Shown one piece after another: positions 1 through 64,000 of a DNA stretch of 64,000 nt (the first letter of the stretch is position 1; each line of letters opens with the position of its first letter). Below the pieces are notes generated by a model. The model was not told the origin of the DNA and did no database searches. It was given only the letters and a program-made list of their open reading frames with translations. A program made the position numbers and the translations under genes. The stretch comes from Rhodococcus sp. SMB37 (GTDB lineage: Bacteria > Actinomycetota > Actinomycetes > Mycobacteriales > Mycobacteriaceae): positions 62,001-126,000 of the forward strand of contig NZ_SLVY01000007.1 in the NCBI RefSeq assembly GCF_004345605.1, written 5' to 3'.

Positions 1-504
1 TCCGGCAAGGAAATTCCATCCGAGGCCGAATGGGAGTTCGCTGCTCGCGGCGGCCTGGACAAGGCCACCTACACCTGGGGAGACGCTCGGGAACCGGATG
101 GTCGACCAGGGGGCAACGTCTGGCAGGGTCAATTTCCTTGGGAGAACCAGCGATTGGACGGATACGACGGAACATCCCCGGTAGGCAGGTTCCGCTCCAA
201 CGGTTACGGCCTCTTCGACATGGCCGGAAACGTGTGGGAATGGACACGAGATCATTTTCTTCCGAGTCATGATCAGGGGATGAAGAACACCGCACCGGTG
301 ACTGCCTGCTGTGTCCCGAAGAATCCGGTGCAACAAGCAGCAGGTGACCTCGCTGCCGACGAGCCGTATCCCCGGCGTGTGGTCAAAGGAGGATCTCACC
401 TGTGCTCGCCCAACTACTGTGACCGGTACCGACCCGCCGCGCGCCAGGGGCACACCGAGGACGCGTCGACCGGGCACATCGGCTTCCGATGCATCGTGCG
501 CTGA
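1..504 (+). CDS. Formylglycine-generating enzyme (FGE-sulfatase domain), C-terminal part
   Basis: The gene enters from the left edge; 167 residues are visible and the frame is open from base 1. FGE is a copper oxidase that converts the active-site cysteine of type I sulfatases to C-alpha-formylglycine. Visible hallmarks are the SEAEWEFAARGG and MAGNVWEW motifs of the FGE fold, and near the end GGSHLCSPNYCDRYR, which holds both catalytic cysteines in the spacing of characterised FGEs, followed by the closing GFRCIVR. These residues argue for a real FGE rather than one of the many FGE-fold proteins lacking them. A Cys-type sulfatase lies 1.1 kb downstream on the same strand and is the obvious client. 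The N-terminus and start are outside the window. Confidence 0.93.
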   Translation, partial: SGKEIPSEAEWEFAARGGLDKATYTWGDAREPDGRPGGNVWQGQFPWENQRLDGYDGTSPVGRFRSNGYGLFDMAGNVWEWTRDHFLPSHDQGMKNTAPVTACCVPKNPVQQAAGDLAADEPYPRRVVKGGSHLCSPNYCDRYRPAARQGHTEDASTGHIGFRCIVR

Positions 505-596
505 CGGTGCGCCTCAACGCGCCAAGTCGAGTGGCGTTTCCGGTCGATTTCGAGCCCGGCGTAGCGTTCGGCCTGCGTGGCGCCATCAGAAGTGGT

Positions 597-618
597 GGCG
601 TAACTATCGAGTAACGCC
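597..618. promoter_or_regulatory. Inverted repeat, candidate operator for the GntR regulator
   Basis: The sequence reads ggcgtaac-tatcga-gtaacgcc: 8-bp arms with one mismatch around a 6-bp spacer, ending 17 bp before the first possible start of the GntR gene. Position and symmetry fit an autoregulatory site. That GntR binds here is inference only. Confidence 0.35.
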
Positions 619-635
619 AGGGCAAACGCGCCGGA

Positions 636-1475
636 ATGCCGTCGGCGCACGCTGGTCGCATGACATCGAAACCACGAATCGCCCCCAAGGCGTTCCCTCG
701 TCCGCCGATGCGGAAGTACGAGGGAACCCGAGAGGACGCTGCACGGTGGGTTCGTGACGTACTGCGGACGCAGATCCTCGACGGTGTATACGGTGGGCTG
801 GCAGCCCCCCGACCGATGCTTCCGAGCGAGGGCGAACTAGCCGCCGAATGGGGAGTGAGCCGCAATGCAATACGAGAGGCACTCGACCTCCTGAGGGCGG
901 AAGGCCTGATCACCCGAGTCCAGGGTGCAGGTACTTTCGTCACCGGAGCCAAGTTGCGCCAGAGTATCGACCGGCTGGAAGGACTGGCCGAGTCGCTCGC
1001 AGGCCATCAACTCACTGTGCAGAACACGGTACTGTCGGTTCGGGAGTCGACCGCCACCCCCCTCGTCGCGGCAAAACTTGCTGTGCCGGAAGGAAGCCCG
1101 ATACTGTTCGTCGAACGGTTGCGTTCCGTGGCGAACGTGCCGCTGTCACTCGACACCACATCGTTACGTCCGGAAGCCATCGACGCTCTCGCGGACGCAG
1201 ACTTGGGCAACCAGGACATCTTCGGTCTACTGGAAAGCAAGCGGGGGATTCGGATCGGCAAGGCCGAGAATACTTTCGAAGCGGTCTCCGCCGATCGTGG
1301 CACAGCCAGACATCTGGATGTCAGTCCTGGCAGTCCGATACTACTACTCAGTCGACTCAGTTTCCTCGAAGACGGCACTCCGTTCGACCTGGAGTCCATT
1401 CGCTACCGCGGGGACCGTCTGTCCCTGGTTTCGGTCAACCCGCGCAGTCGGTCCACCGACTCCCACCGCCCCTGA
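636..1475 (+). CDS. GntR family (HutC/UTRA) transcriptional regulator
   Basis: A cytoplasmic one-component regulator. An N-terminal winged helix-turn-helix (roughly residues 30-95; LPSEGELAAEWGVSRNAIRE then GLITRVQGAGTFV) is typical of GntR. It is followed by a UTRA effector domain (about 115-265) with the strand pattern of the HutC subfamily, including SPILFVERLR and SPILLLSRLSF. The start is uncertain: ATG 636 is the longest frame, ATG 660 and ATG 708 are also in frame, and none has a strong ribosome binding site. It lies between the FGE and sulfatase genes on the same strand, so it probably controls sulfatase, transporter or FGE expression in response to a sulfur compound. The ligand cannot be read from the sequence. 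Confidence 0.88.
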   Translation: MPSAHAGRMTSKPRIAPKAFPRPPMRKYEGTREDAARWVRDVLRTQILDGVYGGLAAPRPMLPSEGELAAEWGVSRNAIREALDLLRAEGLITRVQGAGTFVTGAKLRQSIDRLEGLAESLAGHQLTVQNTVLSVRESTATPLVAAKLAVPEGSPILFVERLRSVANVPLSLDTTSLRPEAIDALADADLGNQDIFGLLESKRGIRIGKAENTFEAVSADRGTARHLDVSPGSPILLLSRLSFLEDGTPFDLESIRYRGDRLSLVSVNPRSRSTDSHRP

Positions 1476-1517
1476 CCGCCAGTCGGATCCGCCATCGATT
1501 CGACCGGACATCCACGC

Positions 1518-1563
1518 TGACGCAATGAACAGCGTCATCGACGTTTCACCCCCCCAAAAAAAA
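1518..1563 (+). promoter_or_regulatory. Sulfatase leader: small inverted repeat and C7A8 tract
   Basis: Upstream of the sulfatase lie tgacgc-N8-gcgtca (1518-1537) and a run of seven C followed by eight A (1549-1563), ending just before the ribosome binding site. The repeat could be a GntR-type operator. The homopolymer run is striking in this GC-rich DNA. No -10/-35 pair is clear. Confidence 0.35.
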
Positions 1564-1579
1564 GGAACGAGGTACACTC

Positions 1580-2956
1580 ATGTCCGCATCACCTCTGAAG
1601 CAACCGAACATCGTCTACTTCCACGTTGACAATCTCGGTCTCGGCGAGCTCGGCTGCTTCGGCGGCGGCATACTCCGCGGCGCCGACACCAAGAACATCG
1701 ACACCTTCGCCGGAGAGAGTCTGAAGCTGTCCCATTTCGTCGTCGAACCACAATGCACCCCAACCAGATCAGCGCTGATGACCGGCCGGTACCCGATCCG
1801 ATCGGGTAACCACACCATCGCGCTGGGCGGTAATGCCGGCGGCATCGTCTCCTGGGAGCGGACCATCGGTGACATCCTTTCCGACGCCGGGTACGCCACG
1901 GCGTGCTACGGCAAGTGGCACATCGGAGCAGAGGACGGCCGTTGGCCTACCGATCACGGTTTCGATGAATGGTACGGTCCTGCGCGGACCTACGACGAGT
2001 GCTTGTGGCCCGACGATCCGTGGTACAAGGGCGAACGCGACGGCTGGTCCTACATGTACGACGGGACGAAGGAAGGCGGCGTTCGCACTACGGACGAGCA
2101 GTTGACCGTCGAACTCAAGGGCCGGATGGATGCCGAGTACGACAAGCGGGCCAAAGAGTTCATGGAACGCAGCGTCGCAGAGGAGAGGCCGTTCTTCCTG
2201 TACCACAACCATTCTCTGTTGCATTTCCCGATCGAGGTCCGCGAGGAGTTCCGCGGCACCAGCGACAACGGCGCCTGGGGCGATGCACTCCTCATGCTCG
2301 ACCACGACTTCCAGAGTTTGCTCGACAAGCTCGACGAGCTCGGCGTCGCCGACAACACTATAGTCGTGTTCGCCGGTGACAACGGTCCTGAGGATCACCT
2401 GGCGGGACGAGGAACCGCAGGATTCTTCGACGGTTCGTACTTCAGTTCGGCCGAAGGCGGTATCCGGACACCGGCACTGATCCGGTGGCCGGGGCACGTG
2501 AAACCGCGCGAAAGCAACGAGATGATGCATGTGACCGACATGTTCACGACTCTGCTGCTGAGTGCAGGCTGCGAGATCCCCGACGATCGTCAGATCGACG
2601 GTATCGATCAGCGTGAATTCTGGTCCGGGGCAGAGGAATCAGCACGCGAGGGTTGCATGGTGTGGCTGAACGACGAACTGCACGCAGTCAAATGGTCACA
2701 GTTCAAGATCAGCTTCGTACGCCAGCAGCATTTCCACGATCCTGAGATTCCTCTCGGTTTCGCACGCATCATCAACTTGCTCGAAGACCCGAAAGAACGC
2801 GAACCTGTCAACCAGACGTTCGTTCGCTGGTGGGTCATGCAGCACGCTCACCGCATCATTGCCAACTACGAAAAGACGGTCCAGAACGAGGAATTGATTC
2901 CCCCCGGTGCACCGCTCGATTTTGTGCCGAAGCGAGTTGCCGACGCAGCGGTGTAG
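1580..2956 (+). CDS. Type I (formylglycine-dependent) sulfatase
   Basis: A 458-residue alkaline-phosphatase-superfamily sulfatase that hydrolyses sulfate esters. The modification site is C59 in CTPTR (the CxPxR consensus), followed by the signature SALMTGRYPIRSG. Other active-site elements visible are K112 and H114 in GKWHIG, HNHSLLHFP and the metal site GDNG. The usual N-terminal Asp-Asp metal pair reads VDN (D16, N17), a mild variant. No signal peptide is visible, so it probably acts in the cytoplasm on imported esters. The start is supported by ggaacgagg 7 bp before the ATG. The FGE gene just upstream and the SulP and ABC genes downstream point to a sulfate-ester scavenging role. Aryl versus alkyl specificity is not readable. 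Confidence 0.95.
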   Translation: MSASPLKQPNIVYFHVDNLGLGELGCFGGGILRGADTKNIDTFAGESLKLSHFVVEPQCTPTRSALMTGRYPIRSGNHTIALGGNAGGIVSWERTIGDILSDAGYATACYGKWHIGAEDGRWPTDHGFDEWYGPARTYDECLWPDDPWYKGERDGWSYMYDGTKEGGVRTTDEQLTVELKGRMDAEYDKRAKEFMERSVAEERPFFLYHNHSLLHFPIEVREEFRGTSDNGAWGDALLMLDHDFQSLLDKLDELGVADNTIVVFAGDNGPEDHLAGRGTAGFFDGSYFSSAEGGIRTPALIRWPGHVKPRESNEMMHVTDMFTTLLLSAGCEIPDDRQIDGIDQREFWSGAEESAREGCMVWLNDELHAVKWSQFKISFVRQQHFHDPEIPLGFARIINLLEDPKEREPVNQTFVRWWVMQHAHRIIANYEKTVQNEELIPPGAPLDFVPKRVADAAV

Positions 2957-2968
2957 GCACCCAGGCGG

Positions 2969-3009
2969 AGTCGGGGGTGGTGGCCGATCGTCGGACACCA
3001 CCCCCGACT
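2969..3009 (+). terminator. 14-bp perfect hairpin between sulfatase and SulP genes
   Basis: Arms agtcgggggtggtg (2969-2982) and caccacccccgact (2996-3009) pair perfectly around a 13-nt loop, 13 bp after the sulfatase stop. There is no T tract, as is common in actinobacterial terminators. It may end sulfatase transcripts or lower SulP expression, since the SulP gene starts only 44 bp further on. Confidence 0.65.
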
Positions 3010-3052
3010 GCGTTTCCACGAGGCCGGACGAGCACCAGGAGAGGTGATCGAT

Positions 3053-4609
3053 ATGAATGTCCGTATACGAGTGCCCCAGGTTCTGCGCGCTCGGTCGTTG
3101 GCAGGGAAAGGATCTGGCTCATTCCGGCTGCAGGGTCGGCCGACACTGGACGCACTGCGCAATCCACAGAAGTTCCGTGTAGAGGTTCTCGCGGGATTGG
3201 TGACGGCGCTTGCGCTGATCCCTGAGACGATCTCGTTCTCGATCATCGCCGGCGTAGATCCGGCAGTGGGGTTGTTCACCTCGTGCATCTTCGCTATGAC
3301 CATCGCAATCGTCGGCGGCCGGCCGGCGATGATCTCTGCTGCCGCCGGATCGGTGGCGCTCGTGACGGCACCCCTGGTCCGCGATCACGGGGTGAACTAC
3401 CTTGTCGGTGCAGTTATTCTCGCCGGATTTCTGCAGATTCTACTGTCCAGATGTGGCGTCACCAGGTTGATGCGCTTTATTCCGAACAGTGTGGTGACCG
3501 GTTTCGTCAATGCTCTGGCAATCTTGATCTTCTCCGCGCAACTGCCCCACCTCATCGATGTCCCGTGGCTCGTCTACCCGCTCACCGGGGCCGGGGTGAT
3601 CGTGATGTTCGTGATGCCGAAGCTCACCCGGAGTATCCCCGCGCCGCTCGTCGCCACCGCCGTTCTGACCGTGATCACCGTTGTGTTTGCATTCGGTGTC
3701 CCGCGGGTGGGCGACGAAGGTGAATTGAGTGCAGCGTTCCCCGTGCCGGGAATCCCCGGTCTCCCGGTCACGTTCGAGACCCTTCGCATTCTCGCTCCGT
3801 ATGCAATCGCGGTGGCGTTGGTCGGGTTACTGGAGTCACTGATCACCGCGCGGATGGTCGACGAGTTGACGGACACACATTCCGACCATCGTCATGAGGC
3901 CCGCGGGCAAGGGGTATCGAACGTGGTCACCGGATTGTTCGGTGGGATGGGTGGATGCGCCATGATCGGTCAGACAATGATGAACGTGAAGTCGTGCGGC
4001 GCGACGACGCGTATCTCCACATTCGTGGCCGGTGCCTCACTGTTGGTGTTGGTCACCCTGTTCGGACCTGCCCTCGCCGCGATTCCGATGGCGGCGCTCG
4101 TGGCAGTCATGATCATGGTGTCCATGGCCACCATGGATTGGGGCTCAGTCAAGCCTTCGACGCTTCGCCGGATGCCGCGCAGCGAGACCACCACCATGCT
4201 ACTCACCGTCGCAGTGACCGTCGCGACGCACAACCTGGCCTACGGCGTCATCGCCGGCGTCCTGTGCGCAATGGTGCTGTTCGTAGCCGAACTCGCCAAC
4301 GGAACCGCCGTCGAACCGACGTCAGTGGTAGCGGGAGAGGCATCGAACGAAGGAAGGACCTACCGTGTGACCGGGCAGTTGTTCTTCGCTTCCAGCAATA
4401 CTCTCGTGCAACATTTCGATTTCAGCGGCGATCCGTCGCCGATCACGATCGACTTGTCAGGCACCCGCGTGTGGGACGGAACCGCGGTGTCGACGTTGAA
4501 TGCCGTCGAAGCCCGATACACAAAGCTCGGCAAGACTGTTCGCTTGACTGGGTGGAACGGTCCATCCGCTGCCCTTCGGACTCGCGTGTCCGGATCGCCT
4601 GTGCCCTAG
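3053..4609 (+). CDS. SulP family anion transporter with C-terminal STAS domain
   Basis: A 518-residue integral membrane protein of the SulP/SLC26 family, likely a sulfate (or bicarbonate) transporter. The N-terminal part holds the family start LAGLVTALALIPETISFSII and about ten or eleven membrane segments. The last roughly 110 residues form a STAS domain (ITIDLSGTRVWDGTAV). An in-frame GTG lies at 3044, but AGGAGAGG (3037-3044) sits 8 bp before ATG 3053, so the ATG is preferred. Placed directly after the sulfatase, it could import sulfate or export the sulfate released by ester hydrolysis; the sequence does not decide the direction. Confidence 0.9.
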   Translation: MNVRIRVPQVLRARSLAGKGSGSFRLQGRPTLDALRNPQKFRVEVLAGLVTALALIPETISFSIIAGVDPAVGLFTSCIFAMTIAIVGGRPAMISAAAGSVALVTAPLVRDHGVNYLVGAVILAGFLQILLSRCGVTRLMRFIPNSVVTGFVNALAILIFSAQLPHLIDVPWLVYPLTGAGVIVMFVMPKLTRSIPAPLVATAVLTVITVVFAFGVPRVGDEGELSAAFPVPGIPGLPVTFETLRILAPYAIAVALVGLLESLITARMVDELTDTHSDHRHEARGQGVSNVVTGLFGGMGGCAMIGQTMMNVKSCGATTRISTFVAGASLLVLVTLFGPALAAIPMAALVAVMIMVSMATMDWGSVKPSTLRRMPRSETTTMLLTVAVTVATHNLAYGVIAGVLCAMVLFVAELANGTAVEPTSVVAGEASNEGRTYRVTGQLFFASSNTLVQHFDFSGDPSPITIDLSGTRVWDGTAVSTLNAVEARYTKLGKTVRLTGWNGPSAALRTRVSGSPVP

Positions 4610-5201
4610 ATGGTCTCCGGCAGGTAGTGGCCCTCTTCTGTGCTCAGGTCATGGTTGGAGATGGTGGGTCACCCGATACCGACACCTGCGCGCTGCCGCT
4701 GGAATAAAGGCACGTACCGCGTCGCGAGGTGGCGGGTCGCAAGTCCGATATCGATCAGCGGTGTCGTCATTGCGCTGCGGATGTTCCCGACGCGAGGCTG
4801 TCCGGAGTCCACGTGGAGCATTCCGGTCAAGGCGAGCCCCCGTTGGGGGGCGATCGCTTCGATCAGCGGGACCTCACTCGGCTCCAGTGCAGAATGAACC
4901 GGGGCAGCACATGTCCTCCTCGCGCACCGATGAAATGCGTTCCGAGGTACGCGCATGGGGCGACAATTGCGGCCCGTGGCGGTCATTGATCCGCGCCGCA
5001 GATATCGACACCGACACAGGGGTGTTGAATTCTTCCGGATAGTCACGGACCGATGTCCTCGACTGTCGTAGCCGACGCGGAACGCGGAAAATTCGATCGG
5101 GCGCGGAAAGGTGCCCAGCACGCCAGTCACGACGCAAGTGCAGCCACCGTAGCCGAGCCTTGGATTGTGTGATGCAGCCCCGGGTTCGGCGCCGTGCGGG
5201 C
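4610..5201. other. 592-bp stretch without a supported gene
   Basis: No frame here has a convincing start, ribosome binding site or recognised domain. A minus-strand reading frame across about 4890-4669 has protein-like composition (for example LHVDSGQPRVGNIRSAMTTP) but no start or family match that I recognise. The stretch may therefore be a decayed gene fragment. It separates the SulP gene from the convergent DUF202 pair. Confidence 0.4.
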
Positions 5202-5543
5202 CTATCGAACCAACGCGACCACGAGCAGGGCGACGCACAGGACAGTGTTCGTCGCAGCTGTCACCGCGATGAAGGACGGTGCCCGTACACGCGGCGACAA
5301 CGGAACAGCCGATAGTACGGCTGCTCGCCGACGACCGGTGACGTAGATTGCCGCGGCCGCCGTGAACGCGGCGACCGCAGCCACCGTGGACACCGAGACC
5401 CACTCTCCAGGGTCGAAAAACAGATCACGGCTTCCCACCAGAAGGCCGTTAGTGAACATTGCGGCTGAAGTGCGCGTCCAGGACAGCGCGGTGCGCTCCG
5501 GCTGCAGGCCGGGGTCACGGAGCGGCGCAGCACCTTCCGTCAT
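5202..5543 (-). CDS. DUF202 family membrane protein (second of a pair)
   Basis: A 113-residue protein with the DUF202 signature LQPERTALSWTRTSAAM followed by three hydrophobic segments (about residues 22-42, 50-70 and 92-112). Its function is unknown; DUF202 proteins are small inner-membrane proteins often found in pairs. Its ATG overlaps the stop of the upstream DUF202 gene by 4 bp, so the two are co-translated and may form a heteromer. It runs convergently toward the SulP gene. Whether it belongs to the sulfur island is unknown. Confidence 0.8.
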   Translation of the reverse strand: MTEGAAPLRDPGLQPERTALSWTRTSAAMFTNGLLVGSRDLFFDPGEWVSVSTVAAVAAFTAAAAIYVTGRRRAAVLSAVPLSPRVRAPSFIAVTAATNTVLCVALLVVALVR

Positions 5544-5911
5544 CCTGCTGCACTGATCGTTGCAGCGACGATCACGGTTCCGCCGATCCCCGCGAGCAGT
5601 ACCGCCAATCCGAGAGGAAGCCTCGACGCCGGTAGGCGTAGACCCCGGCGAATTGCCTGGTCAACACGGCGCCATCGCATCCATCCGCCCGACGCGGACA
5701 TCAATGCGGCCGCACCGAGAAGTCCGCCGAGTGCGTGCGCCAGGTGGGTGTGTCCCGTCTCCGCCAGGAAGTGAAGAACGGCGACGGCCGCGGCCAACAA
5801 CCCCAACGAGGTGCGCTGCCACGCGAGGAATGTCCGCTCGTTGGCGAGAGTAAATCGATAGTCGGGTTCGTCGACCGAGACTGGCTCGGTTGTGAATGGT
5901 GTTTCGGGCAC
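5540..5911 (-). CDS. DUF202/YidH-like membrane protein (first of a pair)
   Basis: A 123-residue protein starting at GTG 5911. It carries the DUF202 motif FTLANERTFLAWQRTSLGLL (about residues 20-39) and three membrane segments, resembling E. coli YidH. It is the first gene of the two-gene minus-strand operon and overlaps its partner by ATGA. It is transcribed divergently from the ABC binding-protein gene, with about 250 bp of shared upstream DNA. Biochemical role unknown. Confidence 0.82.
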   Translation of the reverse strand: MPETPFTTEPVSVDEPDYRFTLANERTFLAWQRTSLGLLAAAVAVLHFLAETGHTHLAHALGGLLGAAALMSASGGWMRWRRVDQAIRRGLRLPASRLPLGLAVLLAGIGGTVIVAATISAAG

Positions 5912-6100
5912 CCTTCAACTCTCGTGGAACCGGGGCGCAGAAGCCAGCGGGCGACACTGGCGGATCGTTCTCTTACCGACAAGTTCGATCACCTGGTACC
6001 GGACGGCGGACCACGATGTCGACAGGGCCTCGACCTGCACGTTCGTATACGGAGTCGCGTAGAACCGCAGCAACGATGATCCGGGGTTTCCATTTCGTCG

Positions 6101-6117
6101 AAGTGGCTTAACCACTT
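6101..6117. promoter_or_regulatory. Inverted repeat in the divergent control region
   Basis: The sequence aagtgg-cttaa-ccactt has perfect 6-bp arms with a 5-bp spacer, and a further aagtggg copy follows at 6122-6128. It lies 44 bp before the preferred start of the ABC binding protein, in the region shared with the divergent DUF202 operon. A regulator site is plausible; the protein is unknown. Confidence 0.35.
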
Positions 6118-6160
6118 GGAAAAAGTGGGTCGACCAGATGTAATTTTGTCGGCCGACTCT

Positions 6161-7648
6161 ATGGTCATGTTCAACGCCCGAGATAGTCGCCGACGTCATC
6201 GAACGACCCTCATCTGCTCTGGCCGCGGTCGAAGGACGGCCGTTGCGGCAGTGGCCGCGCTAGCGCTCTCGTCGGTGCTGACCAACTGTTCAGTACTCGA
6301 ATCCGATACCGTAGTGGTGAACGTGGGATACCAGTCGAAAACGATCAACACGATCAACGCAGGCACGTTGATGCGTGATCGCGGAGAACTGGAGCGCGCA
6401 CTCGAGAACGTGGGCGAGCAGACCGGCACCAGGTACAAGGTCGTGTGGCAGGATTTCTCCTCCGGTGCTCCGCTGACCGCTGCGATGATCGCGTCACACG
6501 TCGACATCGGCTCGATGGGCGACTACCCGTTGTTGACCAACGGATCGAAGACCCAGGCGTATGACGACGCGCGCACCGAGTTCATCGCCACAACCGGATA
6601 CAACCTGCGTGGGTCACTGAACCAGGTTGTGGTACCGACTAGTTCGACAGCGACGCAACTGGCCGACCTGGAAGGCAAGCAGATCTCCACCAGCTTGGGA
6701 TCTGCCGGCGACGGCATGCTCTCGACCGCCCTCGAACGCATGGGAATCGGCACGGGCGCAGTGAACATCGCGAACCAGGATCCGTCGATCGGCGCGGCCG
6801 CGATCGAAGGCAGTCAGGTCGACGCTCTCGCCCAGTTCGTGCCGTGGCCCCAACTGGTCATCTTCCGCAACCAGGGCCGATTGGTGTACGACGGTGGCGA
6901 CAACAACGTGCCGACTTTCCACGGTGTTGTTGCACGCAAACAGTTTTCAGGCGATCACCCTGAGGTCATCAACGCGTTTCTGGACGCAATGCGGACGACG
7001 ACCGAGTACATCACCGCCGAGCCGATGGCCGCGGCTGTCCGTATCAGTGAGATCACCGGCATCGAACCAGAGGTCGCCTACCTGTACAACGGTCCGAATG
7101 GCCTGGTGTCGTTCGACCCAACCATCAAAGAGCCCTTTGCTGAATCGCTCGACAATGTCAAGGACTTCCTCGTAGAACGCGGTTCGGTGAGGGCCGACTT
7201 CGACGTCGCAGGCTTCCAGAACGACACCTACCTGCGGGAACTACTCGGAGCAAACTTCGAAAGCCAGACGACAGACCTCACCAACCCGAGCAGATTATCC
7301 GGCCAAGACGAAATATGCGATCTGCCGGTTGACGACCCTACGACTGCGTCGGAAGTCTGGTTTGCCGGTGAAACGGACACCGAGCCGTCCGCAACGCCTA
7401 CCTGCCTGCTGCGTCGAATTGCCGAGTCCGGAAAGTCTGTTCGTGCCGGATACGTTCCCGATGCGTCGACATCGGTCAAACTCTTCGCGGCGCATGCGTC
7501 GTGGGTCGTCGCCCCTGAGTCCGAGGCGACGGGCAGATTCCTCCCTTTCGCGACCCAGGCCGCTGCAGACATCTACATCGCTGCTCACCCCGGCGCCTAC
7601 GCGGTGACCTACGAAACCGCATTGGACGAGTCGAAACCCACCGACTGA
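6161..7648 (+). CDS. ABC substrate-binding lipoprotein (SsuA/NMT1-like) with C-terminal NosL-like domain
   Basis: A 495-residue exported binding protein. A basic stretch and hydrophobic segment (AVAAVAALALSSVLTNC) end in a probable lipidation Cys at residue 43. Residues about 50-375 form the sulfonate/sulfate-ester/taurine type binding domain (VGYQSKTINTI; HVDIGSMGDYPLL). The family is usually about 320-350 residues. The extra tail (about 383-485), with CDLPVDD, CLLRRI and ASWVVAPESEATGRFLPFAT then AAADIYIAAHPGAYAV, resembles NosL, the copper-binding accessory lipoprotein of nitrous oxide reductase. ATG 6161 or 6167 is preferred over a TTG at 6116. The gene heads an importer operon with the next two genes. 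The ligand is inferred to be a sulfate ester or sulfonate from the sulfatase nearby; the NosL call is a fold-pattern reading. Confidence 0.85.
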   Translation: MVMFNARDSRRRHRTTLICSGRGRRTAVAAVAALALSSVLTNCSVLESDTVVVNVGYQSKTINTINAGTLMRDRGELERALENVGEQTGTRYKVVWQDFSSGAPLTAAMIASHVDIGSMGDYPLLTNGSKTQAYDDARTEFIATTGYNLRGSLNQVVVPTSSTATQLADLEGKQISTSLGSAGDGMLSTALERMGIGTGAVNIANQDPSIGAAAIEGSQVDALAQFVPWPQLVIFRNQGRLVYDGGDNNVPTFHGVVARKQFSGDHPEVINAFLDAMRTTTEYITAEPMAAAVRISEITGIEPEVAYLYNGPNGLVSFDPTIKEPFAESLDNVKDFLVERGSVRADFDVAGFQNDTYLRELLGANFESQTTDLTNPSRLSGQDEICDLPVDDPTTASEVWFAGETDTEPSATPTCLLRRIAESGKSVRAGYVPDASTSVKLFAAHASWVVAPESEATGRFLPFATQAAADIYIAAHPGAYAVTYETALDESKPTD

Positions 7649-7687
7649 AGCGCCGATAGTGCTTGCACACCAACCAAAGGACACGAT

Positions 7688-8605
7688 ATGGCGCACATGA
7701 CTCCCACTCAGGACGAACCCGTTGCGGGCTCGGCCGACAAGAGCAAGAACTTCACGCCCAGTTCGAACCCTGCACGACTTGAGCACAACTCGGACAAATC
7801 TCGCCAGCATACTGTGACGGCGCCCCACTTCCGGAAGGCCGCTGCGTCGATCGCACTTCCACTCATTCCCATCGCGACATTCGTCACCGTGTGGTACTGG
7901 CTCACGGCCAACGAGGTCGTTTCATGGCTGCGATTCAACCGAATGCCGACGCCTGCTGCTGTCGTCGAGCGGTTCGGGGATCGGCTCGGGTCCGGTGCGT
8001 ATTACGACGACCTTCTCGCGAGCCTGCAACGAATTCTGCTGGGATTCGCACTCGCCGCAATCATCGGTGTCGCGCTGGGAATCTTGATCGGACGTTCGGA
8101 GTTGGCGCGAAAGACTTTGCGTCCCTTCCTCGAGATAGTCCGACCGATTCCTGCCATCGCGCTGGTTCCTCTCACCATTCTCCTGTTTCCTTCCAGTGAA
8201 CAAGGCATCGTCTTCATCACCTTCTTTGCGGCGTTCTTCCCCGTGGTCGTCAGCTCTATCCATGCCATGGATGCGCTACCGAAGGTGTGGGAAGAAGCTG
8301 CCCGGACGATGGGCGCAGACCGGTGGACCATCCTTCGGTACGTCGTACTCCCCGGCGCGATGCCCGGAATCTTCTCCGGCCTGTCGGTTGCCATGGGTGT
8401 CGCGTGGATCTGTGTCGTGAGCGCGGAGATGATCTCCGGGCAATTCGGTATCGGCTACTACACCTGGCAAGCATATGGCCTTCTCGATTACGCCGGCGTC
8501 GTCGTCGGCATGCTCTCCATCGGAGCCCTCGGGCTGCTGACCGCCTGGGTGGTCGAGATGATCGGGCGCCGCGTCAACCACTGGCTCCCACGGGCACAAC
8601 GCTGA
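7688..8605 (+). CDS. ABC importer permease, SsuC/TauC-like
   Basis: A 305-residue membrane protein with a long polar N-terminal tail (about 50 residues), a first membrane segment (ALPLIPIATFVTVWYWL) and a BPD_transp_1 domain. The ATPase-contact EAA loop reads EEAARTMGADRWTILRYVVLPGA. The signature VRPIPAIALVPLTILLF is typical of sulfonate, taurine and nitrate importers. The ribosome binding site aaagga precedes ATG 7688. It sits 39 bp after the binding-protein gene and 48 bp before the ATPase gene, in one operon. It forms the channel for the lipoprotein's ligand. Confidence 0.92.
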   Translation: MAHMTPTQDEPVAGSADKSKNFTPSSNPARLEHNSDKSRQHTVTAPHFRKAAASIALPLIPIATFVTVWYWLTANEVVSWLRFNRMPTPAAVVERFGDRLGSGAYYDDLLASLQRILLGFALAAIIGVALGILIGRSELARKTLRPFLEIVRPIPAIALVPLTILLFPSSEQGIVFITFFAAFFPVVVSSIHAMDALPKVWEEAARTMGADRWTILRYVVLPGAMPGIFSGLSVAMGVAWICVVSAEMISGQFGIGYYTWQAYGLLDYAGVVVGMLSIGALGLLTAWVVEMIGRRVNHWLPRAQR

Positions 8606-8653
8606 AGAACCGCTGACGGAAGTTTCGACCCAACTACGAACGGAGAAATCAAG

Positions 8654-9454
<801 letters not shown>

Positions 9455-9606
9455 TGCCGGCAGCGAGGGAGCTCTCCGGTGTCGGAAGGGGACGGTGTCT
9501 GTGCAACAGTTCATGCGGCGCGGCGCGGAGGGCCTCGATACCGGCAGCAGAGGCACGGGTACTCCGGGTGTTCTTCCGGGTGAACACCGAACCTCCACTG
9601 CGGTCT

Positions 9607-11118
9607 CTAGACAACCCATTCGTGTACGGGCCGGCCGTCGGTCATCGCAGCCACGTAGTCGCGAAGCATCCCCGACAATGCGGTACGACGATCGTCACCC
9701 GCCGCCTCACGTCGCGCGACATGCTCGCGTTGCCACGCCGCTCCCGTTTGCCGATTCAAACACCGGCCCTCGATGATCCCGAGGTAACGGTCGCGGGCAC
9801 GTGCTGAGAGCCCGAACGATTCCAGGCCCCGATCCGCAAGTGGAAGCAACCGTCGCAGGACGAGTTCGTCGGCTCCGACCCAGCCCAGCTTCGGCCAGTA
9901 CAGCCGGGATTCGAGTCCGAATTTGGCACCGATGATCAGGTTCTCCTCGGCCGCATCGAAAGTCATACGGCGCCACAACGGATCGTCGTCCTCGACCAAT
10001 GCGCGCAGTAGTCCGTAGTAGAACGCCGCGTTCGCCATGGTGTCGAGGACGGTCGGCCCGGCAGGCAGGACACGGTTCTCGATCCGGAGGTGCGCCTGAC
10101 CGTCGCTGATGTCGTAGACGGGACGGTTCCATCGGTAGATGGTGCCGTTGTGCATCTGCAGTTCGCGCAGTTGCGGAATCAGGCCCGCATCGAGTTCCGC
10201 GGCGGGGTCGGCATCGGTGATCTCGGGCAGCAGCGCTGTGAAATAGCGGGAATTCTCCTCGAACAGATCGATCGGGGACTCGATCCAGCGTTCCCCGAAC
10301 CACACCCGTGGACGCACACCCTGGTTCTTCAGCTCGAGCGGCCGTGTATCCGTGGCCTGGGCGAACAGCGGGATCCGGCTCTCGTGCCACAGCGCCTTGC
10401 CCGCCAGGAACGGCGAGTTGGCTGCGAGTGCCACCTGCACTCCCGCCAGGCACTGCGCAGCATTCCAATGTGGCGCGAAGTCCTCGGGTGCCACCCTCAG
10501 GTGCAATTGCAGCGAAGTACAGGCCGCTTCGGGCACCACCGAGTTCGTATCGGCGCGTAAGCGTTCGATCTCATCCGTCCCGGGGAGCGGCACGCCGTCG
10601 AGGTCCAGTTCGATGTCCTCGCCTCGGGCCGCGAAGATCTGCTCGTTGAGTGCCTCGTAGCGAGGGTTCGCGGTGATCCGGTCACGGCCGAGGTGGTCGA
10701 GCTCGAGGGTCGGCAGCATCCCGATCATCACGAGTTGGGCGTCGAACAGGTGCATTCGTTCGTCGGCGCGTCGAAGCGATTGACGAAGAGAATCCTCGAT
10801 CTCGATGGTCGCGTCGCCGGACAGCGGGCCCGGTTCGACATTCATCTCGACGTTGAACTGGCCGAGTTCGGTCTGGAAGACCGCGTGATCGTCGATCGCT
10901 TGGAGAACTTCCAGGTTGGACATTGCCGGGGCCATGTCGTCCTGGACGAGGTTGAATTCGATCTCCATGCCGAGCTGCGGCTCGGGTGAGGAGTGTGCAT
11001 CGGCGAACGCACCGTCGCGGAGCATGCGTTCGAGCGCGCTCATGCACTCGCGGACCTTGTGCCGGAACTGTCGGCGATCTGCGCCGGTGAACGAACGAGC
11101 AGAAATCTCTGTGCCCAA
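9607..11118 (-). CDS. GCS2-family glutamate-cysteine ligase-like carboxylate-amine ligase
   Basis: A 503-residue protein of the GCS2 family (ATP-dependent amide bond formation between a glutamate-type carboxylate and an amine). The ATP/metal signature is GMEIEFNLV near residue 50; TELGQFNVEMNVEP and HLRIENRVLPAGPT are other conserved parts. It is longer than EgtA (about 430) or YbdK-type enzymes (about 370) and matches a 500-residue actinobacterial subgroup whose substrate I do not know. The start is a TTG preceded by gggagaac. It stands alone, convergent to the sulfonate-type ABC operon. A role in low-molecular-weight thiol or ergothioneine precursor synthesis is possible but not shown. Confidence 0.82.
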   Translation of the reverse strand: MGTEISARSFTGADRRQFRHKVRECMSALERMLRDGAFADAHSSPEPQLGMEIEFNLVQDDMAPAMSNLEVLQAIDDHAVFQTELGQFNVEMNVEPGPLSGDATIEIEDSLRQSLRRADERMHLFDAQLVMIGMLPTLELDHLGRDRITANPRYEALNEQIFAARGEDIELDLDGVPLPGTDEIERLRADTNSVVPEAACTSLQLHLRVAPEDFAPHWNAAQCLAGVQVALAANSPFLAGKALWHESRIPLFAQATDTRPLELKNQGVRPRVWFGERWIESPIDLFEENSRYFTALLPEITDADPAAELDAGLIPQLRELQMHNGTIYRWNRPVYDISDGQAHLRIENRVLPAGPTVLDTMANAAFYYGLLRALVEDDDPLWRRMTFDAAEENLIIGAKFGLESRLYWPKLGWVGADELVLRRLLPLADRGLESFGLSARARDRYLGIIEGRCLNRQTGAAWQREHVARREAAGDDRRTALSGMLRDYVAAMTDGRPVHEWVV

Positions 11119-11212
11119 GGGTTCTCCCGGTCTGTGCCGACGGATGTTCCCGCAAGCCTAACCGCTGTCCGTCACCGAATCGCATGATCGGACGACGTAC
11201 GTCCAGTGAACG

Positions 11213-11248
11213 CGAAACACACCCGGCCGCAGGACCGGGTGTGTTTCG
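11213..11248 (-). terminator. 14-bp perfect hairpin after the M23 peptidase gene
   Basis: Arms cgaaacacacccgg (11213-11226) and ccgggtgtgtttcg (11235-11248) surround an 8-nt loop, 20 bp past the stop of the M23 gene. It is likely its terminator; it lies upstream of the TTG-started ligase gene. Confidence 0.8.
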
Positions 11249-11267
11249 AAAGCGTCGACAGTTCGGG

Positions 11268-12086
11268 TCAGACTGCGCGGTAGCCGCTCCAGTCGGCGAC
11301 GACACCGCGGTTGCTGAGCCATGCGGTGGGGTCGGTTTTGTTGCCGGATCCGTCCCACACCTCGAAGTGCAGGTGCGGCCCGGTGGACCAGCCACGGTTT
11401 CCGACGGTGGCGATCTGCTGGCCGGCGCTCACGCGCTGGCCCGAAGACACCTGGTAGGTGTCGACGTGGCCGTAGATGGCGGTGGTGCCGTCGTCGTTCT
11501 GGATGCGAACCCACTGGCCGTAGCCCGATGCCGCGCCCGCGTCGAGGACCGTGCCGTCGGACGCCGACTGTATCGGGGTGCCGATCGGGGCAGCGATGTC
11601 GATTCCGCCGTGATGCGCTCCCCAGCGTGAACCGAAGTCCGACGTCAGGGTGCCCGAGACGGGCTGGACCGTGCTGGGCTTGATGGGATTGAGGTTGTCG
11701 AGCCAGTTTCCTCCGCCGGCGAACTGATCGACGAAGCCCTGGACCTCGACGGGGAGCTGCGGGGCGCCTTCCTCGGCGGGAGTGGTGATACCGGGGATCG
11801 CGGGAAGCTCGATACCTGCGGGCAGCTCGAACGGGAGCTGCGGCGTAGGCGCAGGAGCCGCCTGGACCGCGCCGTGATCATGACCGGGATGAGCCGCGGC
11901 GGTACCGGCGGTGAACTGCGCACCGATGGCCATGAAGGCACCGGTCGCACATGCCACGGTGGCGGCCTTCGCCGGAGCCGACGGACCCGTCGGTTCGATG
12001 CGATGACGCCCACGCTGGGTCGATCCGACCGTCAGGTCGATGTCGAATGCCGATGCATCTTCGCGTGTCCGTTGGTGCCGTGCCAC
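11268..12086 (-). CDS. Secreted M23 (LytM-type) peptidase
   Basis: A probable peptidoglycan endopeptidase, 272 residues if GTG 12086 is the start; the frame stays open upstream to 12293, but the region before 12086 has promoter character and no protein-like composition. A signal-type hydrophobic segment (AATVACATGAFMAIGAQFTAG) is followed by a His-rich HPGHDHG and a proline-rich linker. The zinc site is intact: HHGGIDIA (H159, D163) and HLHFEVW (H238, H240). It resembles mycobacterial and corynebacterial cell-wall M23 proteins such as MepA. Repeated gtaac motifs upstream suggest cell-wall regulation. A strong hairpin follows the gene. Confidence 0.87.
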   Translation of the reverse strand: MARHQRTREDASAFDIDLTVGSTQRGRHRIEPTGPSAPAKAATVACATGAFMAIGAQFTAGTAAAHPGHDHGAVQAAPAPTPQLPFELPAGIELPAIPGITTPAEEGAPQLPVEVQGFVDQFAGGGNWLDNLNPIKPSTVQPVSGTLTSDFGSRWGAHHGGIDIAAPIGTPIQSASDGTVLDAGAASGYGQWVRIQNDDGTTAIYGHVDTYQVSSGQRVSAGQQIATVGNRGWSTGPHLHFEVWDGSGNKTDPTAWLSNRGVVADWSGYRAV

Positions 12087-12126
12087 AGTCGCTGTCCCGT
12101 TTCGTAGTCCCGATTTCGGCCGGTGA

Positions 12127-12237
12127 GTAACACCCGGTCGTTCCTGGCGATTCAAGGTAACAAAACGATATACGCGAGGTCCAGCGTTACCTCTTCTTGA
12201 TCTCATAGAGCGGGAACCAAACCAACCAGTCGGTAAC
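12127..12237 (-). promoter_or_regulatory. Cluster of gtaac/gttac motifs upstream of the M23 gene
   Basis: Four copies lie upstream of the GTG start: gtaac at 12127-12131, 12157-12161 and 12233-12237, and the inverse gttac at 12186-12190. The first three sites are spaced by 30 and 29 bp, close to three helical turns. MtrA of mycolic-acid bacteria and Streptomyces is known to bind GTAAC-type repeats near cell-wall hydrolase genes, so this could be an MtrA control region. That is inference. Confidence 0.4.
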
Positions 12238-12328
12238 AACCAGCGGATTTGCTGCTCGCTTCGGCACCGCGCGGGAACGACCGCTACACTCACACCGCGC
12301 CGCGATTCGGTCCGCCGAATGGGCGCGC

Positions 12329-12401
12329 GCCCTCGTAGCTCAGGGGATAGAGCACCGCTCTCCTAAAGCGGGTGTCGCAGGTTCGAATCCTGCCGGGGGC
12401 A
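12329..12401 (+). tRNA. tRNA-Arg (anticodon CCT)
   Basis: A 73-nt cloverleaf without an encoded CCA. The acceptor arms gccctcg and cgggggc pair (one G-U), the D-arm is gctcaggggatagagc, the anticodon stem ccgct/agcgg carries loop ctcctaa with anticodon CCT, and the T-arm reads gcaggttcgaatcctgc. It decodes the rare codon AGG. Rare-Arg tRNA genes are frequent integration sites for mobile elements, but no integrase or duplicated 3' end is visible here. Confidence 0.97.
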
Positions 12402-12440
12402 CACACTCTCTCCATACATCAACACTCCCGCAACAAAGCC

Positions 12441-12476
12441 GGCTTCCCGCGTCGGTGATCGCCGATGAGGGAAGCC
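12441..12476. terminator. Hairpin between tRNA-Arg and the convergent sip gene
   Basis: Outer arms ggcttccc (12441-12448) and gggaagcc (12469-12476) pair perfectly, with an inner tcgg/ccga stem. It lies about 40 bp after the tRNA and about 30 bp after the convergent siderophore-interacting gene, so it could end transcription from both sides. Confidence 0.6.
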
Positions 12477-12504
12477 AACAAGTGTGCGCGACGAGCGCCG
12501 CGAT

Positions 12505-13398
12505 CTACAGGCCGACCTTCTCCAACGCGGCCTCATATACATCCATGGCCTCTTCGACCGACTTCCCCTCGGCAAGCGCGGCGGCATACACCGCGCGAAG
12601 CTCGTCACCCTGCTCCTCGAACTTCGCCGTCCACCGCTCGGCGTCCTCACGCCAATATCCGACGATGTCGTACTGGTCGCGCGACCAGCCGAGCGAACGC
12701 AGATGCTTCTTGGCGGCACGGATATCGGCGGCCTCGCCCGCGAACCAGCAGTATCCGTCGGCGGGCAGATCGAGCTCGGCGAGCGCCGCGGACAACCGCG
12801 TGCGCGACACTCCGTTTCCGCTGCCGATGAGTTCGACGATCTCGGTGTTCTCCCGCGAGGGCAGGTATTCGAGCTCGCTGCGGTCGAGCACTTCGGCGAC
12901 GACGGTCACGTGTACCGAAGGATCGGTCTGCTCCAGGACTCGGGCCATTGCAGGCAGTGCGGCGAGGTCTCCGGCGAGAACATGACGGGTCGCCGCCGAC
13001 GGCGGCTCGTGCCACGAGCGCGGGCCCGCCACCAGCACACGCCAGCCGGGTTCCGCTGCGCGCAGCCACTCGATCGCGGGACCGTGATCATGCACCGCGA
13101 AGTCGACCACCATCTCGCGGGATTCCGCGTCGTACGAGCGCACCGTGTAGTTGCGGTGTCCGGCGCTGCGCTCCTCGTCGACAATCTCCCAGCCGCCCAG
13201 GGCATTCGGATTCTCGCTCGGTCGCGCGTGCAGTTCCTCCGCGTCGTGCGAGAGGTAGAACGCCACGGCCTCGTCTGCTGCAGCGAGCGGGAGGTAGCCG
13301 TTCCCGGTCCCCTCCCCGATCTCGAGGCGAGCGCGCAACAGATGTGCCGCGACCTGTTCACGCGCGACCAGCGTGGCAACAAAATTCTCCCACTTCAT
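12505..13398 (-). CDS. Siderophore-interacting FAD-binding protein (ViuB/SIP family)
   Basis: A 297-residue cytoplasmic flavoprotein that reduces ferric siderophores to release iron. The FAD-binding barrel contains HRNYTVRSY (the RxYT-type FAD motif) and the family segment HDHGPAIEWLRAAEPGWRV. The C-terminal half (about 160-297) is the NAD(P)H-binding SIP domain with DGYCWFAGEAADIR and the tail motif GYWREDAE. The last about 50 residues (ERWTAKFEEQGDEL onward) form a helical extension. A strong IdeR-like iron box lies directly against the start codon, supporting iron repression. It is a single gene, convergent with tRNA-Arg. Confidence 0.9.
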   Translation of the reverse strand: MKWENFVATLVAREQVAAHLLRARLEIGEGTGNGYLPLAAADEAVAFYLSHDAEELHARPSENPNALGGWEIVDEERSAGHRNYTVRSYDAESREMVVDFAVHDHGPAIEWLRAAEPGWRVLVAGPRSWHEPPSAATRHVLAGDLAALPAMARVLEQTDPSVHVTVVAEVLDRSELEYLPSRENTEIVELIGSGNGVSRTRLSAALAELDLPADGYCWFAGEAADIRAAKKHLRSLGWSRDQYDIVGYWREDAERWTAKFEEQGDELRAVYAAALAEGKSVEEAMDVYEAALEKVGL

Positions 13399-13416
13399 TA
13401 GGCCAGGCTAACCGAT
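13398..13416 (-). promoter_or_regulatory. IdeR/DtxR-type iron box at the start of the SIP gene
   Basis: The plus-strand sequence ttaggccaggctaaccgat matches the 19-bp consensus TTAGGTTAGGCTAACCTAA at 15 positions and touches the ATG of the siderophore-interacting gene. IdeR bound with iron would block initiation. The position implies a very short or absent leader. The box is seen; binding is inferred from the family consensus. Confidence 0.7.
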
Positions 13417-13591
13417 CACCACCGGCCGATCATGTGACCGCCCTTACACCATCGGGCTCGAAACCGCCCCTTGATGATCGACAGCTCGATAGAATCGCGG
13501 CAGTCGATCGGTCACGGGACGCGCCACGCATGAAGCACACGCTGTGGTCGGCACTCGGACACGACATTCCCCCACCCGAGGAGCCCGCAGC

Positions 13592-14050
13592 ATGCCTGCA
13601 GTGCGATTCATCCGTCGAGCACTCACCTTCGCAGCCCCCGTCGCAGCCGCTGTTCTGTTCGCCGGTGTCGCCACAGCTGCTCCGACGCAACCGCTGGGTA
13701 CTGCCATCACCATCGGCTGCCTCAATCAAGGCAGCCTCGCGTCGCTCACATCGGTGGCAGCCCACCCCGGTCCCGACGAGGAACACGGGATCACCGCAGG
13801 CCACGTGCAGTTCGCAACCACGCAGGCGTTGTGGCCGATACCGGCCGCCGGCCAGGTGACGGTCGCATGGCTCAACCGCGACAACGGACGCACCGGCATC
13901 GTCGACCTCACCGGGGAATACCCGAATCTGTCTGCGACTGTCGACACCGGACCGGGCGAGGTGCTGACCACCGTCTTCGGATCGGTGAGCCTCGCCAGCG
14001 GTCCGCTGTGCAATTCGACCCCGGCCACCGGCGCCGTCACCGTCGGCTGA
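13592..14050 (+). CDS. Small secreted protein of unknown function
   Basis: A 152-residue exported protein. The signal peptide is clear: MPAVRFIRRALTFAAPVAAA, then VLFAGVATAAP with a likely cleavage after ATAA. GAGGAG lies 8 bp before ATG 13592, which decides the start against an in-frame GTG at 13544. The mature part of about 120 residues has two cysteines (IGCLN and PLCNS) that could form a disulfide, and strand-rich segments such as VTVAWLNRDNGRTGIVDLTG. It resembles small secreted proteins common in mycolic-acid bacteria; no function is known to me. Its 3' end overlaps the convergent methyltransferase gene by 14 bp. Confidence 0.75.
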   Translation: MPAVRFIRRALTFAAPVAAAVLFAGVATAAPTQPLGTAITIGCLNQGSLASLTSVAAHPGPDEEHGITAGHVQFATTQALWPIPAAGQVTVAWLNRDNGRTGIVDLTGEYPNLSATVDTGPGEVLTTVFGSVSLASGPLCNSTPATGAVTVG

Positions 14051-14816
14051 GCCACTTCCACGGCACGATCATCGGCACGCGAGTCCGGTAGGCACGATAC
14101 CGCTCGCCGAACGTCGCGACGAGGTCGTGCTCTTCGAACCTGATCGCGACGAGGACGTACGCGGTGGTCACCGCCGCGAACAGCAGATGCCCGACCGACA
14201 TGGTCGGCGCAACCCAGAACGCGACGAGGAAACCCAGATAGAGCGGGTGCCGCACCGACCGATACAGCAGCGGTATCCGGAAGGCGTTCGCAGCGGGCGG
14301 TTGCCCGCGTTGGTTACGGATGACCTGCCTCAATCCGAACAGGTCGAAATGGTTGATGGCGAACGTCGACACGAGCACGAGACCGAACCCGGCGAGCGAG
14401 AGCGCGTAGAGCAGTATCCGTAGCGGACTGCTGTCGATGTCCCAGATCGGGTGCGGGAGTGGACGCCACTGCCACATCACGAGTGCCAGCGCGGCCGAGG
14501 CGAGCAGAACGTAAGTGGACCGCTCGGCCGGCTCCGGGACGATCCGGATCCAGCGTCTCTTGAACCAGGGTCTGGCCATCACCGAATGCTGCACTGCGAA
14601 CAGCGAGAGCAGCGCCAGGTCGATCACGATGGCGATTCCGGCCGGGGCACGAGGACCCTGATCGATGTTCCGGGGTACCACCAGGCGTTCGACCCATCCG
14701 ATCGCGTACAGGAACACCGCGAGGAATATGAGATAGGCGCACACTCCGTATCCGGTGACGAGCAGTCGGGAAGCCGCGGTGCGGGTGCGAGGACCCGTGT
14801 CGGTTGTCGTTGTCAT
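14037..14816 (-). CDS. mddA: Methanethiol S-methyltransferase-like membrane protein (MddA/NnrU family)
   Basis: A 259-residue protein with about five or six membrane segments. The N-terminal pattern YLIFLAVFLYAIGWVERLVV with PRNID nearby, the middle FAVQHSVMARPWFKR and the C-terminal RSVRHPLYLGF match the MddA group of the isoprenylcysteine methyltransferase/NnrU superfamily. MddA uses S-adenosylmethionine to methylate methanethiol, producing dimethyl sulfide; the RHPxY motif and the following GERYRAYRTRVPM are the co-substrate part. It stands alone, overlapping the convergent secreted-protein gene. The assignment rests on motif pattern; a broader NnrU-family methyltransferase remains possible. 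Confidence 0.75.
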   Translation of the reverse strand: MTTTTDTGPRTRTAASRLLVTGYGVCAYLIFLAVFLYAIGWVERLVVPRNIDQGPRAPAGIAIVIDLALLSLFAVQHSVMARPWFKRRWIRIVPEPAERSTYVLLASAALALVMWQWRPLPHPIWDIDSSPLRILLYALSLAGFGLVLVSTFAINHFDLFGLRQVIRNQRGQPPAANAFRIPLLYRSVRHPLYLGFLVAFWVAPTMSVGHLLFAAVTTAYVLVAIRFEEHDLVATFGERYRAYRTRVPMIVPWKWLSRR

Positions 14817-14892
14817 GCGCCCAGTGTCGGGACCGCAACCGCCACTCAGAAGGTCCCCTGAGGTGGGGAAACACCCACCCTTCGACGCTCGG

Positions 14893-15222
14893 TCACCGCG
14901 GTGCGTACATGATCACCGCGACGCCGACGAGACACACCAGTGCACCCGCGATGTCCCAGCGGTCGGGGCGGAAGCCGTCCATCACGACACCCCACAGCAG
15001 TGAGCCCGCGACGAAGACACCCCCGTACGCCGCGAGAATACGGCCGAAATTGGCGTCCGGTTGCAGTGTCGCGACGAATCCGTACGCACCGAGCGCGAGC
15101 ACACCCAGTCCCATCCAGATCCACCCGCGATGCTCGCGCACACCCTGCCAGACCAGCCACGCACCACCGATTTCGAACAACGCGGCCACGCCGAACAGGA
15201 CGAGGGACTTCAGGACGCTCAT
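14893..15222 (-). CDS. UPF0060/YnfA-family small membrane protein
   Basis: A 109-residue protein with four membrane segments, in the UPF0060 (YnfA) family related to small multidrug resistance proteins. Family features are [20 protein letters not shown] at the start, [24 protein letters not shown] in the middle (positions about 48-70) and the end [14 protein letters not shown]. The start is ATG 15222; the open frame extends further upstream without protein-like sequence. No clear operon partner; it lies between the methyltransferase gene and the mini-LuxR gene, all on the minus strand. Confidence 0.88.
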
Positions 15223-15298
15223 GGTCGAACAGGTTACGGATCGGACCGGCCGAGCTCGACGGGCCCGAGCGCGCCGCACGCTGCAGGTCTGCGCAGCG

Positions 15299-15559
15299 TC
15301 ACAATTCGTCGATGGACACGACACCGTCTTGGAGTGCGCGCACCAGCAGAGAGGTCTTGGTGGTGGCGGGACGCCCCACCCGCATGTACTTGTCGCGGAT
15401 GCGGGCGATGTGGGTGCTCACTGTGGCCGCTGTGACGAACAGACGAGCCGCTGCCTCGGACTTGGATTCACACAGAAGCCACTCCCTGAGTATCTCGGTT
15501 TCACGGGCCGAGAGCTGCGGCGAAGAGTAGGTGCGGGAGGGCGCGAGCACACTCGTCAT
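15299..15559 (-). CDS. 86-residue LuxR-type HTH protein
   Basis: A protein almost entirely made of a LuxR/GerE helix-turn-helix: [20 protein letters not shown] then [20 protein letters not shown]. No receiver or ligand domain is present. AAGGAA precedes ATG 15559 at good spacing. The end [14 protein letters not shown] is a short tail. It may act as a constitutive DNA-binding protein, an anti-activator or a partner in trans. It is monocistronic on the minus strand, upstream of the YnfA gene and about 200 bp from the end of ligD. Confidence 0.8.
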
Positions 15560-15761
15560 GTCGGGTTTCCTTCTTCGATCGATATGACGACCGGCGGCTC
15601 CCCGACAAAGCCCATTGAGTCCGGTCTGAGAAGAACATACGATTTTGCACCGACAACCACCAACCGAATGGGTGCCTCTCAGGCGAACACCTGGCTCATC
15701 CGCCTTGCCGACGTGGTGCAGAGACGGCCGCCGGTCCGCCTGTGCGGGGGCCGGGCCGGCT

Positions 15762-18050
15762 TCATTCCCGGTGCACGTCGTGCGGGTCCAGATCGCCGCG
15801 CAGGCCGCGCCAGCTCGGGTGACGAAGTCGGCCGCCTTCGGTCCACGAACCAAACCGCACCTCCCCCACCAGCTCGGGTTCCACCCATACGGCGTCACGC
15901 CGATCGACGATCGGCAGCTCGTCCGCGAACGGGCTCGTGTCCCGCTGTCGTGCCCGCAGCGACGACGTCAGCGCCGCGAGAGCCCGATCGTCGAATCCCG
16001 TGCCGACTCTCCCCGTATAGACGAGCCCGCCGTCGCCGGGGATGCCGACCAGTAACGAGCCGAACGACCCCGCACGGTTCCCCTGGCCCGGTCGATATCC
16101 GCCGATGACCACCGACTGCGTGAGCCAGTTCTTCGCCTTGATCCACGCCGCACCCCGTTTGCCGGGCAGATACATCGAGTCGCGACGCTTCGCGACCACG
16201 CCCTCCCACCCACATTCCAGGCTTTCGGCGAGAGCGTCGGCGCCGTCCCCTGCCAACCGGTCCGGCACTGTCAGCCTCTCCGTCAACGCGGCGAGAGCCT
16301 CCAGCACACGGCGTCGATCGTCGTAGGTCTTGCGGATCAGCGACACACCGTCCAGATAGAGGAGGTCGAACACCCGGTACTCCGGGGTCGCCCCGCGCTG
16401 CAACCGCTCGAAGCTCGTGACACCGTCCGCGTCCACCGCGACGATCTCCCCGTCGAGGACGGCATCGTGGCCGTCGAGCACATGCGCGAGCTCACCGAGC
16501 GCGGGAAATTCTCCGGTCACGTCCCGCCCGGAGCGAGCACGCAACCGGACCTCGCCGTCGCGCACCTCGACGACCGCGCGGTATCCGTCCCACTTGCCTT
16601 CGAATGCCCACGTCGAGCCGTCGAGTTCCTCGACGTCGCCCGCGGTAGCGAGCATCGGACGCAGATCGGTCGGAAACTCCTCCGACCGTCCCGAACTCGA
16701 CTGTTGCTTCATCCGGTGGGCGAGCCACTGGTCCTTCTCGGTGCGGATCAGCGCGTACCGGCCTTCGATCTTCTCACCGTGCAACCGCACGATCACCTCG
16801 TCGTCGCGCCACTTCTCGGTGTCGTAGGTGCCGGTGTCCCACACCGTCATCGTCCCGGCGCCGTATTCACCGGGCGGGATGATGCCGTGGAAATCGAGAT
16901 ATTCGAGTGGGTGGTCTTCGGTCCGGACGGCGAGATGGTTACGTCCGGTGTCTTCCGGCAGGTTCTTCGGCACCGCCCACGACGCAAGCACACCGCCGCG
17001 CTCGAGCCGCAGGTCGTAGTGCAGGCGCCGAGCGTGGTGTTCCTGGATGACGAACCGGTCGTCGTCGCCGGTCGCGGTGACTCCGGACGGGATCGGCTCG
17101 GGGGTGCGCGCGGCGTTGCGTTTGCGTCGGTAGTCGGTGAGCGCGTCGTCCGCTGTGGTGTCGATGCTGTCGAGCCGAGCACCGCCGAACGGGGGATCCA
17201 GTCCTGCGAGGAGATCACCGTGGTCGGCAGTTCGGTCCAACACTTCGTCGAATGTGAGATGCCGCAGATCCGGGTCGTCGAGTTCTTCCCAGCTCCGCGG
17301 TGCCGCCACCCACGGTTCGTCGCGGCCACGCAGGGAGTACGGCGCGACCGTCGTCTTGGCCGCATTGTTCTGACTCCAGTCGACGAACACTTTGCCGCCG
17401 CGTACCGCCTTCGCCATGGTTGCCGTGACGAGATCCGGGTGCAGCGTCGCAAGATTCGTCGCGACCTGTCGCGCGACGGTCGATGCGCCGCCGGAGGCGA
17501 GCTGCCGGTCCAGCGGCACGTAGAGGTGGAGACCCTTGCTGCCACTCGTGACGGGATAGGTCTCCCACCCGAGTTCGGCGACCATGTCGCGCACGTGCCG
17601 CGCGACCTCCGCGCACTGCACGAGCCCGGCCCCCGGCCCAGGGTCGAGGTCGAATACGAGCCGTGTCGCGGGGCCGGGCGCGGATCCGTCGAACCGCCAC
17701 TGCGGCACGTGCAGTTCGAGCGAGGCCTGCTGCCCGAGCCACGCGATTCCCGCCACCGAGTCGAACACCGGATAAGTGACCGACCGTTGCCTGTGGTGAA
17801 CCGTGCGACGGTCGAGCCACGACGGCGCATGCGGTGCGAGGTTCTTCTCGAAGAACGCCGGTTCGTCGACACCGTTGGGCCAGCGCTTACGGGTGCCGGG
17901 ACGACCCACGACGTGTGGCAGCATGACTTCGGCGACGGCGACGTAGTAGTCGATCACCTCGCCCTTGGTGGTGCCGGTGCGGGGATAGAGCACCTTGTCG
18001 AGGTTCGTCAGCGTGATGCGACGGTCCCCGATCGTGCGGGTCGGCATCAC
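15762..18050 (-). CDS. ligD: Multifunctional ATP-dependent DNA ligase LigD
   Basis: A 762-residue non-homologous end-joining enzyme with the mycobacterial domain order. The primase/polymerase domain (1-290) has the metal pair D134/D136 in LVFDLDPGPG and GSKGLHLYVPLD. The 3'-phosphoesterase domain (about 325-450) has FVIQEHHARRLHYDLRLE. The ATP-dependent ligase domain (about 463-762) has the nucleotidyl lysine K486 in EGKWDGYR and the closing motif GEVRFGSW. All three parts look intact. A ku gene is not adjacent. Start ATG 18050 (MMPTR) fits the family. A 708-residue open frame on the opposite strand is only its mirror. Confidence 0.96.
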   Translation of the reverse strand: MMPTRTIGDRRITLTNLDKVLYPRTGTTKGEVIDYYVAVAEVMLPHVVGRPGTRKRWPNGVDEPAFFEKNLAPHAPSWLDRRTVHHRQRSVTYPVFDSVAGIAWLGQQASLELHVPQWRFDGSAPGPATRLVFDLDPGPGAGLVQCAEVARHVRDMVAELGWETYPVTSGSKGLHLYVPLDRQLASGGASTVARQVATNLATLHPDLVTATMAKAVRGGKVFVDWSQNNAAKTTVAPYSLRGRDEPWVAAPRSWEELDDPDLRHLTFDEVLDRTADHGDLLAGLDPPFGGARLDSIDTTADDALTDYRRKRNAARTPEPIPSGVTATGDDDRFVIQEHHARRLHYDLRLERGGVLASWAVPKNLPEDTGRNHLAVRTEDHPLEYLDFHGIIPPGEYGAGTMTVWDTGTYDTEKWRDDEVIVRLHGEKIEGRYALIRTEKDQWLAHRMKQQSSSGRSEEFPTDLRPMLATAGDVEELDGSTWAFEGKWDGYRAVVEVRDGEVRLRARSGRDVTGEFPALGELAHVLDGHDAVLDGEIVAVDADGVTSFERLQRGATPEYRVFDLLYLDGVSLIRKTYDDRRRVLEALAALTERLTVPDRLAGDGADALAESLECGWEGVVAKRRDSMYLPGKRGAAWIKAKNWLTQSVVIGGYRPGQGNRAGSFGSLLVGIPGDGGLVYTGRVGTGFDDRALAALTSSLRARQRDTSPFADELPIVDRRDAVWVEPELVGEVRFGSWTEGGRLRHPSWRGLRGDLDPHDVHRE

Positions 18051-18148
18051 CTCATTGTGCCAACCGCGCCGTATCCCTTCCCTACGTTCGAGCGAATGTA
18101 TCGTTCGCTAGGCCTACCGAGACCAGTGAGCCATTCGCTCGGTCGCGG

Positions 18149-18580
18149 TCAGCCGTACAGTTCCGCGAACGAGTTCAGCGACGTCTGCAGATCGCCGTGG
18201 AGTGCGCGCGCCACCCCGGAACCGATCGGGCCGAACAGCGGCGCTCCCCCGAGCTCGATCTTCATCGTCAACCGCGATCCCGCCCCCGCGCCGGCCACCG
18301 CGAGGCGCATCTTGAACTTGGTGCCGCCTTTGCCCGACCCGCGCAGCACCACGTGGTGCGGGGCATCGAGTTCCTCGACGGTCCACTCCACCCGGTTGCG
18401 CATTCCCTTGACCGACACCACGGACTGCAGTGCCACCCCGGCTGTGAGCGTCTCCGGTAGTTCGCCGCGCCAGCCGTCGTGGATGCTCAACCACTCACCG
18501 AACGCGTCCAGGTCGGAAGCCTTCTCCCACGCAGTCTGCGGGTCGAGCGGAAGGTCGGTCGCGACTTCGAGTTTCGCCAT
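18149..18580 (-). CDS. SRPBCC family protein, Rv0910-like
   Basis: A 143-residue START/SRPBCC-fold protein: KLEVATDLPLDPQTAWEKAS opening, the basket strands, and the C-terminal helix ARALHGDLQTSLNSFAELYG. It resembles M. tuberculosis Rv0910, annotated as the toxin of the Rv0909-Rv0910 pair, though the biochemical basis of toxicity is not clear and the fold is that of a hydrophobic ligand carrier. In M. tuberculosis the partner is adjacent; here the two MT0933-like antitoxin genes lie 8.5 kb away on the same strand. Confidence 0.78.
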   Translation of the reverse strand: MAKLEVATDLPLDPQTAWEKASDLDAFGEWLSIHDGWRGELPETLTAGVALQSVVSVKGMRNRVEWTVEELDAPHHVVLRGSGKGGTKFKMRLAVAGAGAGSRLTMKIELGGAPLFGPIGSGVARALHGDLQTSLNSFAELYG

Positions 18581-18620
18581 GATTGCAGCGTAGAGGAGGC
18601 GGGTGCCCTCACCGGGAACG

Positions 18621-18669
18621 GCCGAACGTCACCCTCGGTCGGTTGAACTGACCGAGGGTGACGTTCGGC
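18621..18669 (-). terminator. 20-bp perfect hairpin after actP
   Basis: Arms gccgaacgtcaccctcggtc (18621-18640) and its exact complement (18650-18669) surround a 9-nt loop, 21 bp past the actP stop. It is the strongest hairpin in the window and separates the actP operon from the SRPBCC gene. Confidence 0.88.
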
Positions 18670-18689
18670 TTACGGGCGCGGGCGTGAAG

Positions 18690-20324
18690 TCAGTGCGACA
18701 CGGCCTTCTCGACACCGACACCGGTGAGCGAGCGGACCTCCATCTCTGCCTGCTTGAACGGATCCTCCGGCTTGTTGCGGCCGATGTAGGTGCCGATGAT
18801 ACCGAGGGCGAAGGCGAGCGGGATGGACACGATGCCCGGGTTGGACAGCGGGAAGAACGAGAAGTCGACATCTGGGAACATTGCCGACGGGCTGCCCGAG
18901 ACCGCCGGGGAGAACACGATCAGCAGCAGGCAGCTGATGAGGCCGCCGTAGATGCTGAACAGCGCACCGGTGGTGTTGAACTTCTTCCAGAACAGCGAGT
19001 ACAGCAGCGTCGGCAGGTTCGCCGAGGCGGCAACAGCGAAGGCGAGTGCCACGAGGAAGGCGATGTTCTGCCCCATCGCGAGGATGCCCAGCACGATCGA
19101 GACCAGGCCGATCACGACGACGGTGATGCGCGAGACCCGCACCTGCTCGTCCTCGGTTGCCTTGCCGTGCTTGAGCACGCTCGCGTAGATGTCGTGTGCG
19201 AACGATGCGGATGCTGTGATCGCCAGGCCTGCGACGACCGCGAGGATCGTGGCGAATGCGACCGCAGAGATCACCGCGAGGAAGATCGTGCCGCCCAATT
19301 CGTACGCGAGCAGCGGAGCCGCAGCGTTCTCCTTGCCCGGAGCATTCAGGATGACGTCGGGACCCACCATCTTCGCGGCTCCGTAGCCGAGCACCAGCGT
19401 GAACAGGTAGAACGCGCCGATGAGCGCGATCGCCCACGTGACCGAACGGCGCGCTTCCTTGGCGGTCGGGACGGTGTAGAAGCGCATCAGGACGTGCGGC
19501 AGACCGGCAGTGCCGAGTACCAGCGCGATACCCAATGAGATGAAGTCGATTCGAGTCATGCCGCTGATGCCGTACTTCGCACCGGGCGCGAGGATGTCGC
19601 GGCCGGCGACCGCTTCGTCCGTAGAGTTCGACGCCATGGCCTGAGCGTCGGCGAGCAGCTGCGAGAAGTTGCCGCGCACCGCGAGCAGCACGAGCACGAA
19701 CATGACGCCTGCACCCGCGACCAGCAGGACCGCCTTGACCATCTGGACGTACGTGGTGCCCTTCATGCCGCCGACGAGCACGTACACGATCATGAGCACA
19801 CCGACGACGGCGACGACGATCGCCTGGCCGGCCTTGTCCTGGATGTCGAGGAGCAGGGCGACGAGTCCACCGGCACCGGCCATCTGGGCGAGCAGGTAGA
19901 ACAGTGACACCGCGAGCGTCGACAGTGCCGCAGCCATACGCACCGGCCGCTGCTTGAGTCGGAAACTCAGAACGTCGGCCATCGTGAATCGACCGGTGTT
20001 GCGGAGCAATTCGGCGACGAGCAGGAGTGCGACGAGCCACGCGACGAGGAAGCCGATGGAGTACAGGAACCCGTCGTAGCCGTAGACCGCGATGGCGCCG
20101 GCGATACCGAGGAACGACGCGGCCGAAAGGTAGTCGCCTGCGATGGCGAAACCGTTCTGGGGGCCGGAGAACTGGCCGCCACCGGTGTAGAAGTCCGACG
20201 CCTTCTTGGTGGTGCGACTGGCCTTGATGACCAAGCCCATCGTGATGACGACGAACGCCACGAAGATGGCGATGTTGAGCAGCGGGTTACCGACATCGGT
20301 ATGACCCTGCGCAAGTACGTTCAC
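18690..20324 (-). CDS. actP: Cation/acetate symporter ActP
   Basis: A 544-residue sodium:solute symporter (SLC5 fold, about 13 membrane segments) taking up acetate and related short monocarboxylates. Family features are SDFYTGGGQFSGPQNGFAIAGDYLSAASFL near residue 45-70, LVGGMKGTTYVQMVKAVLLV, GTAGLPHVLMRFYTV and the C-terminal SIPLAFALGIIGTYIG. It overlaps the upstream DUF485 gene by ATGA, the standard yjcH-actP arrangement. A hairpin follows it. LytTR-type direct repeats upstream suggest control by the two-component system at 22974-25011. Confidence 0.94.
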   Translation of the reverse strand: MNVLAQGHTDVGNPLLNIAIFVAFVVITMGLVIKASRTTKKASDFYTGGGQFSGPQNGFAIAGDYLSAASFLGIAGAIAVYGYDGFLYSIGFLVAWLVALLLVAELLRNTGRFTMADVLSFRLKQRPVRMAAALSTLAVSLFYLLAQMAGAGGLVALLLDIQDKAGQAIVVAVVGVLMIVYVLVGGMKGTTYVQMVKAVLLVAGAGVMFVLVLLAVRGNFSQLLADAQAMASNSTDEAVAGRDILAPGAKYGISGMTRIDFISLGIALVLGTAGLPHVLMRFYTVPTAKEARRSVTWAIALIGAFYLFTLVLGYGAAKMVGPDVILNAPGKENAAAPLLAYELGGTIFLAVISAVAFATILAVVAGLAITASASFAHDIYASVLKHGKATEDEQVRVSRITVVVIGLVSIVLGILAMGQNIAFLVALAFAVAASANLPTLLYSLFWKKFNTTGALFSIYGGLISCLLLIVFSPAVSGSPSAMFPDVDFSFFPLSNPGIVSIPLAFALGIIGTYIGRNKPEDPFKQAEMEVRSLTGVGVEKAVSH

Positions 20325-20683
20325 TGCTGCGGTCCTTCCAGCTCTTCGCGGATCGCTGCCGAGCGCGGATCCAGTTCACGCCCGGCGAACTTCACGTACA
20401 CGGCCGTGATGATGAACGTGGTGACGAACTGCCCGAGCCCGAGGATCAGGCCGAGGTTGATGTTGCCGATCACCTTCGTCGCCATGAAGTCCGCCGCGTA
20501 GGTGGCGAGCAGAACGTACAGGGCGTACCAGGCCAGGAAGAACACCGTGACCGGAAACACGAACCGGCGCAGACGGGTACGCAGTTCCTGGAACTCCGGA
20601 CTCGCCTGCATGTCGACGAAGTCCTGTGGAGTCGGTTCTCGCCGCTCCGGTACGTCACTCTCGCTGAGTGGTGCTGTGGTCAC
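20321..20683 (-). CDS. DUF485 small membrane protein (YjcH-like)
   Basis: A 120-residue protein with two membrane segments, partner of ActP. Typical elements are DFVDMQASPEFQELRTRLRRF, FPVTVFFLAWYALYVLLATYAADFM and the second helix GLGQFVTTFIITAVYV. GTG 20683 is the start, decided by AAGGAG six bases before it; an in-frame extension to 20725 lacks a site. Four-base overlap with actP supports co-translation. The role is unproven in the family, thought to be transporter assembly or support. Confidence 0.9.
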   Translation of the reverse strand: MTTAPLSESDVPERREPTPQDFVDMQASPEFQELRTRLRRFVFPVTVFFLAWYALYVLLATYAADFMATKVIGNINLGLILGLGQFVTTFIITAVYVKFAGRELDPRSAAIREELEGPQQ

Positions 20684-20795
20684 TGCCGACTCCTTGGTCG
20701 TCCGTGTGAGGTGTAGTGCACACACACGCTAGTGAGACCGCCATCACACAGATAGGGGTGCGTACCGGTTGCACGCCGAGCTGTCGTCGCGTGCG

Positions 20796-20825
20796 CCGAA
20801 CGGTCGTCTCATTGCGACGAACGGC
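20796..20825 (-). promoter_or_regulatory. Tandem LytTR-type direct repeat upstream of the DUF485-actP operon
   Basis: On the minus strand, gccgttcgt, a 12-bp spacer and accgttcgg form two direct 9-mers (20817-20825 and 20796-20804), period 21 bp. The recalled LytTR consensus is [TA][AC][CA]GTTN[AG][TG] repeated with 12-13 bp spacing; the downstream copy fits at all nine positions and the upstream copy at eight. The upstream copy overlaps the last codons of the second symporter gene. The likely binder is the LytTR regulator at 22974-23756. Confidence 0.65.
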
Positions 20826-22581
20826 GCTCATCGAATGCACCCAGCTCCCGATCGCGGCCCATTCCGAGTCGCTCGGGAACGTGCATCCTGGAGAACGTAC
20901 GCCCGACGTCGGCGGGCACCTTCTGTCTCGTCGCCAGGCTCACGGTGATCATGACGAGGAAGGCGAGCGGCACGCTCACCGCTCCCGGGTAGGCGGAGAG
21001 CACGGCCGGCCATCCTCCGGCGGCCGCCGAATCGAATCGGACCAGTACCGCGAGCAGCGCCGCACCCCCCGCGACCGCCCCACCCACGACCATGCCGGCG
21101 GCGGCGCCGATCGCGGTCAGCCCGCGCCACCAGATTCCCAGTACGAGCAGCGGGCACAGTGTCGACGCGGCAATCGCGAACACCTGCCCCACCGACCTGG
21201 ACAGATCCAGCGAGGTCACCGACACGGCCAGCAGTAGTGGAACGGCGCCGGCGAGGACCGCCGCCACCCGGAAGTCGCGGACCCTGCCCCGCAGTACGTC
21301 GGTGGACAGCACCCCCGCGACACTCACCAACAGCCCCGACGATGTCGACAGGAACGCGGCGATCGCACCCGATGCGACGAGCGCCGCGAGAAGTTGCCCG
21401 CCCCACCCCGACAGCACCGAGTTGGGTAGCAGTAACACCGCGGCGTCGGATCGGCCCGTGATGAGCAACTGCGGCACATACAAGCGCGCGAATACTCCGA
21501 GGACGGTGGGAAACAGATAGAACAACCCGAGGAGGCCGATCACGGCGAACGACGTCATGCGTGCGGCCCGGCCGTCCGTGTTGGTGTAGAAGCGCACGAG
21601 GACGTGGGGCAGGCCCATCGTTCCGAGGAACGTGGCGATCATGAGCGAATACACCTGGAACAGGTGGTGTTCGCCGCCGGCGCCGATCCCCGCGCCGGGC
21701 GAGGCCCACGCGTCGTTGTCGGAGGGCGCCCCTGCCACCACCGGCACCGGCGAACCGGCATCGAGGACCAGTTCGGTGCCTGCGCCGAGTTCGTGTTCAC
21801 CGGGTGCGAGGACGATCCGGCCGGCCACGGGCCGGGAGTCCACCTCGCCGGTCACCGTCACCGGGATCGGCTCTGCGACCTGCACGACGACATCGACGGT
21901 GATGTCGACGGTGGTGGTCTCGGTGACGGTCGGGGGTACCGGTTCGTCGACGCCGCGACTGTCGCCCACGAAGTAGATCGTCAGGACCAGCGCGGGAAGC
22001 GCCACCGCGGAAAGTTTGAGCCAGTACTGGAAGGCCTGCACGAACGTGATCGACCGCATGCCGCCGCCCACCACATTGGCGATCACGATGACGCCGACGA
22101 TTACCGCCCCGACCCAGCTGGGAAGGCCGAGCAGAATGTTGAGCGTCAGGCCCGCGCCCTGGAACTGCGGTACCAGATACAACACACAGATGATCGCCAC
22201 GACGATCATCGACAGCGACCGCACCCAGGGTTCGCCGAGACGGAATTCGGCGAAATCCGGCACGGTGTAGGCGCCCGAACGACGCAGCGGCGCGGCAACG
22301 AACAACAGCAGGCCGAGGTACCCGGCGGTGAACCCCACCGGATACCACAGGGCATCGGTGCCGTATTTGGCGACAAGACCCGCAACACCCAGGAACGATG
22401 CCGCAGAAAGGTACTCACCCGAGATGGCCGCGGCGTTCCAGCGAGGTCCGACGCTGCGGGACGCGACGAGGAAATCCGAGGTGGTGCGGGAGATCCGCAC
22501 CCCGTACACACCGATCGCGACGGTCGCGATTGCGGCGGCGACGATGCCGACCAAGGTGAGGACAGGAACCGAGGTGTTCAT
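20809..22581 (-). CDS. SLC5-type sodium:solute symporter, second copy, with strand-rich insert
   Basis: A 590-residue symporter of the ActP type but diverged. SDFLVASRSVGPRWNAAAIS and GEYLSAASFLGVAGLV mark the family, with VGGGMRSITFVQAFQYWLKL and GTMGLPHVLVRFYTNTD. Between about residues 212 and 300 it has an extra polar, Thr/Val-rich segment (TETTTVDITVDVVVQVAEPI and following) that ActP lacks at this size and which reads as an added strand-rich domain, probably on a membrane face. It follows the small membrane protein gene by 12 bp and the LytTR/LytS genes, so all four are probably one operon. Substrate likely a monocarboxylate; it could also serve as a sensor partner. Confidence 0.86.
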   Translation of the reverse strand: MNTSVPVLTLVGIVAAAIATVAIGVYGVRISRTTSDFLVASRSVGPRWNAAAISGEYLSAASFLGVAGLVAKYGTDALWYPVGFTAGYLGLLLFVAAPLRRSGAYTVPDFAEFRLGEPWVRSLSMIVVAIICVLYLVPQFQGAGLTLNILLGLPSWVGAVIVGVIVIANVVGGGMRSITFVQAFQYWLKLSAVALPALVLTIYFVGDSRGVDEPVPPTVTETTTVDITVDVVVQVAEPIPVTVTGEVDSRPVAGRIVLAPGEHELGAGTELVLDAGSPVPVVAGAPSDNDAWASPGAGIGAGGEHHLFQVYSLMIATFLGTMGLPHVLVRFYTNTDGRAARMTSFAVIGLLGLFYLFPTVLGVFARLYVPQLLITGRSDAAVLLLPNSVLSGWGGQLLAALVASGAIAAFLSTSSGLLVSVAGVLSTDVLRGRVRDFRVAAVLAGAVPLLLAVSVTSLDLSRSVGQVFAIAASTLCPLLVLGIWWRGLTAIGAAAGMVVGGAVAGGAALLAVLVRFDSAAAGGWPAVLSAYPGAVSVPLAFLVMITVSLATRQKVPADVGRTFSRMHVPERLGMGRDRELGAFDERRSSQ

Positions 22582-22593
22582 GGGCGTGGAACC

Positions 22594-22977
22594 TCAGTCG
22601 TCGGTCAGATCGGTGAAATCCTGCTCATTGCGTTCGGCCAGGCGCACGTACAGCCACGCGCAGCCCAGGAGCAGGAGATACGAGGCGAAACCCAGCAGGA
22701 TCCACGGCACCCGTACCTTCCACAGAGCGAGGTCGGCCAGCGTGGGAAACAGAGCGAGCACGATCGGGATCGCACCCAGCAGGCACACCGGGACCACCGC
22801 GATCCGCAGAGCGAGTCCGAGTTGCGCGCGCACCAGACCGCGGACCATCGCGTCGCCCACCTCGGTCTGCTGCTGCACTTCGACACGGGTACGCACCATG
22901 CGCGCGCCGCGCCTCTTCGCGAGCACGACGCGTTCGCGGTGCGGTCCGGACGCGGGGCGAGTGGAAGGGCCTGTCAC
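22594..22977 (-). CDS. Small membrane protein, partner of the second symporter
   Basis: A 127-residue protein with two membrane segments (LRIAVVPVCLLGAIPIVLAL and VPWILLGFASYLLLLGCAWL) after a basic, Gln-rich N-terminus. It is analogous in size, topology and position to the DUF485 partner of ActP but the sequence is not clearly the same family. GTG 22977 overlaps the LytTR stop as GTGA, which favours it over a GTG at 22989. It precedes the symporter by 12 bp. Confidence 0.72.
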   Translation of the reverse strand: MTGPSTRPASGPHRERVVLAKRRGARMVRTRVEVQQQTEVGDAMVRGLVRAQLGLALRIAVVPVCLLGAIPIVLALFPTLADLALWKVRVPWILLGFASYLLLLGCAWLYVRLAERNEQDFTDLTDD

Positions 22978-23756
22978 CGCGACGTCCACGACTGCATCGG
23001 GCCTCGGATCAACCGGTCCTTGAGTTCGCGGGTGTGACGGCGGCTGACAGGCAACTCGACCGGGGCCTCAATGCCGACCGGCTTCATGCACACGACCAGG
23101 CCCGTCCCGGCACTTCGGATGCCGGTCACCAGCGGCAGCGACACCAGGTACGAGCGGTGGACACGGAGGAAGCCGGCATCCGCCCAGCGGCTCTCCAGCG
23201 ACGAGATCGGGATACGCACGAGGTGCGATCCGGTGTCGGTGTGCAGCCGCGCATAGTCGCCGTCGGCCTCCACCCAGCGCACCGACGACCGCGACACCAG
23301 GGTGGTCACACCACCGAGTTCGACGGGGATCACCTCGTCGCGCGACTCCGCGTCGGCATTGTCCGGTGATGCCGGTCGCTGACGTTCGACGATCCGACGT
23401 ATGGCCTCGGCGAGGCGCTCCTCCCGCAACGGTTTGAGCAGGTAGTCCACCGCGCCCAGGTCGAACGCCGACACGGCACGGTCATCGTGCGCGGTCACGA
23501 AGACCACCGACGGTGGGGTCGCGAAGTTCCGCAGGATCCCGGCGAGTTCGAGCCCGTCGAGTCCCGGCATGTTGATGTCGAGGAACACCGCGTCGATGCC
23601 GCCGTCGCGCAGCAGCCGCAGCGCGGTGGTCGCATCACTCGCGGTGTGCACCTGTCCGATCTCTGGACGGGCACGCAGGAGATAGGCCAGCTCGTCGAGC
23701 GCGGGTGGTTCGTCGTCGACGGCGAGCACGTTCAAGGTGTCGGGAGTCTCGTTCAC
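22974..23756 (-). CDS. LytTR-type response regulator
   Basis: A 260-residue two-component regulator. The receiver (about 8-125) has the acidic pair in VDDEPPA, phospho-Asp in AVFLDINMPGLDGLEL and the conserved Lys in DYLLKPL. The LytTR DNA-binding domain (about 150-250) has VRWVEADGDYARLHT, FLRVHRSYLVSL and PVSRRHTRELKDRL. LytTR proteins bind direct repeats of about 9 bp, and such a repeat lies upstream of the DUF485-actP operon. It starts at GTG 23756, 31 bp after the kinase gene, and continues into the small membrane protein and symporter genes. Confidence 0.93.
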   Translation of the reverse strand: MNETPDTLNVLAVDDEPPALDELAYLLRARPEIGQVHTASDATTALRLLRDGGIDAVFLDINMPGLDGLELAGILRNFATPPSVVFVTAHDDRAVSAFDLGAVDYLLKPLREERLAEAIRRIVERQRPASPDNADAESRDEVIPVELGGVTTLVSRSSVRWVEADGDYARLHTDTGSHLVRIPISSLESRWADAGFLRVHRSYLVSLPLVTGIRSAGTGLVVCMKPVGIEAPVELPVSRRHTRELKDRLIRGPMQSWTSR

Positions 23757-23787
23757 AGCAGACTCATCGTGCCACGAACGAATCCGA

Positions 23788-25011
23788 TCACGGCCGGATA
23801 CCCGCCCGGAACTTAGGCACCCGCATACTCACCTTCGTGCCGGCGCCCGGCGCGGTGTCGACGACCAGACCGTAGTCGTTGCCGAACGCCGCGCGCAGCC
23901 GGTCGTCGACGTTGGACAAGCCGACATGCGCGGACTCCTTGATCCCGCTCCCCTCGGTGCCGTCGGCGGTCGAATCGAGCACCCCCGACCGCAACAGTTC
24001 CGGATCCATTCCGACTCCGTCGTCCTCCACGCTGATGATGCAGTCGGTGCCCTCATCGGCAGCCACGATCGTGATGGTGCCTGCCCGAGTCGACTTACCG
24101 GCGATACCGTGCCGCACCGCGTTCTCCACGAGAGGCTGCAACGCCAGGAACGGCAAGGCGACGTTGAGTACCTCGGGCGCGACCTGCAACCGAACCTCGA
24201 GTGCGTTGCCGAAGCGGGCGCGTTCCAGCGTCAAGTACCGGTCGATGTTGCGCAGTTCATCGGCGAGCGACGTGTATTCGCCGGTCGCGCGGAACGAATA
24301 ACGGGTGAAGTCCGCGAAATCGAGCAGCAGCTCGCGAGCTCGGTCGGGGTCGGTGCGCACGAACGAGGCGACAGTATTGAGCGCGTTGTAGATGAAATGC
24401 GGGCTGATCTGTGCCCGCAGCGCACGCACCTCGGCACGGTCGAGGCGAGCACGGGACGCATCGAGTTCGGCGAGTTCGAGCTGGCTGCACGCGTAGCGGG
24501 CCACCTCGGTGAGAGCCCCGAGCAGCGCAGGCCCGGGGTCGGTGGTGGTGACGACGCCGAGCACACCGGCGACACCGACCTCGTCGATGACCAGCGGCTG
24601 CGCGATCAGAGCGCGCGCCGCGAAATCGTCGGGTCCGCGTTCGAGGGAGTCGTGTCCGACGAGGACCCGCCGCTCACCGTCGATCGCGCGGGCCGCGGCG
24701 TCGCGTACCTGCCCGGACAGCGATTCGAACGGCCCGTCCCATGCGAGCAGACCGCCGTCCGCATCGAGCAGGGCCACTGCCTGCACCTCTGCGAGGAGCA
24801 TCCGCAGGTGCGGGGCCGCTTCCTGCGCTGAGGTCGCGTCCAGCCCACCGCGCAGGGGCCTCGCCGCGAGCGACGCGGTGTGCAGTGTCGTGTGGACGGC
24901 ACGCTCGGCGGGGGTCGTGACGACCCGGCGGGTACGCGCCCACACTGCGGCGATCCCCGCGACTACGCAGAGTGTCACGACAGCGACGACGACGAGGACT
25001 GTTCCGGTCAC
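23788..25011 (-). CDS. LytS-type sensor histidine kinase
   Basis: A 407-residue kinase. One N-terminal membrane helix (VLVVVAVVTLCVVAGIAAVW) is followed by a GAF-like sensing region (about 65-170) and a His_kinase domain with phospho-acceptor H205 in QISPHFIYNALN. The ATPase domain has LPFLALQPLVENAVRHGI and the G box DDGVGMD. Unlike classical LytS it lacks the multi-helix 5TM domain, so the signal may be cytoplasmic or come from the neighbouring symporter. It starts at GTG 25011 and leads the operon kinase-regulator-small protein-symporter. Confidence 0.92.
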   Translation of the reverse strand: MTGTVLVVVAVVTLCVVAGIAAVWARTRRVVTTPAERAVHTTLHTASLAARPLRGGLDATSAQEAAPHLRMLLAEVQAVALLDADGGLLAWDGPFESLSGQVRDAAARAIDGERRVLVGHDSLERGPDDFAARALIAQPLVIDEVGVAGVLGVVTTTDPGPALLGALTEVARYACSQLELAELDASRARLDRAEVRALRAQISPHFIYNALNTVASFVRTDPDRARELLLDFADFTRYSFRATGEYTSLADELRNIDRYLTLERARFGNALEVRLQVAPEVLNVALPFLALQPLVENAVRHGIAGKSTRAGTITIVAADEGTDCIISVEDDGVGMDPELLRSGVLDSTADGTEGSGIKESAHVGLSNVDDRLRAAFGNDYGLVVDTAPGAGTKVSMRVPKFRAGIRP

Positions 25012-25037
25012 GGACCTACGCTACGACGCGCAGCAGT

Positions 25038-25086
25038 GAACAGCGGTGTGACGCACACGGGGAACAGCGGTGCGGCCGCACACGGG
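25038..25086 (-). repeat. Tandem 24/25-bp direct repeat upstream of the kinase operon
   Basis: Two head-to-tail copies, gaacagcggtgtgacgcacacggg and gaacagcggtgcggccgcacacggg, occupy 25038-25061 and 25062-25086, 27 bp before the kinase start. On the coding strand each copy carries caccgctgttc or a close form. Direct repeats are the usual geometry for LytTR regulators, so this may be the autoregulatory site, although the 24-bp period differs from the common 21-22. Confidence 0.6.
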
Positions 25087-25091
25087 CCGGA

Positions 25092-26726
25092 TCAGTCGCG
25101 GCCGCGCCGGTCGATCCGCTCCTCTGCCGCAGCCTCTTCGATGTCGAGGCTCTCGAGTTCGGTACGGAGGGTTTCGTCGTCGAGTGTGCCGTCGTCGCGT
25201 GCGGCGATCAACGCGGTGCGTTGGGCTCGCAGGACGGTACGTCGAAACTTGTCGAACATCGCGCCCACGTCCGGACCGTGCTCGACCTCGACCTCCGATT
25301 CGGCGCGCTCGACGTCGCCTCGTGCGCGGATCGATCGTTCGACGCGCTCGAGGATTCGCCGCATCCTCTCGGCGTCGGTCCCGCTCGGAAGTTCTTCGGA
25401 GAGGGCGCGCAGTCGGTCTCTCGCCGCGTCGGAACTGATGGATCGGGCCAGGTCCCGCTGCTCCTCGGTACGCAGTCGCTCGTACGGGTCGGTGACGTCG
25501 AGGCGACGGATCAGCGCGGGCATGGTGGAGCCTTGGATGAGCAATGTGCCGACAGCGACGATGATCGCGGTGAGGTGGATGATCTCGCGGCCGGGGAACG
25601 GCTCACCCGAGGCCAGGACAACGGGGACACCACCTGCGGCGGCGAGGGTCACGACGCCGCGCATCCCGGCCCAGGACACCACGACGTGTTCTCTGAAGGT
25701 CAGCGGGTCGCGGCCGAGCCTGTTCAGTCCGGCCTTCCGGACGGCTCGTCGCCGGCCCCAGTTCAGCAGGCCCCACACCGGGCGGACGAGCATGACCACG
25801 ACCAGCACCGCGAACGCGTACAGCAGGATCGTGACGACGTCGTAGCCGTTGTCGGTCACTTCATCCAGCACGAACTTCAGCTGAAGCCCCATGTACGCGA
25901 ACACGAACATTTCGAGCAGGATGTCGAGGCTTTCCCAGACGAACCGTTCCTGCAGCCTCGTCGTCACCGACAGGTCGGTCGCACGGTGTCCCATGTACAG
26001 ACCGGCCGCGACGACCGCGAGCACTCCGGATGCGTGGATCTCCTCGGCAACGAGATACGCGGTGAACGGGATGACCAGGCCGAGTGAGGTTTCCAGTGAA
26101 GGGTGATCCATGTGGGAACGCACCCAGTGCACGGCGATCGCCAGGACGAGCCCGACTGCGACACCGCCCGCGACTTCGTAACCGAAGAACACGACGGGCG
26201 ATTCGACGAACACCTGGGTACCGACGACGGCGGATACCGCGACCGTGAACAAGGTGAGGGCAGTGGCGTCGTTGACCAGGCCTTCTCCGGTGAGGATGGC
26301 GATGACCCGCTTCGGCAGTCCGAGTTTCCGCCCGACCGCGACCGCGCTGACCGCGTCGGTGGGTGCGACGACGGCACCGAGGACCAGCGCCGCTCCGAAG
26401 GTGAGTTCCGGTACCAGCCATTCCGCGAAGAACGCGACGGCGAAGGCAGTGACCAGGACCGTCCCGACACCCAGCCGGAGAATGTGCGACAGATTGCGCT
26501 TGAAGGTGGGAACGGAGAATCGCAGCGCCGCCGAGTACAGCAGCGGCGGCAGGACGACCCCGAGAAGTACGTGCGGCTCGAGTTCCAGCCGTGGCAGGCC
26601 GGGGAGGAACGACGCGATCGCACCGATCACGACCAGTACCAGCGGGGCCTGCAGATTCCCGCGGTTCGCCAATCCGGTCACCGCGATCGCCGCGATGACG
26701 ACGAGCAGGATCCAGGTTCCGTTCAC
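25092..26726 (-). CDS. CPA1-type Na+/H+ antiporter with long cytoplasmic tail
   Basis: A 544-residue antiporter. About twelve membrane segments fill residues 1-400; VVAPTDAVSAVAVGRKLGLP and ILTGEGLVNDATALTLF hold the conserved acidic ion-site residues of the NhaP/CPA1 family. WAGMRGVVTLAAAGGVP is another landmark. The C-terminal 130 residues are charged and helical, typical for regulatory tails. GTG 26726 (VNGTWILLVV) with ggtgaga upstream is preferred to the longer frame. It follows the antitoxin-like genes but is separated from them by a hairpin. Confidence 0.9.
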   Translation of the reverse strand: MNGTWILLVVIAAIAVTGLANRGNLQAPLVLVVIGAIASFLPGLPRLELEPHVLLGVVLPPLLYSAALRFSVPTFKRNLSHILRLGVGTVLVTAFAVAFFAEWLVPELTFGAALVLGAVVAPTDAVSAVAVGRKLGLPKRVIAILTGEGLVNDATALTLFTVAVSAVVGTQVFVESPVVFFGYEVAGGVAVGLVLAIAVHWVRSHMDHPSLETSLGLVIPFTAYLVAEEIHASGVLAVVAAGLYMGHRATDLSVTTRLQERFVWESLDILLEMFVFAYMGLQLKFVLDEVTDNGYDVVTILLYAFAVLVVVMLVRPVWGLLNWGRRRAVRKAGLNRLGRDPLTFREHVVVSWAGMRGVVTLAAAGGVPVVLASGEPFPGREIIHLTAIIVAVGTLLIQGSTMPALIRRLDVTDPYERLRTEEQRDLARSISSDAARDRLRALSEELPSGTDAERMRRILERVERSIRARGDVERAESEVEVEHGPDVGAMFDKFRRTVLRAQRTALIAARDDGTLDDETLRTELESLDIEEAAAEERIDRRGRD

Positions 26727-26775
26727 GGGTCGATTCTCACCCGAGACCGCCGCCCCCGGGACGTGATGCGGTGTT

Positions 26776-26808
26776 CTCGCGCACGCCACGCGGTGTGGCG
26801 TGCGCGAG
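26776..26808 (-). terminator. 14-bp perfect hairpin after the short MT0933-like gene
   Basis: Arms ctcgcgcacgccac (26776-26789) and gtggcgtgcgcgag (26795-26808) with a 5-nt loop lie 8 bp past the stop of the antitoxin-like gene and before the antiporter gene. Confidence 0.85.
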
Positions 26809-26816
26809 CGGCGGAC

Positions 26817-27005
26817 TCAGGCGGTGCCGAGGCCCTTCTTCGCCGCGTCCTGGGCGGAATCGACCTTGTCGGCGAACTTGCCGCCGGTCTTGTCGTCGGC
26901 AAGGTCGCCGACCTTGTCGATCGCCTGGTTCACCTTGTCCGGGTGCTCTGCGGCGAGGTCTTTGCCTTTGTCGACGATGCCCTTGACCTGATCCATGAAG
27001 CCCAC
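26817..27005 (-). CDS. MT0933-like antitoxin protein, short copy
   Basis: A 62-residue, highly charged, helical protein of the Rv0909/MT0933 family (annotated as antitoxins): FMDQVKGIVDKGKDLAAEH, then DKTGGKFADKVDSAQDAAKK. GTG 27005 follows AAAGGA at six bases. The Lys/Asp-rich, Ala-rich repeats also recall stress proteins of CsbD/LEA type, so a toxin-antitoxin role is not certain. It lies downstream of a longer homologue, which looks like a tandem duplication. No toxin gene is adjacent. Confidence 0.82.
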   Translation of the reverse strand: MGFMDQVKGIVDKGKDLAAEHPDKVNQAIDKVGDLADDKTGGKFADKVDSAQDAAKKGLGTA

Positions 27006-27087
27006 TGCTGGTCCTTTCGTTCGGGTACAGCGGCAGTCAAGCTTTCCATACCCGAACAGGACTGCAGGGACGCCCTGCGAACAAGCG

Positions 27088-27333
27088 CTACTGCGGGGGT
27101 TGCGGCGGCGGGTTTCCGTCGCCCTGATCCGGTGCGCCTTCTTCACCCGACCCGCCGAGGTGCTTCTTCGCAGCGTCCTGCGCCTTGTCGACGTGCTGCG
27201 AGTACTTACCGCCGGTCTTCCCGTCGACGGCGTCGCCGGCCTTGTCGATGTAGCCGTGGGCCTTGTCGGGATTCTGTGCCGCGTAGTCCTTACCCTTACC
27301 GAGCAGTCCCTTGAGCGAGTCCATGATTCCCAT
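27088..27333 (-). CDS. MT0933-like antitoxin protein, long copy
   Basis: An 81-residue homologue of the gene just downstream, corresponding to Rv0909 by position after ctpE. Conserved parts are GIMDSLKGLLGKGKDYAAQN and DGKTGGKYSQHVDKAQDAA; the tail GNPPPQPPQ is extra. AAGGAG lies six bases before ATG 27333. It follows ctpE by 92 bp. In M. tuberculosis the partner Rv0910 would follow directly; here a second antitoxin-like copy and an antiporter come instead. Confidence 0.85.
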   Translation of the reverse strand: MGIMDSLKGLLGKGKDYAAQNPDKAHGYIDKAGDAVDGKTGGKYSQHVDKAQDAAKKHLGGSGEEGAPDQGDGNPPPQPPQ

Positions 27334-27425
27334 GCCGTACTCCTTCTGTGGATGAAGTCGTCGACACGAGTTCCCGCGAGTGCTCCTGCGGAACTGCATC
27401 GACGAGTCCGGGCAGCGGTCGCCGG

Positions 27426-29903
27426 TCAGTGTACTCCCGGGAGCAGGTCGTCCGGGGCCGCAAACAGACGCCGATGCTCGCCGTGCAGGCGTCCGGACAC
27501 CCACCAGATCGCCTCGACCAGTACCACTCCGATCGCGCCACACGTCACGGCGATCGTCGAATAGGCGGCGTTCGACGGGTCCAGCGCGAAAAATTCGCGC
27601 GTGAACGGCACCGAGAATAGGACGACGTATCCGAGCAGCGAACCGCCGAGCAGCACGATCTTCCACCATTGATACGGACGTGCGACAACGGCGAGTACCC
27701 ACAGCGCGATCATGATCAGGGTGATCAGGGCCGACGTCCCGGCTTGGATCTTCTGTTCCTCGGTCTGATCCGGTCCGCCGTAGACGAGGACATAACAGAC
27801 GAATGTGGCCACACCGGTCACGACGCCCGACGGAATTGCGAGTCGCATCACCCGCGACACGAACCCCGACCGCGCACGCTCGTTGTTCGGCGCGAGCGAC
27901 AACAGGAAGGCCGGGATACCGATGGTGAACCAGGCAGCGATCGTCACGTGTCGCGGCAGGAACGGATACGGCAGCGGTTCGAAGTCGAAAACCTGTGACA
28001 GCGCTCCCGACACACCGATCAGGAAGGCGAGCAACACCGAGTACACGGTCTTGGTGAGGAACAGGTTCGAGACCCGTTCGATGTTGCCGATGACGCGGCG
28101 ACCCTCCCCCACCACATACGGCAGGGTCGCGAACTTGTTGTCGAGCAGGACGATCTGCGCGACCGACCGGGTCGCCGGGCTGCCCGATCCCATCGCGACA
28201 CCGATGTCGGCGTCCTTGAGCGCCAGCACGTCGTTGACACCGTCGCCGGTCATCGCGACGGTGTGCCCCCGCGACTGCAGAGCCCCGACCATCGCGCGTT
28301 TCTGATCGGGTCGAACGCGTCCGAATGTCGTTGCGGATCCGACAGTCTCGGCAAGCGCATCCGGGTCTTCGGGCAGCGTGCGGGCGTCGATGGGGGTGTC
28401 ACCGCCCGGAAGCCCCAGCGACGACGCCACCGCACCCACCGACACGGCGTTGTCGCCGGAGATCACCTTGACCTCGACCTTCTGACCGGCGAAGTACTCG
28501 AGGGTTTCCTGCGCGTCGGGACGGATCCGTTGCTCGAGCACCACCAGCGCCTGTGGAGTCACCGTGCCGGGCGCGGCGGGATCGTCGACCGGGCGGTCGC
28601 CCGAGGCAAGCAACAGTACCCGCAATCCCTTCGATCCGATCTCCTCCGCTCGCCGCGCGAAATCCGATGCGGGGTCCAGCAATACGTCGGGAGCACCGAG
28701 CAGCCAATTGCCGCGCCCTCCGTACGACTGTCCGCTCCACTTCTTCGCCGACGAAAACGGCGCGACCGCAGTCGATTCCCCCCATCCCGGATCGTCCGGG
28801 AATGCCTCGGCGATCGCAAGCACACTGGCATTCGGTCGCGGATCGTCGGCGGCAATCGCGGCCAACGCCGCTCGCGCGACATCGAGCTCGGCGCCGTCCG
28901 CGGCTACGACGTCCGCCAACCGCATCCCGTTCTCGGTGAGCGTGCCCGTCTTGTCGGCGCAGACGACGTCGACGCGGGCAAGCCCTTCGATCGCGGGAAG
29001 TTCCTGCACGAGGCATTGGCGGCGGCCGAGCCGGATCACGCCCACCGCGAACGCGATCGACGTCATCAGCACGAGACCTTCGGGCACCATCGGCACGAGC
29101 GCAGCGACCATACCGCTGAGCGCCGGCCCGAGCGCCTCACCGCTCGAGAACAATTGGTTGTAGATGATGAGCAGGCCCGCCGGAATCATCAGGTAGGTGA
29201 TGAACTTCAGGATCTTGTTGATGCCGGAATTGAGTTCGGAATGCACGAGAGTGAACTTGCTGGCCTCGTCCGCGAGCCGCGCGGCGTATGCGTCGCGGCC
29301 CACCTTCGTCGCCCGGTATGCACCGCTGCCCGACGCCACGAAACTGCCCGACATCACCGTCGACCCGGGAGTCTTGCCGATCGCATCGGCTTCGCCGGTG
29401 AGCAACGATTCATCGAGTTCAAGGGCGGCTGCGTCGACCACTACGCCGTCGACCACGAGTTGGTCACCGGGGCCGAGTTCGATGATGTCGTCGAGCACCA
29501 CCTCGCGCGGAGCCAACTCTGCTGATATGCCGTCCCGCCGCACCACCGGTTTGGCCTGACCGACGATCGCGAGCTTGTCGAGTGTGCGTTTGGCGCGCAC
29601 CTCCTGGATGATGCCGATCCCGCTGTTCGCGATGATCAGCAACCCGAACATGCCGTCGATGATCGACCCTGTGAACAGCACGATCAGGAAGAGCACACCG
29701 AGGATGGCGTTGATGCGCGTGAACACGTTGCCGCGCACGATGTCTTTGACGGACCGTGATGCCCTGTCGGGAACGTCGTTGGTCTCGCCCCGCGCGACCC
29801 GTTCGGCGACCTGTTCTGTCGTCAGACCGTTCACGACATGCTCAGAATCGGTCGTGATCGTCTCGCTCGGCCCGACCGTCACGGTGGGCTCGTCTGCTGC
29901 CAT
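27426..29903 (-). CDS. ctpE: P-type cation ATPase, CtpE-like
   Basis: An 825-residue P-type ATPase from ATG 29903; a GTG at 29927 is an alternative. The actuator loop [13 protein letters not shown], membrane ion-site helix region [17 protein letters not shown], phosphorylation site [12 protein letters not shown], and hinge [20 protein letters not shown] are all intact. About ten membrane segments are present. It matches M. tuberculosis CtpE, reported as a calcium-uptake pump needed for cell-surface integrity. Upstream neighbours (MBL hydrolase, EchA6) and the downstream MT0933-like gene are in the same order as Rv0905-Rv0909, apart from a missing Rv0907. Confidence 0.93.
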
Positions 29904-29966
29904 GGAGAACAGGTTATTCCAGGCCACCCCGACCGGTGGTCTCCGCCGCCGATCACCTCGCCCGCG

Positions 29967-31085
29967 TCACCCCAGCGCCACCCACCACGGCTCGTCCGCA
30001 CGCGGCCGCGACACATCCACCCGCTGTCCCGGCATCGGCACGGCAGTGGCGACGCCGCCGGCCTCCGCGGCGGGCAGGAGACGCGCGATCGGCTCCGACC
30101 AGGCATGGAACGCGAGGTTGAACGTGCCCCAGTGCACCGGCACGAGGAGGCTGTCACGGCGCTCGGTTCCGCCGAGATCGAGGTGGGTGCGCACCGCCTC
30201 TTCCGGGTTCATGTGGATGTCGGGCCACCGTAGGTCGTACGCCCCGACAGGGAGAAGTGTCAGGTCGAACGGTCCGTACTTCTCACCGAGATCGGCGAAT
30301 CGGCGGGTGTATCCGCTGTCGCCGCCGAAGAACACCGAGTGGGCGGGACCGGTGAGCACCCACGACGACCACAACGTGATGTTGCGCTGCAGACCTCGAC
30401 CCGAGAAGTGGCGGGCTTCGGTGCACGTCACCTTCAGTCCGTCGATCTCGGCGTGTTCGTCCCAGTCGAGTTCGACGATGCGATCGTCGGGTACCCGCCA
30501 CTTCCGCAGATGCGCTCCCACCCCGACGGGCACGAGGAACTTGGTCCGGGGCTGTGTTGCCGCCAGCGATTCGACGGTGAAGCGATCGAGATGGTCGTAG
30601 TGGTCGTGCGAGATGATCACCGCGTCGATCTGTGGGAGCACGGCGAGTTCGACCGGGGGGCGATGCAGGCGCATCGGGCCGATCGCCGACGAGGGCGAGA
30701 CCCGATCGCTCCACACCGGGTCGGCGAGCACCCGATATCCGTCGATCTCGACCAGGACGCTCGAATGCCCGAACCACGTCACCGCGAGCGGCCCCGAGTC
30801 CACGGGCGCGACGTACGGGGCGATCGGGACGTCCCCCGTCGGTCTTCCACGGGAACCACGGGCGAGCAGGTCCTTGACGAGCCCACCACCGGCCTCGGGA
30901 TCGAGGGCCGACGAGGGCTCGGTGTTGTGGAACCGTCCCTCCCGGTACTGCGGCGATCCGGCCGCATACGGGCGGATGTCGGACACCGAAGCACCGATCG
31001 ATGTGGGCAGCCCGCGCGCGGCGCGGGCAAGCCACGCGAGCCCGACGCCCGCGGCGGCGGAGGACGCCACCCGCCCGAGGTTCAT
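29967..31085 (-). CDS. Metallo-beta-lactamase fold hydrolase, Rv0906-like
   Basis: A 372-residue MBL-fold protein. The zinc site is HDHYDHLD, with further ligands in CTEARHFSGRG, FFGGDSGYT and VPVHWGTFNL. The opening GHSSVLVEIDGYRVLADPVW is typical of the NAPE-PLD/UlaG-like branch, and the size agrees with Rv0906. An N-terminal hydrophobic stretch suggests membrane attachment or export. It overlaps the echA6 stop by 4 bp, so the two are translationally coupled. Substrate unknown; a lipid phosphodiester is possible by analogy with NAPE-PLD. Confidence 0.85.
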   Translation of the reverse strand: MNLGRVASSAAAGVGLAWLARAARGLPTSIGASVSDIRPYAAGSPQYREGRFHNTEPSSALDPEAGGGLVKDLLARGSRGRPTGDVPIAPYVAPVDSGPLAVTWFGHSSVLVEIDGYRVLADPVWSDRVSPSSAIGPMRLHRPPVELAVLPQIDAVIISHDHYDHLDRFTVESLAATQPRTKFLVPVGVGAHLRKWRVPDDRIVELDWDEHAEIDGLKVTCTEARHFSGRGLQRNITLWSSWVLTGPAHSVFFGGDSGYTRRFADLGEKYGPFDLTLLPVGAYDLRWPDIHMNPEEAVRTHLDLGGTERRDSLLVPVHWGTFNLAFHAWSEPIARLLPAAEAGGVATAVPMPGQRVDVSRPRADEPWWVALG

Positions 31086-31813
31086 CGGCCCTGGAAGATC
31101 GGGTCGCGGCGTTCGGCCCGCGCTCGGCGTGCTTCCTGCGCGTCCTCACTGAGCCACGCTGCGGCGGCGGCCGCCTGCTGTTCCGCGGTGGGATCGCGGC
31201 GGGTGCCGTCGTCGTTGAGGAACAGCTTGTGTGCGTGCATCGACAGCGGCGCGAGCTTCGCAATCTCCTGCGCCCACTCCTGAGCGGCCGCCAGGTCGCC
31301 GATCTTATTGGCCAGACCGTAGGCGAGCGCATCGTCGGTCTCGATCGCTTCGCACGCGAGCATCACCGTACGGGCGCGTCCCCCACCGACGATCGATGCG
31401 AGTCTCCGCACTGTCCACCGGTCCACCGAGATACCCAGCTTCGCCGCGGGTACCGCGAACCTCGCGCCGGGCGCGACCACACGCAGATCGCAGGCGAGCG
31501 CCAGCTGGGTGCCCGCGCCGATCGCGGGACCGTTGACTGCGGCCACCACCGGGAGCGGTGCTTCCACGATCGTGCGGAGCAACTCCGCGAGACTGTCGGT
31601 GAACCCCTCAGCGTACACATCGCCGGACAGATCAGCACCCGCACAGAACGACGTACCGCGTCCGGTGATCACGACCACCCGCGCATCGTCCTCCACAGCC
31701 TTCTCCACGGCCTCGCGGATTTCCACACACAACTGGGTGGTGAGCGCGTTGCGGCGTTCCTCACGCTGGAGCTCCACCGTCACCACGGCACCGTCGCGGC
31801 TGATTCCGATCAT
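31082..31813 (-). CDS. echA6: Enoyl-CoA hydratase/isomerase family protein, EchA6-like
   Basis: A 243-residue crotonase-fold protein with ERRNALTTQL, TSFCAGADLSGD and AAVNGPAIGAGTQLALACDL oxyanion-hole motifs. From ATG 31813 its length equals that of M. tuberculosis EchA6, and the sequence opens MIGISRDGAVV and ends PIFQGR as EchA6 does (MIGIT..., FQGA). EchA6 is known to lack hydratase activity and to bind acyl-CoAs for mycolic acid synthesis; the same may hold here. It is first in the echA6-MBL-ctpE block, but its usual neighbour accD3 is 31 kb away. Confidence 0.9.
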   Translation of the reverse strand: MIGISRDGAVVTVELQREERRNALTTQLCVEIREAVEKAVEDDARVVVITGRGTSFCAGADLSGDVYAEGFTDSLAELLRTIVEAPLPVVAAVNGPAIGAGTQLALACDLRVVAPGARFAVPAAKLGISVDRWTVRRLASIVGGGRARTVMLACEAIETDDALAYGLANKIGDLAAAQEWAQEIAKLAPLSMHAHKLFLNDDGTRRDPTAEQQAAAAAAWLSEDAQEARRARAERRDPIFQGR

Positions 31814-31877
31814 CACTACCCCATCCTGTTCGACTCGAGCATCCGCATCATCCCACCACCACGCCCGCGGTGATGAA

Positions 31878-31897
31878 GTCGAGACCATTGTCCCTGG
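31878..31897 (+). promoter_or_regulatory. Possible DosR-like box upstream of the Acg-type gene
   Basis: The 20-mer gtcgagaccattgtccctgg matches the recalled DosR consensus TTSGGGACTWWAGTCCCSAA at 13 positions, 67-86 bp before the nitroreductase start. Acg-family genes are DosR-regulated in M. tuberculosis. The match is moderate. Confidence 0.3.
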
Positions 31898-31963
31898 ACC
31901 CGTCGACACCGACAGCGAACAATGGGGGCAAGGTCCGACCTGTCACACGAGTACGGAGCGATC

Positions 31964-32950
31964 ATGAGCACCCGGATTCCCGATTCCGACGTCGTGCGGA
32001 TGGCCGTGGATCTCGCGTGCCGCGCACCCTCGGTACACAACAGCCAGCCGTGGCACTGGCGGTACGAGACCGGATCACTCGATCTGCACGGCGACTCGTC
32101 ACGCATGCTCGGAGCCGTCGACCCTTCGGGCAGGCAACTCGTCCTGAGCTGCGGCGCGGCACTGCACCACCTGCAGATCGCGTTCACCGCATTGAAATGG
32201 TCGACCGAGGTCCGGCGTCTCCCCGACGGTGCACACTCCGATCATCTCGCCACCGTGCGTTTCGGGCACGACGCCCGGCCGGCCTCACACGATTTCGATC
32301 TCGTCGCCGCGATCAGACGACGCTATTCCGACCGCCGCCCGCTCGCAGCACCCGATACAGCCACGACGCGGAGCATCGTGTCGTGCGTCGGGCCGGGTGA
32401 CGCGCAAGTGACCGTCCTGTCTCCCGCAGCACGGGAGGTTCTGGCCGACGCGACGGCACGTAGCGCCGCCCTTCGCCGCTACGACACCGCATACCAGGAA
32501 GAACTCCATTGGTGGGCCGGACACACCACCAGGACCACCGGCATTCCGCCCGAAGCATTGGTGACCACGGAGCAACATCACCGGGTCGACGTCGGACGCC
32601 GCTTCCCCGCGGGCGGCAGAACCGCTCCGGAGGAAGCAGCAACCGAGGTCGATGCGTCGACCATCCTGCTGGTCAGCACCTCGTCGGACGAGCGGCACGC
32701 GTGGCTGGCCGCCGGTCGGATGCTCTCGGAACTGCTCCTCGAGGCGACGGCGCACGGCTTGGCGACATGCCCCCTGACCCACGTGACCGAACTTCCGGGT
32801 AGCCGGGAGATCATCGCCGGGCTCATCCCCGGCGGCGGCTGTCCGCAGGCGCTGGTCCGTATCGGGACGGCCGCTCCCGAAGGCCGGCCGGCACCGACGC
32901 CGCGGCTGCCCACCGAGTCGGTGTTGTCGGTCGCGCCGAGCCGGCGCTGA
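31964..32950 (+). CDS. Acg-family nitroreductase-like protein
   Basis: A 328-residue protein of the Acg family (Rv2032, Rv3131, Rv3127), distant nitroreductase homologues built of two nitroreductase-like halves. Family motifs are ACRAPSVHNSQPWHWRY near the N-terminus, RRRYSDRRPL, and the C-terminal GLATCPLTHVTELPGSREII and GCPQALVRIG. Members are thought to sequester flavin and are induced by hypoxia and nitric oxide. ATG 31964 has ggagc close upstream. It stands alone, divergent from echA6, with a possible DosR-type box. Confidence 0.88.
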   Translation: MSTRIPDSDVVRMAVDLACRAPSVHNSQPWHWRYETGSLDLHGDSSRMLGAVDPSGRQLVLSCGAALHHLQIAFTALKWSTEVRRLPDGAHSDHLATVRFGHDARPASHDFDLVAAIRRRYSDRRPLAAPDTATTRSIVSCVGPGDAQVTVLSPAAREVLADATARSAALRRYDTAYQEELHWWAGHTTRTTGIPPEALVTTEQHHRVDVGRRFPAGGRTAPEEAATEVDASTILLVSTSSDERHAWLAAGRMLSELLLEATAHGLATCPLTHVTELPGSREIIAGLIPGGGCPQALVRIGTAAPEGRPAPTPRLPTESVLSVAPSRR

Positions 32951-32954
32951 CCGA

Positions 32955-33674
32955 TCACTCGGCAGCGATCTCGATCAGCGCCTTCGCGACGGCTTCCGGT
33001 TCGGTGATCATCAGATCGTGACCGGTGTCGATATCCCAGAGCCGGCCCTCGGCGCGGGCTGCATTCACCAGTTCTGGGTCCCGAGTGGCCAGGGTCGAGG
33101 TGCACACGATGTGGTACTGCGGTATGGCCCGAAGCGCGCTCTCGTTGCGTAGGTCGAGCTTCTCCTCGAAGCAGCGCCACGGATGGGCGGTCAGCCGCGA
33201 CTGCATCCAGGCCACGTCGTCGGCGTCCTCCACCCCGTAGAACATCGGGGATTCCGGTGTCGGCAGTAGCACCAGTTCGACCCCGTCGACGACCTGACCG
33301 AACGGACGCGTCGCCTCCATGATCGGTCCGGCGACGTCGACCAGCGATTGCCCGTTCAGCGGGTTCGCGGCGTCGAGGTACACCAGCCGCCCGACCCGAT
33401 CGGTCGCTTTGTCCGCAGCCCCCGTGATCACCATGCCTCCGTAGCTGTGCCCGACCAGGACCACGTCGTCGAGGTCTTCGTAATGCAGCAACGAGGCGAT
33501 GTCCTCGAGGTGGGTCGCGAGGCCGATGCCGGTGCGGCTCAGATGGGATCGTTCGGCCAGGCCCGACAACGTCGGAGCGTAGACCTCGTGCCCCTCCTCT
33601 CTCAGGATCTTCGCCACCTTGCGATAGCACCAACCTCCGTGCCCACCACCGTGAACCAGAACGAACGTGGCCAT
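32955..33674 (-). CDS. Alpha/beta hydrolase (EstC/methylesterase-like)
   Basis: A 239-residue serine hydrolase. The oxyanion loop is FVLVHGGGHGGWCYRKV, the nucleophile Ser is in VLVGHSYGGMV, and the acid and His are in the C-terminal part (TGHDLMITEPEAVA). The compact size and HGGGHGGWC start match EstC and plant methylesterase-like enzymes. ATG 33674 follows gaggag. It lies convergent to the Acg-family gene (4 bp apart) and after an ABC exporter pair on the same strand. Substrate unknown; small esters or lactones are likely. Confidence 0.88.
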   Translation of the reverse strand: MATFVLVHGGGHGGWCYRKVAKILREEGHEVYAPTLSGLAERSHLSRTGIGLATHLEDIASLLHYEDLDDVVLVGHSYGGMVITGAADKATDRVGRLVYLDAANPLNGQSLVDVAGPIMEATRPFGQVVDGVELVLLPTPESPMFYGVEDADDVAWMQSRLTAHPWRCFEEKLDLRNESALRAIPQYHIVCTSTLATRDPELVNAARAEGRLWDIDTGHDLMITEPEAVAKALIEIAAE

Positions 33675-33732
33675 CGCGCTCCTCACCGAAACATCATTCT
33701 GCGACTGCTCGATCCGTGCTCGGCCACGCTCG

Positions 33733-35688
33733 TCATGCCTGCTCGACGATCGTCGGCCGTTCTGCGTCGTCCACCGTCTCGACCGGGCCGGTGAACTGAC
33801 TGATGTACAGCTCGTAATAGGCACCGCGTGCTGCGAGCAGCTGCTCGTGGTTGCCCTGCTCGACGATGTGCCCGTCCTCCATGACGACGATGACGTCGGC
33901 ATCTCGGATCGTCGAAAGCCGGTGCGCAATGACGAAACTCGTCCGATCCGTGCGCAGTGTCGCCATGGCCTGCTGGATCAGCAGTTCGGTGCGGGTGTCG
34001 ACGGAGCTGGTCGCCTCGTCGAGGATGAGTACGACCGGCTTGGCCAGGAATGCTCGCGCGATCGTGATCAGCTGCCGTTCCCCGGCACTGACGCCGCCGC
34101 CTTCCTCGTCGAGCATCGTGTCGTACCCGTCCGGCAAGGCCCGCACGAAATGGTCGACGTGGCTCAGCTCGGCTGCTTCGATCACTTCTTCGCGACTGGC
34201 GGCCGGGTCACCGTAGGCGATGTTCTCGTAGATGGTGCCGCCGAACAGCCACGAATCCTGCAGGACCATCCCGGTGCGTTCGCGCAGATCGTCGCGGGTC
34301 ATGCGCCGTGAATCCACACCGTCGACGCGGATCGTTCCCGAGTCGACGTCGTAGAACCTCATGATGAGGTTGACGAGGGTGGTCTTACCTGCGCCTGTCG
34401 GTCCCACGATCGCAACCATGTGCCCGGGTTCGGCCACCAGCGACAGGTTCTCGATGAGCGGTTTGTCGGGCACGTAACGGAACGACACGTCGTCGAAGTC
34501 GATTCGCCCGCTGTTCGTCGACGGGGTCTGCGGGTCGGCCGGATCTGCGCTCTGCTCCTCGGCGTCCAGGATGTCGAAGATCCGCTCTGCCGAGGCCACT
34601 CCGCTCTGCAGGAGGTTGACCATCGAGCCGATCTGGGCGAGCGGCTGGGTGAACTGTCGCGAGTACTGGATGAAGGCCTGCACCGACCCGAGGCTGATCG
34701 AGCCCGACGCGACCTGGAGTCCACCCACGACCGCCACCGCGACGAAGTTCAGATTGCCCAGGAACATGATGGTCGGCTGGACCAGACCGGAGATGAACTG
34801 GGCGCGCCAACTCGAGTTGTAGAGCTTGTCGTTGCGAGTGTCGAACTCGTCCTCGACCTCCTGCTGCCGACCGAACGCCAACATCAGTTCGTGTCCGGTG
34901 AACGCTTCTTCGACCTGCGCGTTGAGTTTGCCGGTCGACGACCACTGCGCGGAGAAGTGCGGTTTGGATCGGCGGGCGATCAGGACGGTCGCGACGATCG
35001 ACAGCGGGATCGCCACCAGCGCGATGATCGTGAGCAGAGGTGAGATCGAGAGCATCATGATCAGGATCGCGATGACGGTCAGCACCGAGTTCAGTGCCTG
35101 TGAGACGGTCTGCTGGAGACTCTGCGACAGATTGTCCAGGTCGTTGGTGACGCGGCTGAGCAGATCCCCGCGTGGGGTCGTGTCGTAGTAGTGCAGAGGC
35201 AGACGATGAACCTTGTCCTCCACGTCGGAACGCAATCGCTTGATGGTGCCGACGACGACTATGTTGAGGAGATAGGCACCGACCCACGCGAGCAGCGCCG
35301 ATCCCACATACAGGGCGAGAACCGTCAGCAGTACCCGCCCGACGGCGGTGAAGTCGATGCCGACACCGGGGGTGAGATCCATCGAGCCGACCATGTCGGC
35401 GAACGTGTCCTGCCCCTGCGCCCGGAGGTCGGCGACCGCCTGTTCCTTGGTGGTGCCGGCGGGGAGCATCCGGCCGATGACACCGTTGAAGATCAGGTCG
35501 GTGGCGTGGCCCAGGATCCGTGGGGCGATCGCCGTGAGGATCACCGAACCGACGGTCGCTGTCAGGATCACGATCATGAAGCCGCGATACGACACGAGCA
35601 GGTGCAGCAGCCGCTTCATGGACGGCACGAACGATCGGGGCTTCTGCACCGGGGCACCCAGCGGCTGCCTGCCGCCCGGGCCGGTCAC
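33733..35688 (-). CDS. Heterodimeric ABC exporter, catalytic-site half
   Basis: A 651-residue half-transporter: six membrane helices (about 30-345) then the ATPase (about 385-625). Walker A GPTGAGKTTL, Walker B VLILDEATSSVD with catalytic Glu, and switch His in FVIAHRLSTI are normal, but the signature is degenerate, VSAGERQ instead of LSGGQ. This is the expected mirror of its partner, giving one working and one silent ATP site. GTG 35688 overlaps the partner's stop (GTGA). It resembles the Rv1272c/Rv1273c pair. Exported compound unknown; lipid or drug export is common in the family. Confidence 0.92.
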   Translation of the reverse strand: MTGPGGRQPLGAPVQKPRSFVPSMKRLLHLLVSYRGFMIVILTATVGSVILTAIAPRILGHATDLIFNGVIGRMLPAGTTKEQAVADLRAQGQDTFADMVGSMDLTPGVGIDFTAVGRVLLTVLALYVGSALLAWVGAYLLNIVVVGTIKRLRSDVEDKVHRLPLHYYDTTPRGDLLSRVTNDLDNLSQSLQQTVSQALNSVLTVIAILIMMLSISPLLTIIALVAIPLSIVATVLIARRSKPHFSAQWSSTGKLNAQVEEAFTGHELMLAFGRQQEVEDEFDTRNDKLYNSSWRAQFISGLVQPTIMFLGNLNFVAVAVVGGLQVASGSISLGSVQAFIQYSRQFTQPLAQIGSMVNLLQSGVASAERIFDILDAEEQSADPADPQTPSTNSGRIDFDDVSFRYVPDKPLIENLSLVAEPGHMVAIVGPTGAGKTTLVNLIMRFYDVDSGTIRVDGVDSRRMTRDDLRERTGMVLQDSWLFGGTIYENIAYGDPAASREEVIEAAELSHVDHFVRALPDGYDTMLDEEGGGVSAGERQLITIARAFLAKPVVLILDEATSSVDTRTELLIQQAMATLRTDRTSFVIAHRLSTIRDADVIVVMEDGHIVEQGNHEQLLAARGAYYELYISQFTGPVETVDDAERPTIVEQA

Positions 35689-37418
35689 GACCGCTCCTCG
35701 ACGGCGAGCTGCGATCGGACGATCTCGGAGTAGGTCTCGCACGAGTCGAGCAGCTCGTCGTGCTGCCCCGACCCCACGATCCGTCCGCGATCGAGCACCA
35801 CGATCCGATCGGCGTCCATGATCGTCGATACGCGCTGCGCGACGATGATCATCGCCGAGTTGGTGGTCGCGGGCCGCAGCGCAGATCTCAGGCGCGCGTC
35901 GGTCGACAGGTCGAGAGCCGAGAACGCGTCGTCGAACAGGTAGATCGACGGCCGGCGGACGAGTGCGCGCGCGATCGCCAGGCGCTGTCGCTGACCACCC
36001 GAGACCGTCGTGCCGCCCTGTGCGATCGGTGTGTCCAGTCCCTGCGGCATCGCACGGACGAACTCGTCGGCCTGCGCGATGCGCAGTGCCTCCCAGACCT
36101 CGTCGTCGGTGGCGTCGGGCTTCCCGTAGCGCACATTGGATGCGACGGTGCCGGAGAACAGATAGGCACGTTGCGGCACCAGCCCGATCTCGGCCCGCAG
36201 CAGGTCGGGGTCCAGGTGTCGGACATCGGTACCGCCGACCAGGACCGCGCCGTCCGTGACATCGATCAAGCGCGGGACCAATCCGATCAGGGTCGTCTTG
36301 CCCGAACCTGTCGACCCGATGACCGCGGTGGTGGTGCCGGGGTCGACGCGGAAGGTCATTCCGTCCAGAACCGGACTGTCGGCGCCGGGGTAGCGGAACT
36401 GCGCGTTGCGGAACTCCACGGTGGCCGGATCCGCGTCGAAGCCGATCGGTTCGGCCGGCCGCACCACCGACGTCTCGGTCGCGAGAACCTCCCCGATCCG
36501 TTCCGCGCACACGGTTGCTCGCGGAGCCATCATCGCAAGGAACGACGCCATCATGACCGACATCATGATCTGCATGACGTAGCTGATCATCGCGCTCAGT
36601 GCACCGATCTCCACAGTGCCGTCGGAGATCTCGTGTCCGCCGACCCAGATGATCGCGACGATGGTCACGTTCGTGATCCCCATGACCACGGGGAACATCA
36701 GCGCCATCATCCGTCCGACCCGCAGGCTCGCGTCTGCGAGTTCCTCGTTGGCGACCTCGAACCTGTCGGCTTCGTACCGTTCCCGGACGAATGCGCGGAC
36801 CACGCGGATCCCCGTGATCTGCTCTCGCAGGATCCGGTTGACGCTGTCCAACCGGGCCTGCATCACCCGGAAACCGGGGACCATCACCCGGATGATCAGG
36901 GCCATGGTGATGCCGAGAATGGGCACCGCCACCACGAGTACCCACGCCATGGGTGCCGCGACGTGAATCCCCATGGCGATCCCGCCGATACACATGATGG
37001 GTGCTGTGACGAGGATGAACGAACTCATCACCAACAGGAGTTGGACCTGCTGGACATCGTTGGTGGTACGGGTGATCAACGACGGCGCACCGAGCGTGCC
37101 GACTTCGCGCGCCGAGAAGGTGTTCACCCGGTGCAGCAGATCGTGACGGAGGTCGCGTCCCACGGCAAGCGCCCCGCGGGCACCGAAGTACTGCCCGTAC
37201 ATCATGCAGACCAGCTGCACCAACGCCACCGCGAACATCCAGCCGCCGATCCGGAGGATGTATCCGGTGTCGCCTTTGGCGACACCGTTGTCGATGATGT
37301 CGGCATTGAGCGTCGGTAGATAGAGCATCGCGACTGTTGCCACGAACTGCAGGGTCACCACCGCCACGACGTTCACGCGATATCGCGGCAGGTAGGTGAC
37401 GATCAGGCGGATCAACAT
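35685..37418 (-). CDS. Heterodimeric ABC exporter, degenerate-site half
   Basis: A 577-residue half-transporter with six membrane helices (about 15-300) and an ATPase. Walker A is GSTGSGKTTL and the signature VSGGQRQRLA is consensus, but Walker B reads YLFDDAFSALD with Asp in place of catalytic Glu and the switch His is Gln in IIVAQRVSTI. Together with the degenerate signature of the downstream half, this gives the classic asymmetric heterodimer. ATG 37418 begins the operon. No regulator gene adjoins it. Confidence 0.92.
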   Translation of the reverse strand: MLIRLIVTYLPRYRVNVVAVVTLQFVATVAMLYLPTLNADIIDNGVAKGDTGYILRIGGWMFAVALVQLVCMMYGQYFGARGALAVGRDLRHDLLHRVNTFSAREVGTLGAPSLITRTTNDVQQVQLLLVMSSFILVTAPIMCIGGIAMGIHVAAPMAWVLVVAVPILGITMALIIRVMVPGFRVMQARLDSVNRILREQITGIRVVRAFVRERYEADRFEVANEELADASLRVGRMMALMFPVVMGITNVTIVAIIWVGGHEISDGTVEIGALSAMISYVMQIMMSVMMASFLAMMAPRATVCAERIGEVLATETSVVRPAEPIGFDADPATVEFRNAQFRYPGADSPVLDGMTFRVDPGTTTAVIGSTGSGKTTLIGLVPRLIDVTDGAVLVGGTDVRHLDPDLLRAEIGLVPQRAYLFSGTVASNVRYGKPDATDDEVWEALRIAQADEFVRAMPQGLDTPIAQGGTTVSGGQRQRLAIARALVRRPSIYLFDDAFSALDLSTDARLRSALRPATTNSAMIIVAQRVSTIMDADRIVVLDRGRIVGSGQHDELLDSCETYSEIVRSQLAVEERS

Positions 37419-37505
37419 GACGTCATCACCCCCACGACACTAGCGGGAACGATCATGGTTCGACCAGAGAATTTCACCGGTCCGATTACGTTCGCGCCGT
37501 TCGTT

Positions 37506-38486
37506 CTAGGAAACGAGCCCCTCGGAGATCAACCACTCGTACGCGACCTCCGACGGCTCCTGCCCCTCGATGTCGACACGGGCGTTGAGGTCCTGCATCA
37601 CGTCCTCGGTCAATCGCGCCGAGAGCGTGCCCAGGAGTTCGGCGATCTCCGGATGCGCTGCCAATACCTCTCCACGGACCACCGCGGTCCCGCTGTAGGG
37701 AAGGAAGAAACTTCGGTTGTCCTCGAGGACGACGAGGCCGAGGTTCCGCACGCGGCCGTCGGTGGTGTAGACCATCCCGAAATTACAGGGCTCGCCCGAC
37801 GCGGTGGACGTGTAGATCACGCCCGTGTCCATCCTGGTCACGTTTCCGGCGGGAACACCGTTCGGATCGTTGAACGGAATCCCGTATGTCTCGAGCATCG
37901 GAACGAAACCATCCGGGCGGCTGAAGAACTCGTCGTCCACGCAGAACGTGCGCTCCCCGACCGGAAGGCTCGCGATGTCTTCGAGGCGCTGCACACCGAG
38001 TCGCTCCGCGGTCGGGGAGGAAGCAGCGAACGCGTACGTATTGTCGAAGTTCGCGGGCGGCAGCCATTCGAGGTCGTATTCCTGTTTCTCGATCTCGCGG
38101 ACCCGCTCCCAGAGTTCGTCCGGATCGGCGATCGTCTCGGTCTCTCCGTGATAGTTCACCCATCCGGTACCCGTGTACTCCCAGACGATGTCGACGTCGC
38201 CGTTCAGCAGCGCCTGACGCGACGATGCCGATCCTGGTGCACCCGTGAGGTCGGAAACGTCCGCGCCGGCCGCGGCAAGGTAGGTGGCCGTGATCTTTCC
38301 GAGGATGACGCCCTCCGTGAAACTCTTCGACGAGACGACCAGCGACACTCCGGCCAAGGGCTCACTCCCGTCCGGAAGGGCAGCTTTCCGGAACGTGCCC
38401 GAAGAGCTGACCAGGCCGCAGGCGGCCAGAGTCACCGCGCAGACCACGGCGACGAGCACGTGCGCAACGAGCCGGGTCCGGGTCAC
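37506..38486 (-). CDS. Osmoprotectant ABC transporter binding lipoprotein (OpuAC/QAT type)
   Basis: A 326-residue lipoprotein; the signal VAHVLVAVVCAVTLAACG ends in the lipobox LAAC. The binding domain opens VVSSKSFTEGVILGKITATY and continues with DIVWEYTGTGWVNYHG, typical of glycine betaine/choline/carnitine binding proteins of the OpuC/ProX group. GTG 38486 overlaps the permease stop as GTGA. It is the fourth gene of the permease-ATPase-permease-binding protein operon (41060 to 37506). Confidence 0.93.
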   Translation of the reverse strand: MTRTRLVAHVLVAVVCAVTLAACGLVSSSGTFRKAALPDGSEPLAGVSLVVSSKSFTEGVILGKITATYLAAAGADVSDLTGAPGSASSRQALLNGDVDIVWEYTGTGWVNYHGETETIADPDELWERVREIEKQEYDLEWLPPANFDNTYAFAASSPTAERLGVQRLEDIASLPVGERTFCVDDEFFSRPDGFVPMLETYGIPFNDPNGVPAGNVTRMDTGVIYTSTASGEPCNFGMVYTTDGRVRNLGLVVLEDNRSFFLPYSGTAVVRGEVLAAHPEIAELLGTLSARLTEDVMQDLNARVDIEGQEPSEVAYEWLISEGLVS

Positions 38487-39220
38487 GAGAGGCCTCGCGG
38501 TGTCGCGGCGAACTCGACGAGCCGGCCCAGCCAATCGATGATGAGCGCCAGCAGTGCCACGAGGATCGCGCCCGAGACGAGCAGAGCGGGAAGGAAGAGC
38601 GTGACCCCCGTGGTGATCAGTGTTCCCAGGCTCGCTGCCCCGATGAAGGTGCTCAGCGTCGCCGTTCCGACCAGGATGACCAGCGCCGTCCGAATACCGT
38701 TGAGAATGATCGGGACTGCGAGCGGCATCTCGACGCGCACCAGGGTGCGCGCGCTGGAGAAACCGATGCCTCGTGCCGCCTCGATCACCCGCCGATCCAC
38801 CTGACGCAGACCGACGATCGTGTTCTGGAGGATCGGAAGAATCGCGTACACGACGAGACCGATCACCGCGGTCCGGAATCCGGTGCCGAGCCACATCGTG
38901 AACAGGACGAGCAATCCCACTGCCGGGGCGGCCTGTCCGACGTTCGCCGCATTGACGACGAACGGGTTGAGCCACCGCATCGAGTCGCGGCTCAACAGGA
39001 TCCCGAGGGGCACGGCGATCACGATCACGATGATCGCCGCCACCACCGTCAGCACGATGTGGTCGACGATGGTCGCGCTCAGGTTGTCCCACCCCAGCGC
39101 CGCCTGTTCGGTTTCGGTGAACGACGACGTCAGGTACCAGAACAGGTAACCGGCACCGACCACGACGATGATCAGTGGCTCGAACCAGACGTCCACCGGC
39201 ACGCGTCGCGCGGAGATCAC
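38483..39220 (-). CDS. Osmoprotectant ABC permease (second permease)
   Basis: A 245-residue permease of the OpuCB/OpuCD type. It begins with an extra membrane helix (FEPLIIVVVGAGYLFWYL), then the BPD_transp_1 core with ILQNTIVGLRQVDRRVIEAA and RGIGFSSARTLVRVEMPLA (EAA loop). GTG 39220 overlaps the ATPase stop (GTGA) and its own stop overlaps the binding-protein start. It pairs with the smaller permease at 40419-41060. Confidence 0.93.
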   Translation of the reverse strand: MISARRVPVDVWFEPLIIVVVGAGYLFWYLTSSFTETEQAALGWDNLSATIVDHIVLTVVAAIIVIVIAVPLGILLSRDSMRWLNPFVVNAANVGQAAPAVGLLVLFTMWLGTGFRTAVIGLVVYAILPILQNTIVGLRQVDRRVIEAARGIGFSSARTLVRVEMPLAVPIILNGIRTALVILVGTATLSTFIGAASLGTLITTGVTLFLPALLVSGAILVALLALIIDWLGRLVEFAATPRGLS

Positions 39221-40419
39221 GAATCCTCCCGCTGCTGGTCCTCTTCGTGCGAGACGTACGAGGGCTCCTCGTCGTCCGATCTCACCTCCGCCGTGTGCGC
39301 GCGAATCACCGCCATCACCGTGTCTATTCGCAGCGCTCCCCGCATCACTCCGCGACCGTCGGTGACGAGGACTCCGCCCTGACTGGCAGCGAGCATCGAG
39401 TCGAGCGCATCGTTGAGCGTCGACGATTCGCTGACCACCGGAAGTCTCGCGTCGATGTAGTCGGAAATCTGCGGTTTCGTGGCGATCTCGGCGAGAGTGG
39501 GCCACGCACGCGGTCTGCCTCGTCCGTCGACGACCACGATCCAATCGTGACCTGCAGCGCGGGCACGAGCCGCCACTTCCCCTGCGTTCTCCCCGACGGA
39601 CGCGGTGACCACCTGTTCGTAGTCGACATCGCGCACCCTCGTGAGTGTGAGCTGCGCGAGAGTGGCGCCGGACCCGACGAACTCCTCGACGAAGGGGGTG
39701 GCAGGGTTCGCGAGGATCTCCGCGGGTGTCGCGTACTGCTCGATGCGGCCGCCCTCGGACAGGATGAGCACCTTGTCGCCGAGTTTCGTCGCTTCCTGGA
39801 AATCGTGCGTGACCAGGACGATCGTCTTCCCCAGCTCCTGTTGGATGGACAGGAGGCTGTCCTGCAGGCGGACCCGGGTGAGCGGGTCGACCGCCCCGAA
39901 CGGCTCATCCATCAACAGCACAGGCGGGTCTGCGGCGAGCGCCCGGGCCACACCGACACGCTGTTGCTGCCCGCCGGACATGTCTCTGGGGAGCCGGTCG
40001 GCATAGGTGCCCGGATCGAGGCCGACGAGTTCGAGGAGATACTCGGTGCGTTCAGCAATCTTTGCGCGACTCCAGCCGAGGACCCGAGGGATCGCGCCGA
40101 TGTTCTTCGCGACGGACCAGTGTGGAAAGAGGCCGCCCGATTGGATCACGTAGCCGATCGACTGCCGGAGCCGGTCGGGATTCTCGTCGGTGACGTCGCG
40201 GTCGCCGATGAGAATGCGGCCCTCGGTGGGTTCGATCAGCCGGTTGATCATTTTCAGGGTGGTGGTCTTCCCACATCCCGACGGCCCGACGAAGGCGACG
40301 ATGTCGCCGGCCACGATGTCGAGGTCGAGCCGTTCGACGGCAGGCTTCTCCTGTCCGCGATAGCGTTTGACCACGCCGTCGAGGCGTATCGAAGTGCCGG
40401 TGATGCGCTGATCCGCCAT
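39217..40419 (-). CDS. Osmoprotectant ABC ATPase with CBS domains (OpuCA/ProV-like)
   Basis: A 400-residue ATPase. Walker A GPSGCGKTTTLKMINRL, Q-loop YVIQSGGLFPHWSV, signature MSGGQQQRVGVARALA and Walker B VLLMDEPFGAVDP are intact. Residues about 260-385 contain a CBS pair, which in OpuA-type transporters senses ionic strength. The closing tail is acidic (SDDEEPSYVSHEEDQQ). ATG 40419 overlaps the stop of the first permease by ATGA-type coupling. Confidence 0.94.
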   Translation of the reverse strand: MADQRITGTSIRLDGVVKRYRGQEKPAVERLDLDIVAGDIVAFVGPSGCGKTTTLKMINRLIEPTEGRILIGDRDVTDENPDRLRQSIGYVIQSGGLFPHWSVAKNIGAIPRVLGWSRAKIAERTEYLLELVGLDPGTYADRLPRDMSGGQQQRVGVARALAADPPVLLMDEPFGAVDPLTRVRLQDSLLSIQQELGKTIVLVTHDFQEATKLGDKVLILSEGGRIEQYATPAEILANPATPFVEEFVGSGATLAQLTLTRVRDVDYEQVVTASVGENAGEVAARARAAGHDWIVVVDGRGRPRAWPTLAEIATKPQISDYIDARLPVVSESSTLNDALDSMLAASQGGVLVTDGRGVMRGALRIDTVMAVIRAHTAEVRSDDEEPSYVSHEEDQQREDS

Positions 40420-41060
40420 CAGAGTCCCTTCGGAATGGTCAGGCGCCCGAGCAGTACGAGCAGTGCGTCGAAAACCAGGGCCACGAGGACGACGAGGATG
40501 GTCCCGGTCAGTGCCATTTCCACGGCGTTGGTTCCGCCGAGACGAGCCAGTCCGTTGAAGATCAGCGAACCCAGTCCCGGCCCGAGCACATAGGCGACGA
40601 TCGCCGCGACACCGACGACCATCTGGGTCGAGACGCGGATTCCGCTGAGGATGACCGGCCATGCGATCGGCAGTTCGACGAAGGCGAGTATCCGCCATCG
40701 TGCAAGGCCGATCCCCCGTGCCGATTCGACCACCGCCGGCGACACCGACCGCAACCCGACGACGGAACTGCCGATCACCGGCATCGCCGCGAAGAAGGCG
40801 AGCATCACGAACGAGGGGGTGACGCCGAGCCCGAACGGAATGATCAACAGCGCGAGCAGGGCGAGCGACGGGATGGTCAGCGCCACACGGCTGCCGGTGA
40901 GCGTGAGTGAGGACAACACGGGGAGGCGATAGACAGCAACGCCGATCGCCAATGCAACGACGCTGCCGACGAGGACCGTCTGGAACGCGAGGGAGGCATG
41001 TTGGTAGGTCAGGAACAACAAGGTCTCCTCACGTCCCTGTATATAGCCCCACAGACTCAC
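40419..41060 (-). CDS. Osmoprotectant ABC permease (first permease)
   Basis: A 213-residue permease with about five or six membrane segments and the EAA loop SARGIGLARWRILAFVELPI. IPSLALLALLIIPFGLG is a landmark of glycine betaine permeases. GTG 41060 begins the four-gene operon, which is coupled throughout by four-base overlaps. The import of betaine-like solutes for osmotic protection is inferred from the family. Confidence 0.93.
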   Translation of the reverse strand: MSLWGYIQGREETLLFLTYQHASLAFQTVLVGSVVALAIGVAVYRLPVLSSLTLTGSRVALTIPSLALLALLIIPFGLGVTPSFVMLAFFAAMPVIGSSVVGLRSVSPAVVESARGIGLARWRILAFVELPIAWPVILSGIRVSTQMVVGVAAIVAYVLGPGLGSLIFNGLARLGGTNAVEMALTGTILVVLVALVFDALLVLLGRLTIPKGL

Positions 41061-41184
41061 GGCAACCCTCTTCGTCGTCGTGTCGACGCCGTCTCGTCGT
41101 GTCGATGAGCGGTCATCTGCACAAAGCTAATCGCAACGATGCGCACACGTGAGCAGTTCGAGATGTTCTCCCAGTCGCCCCGAG

Positions 41185-41388
41185 TCACTCGTCCTGAGCG
41201 GCACGTGGACGACCGGGCTTGCGGATCCGCCCCGCATCGCGAGGCATTCGCCCAGCTTCGGTCAGGGCCCGACGGAGAACGAACTCGATCTGTGCGTTGG
41301 TGCTGCGCAGCTCGTCCGAGGCCCACCGCGCGAGCGCGTCGTGAACCGCGGGGTCGAGCCGAAGCAGCACCTTCTTACGTTCGGCCAT
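41185..41388 (-). CDS. Ribbon-helix-helix (Arc/CopG-like) small protein
   Basis: A 67-residue protein with an Arc-like fold: KKVLLRLDPAVHDALARWAS as strand plus first helix and ELRSTNAQIEFVLRRALTEA as second helix, then a basic tail RIRKPGRPRAAQDE. Proteins of this size bind DNA as dimers or act as antitoxins. It starts 9 bp after the SPFH gene stop and is co-transcribed. An AT-rich 22-bp palindrome in front of the operon is a good candidate for its binding site. Confidence 0.85.
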   Translation of the reverse strand: MAERKKVLLRLDPAVHDALARWASDELRSTNAQIEFVLRRALTEAGRMPRDAGRIRKPGRPRAAQDE

Positions 41389-41397
41389 GCCGTCGTC

Positions 41398-42285
41398 CTA
41401 TTGGTAGAGCGAGCCAGTGTTGAGAACCGGTTGAGCGCTCTGGTCGCCGCAGAGCACGACGAGCAGGTTGGAGACCATCGCGGCCTTGCGTTCCTCGTCG
41501 AGTTCGACAGTGTGCTCGGCTTCGAGCCGCGCGAGGGCGGTTCCGACCATCGACACGGCGCCCTGGACGATCTGTTCGCGTGCGGCGATCACCGCGCCGG
41601 CCTGCTGGCGACGCAGCATGGCCTGCGCGATCTCGGGTGCGTACGCGAGCTGGTTGATGCGGGTCTCGATGATTCGGACCCCCGCCGACTGCACACGATC
41701 GTGGACCTCGTCCGACAACTTGGTGGTGATCTCGTCGGCATTCTGGCGCAACGACATCACTGCCTGCGGCCCGTCGTACGGGTAGCTGCCTGCGATGTGA
41801 CGAACGGCGGCCTCGGTCTGGACCGCGACGAATTCCTCGAAGTCGTCGACATCGAACACTGCGCGAGCGGTGTCCTCCACCTGCCACACGATGATCGCGG
41901 AGATCTCGATCGGGTTGCCGTCGGCGTCGTTGACTTTCGCCCTGCCCGTTTCGTGGTTGCGGATGCGGGTGGTGATCTTGCGGCGCGAGTTGAGCGGGTT
42001 CATCCATCGCAGACCGGGTTCGCGCAATGTTCCCGAATACGACCCTCCCAGCAACTGCAGCACGCGAGCCTCGTTGGGTTCCACCAGCACCAGGCCCGCG
42101 AGGAGCACGGTTGCGACCACGAAGATCACCGCGCCGATGACGATCAGGGGAACGTTGATCTCGATCGCGCCCCACGCGATCAGTCCGATCGCGACGAGGT
42201 CGACGACGAGGCCCGCGACGAGCACGGCCCAGCCGTTGGACGAGCGGCCCGGTCGCTCGACTGTGAATGTGTCCGGTGTGTCCAT
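41398..42285 (-). CDS. SPFH-domain (band 7/slipin-like) membrane protein
   Basis: A 295-residue protein with two N-terminal membrane helices ([39 protein letters not shown]) and an SPFH domain ([40 protein letters not shown]). SPFH proteins oligomerise and organise membrane microdomains. The end [20 protein letters not shown] is conserved in the subgroup found with small ribbon-helix-helix genes. ATG 42285 lies 28 bp from the palindrome. First gene of a two-gene operon. Confidence 0.9.
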
Positions 42286-42312
42286 GACGTTCCCTTCCGA
42301 TACCTTGAAGAT

Positions 42313-42334
42313 ATTAAAGTGATATCACATTAAT
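42313..42334. promoter_or_regulatory. 22-bp AT-rich palindrome before the SPFH-RHH operon
   Basis: The sequence attaaagtgat-atcacattaat is symmetric with a single mismatched pair. It is 28 bp upstream of the SPFH ATG and 125 bp upstream of the divergent oxidoreductase gene. Its AT content stands out against the surrounding DNA. Ribbon-helix-helix autoregulation is the simplest explanation. Confidence 0.65.
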
Positions 42335-42458
42335 GGCAGGCGCACGAGCACGAACGCGACGTTCCGGACACCGGCCCGTCTCCCCTGCACAGTTGCCGCA
42401 CACGCCCCCGCGTCGCGGGGCATCATTGGATGCACGAGAACCGACCGGGAGGGGTTCG

Positions 42459-43568
42459 ATGACGCTGGAGGCCACCGCGGCCGACACGAAGGCCGTCGAC
42501 GTCGTCGTGATCGGCGCCGGGCAGGCCGGGCTGTCGTCCGCGTACTACCTGCGTCGATTCGGTGTCCGACCCGAAACGGGCTTCGTCGTCCTGGATCGCT
42601 CATACGGACCCGGCGGAGCGTGGCAGCACCGATGGCCGTCGCTGACGTTGAGTACCGTCAACGGCGTCCACGATCTACCCGGGTCGTCGTTCGAGGACAT
42701 CGTCGGTTCCGACACCGGCCTCGTCCCCGCGTCCACGGCGGTGCCGGAGTACTACGCGGACTACGAGGAGCGGTTCGAGCTGCCGGTCCACCGTCCGGTC
42801 CGGGTTACGGTGGTCTGCGATCGCGGCGATCACCTGCGCATCGAAACCGACTCCGGGATCTACACCGCCCGGGGCATCATCAACGCCACCGGAACCTGGG
42901 AACATCCCTTCGTCCCGTGGTATCCCGGAGCCACCCGCTTCCGCGGGCGTCAGCTCCACACCAAGGATTATCGTTCCGCCGACGAATTCGTCGGCAAACA
43001 CGTCCTGGTCGTCGGCGGGGGCATCTCGGCGGTGCAGCTACTCGACGAGATCTCCCGCGTCACGAGAACCACTTGGACCACCCGTCGCGAACCAGCTTGG
43101 TGCACCGAGGAATTCAGCTCCGAGATCGGACGGGCCGCGGTGGCGCTGGTCGAGGACCGCGTGCGACGAGGCATGCCGCCCGGCTCCGTCGTCTCCGTCA
43201 CCGGACTGCCCGTGACCCCGGCGATCCGGGCCGCCCGCGAGCGCGGCGTCCTCGAGCGTCGGCCCATATTCTCGGAGATCACCGAGACCGGCGTGCAGTG
43301 GCCCGACGGGTCACAGCTCGACGTCGATGTCATTCTGTGGTGCACAGGATTTCGCAGCTCCCTCGACCACCTCGCGCCGCTGGACCTGCGTAACCCGGGC
43401 GGCGGGATCACGTTGACCGGGCGACTCGCGACCCAGGTCGAGAATGATCCCCGAATCCACCTGGTCGGCTACGGCCCGTCGGCGTCCACCATCGGCGCCA
43501 ACCGTGCAGGGCGCGCGGCGGCACGTGAACTCGTCGACCACCTGGAGGCGGAGGCTCACGCGACGTGA
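42459..43568 (+). CDS. FAD-dependent NAD(P)-binding oxidoreductase (FMO/CzcO-like)
   Basis: A 369-residue flavoprotein. The FAD dinucleotide motif is VVVIGAGQAGLSSAYYLRR at the N-terminus, the NAD(P) motif VLVVGGGISAVQLLDEIS is central, and GFRSSLDHLAPLDLRNPGG is near the end. It resembles flavin-containing monooxygenases and thioredoxin-reductase-like enzymes with unknown substrate. GGGAGGGG lies 5 bp before ATG 42459. Its end overlaps the protease gene by GTGA, implying co-expression. Confidence 0.88.
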   Translation: MTLEATAADTKAVDVVVIGAGQAGLSSAYYLRRFGVRPETGFVVLDRSYGPGGAWQHRWPSLTLSTVNGVHDLPGSSFEDIVGSDTGLVPASTAVPEYYADYEERFELPVHRPVRVTVVCDRGDHLRIETDSGIYTARGIINATGTWEHPFVPWYPGATRFRGRQLHTKDYRSADEFVGKHVLVVGGGISAVQLLDEISRVTRTTWTTRREPAWCTEEFSSEIGRAAVALVEDRVRRGMPPGSVVSVTGLPVTPAIRAARERGVLERRPIFSEITETGVQWPDGSQLDVDVILWCTGFRSSLDHLAPLDLRNPGGGITLTGRLATQVENDPRIHLVGYGPSASTIGANRAGRAAARELVDHLEAEAHAT

Positions 43569-44659
43569 CGGGGCGCAGTGGCTCGACGCTGCTGGTGGCG
43601 CTCGCCGCCACCGCGAGTCTCCTCGTGAGCGCACCCGCCGTCGTCGAGGTCGGAACACCTCCTCCCGCGCCCGTCGCAGCACCCGCACCACCGTCCCCGT
43701 CTCCTCTGTCGTTCGAAGAGCTCGCCAACCGGACCGAGTCGGTGGTGGTCAACATCGACGCGCGCCGCGGGTGGAGCGGGGTCGCGGGCACGGGCATCGT
43801 CCTCACACCCGACGGCGTGACGCTGACCAATCATCACGTGGTGAGTGGCGCCACCGAGATCACCGCCGTCAGTCCCGCGACCGGACTGATCTACGACGTC
43901 GCCGTCACCGGCTACGACCCCACCCGAGACATCGCGGTCCTGCAACTCGGCGCGGCACACGACCTGCCGGTCGCCACCCTCGCCGACACACCACCGGAAG
44001 TCGGATCCCTCGTCACCGCCTTCGGTAATGCCGACGGCGGCGGCGTGGTCGTCGCAGCACCGGGCACCGTCGTCGCCCACGACCGCAACGTGGTGGTGCG
44101 TGATTCGACCGACGGATCGCGCCACCGGCTCACCGGCATGCTCCAGACCGACGCGGCAATCCGGCCCGGCGATTCCGGTGGACCACTCGTCGACGCGTTC
44201 GGTGTGGTGGTCGGAGTCAACACCGCAGGTTCGGTCTACCGCGACCAGACGGAAACCATCGGGATCGACACCAGCGACGAGCCACCCGAGGCGTACGCGG
44301 TGCCGATCGGCGAAGCCCTCGACGTGCTCGAACAGGTGCGCAGCGGGGTCGGTTCCGACACCGTCCATGTGGGCCCCACCCCGCACCTCGGCGTCAGCGT
44401 CACCACCGCCCGCTCCGACGGCGGCGATCGGGGCGCCGAGGTGTTGTGGGTCTCGTACGGCTCTCCCGCCTACCGTGCCGGTCTCGAAACAGGCTTTGTG
44501 ATAGTCGTTTTCGACGGCGCTCCGGTCTCCTCCACCAACGATCTCGAGGAAGCTCTGCGCCGACATCGGCCGGGCGATCGGGTGCGTGTCGAATGGATCG
44601 ACGAGGCGGGAGTTACGGGCTCCACCGACCTGACGCTCGAGTCGGGACCTGTCCGCTGA
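43565..44659 (+). CDS. Secreted trypsin-like serine protease with PDZ domain
   Basis: A 364-residue exported HtrA/DegP-like protein. The signal-type N-terminus (LLVALAATASLLVSAPAVV) is followed by a Pro/Ala-rich linker. The catalytic triad is in TNHHVVSGA (His), RDIAVLQL (Asp) and RPGDSGGPLVDA (Ser). The C-terminal PDZ domain (about 280-355) has SPAYRAGLETG and VRVEWIDEAGV. GTG 43565 overlaps the oxidoreductase stop. A role in envelope protein quality control is inferred from the family. Confidence 0.92.
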   Translation: MTGRSGSTLLVALAATASLLVSAPAVVEVGTPPPAPVAAPAPPSPSPLSFEELANRTESVVVNIDARRGWSGVAGTGIVLTPDGVTLTNHHVVSGATEITAVSPATGLIYDVAVTGYDPTRDIAVLQLGAAHDLPVATLADTPPEVGSLVTAFGNADGGGVVVAAPGTVVAHDRNVVVRDSTDGSRHRLTGMLQTDAAIRPGDSGGPLVDAFGVVVGVNTAGSVYRDQTETIGIDTSDEPPEAYAVPIGEALDVLEQVRSGVGSDTVHVGPTPHLGVSVTTARSDGGDRGAEVLWVSYGSPAYRAGLETGFVIVVFDGAPVSSTNDLEEALRRHRPGDRVRVEWIDEAGVTGSTDLTLESGPVR

Positions 44660-44712
44660 CGCGGCGTTCCCGTCGAAAATCGTTTGCCCGACGTCGAGAG
44701 GTCCGAGGACAC

Positions 44713-44743
44713 TTGACCTCCAGTCGACTCGAGGTCGGATGAT
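44713..44743 (+). promoter_or_regulatory. MerR-type promoter with 22-bp palindrome before the MFS gene
   Basis: A -35 ttgacc (44713-44718) and a -10-like gatgat (44738-44743) are separated by 19 bp. Between and overlapping them lies the palindrome gacctccagtc-gactcgaggtc (44715-44736; one mismatched pair). The long spacer filled by an inverted repeat is typical of MerR-family activated promoters, including SoxR. The regulator gene is not in the neighbourhood. Confidence 0.6.
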
Positions 44744-44787
44744 TCCCTTCGACACGTCGGCACACACGAGACAGCGGAGAGATCATC

Positions 44788-46116
44788 ATGCGCAACGACG
44801 CCCTGAACCGCTCGGACCTACCGCAGCCACGGTGGGCTCGCGGCCCCGTGCGTCCGCTCCGGTTCCCGCAGTACAGGGTGCTGGCACTTGCGCTGTCGCT
44901 GGGCCTGATAGCCGCCGGTATGTGGTTGATTGCTCTGGTGTGGCTGGTCATCGAGATCGGCGGTGGGCCCGCACAACTGTCGCTGGTGGCCGTCGGCCCA
45001 GCACTGGGGATCGTGCTCACGAGCCTCGCGGGCGGCGTGCTGGCCGACCGTGTGCCACAGCGCAAGATTCTGATCTCGGTGTTCACCGTGAAGGCAGTCA
45101 TGGTGGTCGTCGCCACCACGCTGGCCTGGACCGACCGCATCGAGTTCTGGCATCTTGCGCTCATCGGACTCGCGGTGGGCATGGCGGACGGATTCGAATA
45201 TCCGGCCTATTCGGCACTTCTTCCGTCCATCGTTCCGCCGGGTGACCTGCTGGCAGCCAACGGAATCGAAGGGATGATCCGTCCGGCCTTCATGCAAGGG
45301 CTGGGCCCGGTGTTTGCCGGTGCGGCCATCGCGTCGTACTCCCCCACCGCGGCGCTCGCGTTGGTGGCGATCCTCGAAGCGGTCACCGCAGCGTTCCTGT
45401 TCAGGTTGCGACCGACCCCGCTTCGGCGCGACCTGTCTACGGATCAGGAGCTCCACCCCTTGCGTGCTGCCACCATCGATCTCGCCGACGGCTTCCGTTA
45501 CATGGTGCGCACGCCGTGGCTGCTCGCCACTCTCCTGTTCGGATCCGCGATCACGTTCGTCCTGATGGGTCCGATCGAAGTTCTGATCCCGTTCGCCATC
45601 AAGGCGATTCCCGGCGGCGGAGCCGGAGATCATGCGCTGGTTCTGGCCGCATTCGGGGTGGGCGGCGCGTTGGGTTCGCTGGCCATGGCCTCCTGGTCCC
45701 TCCCTCGCCGGTATCTGACGACGATGATGGTGATGTGGGGTCTCGGCGCCGTGCCGTTGGTGGCCGTGGGCATGACCGGGTCGATCGCGGTCATGGTGGT
45801 GGCGGTGTTCATCGTGGGGGTGCTGTTCTCGGCGCCGACGGTGATCTGGGGCACTCTCCTGCAGCGGCGCGTGCCGGCGCACCTGCTGGGACGGGTCTCG
45901 AGCCTGGACTTCTTCGTCTCGCTCGTGTTCATGCCGCTCTCGATGGCGGTGGCCGGTCCGATCGCGCTCGCAGTGGGCCTGGTGCCGACATTCGTGCTCG
46001 CAGGAACGCTGCCCATCGTCGCCGCGGTGATCACGATCGTGGTGGCGCGGATGCGTCGCGACGAGATCGAGAATCCGCTGGATGTTCCGGTGGACCCGAC
46101 ACTCCCCCGCCGCTAG
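44788..46116 (+). CDS. Major facilitator superfamily exporter (EntS/DHA3-like)
   Basis: A 442-residue transporter with about twelve membrane segments. It has the EntS/Tap-type architecture: FPQYRVLALALSLGLIAAGM start, GGVLADRVPQRKILI (motif A variant), PAYSALLPSIVPPGDLLAANG and a long second half ending in GRVSSLDFFVSLVFMPL. Such carriers export drugs or siderophores. GGAGAG lies 10 bp before ATG 44788. The MerR-type promoter indicates induction by a toxic or redox-active compound. Confidence 0.9.
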   Translation: MRNDALNRSDLPQPRWARGPVRPLRFPQYRVLALALSLGLIAAGMWLIALVWLVIEIGGGPAQLSLVAVGPALGIVLTSLAGGVLADRVPQRKILISVFTVKAVMVVVATTLAWTDRIEFWHLALIGLAVGMADGFEYPAYSALLPSIVPPGDLLAANGIEGMIRPAFMQGLGPVFAGAAIASYSPTAALALVAILEAVTAAFLFRLRPTPLRRDLSTDQELHPLRAATIDLADGFRYMVRTPWLLATLLFGSAITFVLMGPIEVLIPFAIKAIPGGGAGDHALVLAAFGVGGALGSLAMASWSLPRRYLTTMMVMWGLGAVPLVAVGMTGSIAVMVVAVFIVGVLFSAPTVIWGTLLQRRVPAHLLGRVSSLDFFVSLVFMPLSMAVAGPIALAVGLVPTFVLAGTLPIVAAVITIVVARMRRDEIENPLDVPVDPTLPRR

Positions 46117-46131
46117 CTGCATCCGCTCTGT

Positions 46132-47808
46132 TCACCCACGACGCAATTCCCGTCGGAGGAGTTTGCCGCTGGCATTCTTGGGCAACTCATCGAGAATCAC
46201 CACCGATCGCGGATACTTGTAGGCCGCCATCCGATCCCGGCAATAGGCGATCAGCTCCTCGGAGCTCACGGCCGCATTCGGCACCAACGAGACGAACGCC
46301 TTGACCGTCTCCCCGCGGTACTCGTCCGGCACTCCGACGACAGAGGCCTCCCGCACGGCCGGGTGCTGGTAGAGCACGTCCTCGACATCACGCGGCACCA
46401 CCTTGTATCCGCCGGCATTGATCAGATCCTTGATCCGGTCCACCACGAACAGCCACCCCTCGCCGGTCACCTTGCCGAGATCACCCGTGTGCAACCAGCC
46501 ATCACGGATCGCGTGCGCGGACTCCTCGGGCAGCCGCCAGTACCCGGGTACCACCATCGGACCGGCAACGACGATCTCACCGGATTCGCCCGGGCCGAGA
46601 TCTCGGCCGCTGACCGGATCGACGATCCGGACCCGCGCGCCGGGAACAGGAACTCCGACCGACAGCGCACCACTGTCCGGGTCGGTCGGCGGATCGATGT
46701 CGGGGGGTCCGAGGTGTGTCGGAGACGTCGTCTCGGTCATGCCGTAGGCACCACGCAATGTCCACCCCGCGCGGGCACGGATCCGCTCCACCAAGGCCTG
46801 GCCGACCGGCGCGCCGCCCGACGGGGTCTTCGTCAAGGACGAGACGTCGACGGCGTCGAGGGCAGGGTGGGCGGTCAAGGCGATGAAAGCGGTGCCGGCG
46901 CCGATCATGAAGGTGCCTCGCCATCGCTCGATCGCCTGCAGGGTCGCCTCGGCATCGAATCGGTGCAGAAGCACCAGCGGGGCGCCGCTGATGATGTGCA
47001 CACCGAAGCCGGCGACGAGCCCGGTGATGTGGAAGACCGGTGCGAGACCGATGATCACATCACGCTCGGGCTGCAGATCCCACCACCGCGAGTACACGGT
47101 GGAGCTGTGCACCATCGCGCTGTGGCTGTTCATCGCACCCTTGGAACGTCCCGTCGTGCCGGAGGTGTACGTGAGCGCGGCGATATCACTGGATCGTGGG
47201 GTCTCGGGTTCCGGGCGGCGGTCGCGGTACTCGTGGGTGAGGGTGCGCCAGTCCAGCGTGTCCGCGAACGATGTTCGTGCCGGCACCTGGTGTGCGACGG
47301 CGGGCGGCATGGTCGCGTTCGGGGTCATGTCGAGGGGGTGGGTGGTGATCACGGTCTGCAGTGCCGTCTCGTCGCGGATGCCGGCGACGACCGTCTCGTA
47401 GAGGCTGTCGAGGCAGATCAATGTCGAGGCTCCGGAGTCGGTGAGGATATGGCGCAGTTCCTCGGCTCGCAGCATCGGGTTGACGGCAACGGGAACGGCA
47501 CGCAGCTTCCATGCGGCCAGGAGCGAGACCAGCCACTGCGGGTCGTTCTGCAGGTAGAGAGCAACTCGATCGGTCGCGTCGAGTCCGTTGTCGTGCAGTG
47601 CGACGGCCAATGAGTCTGCTGCTCGGTCGATGTCTGCGAATGTCAGTGTGGTGTCGAAGTAGTGCACCGCGGGGTCATGCGGGCGGGTGTGTACGTGTTC
47701 GTTCCACGCGGCGAGCATCGACGAATGGGCCCCGGTCAGGCCGGGTGACACGGATTCGGGGTAGTGCTTCGTCCATGGGGGCACAGCAGCGTCCATTCGA
47801 TCCACCAT
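46132..47808 (-). CDS. Acyl-CoA synthetase/ligase (class I adenylate-forming), first copy
   Basis: A ligase of about 558 residues that activates a carboxylate as acyl-AMP then acyl-CoA. Motifs are LTYTSGTTGRSKGAM (P-loop), GAYGMTETTSPTHLG, HTGDLGKVTGEGWLFVVDR, and the catalytic Lys in ELPKNASGKLLRRELRRG. ATG 47808 or 47796 could be the start; neither has a strong site. It is divergent from the LuxR regulator at 48068, with about 260 bp of shared control DNA. Substrate unknown: fatty, aromatic or terpenoid acid. Confidence 0.9.
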   Translation of the reverse strand: MVDRMDAAVPPWTKHYPESVSPGLTGAHSSMLAAWNEHVHTRPHDPAVHYFDTTLTFADIDRAADSLAVALHDNGLDATDRVALYLQNDPQWLVSLLAAWKLRAVPVAVNPMLRAEELRHILTDSGASTLICLDSLYETVVAGIRDETALQTVITTHPLDMTPNATMPPAVAHQVPARTSFADTLDWRTLTHEYRDRRPEPETPRSSDIAALTYTSGTTGRSKGAMNSHSAMVHSSTVYSRWWDLQPERDVIIGLAPVFHITGLVAGFGVHIISGAPLVLLHRFDAEATLQAIERWRGTFMIGAGTAFIALTAHPALDAVDVSSLTKTPSGGAPVGQALVERIRARAGWTLRGAYGMTETTSPTHLGPPDIDPPTDPDSGALSVGVPVPGARVRIVDPVSGRDLGPGESGEIVVAGPMVVPGYWRLPEESAHAIRDGWLHTGDLGKVTGEGWLFVVDRIKDLINAGGYKVVPRDVEDVLYQHPAVREASVVGVPDEYRGETVKAFVSLVPNAAVSSEELIAYCRDRMAAYKYPRSVVILDELPKNASGKLLRRELRRG

Positions 47809-47993
47809 TCTTCGTCTCGGCTGCGCGAAGCTCGTCACCTGCGCAGTTCTTTCTGGGAGTCCCGGAACGCCGGCGCAGCGTCTCTCTTGGCCGATCACAG
47901 ATCGTCACAACCGAACGCTCGTTCTCCACTACTACCATTCTGCCCGAGTTCTTCCTGTGATCTGCATGGATACAGCCTCCTCTCGCGTATGTG

Positions 47994-48026
47994 TTGACAA
48001 TCGATCGTTAGGCACGCAACGATCGA
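47994..48026 (+). promoter_or_regulatory. -35 box with adjacent 26-bp inverted repeat before the LuxR gene
   Basis: The sequence ttgaca (47994-47999) is followed directly by tcgatcgtt-N8-aacgatcga (48001-48026), perfect 9-bp arms. This is in the divergent region between the CoA-ligase and LuxR genes and could be the LuxR-type regulator's operator, controlling both directions. No clear -10 is seen. Confidence 0.55.
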
Positions 48027-48067
48027 CATGAGGTAGGTCACATTCGAGCCAGGAGAATGGATCGTTG

Positions 48068-48871
48068 ATGAAACGCCGAGCGTGGCAGGACCAGCTGTCC
48101 AGGAAACAGATGCTCGGGATCCTGACGGTGCTCGACCAGTGCGAAGAATCCGGGGGCGGCCACGCCTTCAAGGAAGGGCTGGTCGATGCGATATCCACGT
48201 ATTTCGGGGTTCGCGACGTGACGTTCTTCCACGGGAGGACGTTCCCGGACATCTTCGATGATCCGGCGCCTCTGCTGACCGGAGCTGCTTCACCGCTGCT
48301 GCCCACCTACCACGACCGATGGCGCGACAAGGACATCTTCGCGTTGCCGTTGTCCCGCCGAGTCTTGACCACATCCGGATTCGCGTCTCTCGATGAGTTG
48401 TCACACTTGCCGTCGCCGCAGCGGTCGTACGTCGTCGACTATCTCCGTCCCCACGATATGTACACCGCATCCGCGCTCCACCTCCCACTCGCCGATGGTG
48501 AGGCCCTGATCGGCATGTTCGGCACGGTCCGTCCGTGGGATGAGTCCGATCTGGTCGCGATGCGCGTTCTCGCACGGCAATTGCGTACGCGGACAGTGAC
48601 AGTCGCGGCAGCCGAACAACCCGTGGATCCACTGAAGGGGCTCACGCCGCGCCAACTCGAGGTCGCAGAACTGGTCAGCGACGGACTGAGCAATTCCGAG
48701 ATCGCGGAGAGGTTGGTCCTGTCCGAGTTGTCGGTCAAGAAGTACATCAGTCGGATCTTCGACTCGACGGGCCATCGCAATCGGTCGGAACTGGCCATCG
48801 CGGTGCTACGTCGCGGCCACCGGTCGCAAGCCACAACGCGGCAGGGACCTCACGGCTCGCACCCGAAGTGA
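48068..48871 (+). CDS. LuxR-family transcriptional regulator
   Basis: A 267-residue regulator with an N-terminal sensing region (about 1-185) that resembles a GAF-like fold, and a C-terminal LuxR helix-turn-helix (about 197-255): LTPRQLEVAELVSDGLSNSE then LSVKKYISRIFDSTGHRNRS. There is no receiver Asp pattern, so a ligand is probably sensed directly. AGGAGAA lies about 12 bp before ATG 48068; a TTG three bases earlier is an alternative. It probably controls the divergent CoA-ligase and perhaps the monooxygenase operon. Confidence 0.88.
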   Translation: MKRRAWQDQLSRKQMLGILTVLDQCEESGGGHAFKEGLVDAISTYFGVRDVTFFHGRTFPDIFDDPAPLLTGAASPLLPTYHDRWRDKDIFALPLSRRVLTTSGFASLDELSHLPSPQRSYVVDYLRPHDMYTASALHLPLADGEALIGMFGTVRPWDESDLVAMRVLARQLRTRTVTVAAAEQPVDPLKGLTPRQLEVAELVSDGLSNSEIAERLVLSELSVKKYISRIFDSTGHRNRSELAIAVLRRGHRSQATTRQGPHGSHPK

Positions 48872-49003
48872 CATGAGATGCCCCGGTCGAGTCGAGTCGT
48901 CCGACCCGGTGCCGCGTCCACCCGCACCTGCACACAGTACCCAGCGCATCCGTGGGATCGTCGACCGTCTGCGACAGGCCGAGAGCAGCGGTCGGCTCCG
49001 CGG

Positions 49004-49540
49004 TCATCGGTGTGCCCGCAGCCCGTGGAACAGCGACCGATGGAAAACCAGCGGGTCGCTCGTGGCTGGAACGACCAGCGCGCCCACTCCTCCGACGACA
49101 AATCGGTGATCGCCGATCGCGCGATGCTCGTCGACGGTGCAATCGATCCAGGCGTGTGCACCGGCCAACCGTGGTGATCCATTGATCGAGGGGGTCCAGT
49201 CGACACCCTCGAACTTGTCGGAACCACTGCGCGCGAACACACGCGCCAGGGAGTGTTGATCCTCCGACAGCACGTTGACACAGAACTCACTGTTGCCCAG
49301 GACGTGCGGCAGAGTGGTCGAGTTGTGTCCGGCAAAGAATCCGACCAGCGGCGGCTCGATCGAGATCGAGGTGAAGGATCCCACGGTCATTCCCACCGGA
49401 GCCCCTGAAGAATCGATCGAGGTGATGACCACGACCCCGGAACCGAAATGCGCCAACACCTCTCGAAAACGAGTGCGGACAGCCGATGGGTCGACGGCGT
49501 TGATGATGTGGATATCCTCTGCTGTGCGGTGGATGTTCAT
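49004..49540 (-). CDS. Flavin reductase family protein (FMN-binding)
   Basis: A 178-residue flavin reductase-like protein (split-barrel FMN-binding). Motifs are FGSGVVVITSIDSSGAPVGM, VGSFTSISIEPPLVGFFAGH, FCVNVLSEDQHSLARVFARS and the ending GDHRFVVGGVGAL. Such enzymes supply reduced flavin to two-component monooxygenases. AAGGAG lies four bases before ATG 49540. It is the third gene of the operon monooxygenase-SRPBCC-reductase, which strongly supports partnership with the luciferase-like enzyme. Confidence 0.92.
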   Translation of the reverse strand: MNIHRTAEDIHIINAVDPSAVRTRFREVLAHFGSGVVVITSIDSSGAPVGMTVGSFTSISIEPPLVGFFAGHNSTTLPHVLGNSEFCVNVLSEDQHSLARVFARSGSDKFEGVDWTPSINGSPRLAGAHAWIDCTVDEHRAIGDHRFVVGGVGALVVPATSDPLVFHRSLFHGLRAHR

Positions 49541-49604
49541 GCGGCTCCTTCCGATACCCGCGGAGGTCGGTGCGGCACACACGGCCGCACCGACCTCCGC
49601 GGCG

Positions 49605-50018
49605 TCAGACGGGGACAACCTTGGCCTTCAACTCGCCGAGGGCGTCGGAGTAGATTCCCGCGATCGCCGTAGCGAGGCCGGCCTCCACATCGGTGGACTC
49701 GGCACCGAATTCGGCCGCCCAGCGCACCGTGCAGCCGAGGCTGCCGGTCTCGACCACCGCGACCGTCGAGCGGTAGTGGCGCAAGGGAAGTGGGCCGTCG
49801 ATGTACTCGTAGGTGTAACTCCGCTCACTGTCGTCGAACTCGACGATCCGTTCGCGTGCGGGTTCTCCATCCGTGAACACCACGTGCCGTACGTTTCCTT
49901 CCATTCGAGACGATCTGATGGCCGGGATCCACGAGGCCACCTCACCGGTGCTGCCGATCCAATTCCACACCGCCTCAGCAGATACAGGGAAATCACGCTG
50001 TACTTCGATACTCGCCAT
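49605..50018 (-). CDS. SRPBCC family protein in the monooxygenase operon
   Basis: A 137-residue START-like protein: IEVQRDFPVSAEAVWNWIGS, then IVEFDDSERSYTYEYIDGPL and a C-terminal helix (LATAIAGIYSDALGELKAKV). These proteins bind hydrophobic ligands. ATG 50018 is preferred; a GTG at 50024 would overlap the stop of the upstream gene as GTGA. It is flanked by the monooxygenase and reductase genes, so it may present or sequester the substrate or product. Confidence 0.85.
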   Translation of the reverse strand: MASIEVQRDFPVSAEAVWNWIGSTGEVASWIPAIRSSRMEGNVRHVVFTDGEPARERIVEFDDSERSYTYEYIDGPLPLRHYRSTVAVVETGSLGCTVRWAAEFGAESTDVEAGLATAIAGIYSDALGELKAKVVPV

Positions 50019-50020
50019 CG

Positions 50021-51190
50021 TCACGCCCGCCCGAGCTCCGCTTCGTACTTCTTGGTCATGTGCTCGACAGCCTTCACATGTTCGGCGGCCTGCCCCTCAC
50101 GAACTGCCTGCGCGCGTTCGGCCGCATCGATCATCGGCTGCGCCTGCCCCTGGAAGTGCGGCATGACATCTTGGGCAAACAACTCGTACGAGCGACGTGT
50201 GGCCTGCGGGTTCGCCCAGTCGTGCCCTTGGAGCAGCAGCGTGCCGAATCCGCCGGATTGATCGATCAGACGCTGCACCTGCTCGCGTGCTTCCTCCGCG
50301 GTACCGATGACACCGATGCCCGAGGTGTTGATGAAGTCGATCATCTCGTGCTTGTTCGTGCCGCGCACGTCCATCTGAGGGAAGGCGGCCACATGCTGGA
50401 GGTAGTTGAACCAGTATTCGATGCCGTGCTCGACGTCCCGGTATGCCTGTTCCTTGGTTTCTGCGAGGTGGAATGGTCCCACCAGGCGCCACGTCGATCG
50501 ATCGACTTCGTCGCTTCGCCCGGACAGCGCGGCGAACTCCTCGAGCATTCCCCAATGATGCTGCAAGGCACTGAATCCGTCGGCCGTCAGTGTTGCGGCA
50601 ATCGAGAGCAGGCCGATTCCGTACTTGCCCGCGAGCCGTGCACCGGTCGGAGATGCGATCGCCGCCACCACGACGTCGAACAGCGGCTCCGAGTAGGGCG
50701 CCATCTGGATCTTCGCATCGAAGAGTTCGTGGGTCCGGGTCTTGGCCGTGACGGTCTCGCCTCGGAGCAGCCGCATGATGATGTCGGTGTTCTCCGCCAA
50801 CAACTCCCGGGTGTCGATCTGCGACAGACCGAGCATGGCAGCATCTGTGGGCAACGAGCCCGGCCCCAGCCCGAACAGCACGCGACCCCGCGTCAAGTGG
50901 TCGAGCATGACCATTCGTTCGGCCGCCCACAACGGGTTGTGATACGACACCGAGGTGACTCCGGTGCCGAGCTTGATCCGGTTGGTGCGCTCGCCGGCAG
51001 CCGCGATCATGATCTCGGGTGAGGCATAGATTTCGGCGCCTGCAGAGTGGTGTTCGCCGAACCACGCCTCGTCGTATCCCAATTGCTCGAGATATTCCAC
51101 CAATTCCAGATCGCGCTGAAGCAGCAGCGTGGGATTCTGCCCCGGCTGGTGGATCGGGGCGAGGAAGGTACCGAATTTCAACCTGCTCAT
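50021..51190 (-). CDS. LLM-class flavin-dependent monooxygenase (limonene-monooxygenase-like)
   Basis: A 389-residue luciferase-like monooxygenase. It opens RLKFGTFLAPIHQPGQNPTL and has YDEAWFGEHHSAGAEIYASP, RIKLGTGVTSVSYHNPLWAAE and GRVLFGLGPGSLPTDAAMLG, typical of the LimB-like group of Rhodococcus. It uses FMNH2 and oxygen. AGGGAG lies six bases before ATG 51190. The following SRPBCC and flavin-reductase genes form a complete two-component system. Substrate could be a terpene, ketone or alkane; not readable. Confidence 0.9.
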   Translation of the reverse strand: MSRLKFGTFLAPIHQPGQNPTLLLQRDLELVEYLEQLGYDEAWFGEHHSAGAEIYASPEIMIAAAGERTNRIKLGTGVTSVSYHNPLWAAERMVMLDHLTRGRVLFGLGPGSLPTDAAMLGLSQIDTRELLAENTDIIMRLLRGETVTAKTRTHELFDAKIQMAPYSEPLFDVVVAAIASPTGARLAGKYGIGLLSIAATLTADGFSALQHHWGMLEEFAALSGRSDEVDRSTWRLVGPFHLAETKEQAYRDVEHGIEYWFNYLQHVAAFPQMDVRGTNKHEMIDFINTSGIGVIGTAEEAREQVQRLIDQSGGFGTLLLQGHDWANPQATRRSYELFAQDVMPHFQGQAQPMIDAAERAQAVREGQAAEHVKAVEHMTKKYEAELGRA

Positions 51191-51415
51191 GTGACGCTCC
51201 CTATGACTGTGACGCGAGTAGTTCAGAAGGAACGCTATGACCTGGAACACAGGCTGAGTAGTCCGCGAAAGTAGACACCTGGAGGCAGCAGATTTCCGGC
51301 TCGGACGGCATCCCCACTCCACCGCGAACGAAGGGCAGCCACGATGGACATCGGATGATCTCGGCGCCACGCAGTAGGCTTCCGATCGACATCACCGCCG
51401 GAACCGGGAGACGCC

Positions 51416-52060
51416 GTGCCCCATCTGTTGCAGCTCGATTCGTCCGCCGACCTGCAGAACTCCGTATCCCGAAGCCTGACCGGTCTGTTCGCCGACACCT
51501 GGCGCTCACTCGGCGACGAGCACACAGTGCTCGTCCGGGATCTGCACCGCTCACCGCTGCCCCACCTACCCGACGCCGGCCTGCATTACGCAGCGCGACT
51601 GCGCACCAGCACAGAGCGGCCGGATCCCGATGCCGAGGCATTGCAGGCGGAGTTGATCGCCGAGGTCACGAACGCGGACGTCCTCGTCGTCGGTGCACCG
51701 ATGTACAACTGGTCGCTGCCGTCGACTCTCAAGGCCTGGATCGACTACATCCACGTGCTCGGCACCACCGTGCCGTTCGACACTCCGGATAGACCGTTCG
51801 CCGGCAAACCGGTGGTGATCGTGTCGAGTCGCGGCAACACCTATGCGCCCGGCACGCCGGGCGAAGGAACCGACTCGGTGATCCCGCCGCTCCAGCAGAC
51901 ACTGGGCACCTCGCTCGGCATGTCGGTGTCGGTCGTGACAGCGGAACTCACCCTTGCCGAGAGAATTCCACCGTTGGCACCGCTCGCCGGGCAGGCCGCG
52001 GAGAGTCTCGCCGCCGCGCAGGACATGGTGCGTGCCCTCGCGACGAAGCTGGGTTCCTGA
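51416..52060 (+). CDS. FMN-dependent NADH:azoreductase/quinone reductase
   Basis: A 214-residue flavodoxin-fold reductase of the AzoR family: [20 protein letters not shown] start, [20 protein letters not shown] (FMN contact) and [11 protein letters not shown]. It reduces quinones and azo compounds. GTG 51416 is preceded by gggag. It is divergent from the monooxygenase operon, with about 225 bp between them, and convergent with the PPOX gene. Confidence 0.88.
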
Positions 52061-52064
52061 CCGG

Positions 52065-52574
52065 CTACCCGAATCGGTGCGTCGTCTGACCGTGCGGCTG
52101 CTTGGCGAAGACCAGCACCTTGCGAGGCGGGATCCGAAACACCCAGGCGAACTCGTCGGCGATACCGAAGCCTCCCTCGCCGACCTCGAAGCGCCATGCG
52201 TCGCCGTATTTGCCGAAGTACGCGGCAGCGATCGCGGTGAGTGCGTCGTGGTCGGTTACGCGGTGGGCTGCCCCTTCGAGCACCACGTCGGTGCCCGAAT
52301 CCCAATCGTTGCGTCCGGTGGTGACTGCGATGCGGGGATCCCGCACCAGGTTGAGGGCCTTCTGTTCACCCGGGCCGACCGTCAGGTGGAAGGCATCGTC
52401 GTGCCAGACGCCCACAAGGGGCGCGACGTGTGGCCGACCGGTCGTATGTATGGTGCTCACCCAGTACAACGGCGCCGACGCGAACAGGGCCTCGGTCTCG
52501 GGCCACGACATGGGTTCGGCGCCAGGTTCGCCGTAACGGGCGTCGATCGTGGTGGTCACTGCAGCTGTGGTCAT
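52065..52574 (-). CDS. Pyridoxamine 5'-phosphate oxidase-like (split-barrel FMN/F420) protein
   Basis: A 169-residue PPOX-fold protein: PLYWVSTIHTTGRPHVAPLV, FHLTVGPGEQKALNLVRDPR and EGAAHRVTDHDALTAIAAAY. The C-terminus ends RIPPRKVLVFAKQPHGQTTH. Such proteins in mycolic-acid bacteria bind FMN, F420 or heme. It is 4 bp from the convergent azoreductase gene and divergent from the ABC-F gene. Confidence 0.85.
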   Translation of the reverse strand: MTTAAVTTTIDARYGEPGAEPMSWPETEALFASAPLYWVSTIHTTGRPHVAPLVGVWHDDAFHLTVGPGEQKALNLVRDPRIAVTTGRNDWDSGTDVVLEGAAHRVTDHDALTAIAAAYFGKYGDAWRFEVGEGGFGIADEFAWVFRIPPRKVLVFAKQPHGQTTHRFG

Positions 52575-52629
52575 ACCGATATCGACCCGCGGCGGACGGC
52601 GAACTCATCGCGACGGCGATAATCGTGGG

Positions 52630-54267
52630 GTGAGCGCAACCCTACATATCAGCGACCTGTCGGCCTCCCGCGGCGAACGCACTCTGTTCGACGGGCTGGA
52701 CCTGACGGTCGCGCCCGGCGATGTGATCGGCCTGGTGGGTGCCAACGGCGCCGGCAAGTCGACCCTGCTCACGACCCTCGCAGGTACGGGCAGCGCCGAC
52801 GTCACCGGCACCGTCACCTCGAGCCCTCCCGATGCGACGATCGGGTACCTCGCGCAGGAACCCGAGCGCGTTCCCGGCGAAACGATCCTCGGTTTCCTGG
52901 GGCGCCGCACCGGCGTCGCCGACGCCGAACACGTCATGAACACGGCGGCCGAAGCGCTGGGGGTCTCCGACGTCGACGACTACACTCCTGCGCTCGAACG
53001 GTGGCTTGCGCTCGGCGGTGCCGATCTGGCGGAACGAGCCGAGAAGGTCGTCGCTGATCTCGGCCTCGACGTGGGTCTCGATGCTCCGATGGAAGGGCTG
53101 TCGGGTGGGCAGGCTGCCCGTGCCGGCCTGGCAGCGCTCTTGCTGTCGCGGTACGACGTGCTGCTCCTCGACGAGCCGACGAACGATCTGGATCTGGCCG
53201 GGCTCGAACAGCTCGAACGGTTCGTCGCCGACACCCGCATCGCGCTGATGGTCATCAGTCACGATCGAGAGTTCCTGGCTCGGACGGTGACAGGAATCGT
53301 CGAACTCGATCCTGTACAGCAGCAGATCTCGGTGTACGACGGGGGTTACGAGGCGTATCTCGTCGAGCGCGACGTCGCGCGTCGACACGCCCGCGAACAG
53401 TACGACGAGTACGCCGACACCAAGTCGGCGCTCGAGGATCGCGCGCAGATGCAACGCAATTGGCTCGAACACGGTGTGCGCAACGCGCGCCGCAAGTCGA
53501 AGGACAACGACAAGGCCGGGCGGAAGGTCCGTGCCGAATCCACCGAGAAGCAGGCGGCGAAGGCCCGGCAGACCCAGCGGCGGATCGAGCGTCTCGAGGT
53601 GGTCGAGGAACCCCGCAAGGAATGGGAACTACGCATGTCGATCGCTGCGGCACCGCGCAGCGGCACGCTGGTCGCGTCGCTCGACGGCGCGGTCGTGACA
53701 CGCGGGGGGTTCTCGCTCGGCCCTGTCACCACGCAGGTCGAGTGGGGCGATCGGATCATCGTCACCGGCCCGAACGGTGCCGGGAAGACGACCCTGCTCC
53801 GCATGCTCCTCGGCACCCTCACACCGGATTCAGGGCGCGCCTCCCTCGGTTCCGGTGTCCTCGTCGGTGAAATAGACCAGGCACGAGCGCTTTTCGAGGG
53901 AGATGAGCCGCTCTTCGAGGCGTTCGGCAGGCAGGTACCCGAGTGGCCGGACGCCGACGTGCGGACGCTGCTCGCGAAGTTCGCCCTCAAGGGTCACCAC
54001 GTCCTGCGACCAGCCGCATCGCTGTCGCCGGGTGAACGAACCCGTGCGGGGCTGGCGTTACTGCAAGCGCGCGGGGTGAATCTGCTGGTCCTCGACGAAC
54101 CCACCAACCATCTCGACCTACCCGCGATCGAACAGCTCGAGGAGGCCATCGAGAGTTTCGACGGGACGCTGCTGCTGGTGACGCACGACCGTCGCATGCT
54201 GGATACCACCCGCGCGACGCGCAGGTGGAGGCTGGGAAGCGGAGAACTGAGCGAGGAGTTGCTGTAG
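52630..54267 (+). CDS. ABC-F family ATPase (ribosome-associated)
   Basis: A 545-residue protein with two ATPase domains and no membrane part. First site: LVGANGAGKSTLLTTLAG, LSGGQAARAGLAALLLS, LLLDEPTNDLD. Second: VTGPNGAGKTTLLRMLLG, LSPGERTRAGLALLQ, LVLDEPTNHLD. The linker (about 255-330) is long, charged and helical, fitting the P-site tRNA interaction motif of ABC-F proteins. GTG 52630 is chosen because the upstream frame has no protein-like sequence. It is followed at once by an S4 gene. Role: translation rescue or antibiotic protection. Confidence 0.92.
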   Translation: MSATLHISDLSASRGERTLFDGLDLTVAPGDVIGLVGANGAGKSTLLTTLAGTGSADVTGTVTSSPPDATIGYLAQEPERVPGETILGFLGRRTGVADAEHVMNTAAEALGVSDVDDYTPALERWLALGGADLAERAEKVVADLGLDVGLDAPMEGLSGGQAARAGLAALLLSRYDVLLLDEPTNDLDLAGLEQLERFVADTRIALMVISHDREFLARTVTGIVELDPVQQQISVYDGGYEAYLVERDVARRHAREQYDEYADTKSALEDRAQMQRNWLEHGVRNARRKSKDNDKAGRKVRAESTEKQAAKARQTQRRIERLEVVEEPRKEWELRMSIAAAPRSGTLVASLDGAVVTRGGFSLGPVTTQVEWGDRIIVTGPNGAGKTTLLRMLLGTLTPDSGRASLGSGVLVGEIDQARALFEGDEPLFEAFGRQVPEWPDADVRTLLAKFALKGHHVLRPAASLSPGERTRAGLALLQARGVNLLVLDEPTNHLDLPAIEQLEEAIESFDGTLLLVTHDRRMLDTTRATRRWRLGSGELSEELL

Positions 54268-54642
54268 ATGGGCGGAAGTGTTCGGGTGGACAGCTGGACG
54301 TGGTCGGTGCGGTTGTTCAAGACCCGATCGGCCGCGGCGAGTGCGTGCCGGGGCGGGCATGTCCGGGTCGACGGGGTGACCGCGAAACCGTCGACACCCG
54401 TCACGATCGGCACCGAGGTGCGGGTCCGCGTGCACGGGTCGGAGAAGATCGTCGAGGTCGCGCAGCTCGTGAACAAGCGGGTGGGCGCAGCGATCGCGGC
54501 GACGGCGTACATCGATCACAGCCCTCCGCCGCCTCCGAAGGAAGTGCTGGCCTCGATCCCGCGCCGCGACCGCGGCGCGGGACGGCCGACCAAGAAGGAG
54601 CGGCGCGAGATGGATCGACTTCGCGGCTTCAACGAGGACTAG
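54268..54642 (+). CDS. S4-domain RNA-binding protein (Hsp15-like)
   Basis: A 124-residue basic protein with an S4 domain at the start (VRVDSWTWSVRLFKTRSAAA; GGHVRVDGVTAKPSTPV) and a basic tail with GRPTKKERREMDRLRGF, as in Hsp15/YrfH. It is likely to bind the 50S subunit or rRNA. The ATG directly follows the ABC-F stop (tagatg), so the two genes are coupled and probably share a ribosome-maintenance role. Its end overlaps the convergent ligase gene by 14 bp. Confidence 0.92.
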   Translation: MGGSVRVDSWTWSVRLFKTRSAAASACRGGHVRVDGVTAKPSTPVTIGTEVRVRVHGSEKIVEVAQLVNKRVGAAIAATAYIDHSPPPPPKEVLASIPRRDRGAGRPTKKERREMDRLRGFNED

Positions 54643-56167
54643 AAGCGTCCAACAGAGCGCCCTTGAGCAGTTTGCCGGTCGCAGTGCGCGGCAACTCCGT
54701 CGTGAACTGCACGCTACGCGGGCACTTGTATCGGGCAACTCTGGAACGGCAGTACTCGATCAGCTCGGAGGCGAGGGCCTCATCCGCATCGAGTCCGGGC
54801 ATCAACTGCACCACAGCCTTGACCGACTCACCCATCTCGTCGTCGGGAACACCGACGACGGCGACGTCGAAGACCTTCGGATGCACCGTGAGCGCGGCCT
54901 CGATCTCCTCGGGATAGATGTTGACGCCGCCGGAGACGATCGTGAACTTCTTTCGGCCGGTGAGAAACAAGTATCCGTCGTCGTCCAGATAGCCGAGATC
55001 GCCGGTGGTGGACCAGCCGGGCCGATCGGGGTGGCGCGACTCGGCGGTCTTGTCTGGATCATTGTAGTATTCGAATTCGCTGCCGGGTCGCTCGAAGTAG
55101 ATCTGCCCGACCTCGCCTGCGGGAAGTTCGGTACCGTCGTCGCCGCAGATGTGCACAACGGATCCCCCTGCGGCACGACCCACGCTACCCGGTTTGCGTA
55201 GCCACTGCTGCGGTGTGATGGTGGTGCTGCCAGGCGATTCGGTGGACGAGTAATACTCGTAGATCACCTCGCCCCACCAGTCGATCATTGCGCGCTTCAC
55301 CTCGACCGGACACGGCGCTGCGGCATGGAAGGCCGCTTGCATCGACGACATGTCATGCCTCGACCGGACTTCTGCGGGAAGCTTCATGAAACGAACGAAA
55401 TGCGTGGGTACCCATTGACTGTGCGTCACCCGGTACCGCTGCAGGTATCCGAGGGTCGCCTCGGCATCGAATTTCGACGCCATGACGACGGTACCGCCGA
55501 GGGCGATGGCGGCGGCAGCGTAGCGCAGGGGTGCAGCGTGGTAGATCGGTGCGGGTGAGAAGTACACCGAGTTCTCCTCGAACCCGTACGAGCGCAGGGT
55601 ACGGACAGCGTGATTGCCGGAGTCTTCCCAAATCTGCGTACCGGCCAAATATGGACGGATTCCCTTGGGACGTCCCGTAGTTCCCGAGGAGTACAGCATG
55701 TCGGTTCCGCGCGGCTGATCGTCGGGCGGTGCAGTCGGCATCGTCGCGATGGCCGTGCGATAGTCCACATGTCCGGGCACGTCGCCGCCGAACGCAACTC
55801 GGACGCGCACCTTCGGGGTCGAATCAGCGATAGCCTCGGCCAGAGCGGCGAGCGGGGCCGAGACAACGAGGATGCTCGCGTCGCAGTCGTCGACGATGTA
55901 CGCGGTCTCCGCAGGTGTCAGGTGCGTGTTGACGAACGTTACGTACAGTCCGGAACGGACTGCACCCCAGTAGACTTCCAATGCTGTGGCATCGTTGACC
56001 GTCAGCACTGCGATGTGGTCTCCAGGCATGACACCTTGCTCATGCAGCCAGTACGCGAACTGCACCGACCGATCCTCGAGATCTCGATAGGTCAGTATTC
56101 GCCCGGTGGCAGCTTCGACTACCGCCGGTCGGTGCGGGGCCTCGGCAGCGTACTTGCCTGGATACAT
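54629..56167 (-). CDS. Acyl-CoA synthetase/ligase, second copy
   Basis: A 512-residue adenylate-forming ligase: MLYSSGTTGRPKGIRP (P-loop), EYYSSTESPGSTTITP, WSTTGDLGYLDDDGYLFLTG and the catalytic Lys in LPRTATGKLLKGALL. AGAGGAG is seven bases before ATG 56167, which decides the start over an ATG at 56221. It resembles FadD-type fatty or aromatic acid CoA-ligases. It is monocistronic, next to the iron transporter operon. Relation to the first ligase at 46132 is by function type only. Confidence 0.9.
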   Translation of the reverse strand: MYPGKYAAEAPHRPAVVEAATGRILTYRDLEDRSVQFAYWLHEQGVMPGDHIAVLTVNDATALEVYWGAVRSGLYVTFVNTHLTPAETAYIVDDCDASILVVSAPLAALAEAIADSTPKVRVRVAFGGDVPGHVDYRTAIATMPTAPPDDQPRGTDMLYSSGTTGRPKGIRPYLAGTQIWEDSGNHAVRTLRSYGFEENSVYFSPAPIYHAAPLRYAAAAIALGGTVVMASKFDAEATLGYLQRYRVTHSQWVPTHFVRFMKLPAEVRSRHDMSSMQAAFHAAAPCPVEVKRAMIDWWGEVIYEYYSSTESPGSTTITPQQWLRKPGSVGRAAGGSVVHICGDDGTELPAGEVGQIYFERPGSEFEYYNDPDKTAESRHPDRPGWSTTGDLGYLDDDGYLFLTGRKKFTIVSGGVNIYPEEIEAALTVHPKVFDVAVVGVPDDEMGESVKAVVQLMPGLDADEALASELIEYCRSRVARYKCPRSVQFTTELPRTATGKLLKGALLDASSPR

Positions 56168-56393
56168 CCGATTGCTCCTCTGATTCCGCGAAAACGGGCC
56201 GAGATTCTTCAGTCGGTTCACCTCGACCGCATGTCACGACGGCATGCCGGATGCCACTTCGAGAACACCGTCAGCGTATGAGAGCCGAACGGCTCCCGAA
56301 AGGACCCGGCCATAGATATTCCCTAAGCGACGATGTGGATTTTTGACTTCCTCCCGGCCGTGAACGACCCGGGCTTGTGCCGAAGATGTGCGG

Positions 56394-57458
56394 TCACAGG
56401 GTCGTCGATGGGGAATCGAAGAACGCCAGCGGTTGCGCGACTTCCGCTCGAACGATCGACCCGATCCCGTAGGGCACCTCACCACGCACGGACGCCCGCA
56501 CACTGATCTCCGACTCGCGATGATGCACGGTCACAATCGACTCGGGTCCGGAGAACTGGACCTCACCCACCTGGAATTGTCCGTCCGGCGCGGACACCAA
56601 CCTCACCTGCTCCGGCCTGATCAGGATCTCTCCACAACCGTGGCCCTCTCCGAGCACCGCAACCTTTCCGAACACGGTCTCTGCATGTGACCCGGTGCGC
56701 GCCGCGGCAACGAACTGGGCTTCACCGACGAACGCAGCGACCTCGCGTGTGACCGGTGCGCGGTACACATGCTCGGGTTCTCCGATCTGCGCGCACCGCC
56801 CCGCCAGCAGAACCGCAACCCGGTCGGCGGATCCCATCGCCTCCGCCTGATCGTGGGTAACCAGGATCGAAGCGACCTTCTGCTCACGCAGCATCGCCCG
56901 TACCTCCGAGCGGATGCTCGTTCGCAGCCCGGCATCGAGTGCGGCGAACGGCTCGTCCATGAGCAGCACCGTCGGTCTCGGCGCAAGAGCACGTGCGAGC
57001 GCGACGCGCTGCTGCTGTCCGCCGGACAGCTCGCGCGGTCGCGCGTCGATCGTATGTGCGAGCCCCACCAACTCGAGCAATTCCTCCACCCGTGCACGCC
57101 GCGCCTTGCGGTCCCCGAACATCGACCGCAGCGACGGGCGCACCAGCCCGAAACCGACGTTCCGTCCGACACTCAGGTGCGGGAACAGGCCACCCTCCTG
57201 AGGCATCAACCCGATCCTCCGATGCTCGGGTGGAAGGTACACGCGCGGTGGTTGATCGATCAGCTGTTCCCCCAGCATGATCGAGCCGGTATCGATCCGG
57301 TGCAGCCCTGCGATCGAGCGCAGGAGGGTGGTCTTGCCGCACCCGGACGGACCGAGCACGGCGAGCATCTCACCCCGGTCGACGTGGAACGAAATATCGT
57401 CGAGGACTCGTGTGCTGCCGTAGGCCGCACCCACCCCTTCCACCGACAACGACTTCAT
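56394..57458 (-). CDS. Ferric iron ABC transporter ATPase (FbpC-like)
   Basis: A 354-residue ATPase. Walker A GPSGCGKTTLLRSIAGL, Q-loop LMPQEGGLFPHLSVG, signature LSGGQQQRVALARALA and Walker B VLLMDEPFAALD are intact. A C-terminal regulatory OB-fold (about 240-354; EILIRPEQVRLVSA) is typical of FbpC and related ATPases. ATG 57458 overlaps the permease stop (ATGA). Third gene of the operon. Confidence 0.93.
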   Translation of the reverse strand: MKSLSVEGVGAAYGSTRVLDDISFHVDRGEMLAVLGPSGCGKTTLLRSIAGLHRIDTGSIMLGEQLIDQPPRVYLPPEHRRIGLMPQEGGLFPHLSVGRNVGFGLVRPSLRSMFGDRKARRARVEELLELVGLAHTIDARPRELSGGQQQRVALARALAPRPTVLLMDEPFAALDAGLRTSIRSEVRAMLREQKVASILVTHDQAEAMGSADRVAVLLAGRCAQIGEPEHVYRAPVTREVAAFVGEAQFVAAARTGSHAETVFGKVAVLGEGHGCGEILIRPEQVRLVSAPDGQFQVGEVQFSGPESIVTVHHRESEISVRASVRGEVPYGIGSIVRAEVAQPLAFFDSPSTTL

Positions 57459-59008
57459 GTCCCTACTCCCGTTACGGTCCGCCCGCCGACCGAGTTTCCC
57501 CTGAGCACTCTGCCCAGTACAAACGTCGGGAGCGCCGACACCAGGATCAGAGCGAGCGCGTACGGTGCTGCCTCGCCGTACTTGAACACCTGGGCGGTCG
57601 ACCACAGTTCGGTCGCCAACGTGTCCACTCCTCTCGGGCGAAGCATCAGAGTCGCCGGCAGTTCCTTTGCCACAGTGAGAAACACCAGCGCCGCGCCGGC
57701 AGTGACGGCAGGCAGAGCAATGGGGATCGTCACCCGAAGGTCGGTCCGCACTCTCCCGGATCCTAGGACGCGTGAGACATCTTCGAGCACCAGCGGAGAA
57801 GCATCGATCGCCGACCGGGTGCTTCCCACGGCAAGGGGAAGGAACAACACGACGTACGCCACGATCAGCAAGGTAGTTGTCTGATAGATCGAGGGCAGGA
57901 ATCGTATCCCCAGAAAAACGACGGCAAGACCGACGGTGATTCCCGGAAGACCATGCGCGACATACGTCGAGATCTCGGCCATCCGCGCCGCGGAGGACGA
58001 CGATCGCGCCGCGAACAACGCGACCGGGAATGCCAGCACGGTCACGACGACAGCCGCCGTCGCAGACAGTTCCACCGTCTTGACCGTGGTGGCGAGTACG
58101 TCGGACCAGTCGATGGTGAATCGAACCGAACGTGCCAGCCAGCGCATCAGGCCCGCGAGCGGCACCAGCACCGACATCGTCAGAACACCGATTGCACACA
58201 TCGATGCGGGAATCCTCCACCATCCCAGCCGAACCGGTTCGGCACGACGCGGCGTCCCCGAGCCGATCCGGGCGGTCGCGCCGCGCCGCACCCACCGTTC
58301 GATCAAGGTGCACACCAGCGCAAGCACCACGAGAACCAACCCCAGGATCGCGGCGGCGGTGCGGTCGAATCCGCCCCGGTACGCGTTGTAGATCCCGAGG
58401 GTGAACGCCTCGTATCTCATCAGGGCCACAGCCCCGAAGTCGCTGAGTGTGTAGAGCGCGGCGAGCAGTGCCCCTGCAGCAGCAACCGGAGCGACACGTC
58501 GTAACTCCACGGTCAGCACCGTCCACATCTCGCTGCGCCCCAGCGTGCGCGCCACCTCGGACATCCCGGGATCGGCGGATGCCAGAGCTGCAGACACCGG
58601 GAGCATGACCAGGGGGAAGGACGACGCGGTGAGGACCAGCGCAGCTCCGGCAAATCCCGCCAGGGAAGGAAACTGGGATATCCATGTGTATCCCGCCACG
58701 TACGAGGGAATGGCAAGTGGAATCGTGAGGCAGACTCCGAAGAACCGGCGCAACGGTAGGTCGGTGCGCGTCGTCAACCACGCAAGACCCACCCCGAGCA
58801 CCACGCAGGAAACCGCCACGACGACAGTGAGCGCGATACTGCGCAACATCAGGTCGAGGGTTCGCTGCCGGAACAGCAACCCCCACGCCTTCTCTGTGCC
58901 GCCGTCGAATGCCCGGATCACCAAATAGCACAGTGGCGCCAGGGCCAGTAGAGCGACAGCCGACGCGGCCGCCCCCAGTACGGGGCGGCCACGCGGAGAT
59001 CCGATCAA
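57455..59008 (-). CDS. Ferric iron ABC permease (FbpB-like, fused double permease)
   Basis: A 517-residue protein with about twelve membrane segments in two homologous halves, each with an EAA loop (VARTLGRSEMWTVLTVELRR; DVSRVLGSGRVRTDLRVTIP). This duplicated form is typical of FbpB. TTG 59008 is two bases after the binding-protein stop, with aggtgggg upstream; a later start is possible. It overlaps the ATPase gene by 4 bp. Confidence 0.92.
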   Translation of the reverse strand: MIGSPRGRPVLGAAASAVALLALAPLCYLVIRAFDGGTEKAWGLLFRQRTLDLMLRSIALTVVVAVSCVVLGVGLAWLTTRTDLPLRRFFGVCLTIPLAIPSYVAGYTWISQFPSLAGFAGAALVLTASSFPLVMLPVSAALASADPGMSEVARTLGRSEMWTVLTVELRRVAPVAAAGALLAALYTLSDFGAVALMRYEAFTLGIYNAYRGGFDRTAAAILGLVLVVLALVCTLIERWVRRGATARIGSGTPRRAEPVRLGWWRIPASMCAIGVLTMSVLVPLAGLMRWLARSVRFTIDWSDVLATTVKTVELSATAAVVVTVLAFPVALFAARSSSSAARMAEISTYVAHGLPGITVGLAVVFLGIRFLPSIYQTTTLLIVAYVVLFLPLAVGSTRSAIDASPLVLEDVSRVLGSGRVRTDLRVTIPIALPAVTAGAALVFLTVAKELPATLMLRPRGVDTLATELWSTAQVFKYGEAAPYALALILVSALPTFVLGRVLRGNSVGGRTVTGVGT

Positions 59009-59009
59009 G

Positions 59010-60062
59010 CTAGATCATCCCCACCTCGGTGAGAAGAGCCTGGGTCTGCTCCAGTGACGACAGCCGGCCCAGATCCATGTCCGACGCCCCCAGCTCGTCC
59101 AGCGGCGGCAGGTCGTACTCGGAGACCACCCCGGCGATCACCGGATACTCGGCCGTCTCGTTCGCGAAGTATGTCTGTGCGTCCACGGACAGCAGCGCTC
59201 GCAGGAAGTCCTCGGCCGCCGCCGTGTTGTCGGAGGTCGCGACGATGCCGGCGCCTGCGACGTTCACCAGCGCGCCCGGATCGCCCGGCGCGAAGTAGTG
59301 CAACTGCACCGGTGCATCGTTGCCGTGCTCGTCGACGAATGGGTACCAGTAGTAGTGGTTGGTCAGCCCGGTCGCGACCTGCCCGTCGTTGACTGCCACC
59401 AAGAGCGGGCCGTTGCCCTCGAACGCAACCGGGTCGTTGGCGAGGAATGCTTCCAACCATTGACGGGCTGCGTCCTCACCCCGCTGTACGCGCAGCGCAG
59501 TCACGAACGCCTGGAATGATGCGTTGGTCGGCGCATAGCCGATCTGTCCGCTCCAGCGCGGGTCGAGCAGGCCGTCGATGCCGTCCGGAAGATCCTCCGC
59601 TGCAACCAGGTCCGAGTTGTAGGCCAGCACACGGGCACGGGCGGACGTGGCCACCCAGGTACCGTCGGCGCCGCGATACCGCTCAGGAACGAGGGCAAGA
59701 ATGTCGTCGGGAAGCGGCGCCAGCGTCCCGGCCGCGTCGAGCGCGCCCAAGGCACCAGCGTCCTGGCCGATGAACACATCTGCGGGAGATGCGGTGCCTT
59801 CTTCGAGAATCTTCGCTGCCTGCGCATTGGTGTTACCGGAGTAGTCGACCTCGATGGTGGCGTCGACCTCTTCGCCGATCTGCTCGATCAACGGATCGAT
59901 GAGATCCTCGTCGCGCCCCGAGTAGACGACGAGCGTCGACGCGGATGCCTGGTCGGTGTCGGTGGTGGACTCGTCGGTGTTGTCGGAGGAGCCGCACGCG
60001 ACCAACCCCACGGTCAACGCGGCGCTGCAGGACAGCACGCTCATTCTGCGAATAAGTGACAT
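59010..60062 (-). CDS. Ferric iron ABC binding lipoprotein (FbpA-like)
   Basis: A 350-residue lipoprotein; the signal ends VGLVACG with the lipidation Cys. The binding domain opens TLVVYSGRDEDLIDPLIEQI and contains NHYYWYPF, the paired tyrosines that coordinate Fe3+ in FbpA proteins. An IdeR-like box upstream supports iron repression. First gene of the binding protein-permease-ATPase operon. Confidence 0.93.
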   Translation of the reverse strand: MSLIRRMSVLSCSAALTVGLVACGSSDNTDESTTDTDQASASTLVVYSGRDEDLIDPLIEQIGEEVDATIEVDYSGNTNAQAAKILEEGTASPADVFIGQDAGALGALDAAGTLAPLPDDILALVPERYRGADGTWVATSARARVLAYNSDLVAAEDLPDGIDGLLDPRWSGQIGYAPTNASFQAFVTALRVQRGEDAARQWLEAFLANDPVAFEGNGPLLVAVNDGQVATGLTNHYYWYPFVDEHGNDAPVQLHYFAPGDPGALVNVAGAGIVATSDNTAAAEDFLRALLSVDAQTYFANETAEYPVIAGVVSEYDLPPLDELGASDMDLGRLSSLEQTQALLTEVGMI

Positions 60063-60120
60063 CTGCGCTCCAGTTGTCCGAGTGGTCCGGAAGGGGATAT
60101 TCGGAACAAATGTAACGTAC

Positions 60121-60139
60121 TTTGCATAGGCTTGCCTGA
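60121..60139 (-). promoter_or_regulatory. IdeR-like iron box before the FbpA-type gene
   Basis: tttgcataggcttgcctga matches 13 of 19 positions of TTAGGTTAGGCTAACCTAA, 59-77 bp upstream of the ATG. It is weaker than the box at 13398 but well placed for an iron-repressed importer. Confidence 0.5.
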
Positions 60140-60221
60140 ATTTTTGCTTGCCCGCCCCCTCGACGAGCGGCCCTCGATGTGACCCTCAAGTTTGGGCAGC
60201 CCGACCGATTCGATACCCCTG

Positions 60222-60254
60222 TTGACAAATCGTTGTGTTTTCACAACACTTTGT
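60222..60254 (+). promoter_or_regulatory. -35 box and 30-bp palindrome at the start of the XRE gene
   Basis: ttgaca (60222-60227) precedes and overlaps the palindrome acaaatcgttgtg-tttt-cacaacactttgt (60225-60254), 11 of 13 positions symmetric per arm. A -10 at normal spacing (60245-60250) would place transcription start at or next to ATG 60258, so the message is probably leaderless. The palindrome overlaps the promoter and fits autorepression by the XRE protein. Confidence 0.6.
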
Positions 60255-60257
60255 TCC

Positions 60258-60530
60258 ATGAGTCCGGTACGTCGTGGGGAAACGCTCCCCATCTTCAACC
60301 GCATCCGCGTCCTGCGCGCGGAGCGTGGCATGAGTCGTGCACAGCTCGCCGAGCTCATCGAGGTGAACCCACAGACCGTGGGCGCGCTCGAACGCGGCAA
60401 CCACTACCCGAGTCTCGACCTCGCGTTTCGCATCTGCGACGTGTTCTCACTCCCGGTGGAGGCCGTCTTCTCCCGCACCGAATTCACCCCCTTGTCGACC
60501 GAGCTCTACAAGCCCCGGAAGGAGGCCTGA
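60258..60530 (+). CDS. XRE-family HTH regulator
   Basis: A 90-residue Cro/CI-type regulator: FNRIRVLRAERGMSRAQLAE, then VNPQTVGALERGNHYPSLDL and AFRICDVFSLPVEAVFS. No effector domain. The size and C-terminus match small regulators found before ABC-2 type exporters. ATG 60258 has no Shine-Dalgarno in front and lies where transcription is predicted to begin. The next gene starts one base after its stop. Confidence 0.9.
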   Translation: MSPVRRGETLPIFNRIRVLRAERGMSRAQLAELIEVNPQTVGALERGNHYPSLDLAFRICDVFSLPVEAVFSRTEFTPLSTELYKPRKEA

Positions 60531-60531
60531 C

Positions 60532-61068
60532 ATGCCCCCGCAGTCCCTGCTCGATCGCTACGAGGCCCGCCGCACCCGACGGTTCCTCAAGAACGAGGAA
60601 CTGACTGCCCATTGGCTACCCGGCTGGCGCACGCAACATCGTCGCCGAATCCTCGCGGCCATCGTCACCACCCTGATCGCCACCATGTTCCTCATCGCGA
60701 TCGTGTCGTTCTTCAACATGATTGTCGCACTCGCGTGGCTCGTCGTCTGCCTGGCGTTTCTACCCACGTGGACGTGCCTGCAGATCGTGTCCGGACGCCA
60801 GTCCGACGCCCCTCGCCACGCCCTCGACGAACGCGAGATCGCCGAACGCAACAGCGCGCGATCGATCGGACTGTCCGTCGCTCAGATACTGGTATTGATC
60901 CCGTGCTTCGCGCTTGTCTTCGGAGCGACGGTCGACTCGATCGACCACCAGTCCCTCGCTTACTCGGCAGGCTTGTTCACTATCGCGTCGATACTGTTCA
61001 GCGGGTGCCTGCCCGCCATCCTGCTCGCCTGGAACCGCCCCGACGACGACCCGGAGGACCAGTCATGA
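60532..61068 (+). CDS. Four-helix membrane protein of the XRE-ABC operon
   Basis: A 178-residue protein with a basic cytoplasmic N-terminus and four membrane segments (about 42-62, 64-84, 113-133, 143-165). No family that I recognise by name. It is between the XRE regulator and the ABC-2 ATPase and overlaps the latter by ATGA, so it is likely a subunit or accessory of the exporter, or a membrane sensor passing a signal to the XRE protein. Confidence 0.75.
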   Translation: MPPQSLLDRYEARRTRRFLKNEELTAHWLPGWRTQHRRRILAAIVTTLIATMFLIAIVSFFNMIVALAWLVVCLAFLPTWTCLQIVSGRQSDAPRHALDEREIAERNSARSIGLSVAQILVLIPCFALVFGATVDSIDHQSLAYSAGLFTIASILFSGCLPAILLAWNRPDDDPEDQS

Positions 61069-61955
61069 CCCTGACCATCGACAATCTCACGAAACGTTAC
61101 GGCAGCACAGTCGCTCTCGACGGGGCGAGCTTCGACGTCCGGCCGGGCGAGTTGTTCGGTTTCGTCGGCAGCAACGGCGCCGGCAAGACCACCACGATGC
61201 GCATCATCCTCGGCGTCCTCGCTGCCGATTCCGGCGAGGTCCGGCTGGACGGCGAGACCATCGATCTCGACGTGCGCCGCACCATCGGTTACATGCCCGA
61301 AGAACGTGGTTTGTATCCCAAGATGAAAGTCGGTAAGCAACTCTCCTATCTCGCTCAGCTCCACGGTCTTTCGAAGTCGGAGGCATCGGCCGCGGTGCAG
61401 CGTTGGACCGAGCGACTGGGAATCGCCGAACGCGTCGGCGACGCTGTCGATTCCCTCTCCCTCGGAAATCAGCAACGAGTCCAGCTTGCCGCCGCGCTCG
61501 TCCACGACCCGAAAGTTCTCGTCCTCGACGAGCCTTTCTCCGGGCTCGACCCCGTCGCCGTGGATGTCATGAGTGAGGTTCTGGTCGAGAAGGCGAGCGA
61601 GGGTGTGCCCGTGATCTTCTCGAGTCACCAGCTCGATCTCGTGCAACGCCTGTGCCATCGTGTGGGCATCATCTCCAAGGGGCGGATGCGCGCTGTGGGA
61701 ACCGTCGACGAACTGCGCTCCGGCGGAGAATCCCGGCTCGTGGTGCACGCGCCCCAGGCTCCGACCGGATGGGCCAACGGGCTCCCGGGTGTCACAACCG
61801 TAGAACACTCGGGCGAGCGAACCGTCCTGTCGGTCCTGCCCGGTGTCGACGACCAGCAAATCCTGAAGACCGCACTCGAAACCGGTCCCGTTCATGAGTT
61901 CTCACTGCACCAACCGTCCCTGACCGACCTGTTCCGAGAGGTTGTTTCCGCATGA
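61065..61955 (+). CDS. ABC-2 type exporter ATPase (NatA-like)
   Basis: A 296-residue ATPase: GFVGSNGAGKTTTMRIILG (Walker A), MPEERGLYPKMKVGKQLSYL (Q-loop region), a signature diverged to LSLGNQQRVQLA, LVLDEPFSGLDPVAVD (Walker B) and FSSHQLDLVQRLC. The last 85 residues form a DUF4162-like domain seen in NatA-type subunits. It overlaps both neighbours by 4 bp. The exported substrate is not known. Confidence 0.93.
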   Translation: MTLTIDNLTKRYGSTVALDGASFDVRPGELFGFVGSNGAGKTTTMRIILGVLAADSGEVRLDGETIDLDVRRTIGYMPEERGLYPKMKVGKQLSYLAQLHGLSKSEASAAVQRWTERLGIAERVGDAVDSLSLGNQQRVQLAAALVHDPKVLVLDEPFSGLDPVAVDVMSEVLVEKASEGVPVIFSSHQLDLVQRLCHRVGIISKGRMRAVGTVDELRSGGESRLVVHAPQAPTGWANGLPGVTTVEHSGERTVLSVLPGVDDQQILKTALETGPVHEFSLHQPSLTDLFREVVSA

Positions 61956-63145
61956 GCGCCCCCTTGACCGCACCACGGGCCATCGCGCTCGTCGCCGGCC
62001 GTGAATTCCAGACCCAGGTCCAGAAGAAGAGCTTCCTGATCAGCAACGGGATCATCCTGGTCGCGATCGTCGTCGGCATCGTGGCGATGTCGATCTTCGG
62101 CGGCGGCGACGAGGACCGTCCCACCGTCGGCGTCGTCGGAGGGTCGAGCCTGAGCGTCACACTCGGCGCCCTCGGCGAGGCAACAGGAAGTCCCCTGGAC
62201 ATCTCCGAACTCCCCGACGCAGAAGCCGGCCGGGCCCAGGTCACCGAAGGTGAGCTGGATGTCGCCCTGGTTCCCGGCGACGCGGGGAGCATCACCGCAC
62301 TCACCGAATCCGACATCGACACCACGCTGAAATCTCTGATCGACGCGGCAGTCGCGCAGGAGGCGCAGTCTGCTGCACTGACCGGCCGAGGCGTCGATCC
62401 GGCCGACATCGCCGCCGCGACAGCCGAGGCCACTGTCACCGTCGAAGCCATCGACCCGCCGGACCCCGAGCAGGGCGAACGCATGATCCTGGCGATCGTT
62501 GCCGTCATCCTGCTCTATATGCAGATCCTGATGTTCGGCATGTACGTCGCGATGGGTGTCGTCGAGGAGAAGTCGTCGCGCGTGGTCGAGCTGCTGCTGT
62601 CGACGCTGCGCCCGCTGCAGTTGCTGTGGGGCAAAATCTTCGGCATCGGAGCTGTCGGCCTGCTCCAGCTCACGGCCTACGGAGCCGTCGGCGTCGGCGC
62701 CGCCTTGGCCACCGACACCCTCACCATCACCGGCACCGCGATCAGCGTGTTCGCCAGCACGCTCGGCTGGTTCGTCCTCGGATTCGCGTTCTTCGCGGTG
62801 CTCTACGCCGCGGCCGGATCGATGGTGTCGCGTCAGGAAGACGTCAACGCCACCTCCGGTCCCTTGATGTTCATCATTCTCGCGATGTTCTTCGCGGCGT
62901 TCTCGTCGATCGACAACCCCGAGGCCACGTGGAGCACGGTGCTCAGCTGGATCCCGCCGTTCTCCGCGGTCCTCATGCCACTGCGGATCGCAGCGGGTGT
63001 CGCGTCGCCGTTCCAGATCGTGGGGACGATCGTGCTGATGATCATCGTCACCGCTGCCCTCGCCGTGGTGGCCGCGAAGATCTACCAACGCTCGATCCTG
63101 CGCATCGGGCGCACGGTCACGTGGAAGGAAGCGCTCGGCCGCTAG
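61952..63145 (+). CDS. ABC-2 type exporter permease (NatB-like)
   Basis: A 397-residue membrane protein with an N-terminal helix (FLISNGIILVAIVVGIVAMS), a large extracytoplasmic loop (about 52-175) and five or six C-terminal helices. GVVEEKSSRVVELLLSTLRP is the ABC-2 landmark. It ends the four-gene operon and is followed by a strong hairpin. NatAB-type systems export sodium or antimicrobial compounds. Confidence 0.92.
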   Translation: MSAPLTAPRAIALVAGREFQTQVQKKSFLISNGIILVAIVVGIVAMSIFGGGDEDRPTVGVVGGSSLSVTLGALGEATGSPLDISELPDAEAGRAQVTEGELDVALVPGDAGSITALTESDIDTTLKSLIDAAVAQEAQSAALTGRGVDPADIAAATAEATVTVEAIDPPDPEQGERMILAIVAVILLYMQILMFGMYVAMGVVEEKSSRVVELLLSTLRPLQLLWGKIFGIGAVGLLQLTAYGAVGVGAALATDTLTITGTAISVFASTLGWFVLGFAFFAVLYAAAGSMVSRQEDVNATSGPLMFIILAMFFAAFSSIDNPEATWSTVLSWIPPFSAVLMPLRIAAGVASPFQIVGTIVLMIIVTAALAVVAAKIYQRSILRIGRTVTWKEALGR

Positions 63146-63152
63146 AGCCATC

Positions 63153-63208
63153 CGAGGGGGAGGTTGTGTGCGAGGTTCTCGTGGGAATCACACACAACCT
63201 CCCCCTCG
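63153..63208 (+). terminator. 18-bp perfect hairpin after the ABC-2 operon
   Basis: Arms cgagggggaggttgtgtg (63153-63170) and cacacaacctccccctcg (63191-63208) with a 20-nt loop begin 8 bp after the permease stop, and end the XRE operon before the AccD3-like gene. Confidence 0.85.
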
Positions 63209-63262
63209 CCTTCGTAGGAAGCCTCGTACAGTCGCACGTGAACTGACAGACAAGGAGGCGAT

Positions 63263-64000
63263 GTGGCCGGCAGCAGGATCTCGGCACAGCAGTTCATCGA
63301 TGCGGTGCTCGACGAGGGCAGTTTCGTCTCGTGGGACGAAACCCCGATCGACGTCCACCCCGACGACTCCTACCGCGCCGAGCTCGAACGCGCCGCTGAG
63401 AAGTCCGGGGTCGACGAGTCGGTACTCACCGGAGTCGGCACCGTCCACGGACGCCGGGTCGCGCTGATCGCCTGCGAGTTCGCCTTCCTCGCCGGATCGA
63501 TCGGTGTCGCGGCGTCCGAACGTATCGTCTCCGCGATCGAGCGCGCCACCGCGGAAGGACTCCCCCTGCTCGCGTCTCCCACATCGGGCGGAACGCGGAT
63601 GCAGGAAGGCACGCTCGCGTTCGTGCAGATGGTCAAGATCGCCGCAGCCGTGGCGGCACACAAGGCGGCGCACCTCGGCTACCTCGTCTACCTGCGCAAC
63701 CCCACGACCGGTGGGGTGTTCGCGTCGTGGGGGTCGCTCGGTCATGTCACCGCAGCCGAACCGGGTGCGCTCGTCGGTTTCCTCGGACCGCGCGTCTACA
63801 AGGCCCTCTACCAGGAGGACTTCCCCGAAGGGGTTCAGACCGCGGAGAATCTCCATCGGCGCGGCGTGATCGACGGAGTGATCCCGCTCGAGGGCATCCG
63901 GCAGGTGGTGCACCGGCTGTTGCGCGTTCTCGTCGAACCGAATCACCCCGACACCTCTGCCGAGCCGGCTCTCACCGATGTCGACGAGGTTCCCGACATT
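63263..64000 (+). CDS. accD3: AccD3-like acetyl/propionyl-CoA carboxyltransferase, N-terminal part
   Basis: The first 246 residues of a carboxyltransferase of the crotonase-like fold; the gene runs off the right edge. It opens AGSRISAQQFIDAVLDEGSF and has GTVHGRRVALIACEFAFLAG, GLPLLASPTSGGTRMQEG and RNPTTGGVFASWGSLGHVT, the beta-type half of acyl-CoA carboxylase. GTG 63263 follows AAGGAGG at four bases; an ATG two bases earlier is out of frame. It corresponds to M. tuberculosis AccD3 (Rv0904c), which there lies beside echA6. Confidence 0.88.
   Translation, partial: MAGSRISAQQFIDAVLDEGSFVSWDETPIDVHPDDSYRAELERAAEKSGVDESVLTGVGTVHGRRVALIACEFAFLAGSIGVAASERIVSAIERATAEGLPLLASPTSGGTRMQEGTLAFVQMVKIAAAVAAHKAAHLGYLVYLRNPTTGGVFASWGSLGHVTAAEPGALVGFLGPRVYKALYQEDFPEGVQTAENLHRRGVIDGVIPLEGIRQVVHRLLRVLVEPNHPDTSAEPALTDVDEVPDI

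Follow-up and report, generated by a model that had tools for sequence, protein, structure and literature searches.

A NosL/MerB-fold domain without the usual copper motif on the binding protein of a probable organosulfur importer

We find that an SsuA-type substrate-binding lipoprotein of Rhodococcus sp. SMB37, encoded within the 64,000-nucleotide stretch that we analysed (the window), ends in a domain with a predicted NosL/MerB fold. Its parts are of known kinds; the combination of a binding protein with a NosL-like domain appears to be new. We think it probable that this tail is a non-copper structural or docking domain on the extracytoplasmic binding protein of an SsuABC-type organosulfur importer, although confidence in its exact role is low. 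The substrate would be an organosulfur compound, most likely a sulfate ester.

The two-part anatomy (Table 1) can be stated with high confidence. The original prediction placed an SsuA/NMT1-type lipoprotein in the first ~375 residues and a NosL-like tail of ~110 residues behind it, and both halves held up. Fold and profile each assign the window protein to NMT1/SsuA, although its 120.1 bits against TIGR01728 lie below the curated cut-off of 163.5, and it is ~120 residues longer than SsuA/TauA sulfonate-binding proteins. The lipobox, recognised by inspection, reads LTN-C at Cys43; Asn at the −1 position is unusual relative to the consensus. With NosL, the nitrous oxide reductase copper chaperone (PF05573; 7og7, 7osf-7osj, 7znq, 2hpu), the tail shares two beta-beta-alpha-beta units and a profile-level sequence relation, and both sit on an exported lipoprotein (predicted for the window protein). 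Unlike NosL, the tail is fused behind a binding protein and has lost both the Met of the CXM motif and a second Met. MerB, the organomercurial lyase, has the same fold, and here the comparison is one of fold alone. The catalytic residues of MerB are Cys-Cys-Asp.

Table 1. Features of the gene island and of the fused protein, in window coordinates.
Feature	Position	Strand	Evidence or remark
FGE, C-terminal part; gene starts upstream of the window	1..504	+	PF03781; full frame from L035
GntR/UTRA regulator	636..1475	+	PF07702, PF00392
Formylglycine-type sulfatase	1580..2956	+	PF00884; CTPTR motif by inspection
SulP anion transporter with STAS domain	3044..4609	+	PF00916, PF01740
DUF202 protein, marker of the actinobacterial sulfatase-type cassette	5202..5543	-	PF02656
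Second DUF202 protein	5540..5911	-	PF02656
SsuA-type substrate-binding lipoprotein with C-terminal NosL/MerB-fold domain, 495 aa	6161..7648	+	
Mature binding-protein part, residues 43 to ~374	6287..7282	+	Cys43, putative lipid anchor
NosL/MerB-fold domain, residues ~377-491	7289..7633	+	
Cys386, aligned with the Cys of NosL CXM; next residues D-L	7316..7318	+	Alignments
Cys415, second Cys of an all-or-none pair	7403..7405	+	Alignment
Importer ABC permease	7688..8605	+	PF00528; adjoins the binding-protein gene in relatives
Importer ABC ATPase	8654..9454	+	PF00005

In NosL, the Cu(I)-binding Cys sits in a CXM motif whose Met is strictly conserved, and one further Met is absolutely conserved (PMC6530538, available text). 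Among ten NosL proteins that we aligned, the CXM Met and a later Met-Gly occurred in all ten and the CXM Cys in nine; the Met-Gly is probably the further Met of that source. The window motif is C386-D-L, so the Met of CXM has been lost. CXM is retained in 2 of the 84 tails of alignment A2 (L050 and L063), and by eye Met-Gly is absent from all 29 tails of alignment A7. The alignments also show NosL core residues, such as an Asp and a Phe, kept in the tails. We conclude with moderate confidence that the tail is not a copper domain. Since C386 aligns with the copper Cys of NosL and L063 and L050 keep CXM, a subset of relatives could still bind Cu(I).

The two cysteines of the tail come and go together. 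Alignment A2, which excluded L001, L031, L032, L006, L060 and L096 among frames above 500 bits, has both C386 and C415 in 80 of 84 tails and neither in the remaining 4. Across the 109 proteins of our binding-protein tree, 87 have two Cys in the last 128 residues, 22 have none and no protein has one; here Cys were counted by number, and their positions were examined in an alignment for 84 proteins and by eye for the remainder. Both Cys are likewise present in L119, which was dropped from the tree as a near copy. At least seven changes are required on the tree. As the cysteines are gained or lost jointly, their co-occurrence suggests a Cys386-Cys415 disulfide, which would stabilise the window tail.

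An FGE gene had been predicted in the same island as the fusion, and the window does contain both an FGE (PF03781) and a sulfatase (PF00884). The Cys pair of this FGE is spaced five residues apart, as are Cys336/Cys341 of the human enzyme (numbering from the available text of PMC4505483). The fusion is, however, not always beside such genes. The genome collection contains at least 503 relatives, of which we surveyed the best 80; these are near the query and, by their titles, all from Actinomycetota. Among these best 80, a sulfatase occurs at 11 loci (10 with FGE), whereas a ferredoxin occurs at 58, of which 52 also have an AprA-like flavoprotein; neither was seen at 11 loci within the flanking DNA examined, and the two were found together at none of the 80. 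In the same set, the DUF202 marker accompanies all 11 sulfatase loci, none of the 58 ferredoxin loci and 9 of the 11 with neither. GntR homologues accompany both cassette types. A sulfite exporter was considered as a regular companion of the flavoprotein and rejected, TauE being found only at L168, the source locus of the query.

The window's own genome carries both cassettes, the second at G000:C3, and strains with both types recur (L048 and L114 in one, L050 and L097 in another). The presence of both in one genome argues against plain replacement; the two cassettes may thus serve different substrates or conditions. The paralogous flavoprotein-type cassette of the window's own genome lies at and around L034:9758-11188 (-). 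As read from the sequence, a TnpB-like open reading frame (7683-8831, -) separates the permease from the ATPase there, and genes for an AsfA-like flavoprotein (17091-18695, -) and an SsuD-like LLM protein (15388-16542, -) lie nearby. At L002:2922-4169 (-), an M20-family peptidase gene immediately precedes that of the fused binding protein, a place occupied by ferredoxin at other loci; the sequence ends shortly past it, and a GntR gene may lie further upstream. DUF971 (PF06155 in L144) and Mrp/NBP35 genes recur by the flavoprotein cassette (L144:3537-3824, L142:3311-3688, L166:18839-19326), which hints at iron-sulfur needs of the flavoprotein module.

Could the tail simply be the C-terminus of an ordinary binding protein, its likeness to NosL due to chance? 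A Pfam scan with the window tail alone gave no match, as this would predict, and the window protein itself has no PF05573 match; PDB sequence searches with the tail and with alignment A2 gave nothing useful. The proposed PF05573 search thus failed for the window tail but succeeded among its relatives, where L118 exceeds the curated cut-off and 20 of the 29 tails of alignment A7 match at E ≤ 1. We rejected this explanation, which we consider extremely improbable, on alignment and fold results: solved SsuA structures cover the model only up to residues ~318-332, the isolated tail is predicted to fold on its own (pLDDT 92), and the best matches of that prediction in the fold search, which was informative where the PDB sequence searches were not, were NosL entries, with modest Foldseek E-values.

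A functional link had also been proposed in which a copper- or thiol-handling tail connects sulfatase activation to metal supply. A working copper or thiol-metal chaperone for FGE or some other copper enzyme would be consistent with the NosL fold, with the alignment of C386 to the CXM Cys and with the Cys pair that the island FGE shares with copper FGEs. It is nevertheless very unlikely, and we do not retain copper supply to FGE as the main reading. The CXM motif survives in 2 of 84 tails, 22 of 109 lack Cys in the last 128 residues, and ferredoxin loci, where no FGE or sulfatase was seen, account for 58 of the 80 loci surveyed (the best of at least 503). Moreover, the FGE of bacteria is a copper-dependent enzyme of the cytosol (PMC4505483, available text), and by eye neither the sulfatase nor the FGE of the window has a signal peptide, whereas the NosL-fold domain belongs to a lipoprotein that is predicted to be exported; enzyme and tail would be on different sides of the membrane. 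It is possible, but less probable than a structural or docking role, that the tail forms a second ligand site, in which W400, Y431, W448 and F463 line the old NosL/MerB pocket and hold part of the ligand, such as an aryl group. These aromatics are invariant in all 84 tails of alignment A2, and in MerB what used to be the metal site has turned into a pocket that accommodates larger organometal ligands (PMC4999995, available text). However, W448 is replaced by Tyr or Phe in proteobacterial and cyanobacterial tails, the aromatics may merely pack the core, and the tail is missing from the two LysR fusions.

With FGE in the cytosol and the tail predicted outside, we favour a non-copper structural or docking domain. 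The SsuA-type lobes would catch an organosulfur anion and pass the ligand to permease and ATPase; inside the cell, an FGE-activated, apparently cytosolic sulfatase would free sulfate, and SulP would move the anion. The tail would be a NosL/MerB-fold accessory domain without the usual Cu(I) motif, acting as a structural or docking element at the importer. By analogy, docking to the permease would be the natural reading, since NosL has been solved within the ABC transporter complex NosDFYL.

The same kind of sulfatase appears on two branches of the importer family. In Paraburkholderia largidicola (L165), the genes for GntR, fused binding protein, permease, ATPase, arylsulfatase, FGE and SulP follow one another. 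The sulfatases of this locus and of the window share 70.4% identity, against 45.5% for SulP, 35.6% for the binding protein, 40.9% for the permease and 39.8% for the ATPase. Compared with the flavoprotein-type cassette of Methylobacterium (L142), its importer proteins show identities of 56.6%, 56.2% and 61.5%. In the binding-protein tree, a quick tree with SH-aLRT support alone, L165 groups with L142 and L164 (97, starred) and is widely separated from the sulfatase clade of Actinomycetota (100, starred). The sulfatase label changes twice on the tree when unlabelled rows are set aside and three times when they are counted; of the 23 rows labelled sulfatase-type, 9 carry that label by the DUF202 marker only. 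Twenty loci were dropped from the tree: repeats (L001, L031, L032, L122, L133, L139, L150-L154), split or cut frames (L006, L060, L118, L170), one frame that was too long (L096), one protein fused to LysR (L156), and L119-L121, which we treated as near copies (the tails of L120 and L121 resemble L049 and L036). From the high sulfatase identity and the distant position of the L165 importer, we infer that one kind of sulfatase joined two branches of the importer family. This suggests that the sulfatase and the flavoprotein-ferredoxin module serve the same class of cargo.

A profile of the tail matched in 19 of 396 Actinomycetota genomes at E ≤ 0.01, with four weak matches unconfirmed. Free-standing tails were considered; the weak matches L134-L137, as candidates for them, gave no match to the A7 profile. 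Plasmids of Pseudomonadota and Cyanobacteriota also encode the fused protein. Coverage of the query at a single place reached 80% or more in 39 of 334 matching plasmid records, and in 40 of 44 when a Methylobacterium query was used at E ≤ 1e-30. Nine annotated regions from these two phyla place the fusion near a flavoprotein, a ferredoxin and a HEAT-repeat protein, and the same set is found at L164, which has no annotation. The annotations of 12 plasmid regions with an intact fusion name no nos and no mer genes. Beside the importer, two cyanobacterial loci encode LysR-type regulators fused to a domain homologous to the binding protein (L141:11415-13451 (-) and L166:13555-15555 (-)). No NosL tail is visible in either (by Pfam scan for the L141 protein only), and they are possibly sensors of the importer's ligand. 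On an Acidithiobacillus caldus plasmid, the binding-protein copy at L170:6941-7939 (+) ends before the tail, and transposase genes lie further along.

The ferredoxin-type cassette resembles known sulfur systems in parts. As in asfRABC of Pseudomonas putida S-313, which serves arylsulfonate desulfurisation, a binding protein, ABC transporter, reductase and ferredoxin are clustered (PMC4267179, available text). AsfA/AsfB of C. metallidurans are Rmet_4334/5 (PMC2864759, available text). The cassette flavoprotein is only 26-28% identical, over partial alignments, to two frames of the C. metallidurans megaplasmid, which we assume to carry AsfA/AsfB, and that megaplasmid gave no match to the tailed binding protein. 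Given this identity, we did not file the cassette as asf and keep asf as a comparison only. Against AprAB (adenylyl-sulfate reductase), the flavoprotein scores 253 and 133 bits with AprA models, and the ferredoxin scores 30.5 with AprB, all below curated cut-offs; the flavoprotein, of which one was scanned, instead passes two models named fumarate reductase/succinate dehydrogenase flavoprotein subunit, PRK13800 and PRK08275. The available text on acesulfame sulfatase plasmids does not mention an ABC transporter (PMC11500405). We found no link to the cassette in the accessible parts of Paraburkholderia nodule transcriptomes, and did not recognise it, by chosen terms, in those of Rhodococcus IGTS8 proteomics and Gordonia transcriptomics. 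Our literature searches, one of them over-broad and all outside subscription literature, found no paper on a fusion of a binding protein with NosL.

Tentatively, these loci may represent one importer family whose shared NosL/MerB-fold domain handles cargo for two interchangeable cytosolic modules. One would be the formylglycine sulfatase, accompanied by FGE and SulP; the other, its redox counterpart for the same class of organosulfur substrate, would be an AprAB-like complex of flavoprotein, ferredoxin and HEAT-repeat protein. We regard this as rather doubtful. The two gene sets, never together at the 80 loci surveyed (the best of at least 503), provide a means of testing what role is played by a flavoprotein family that is currently named only as fumarate reductase/succinate dehydrogenase-like. 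'NosL-like' should not be read as 'copper': a copper-chaperone fold appears to have been reused, without its usual copper motif, in a nutrient importer of Actinomycetota, Pseudomonadota and Cyanobacteriota.
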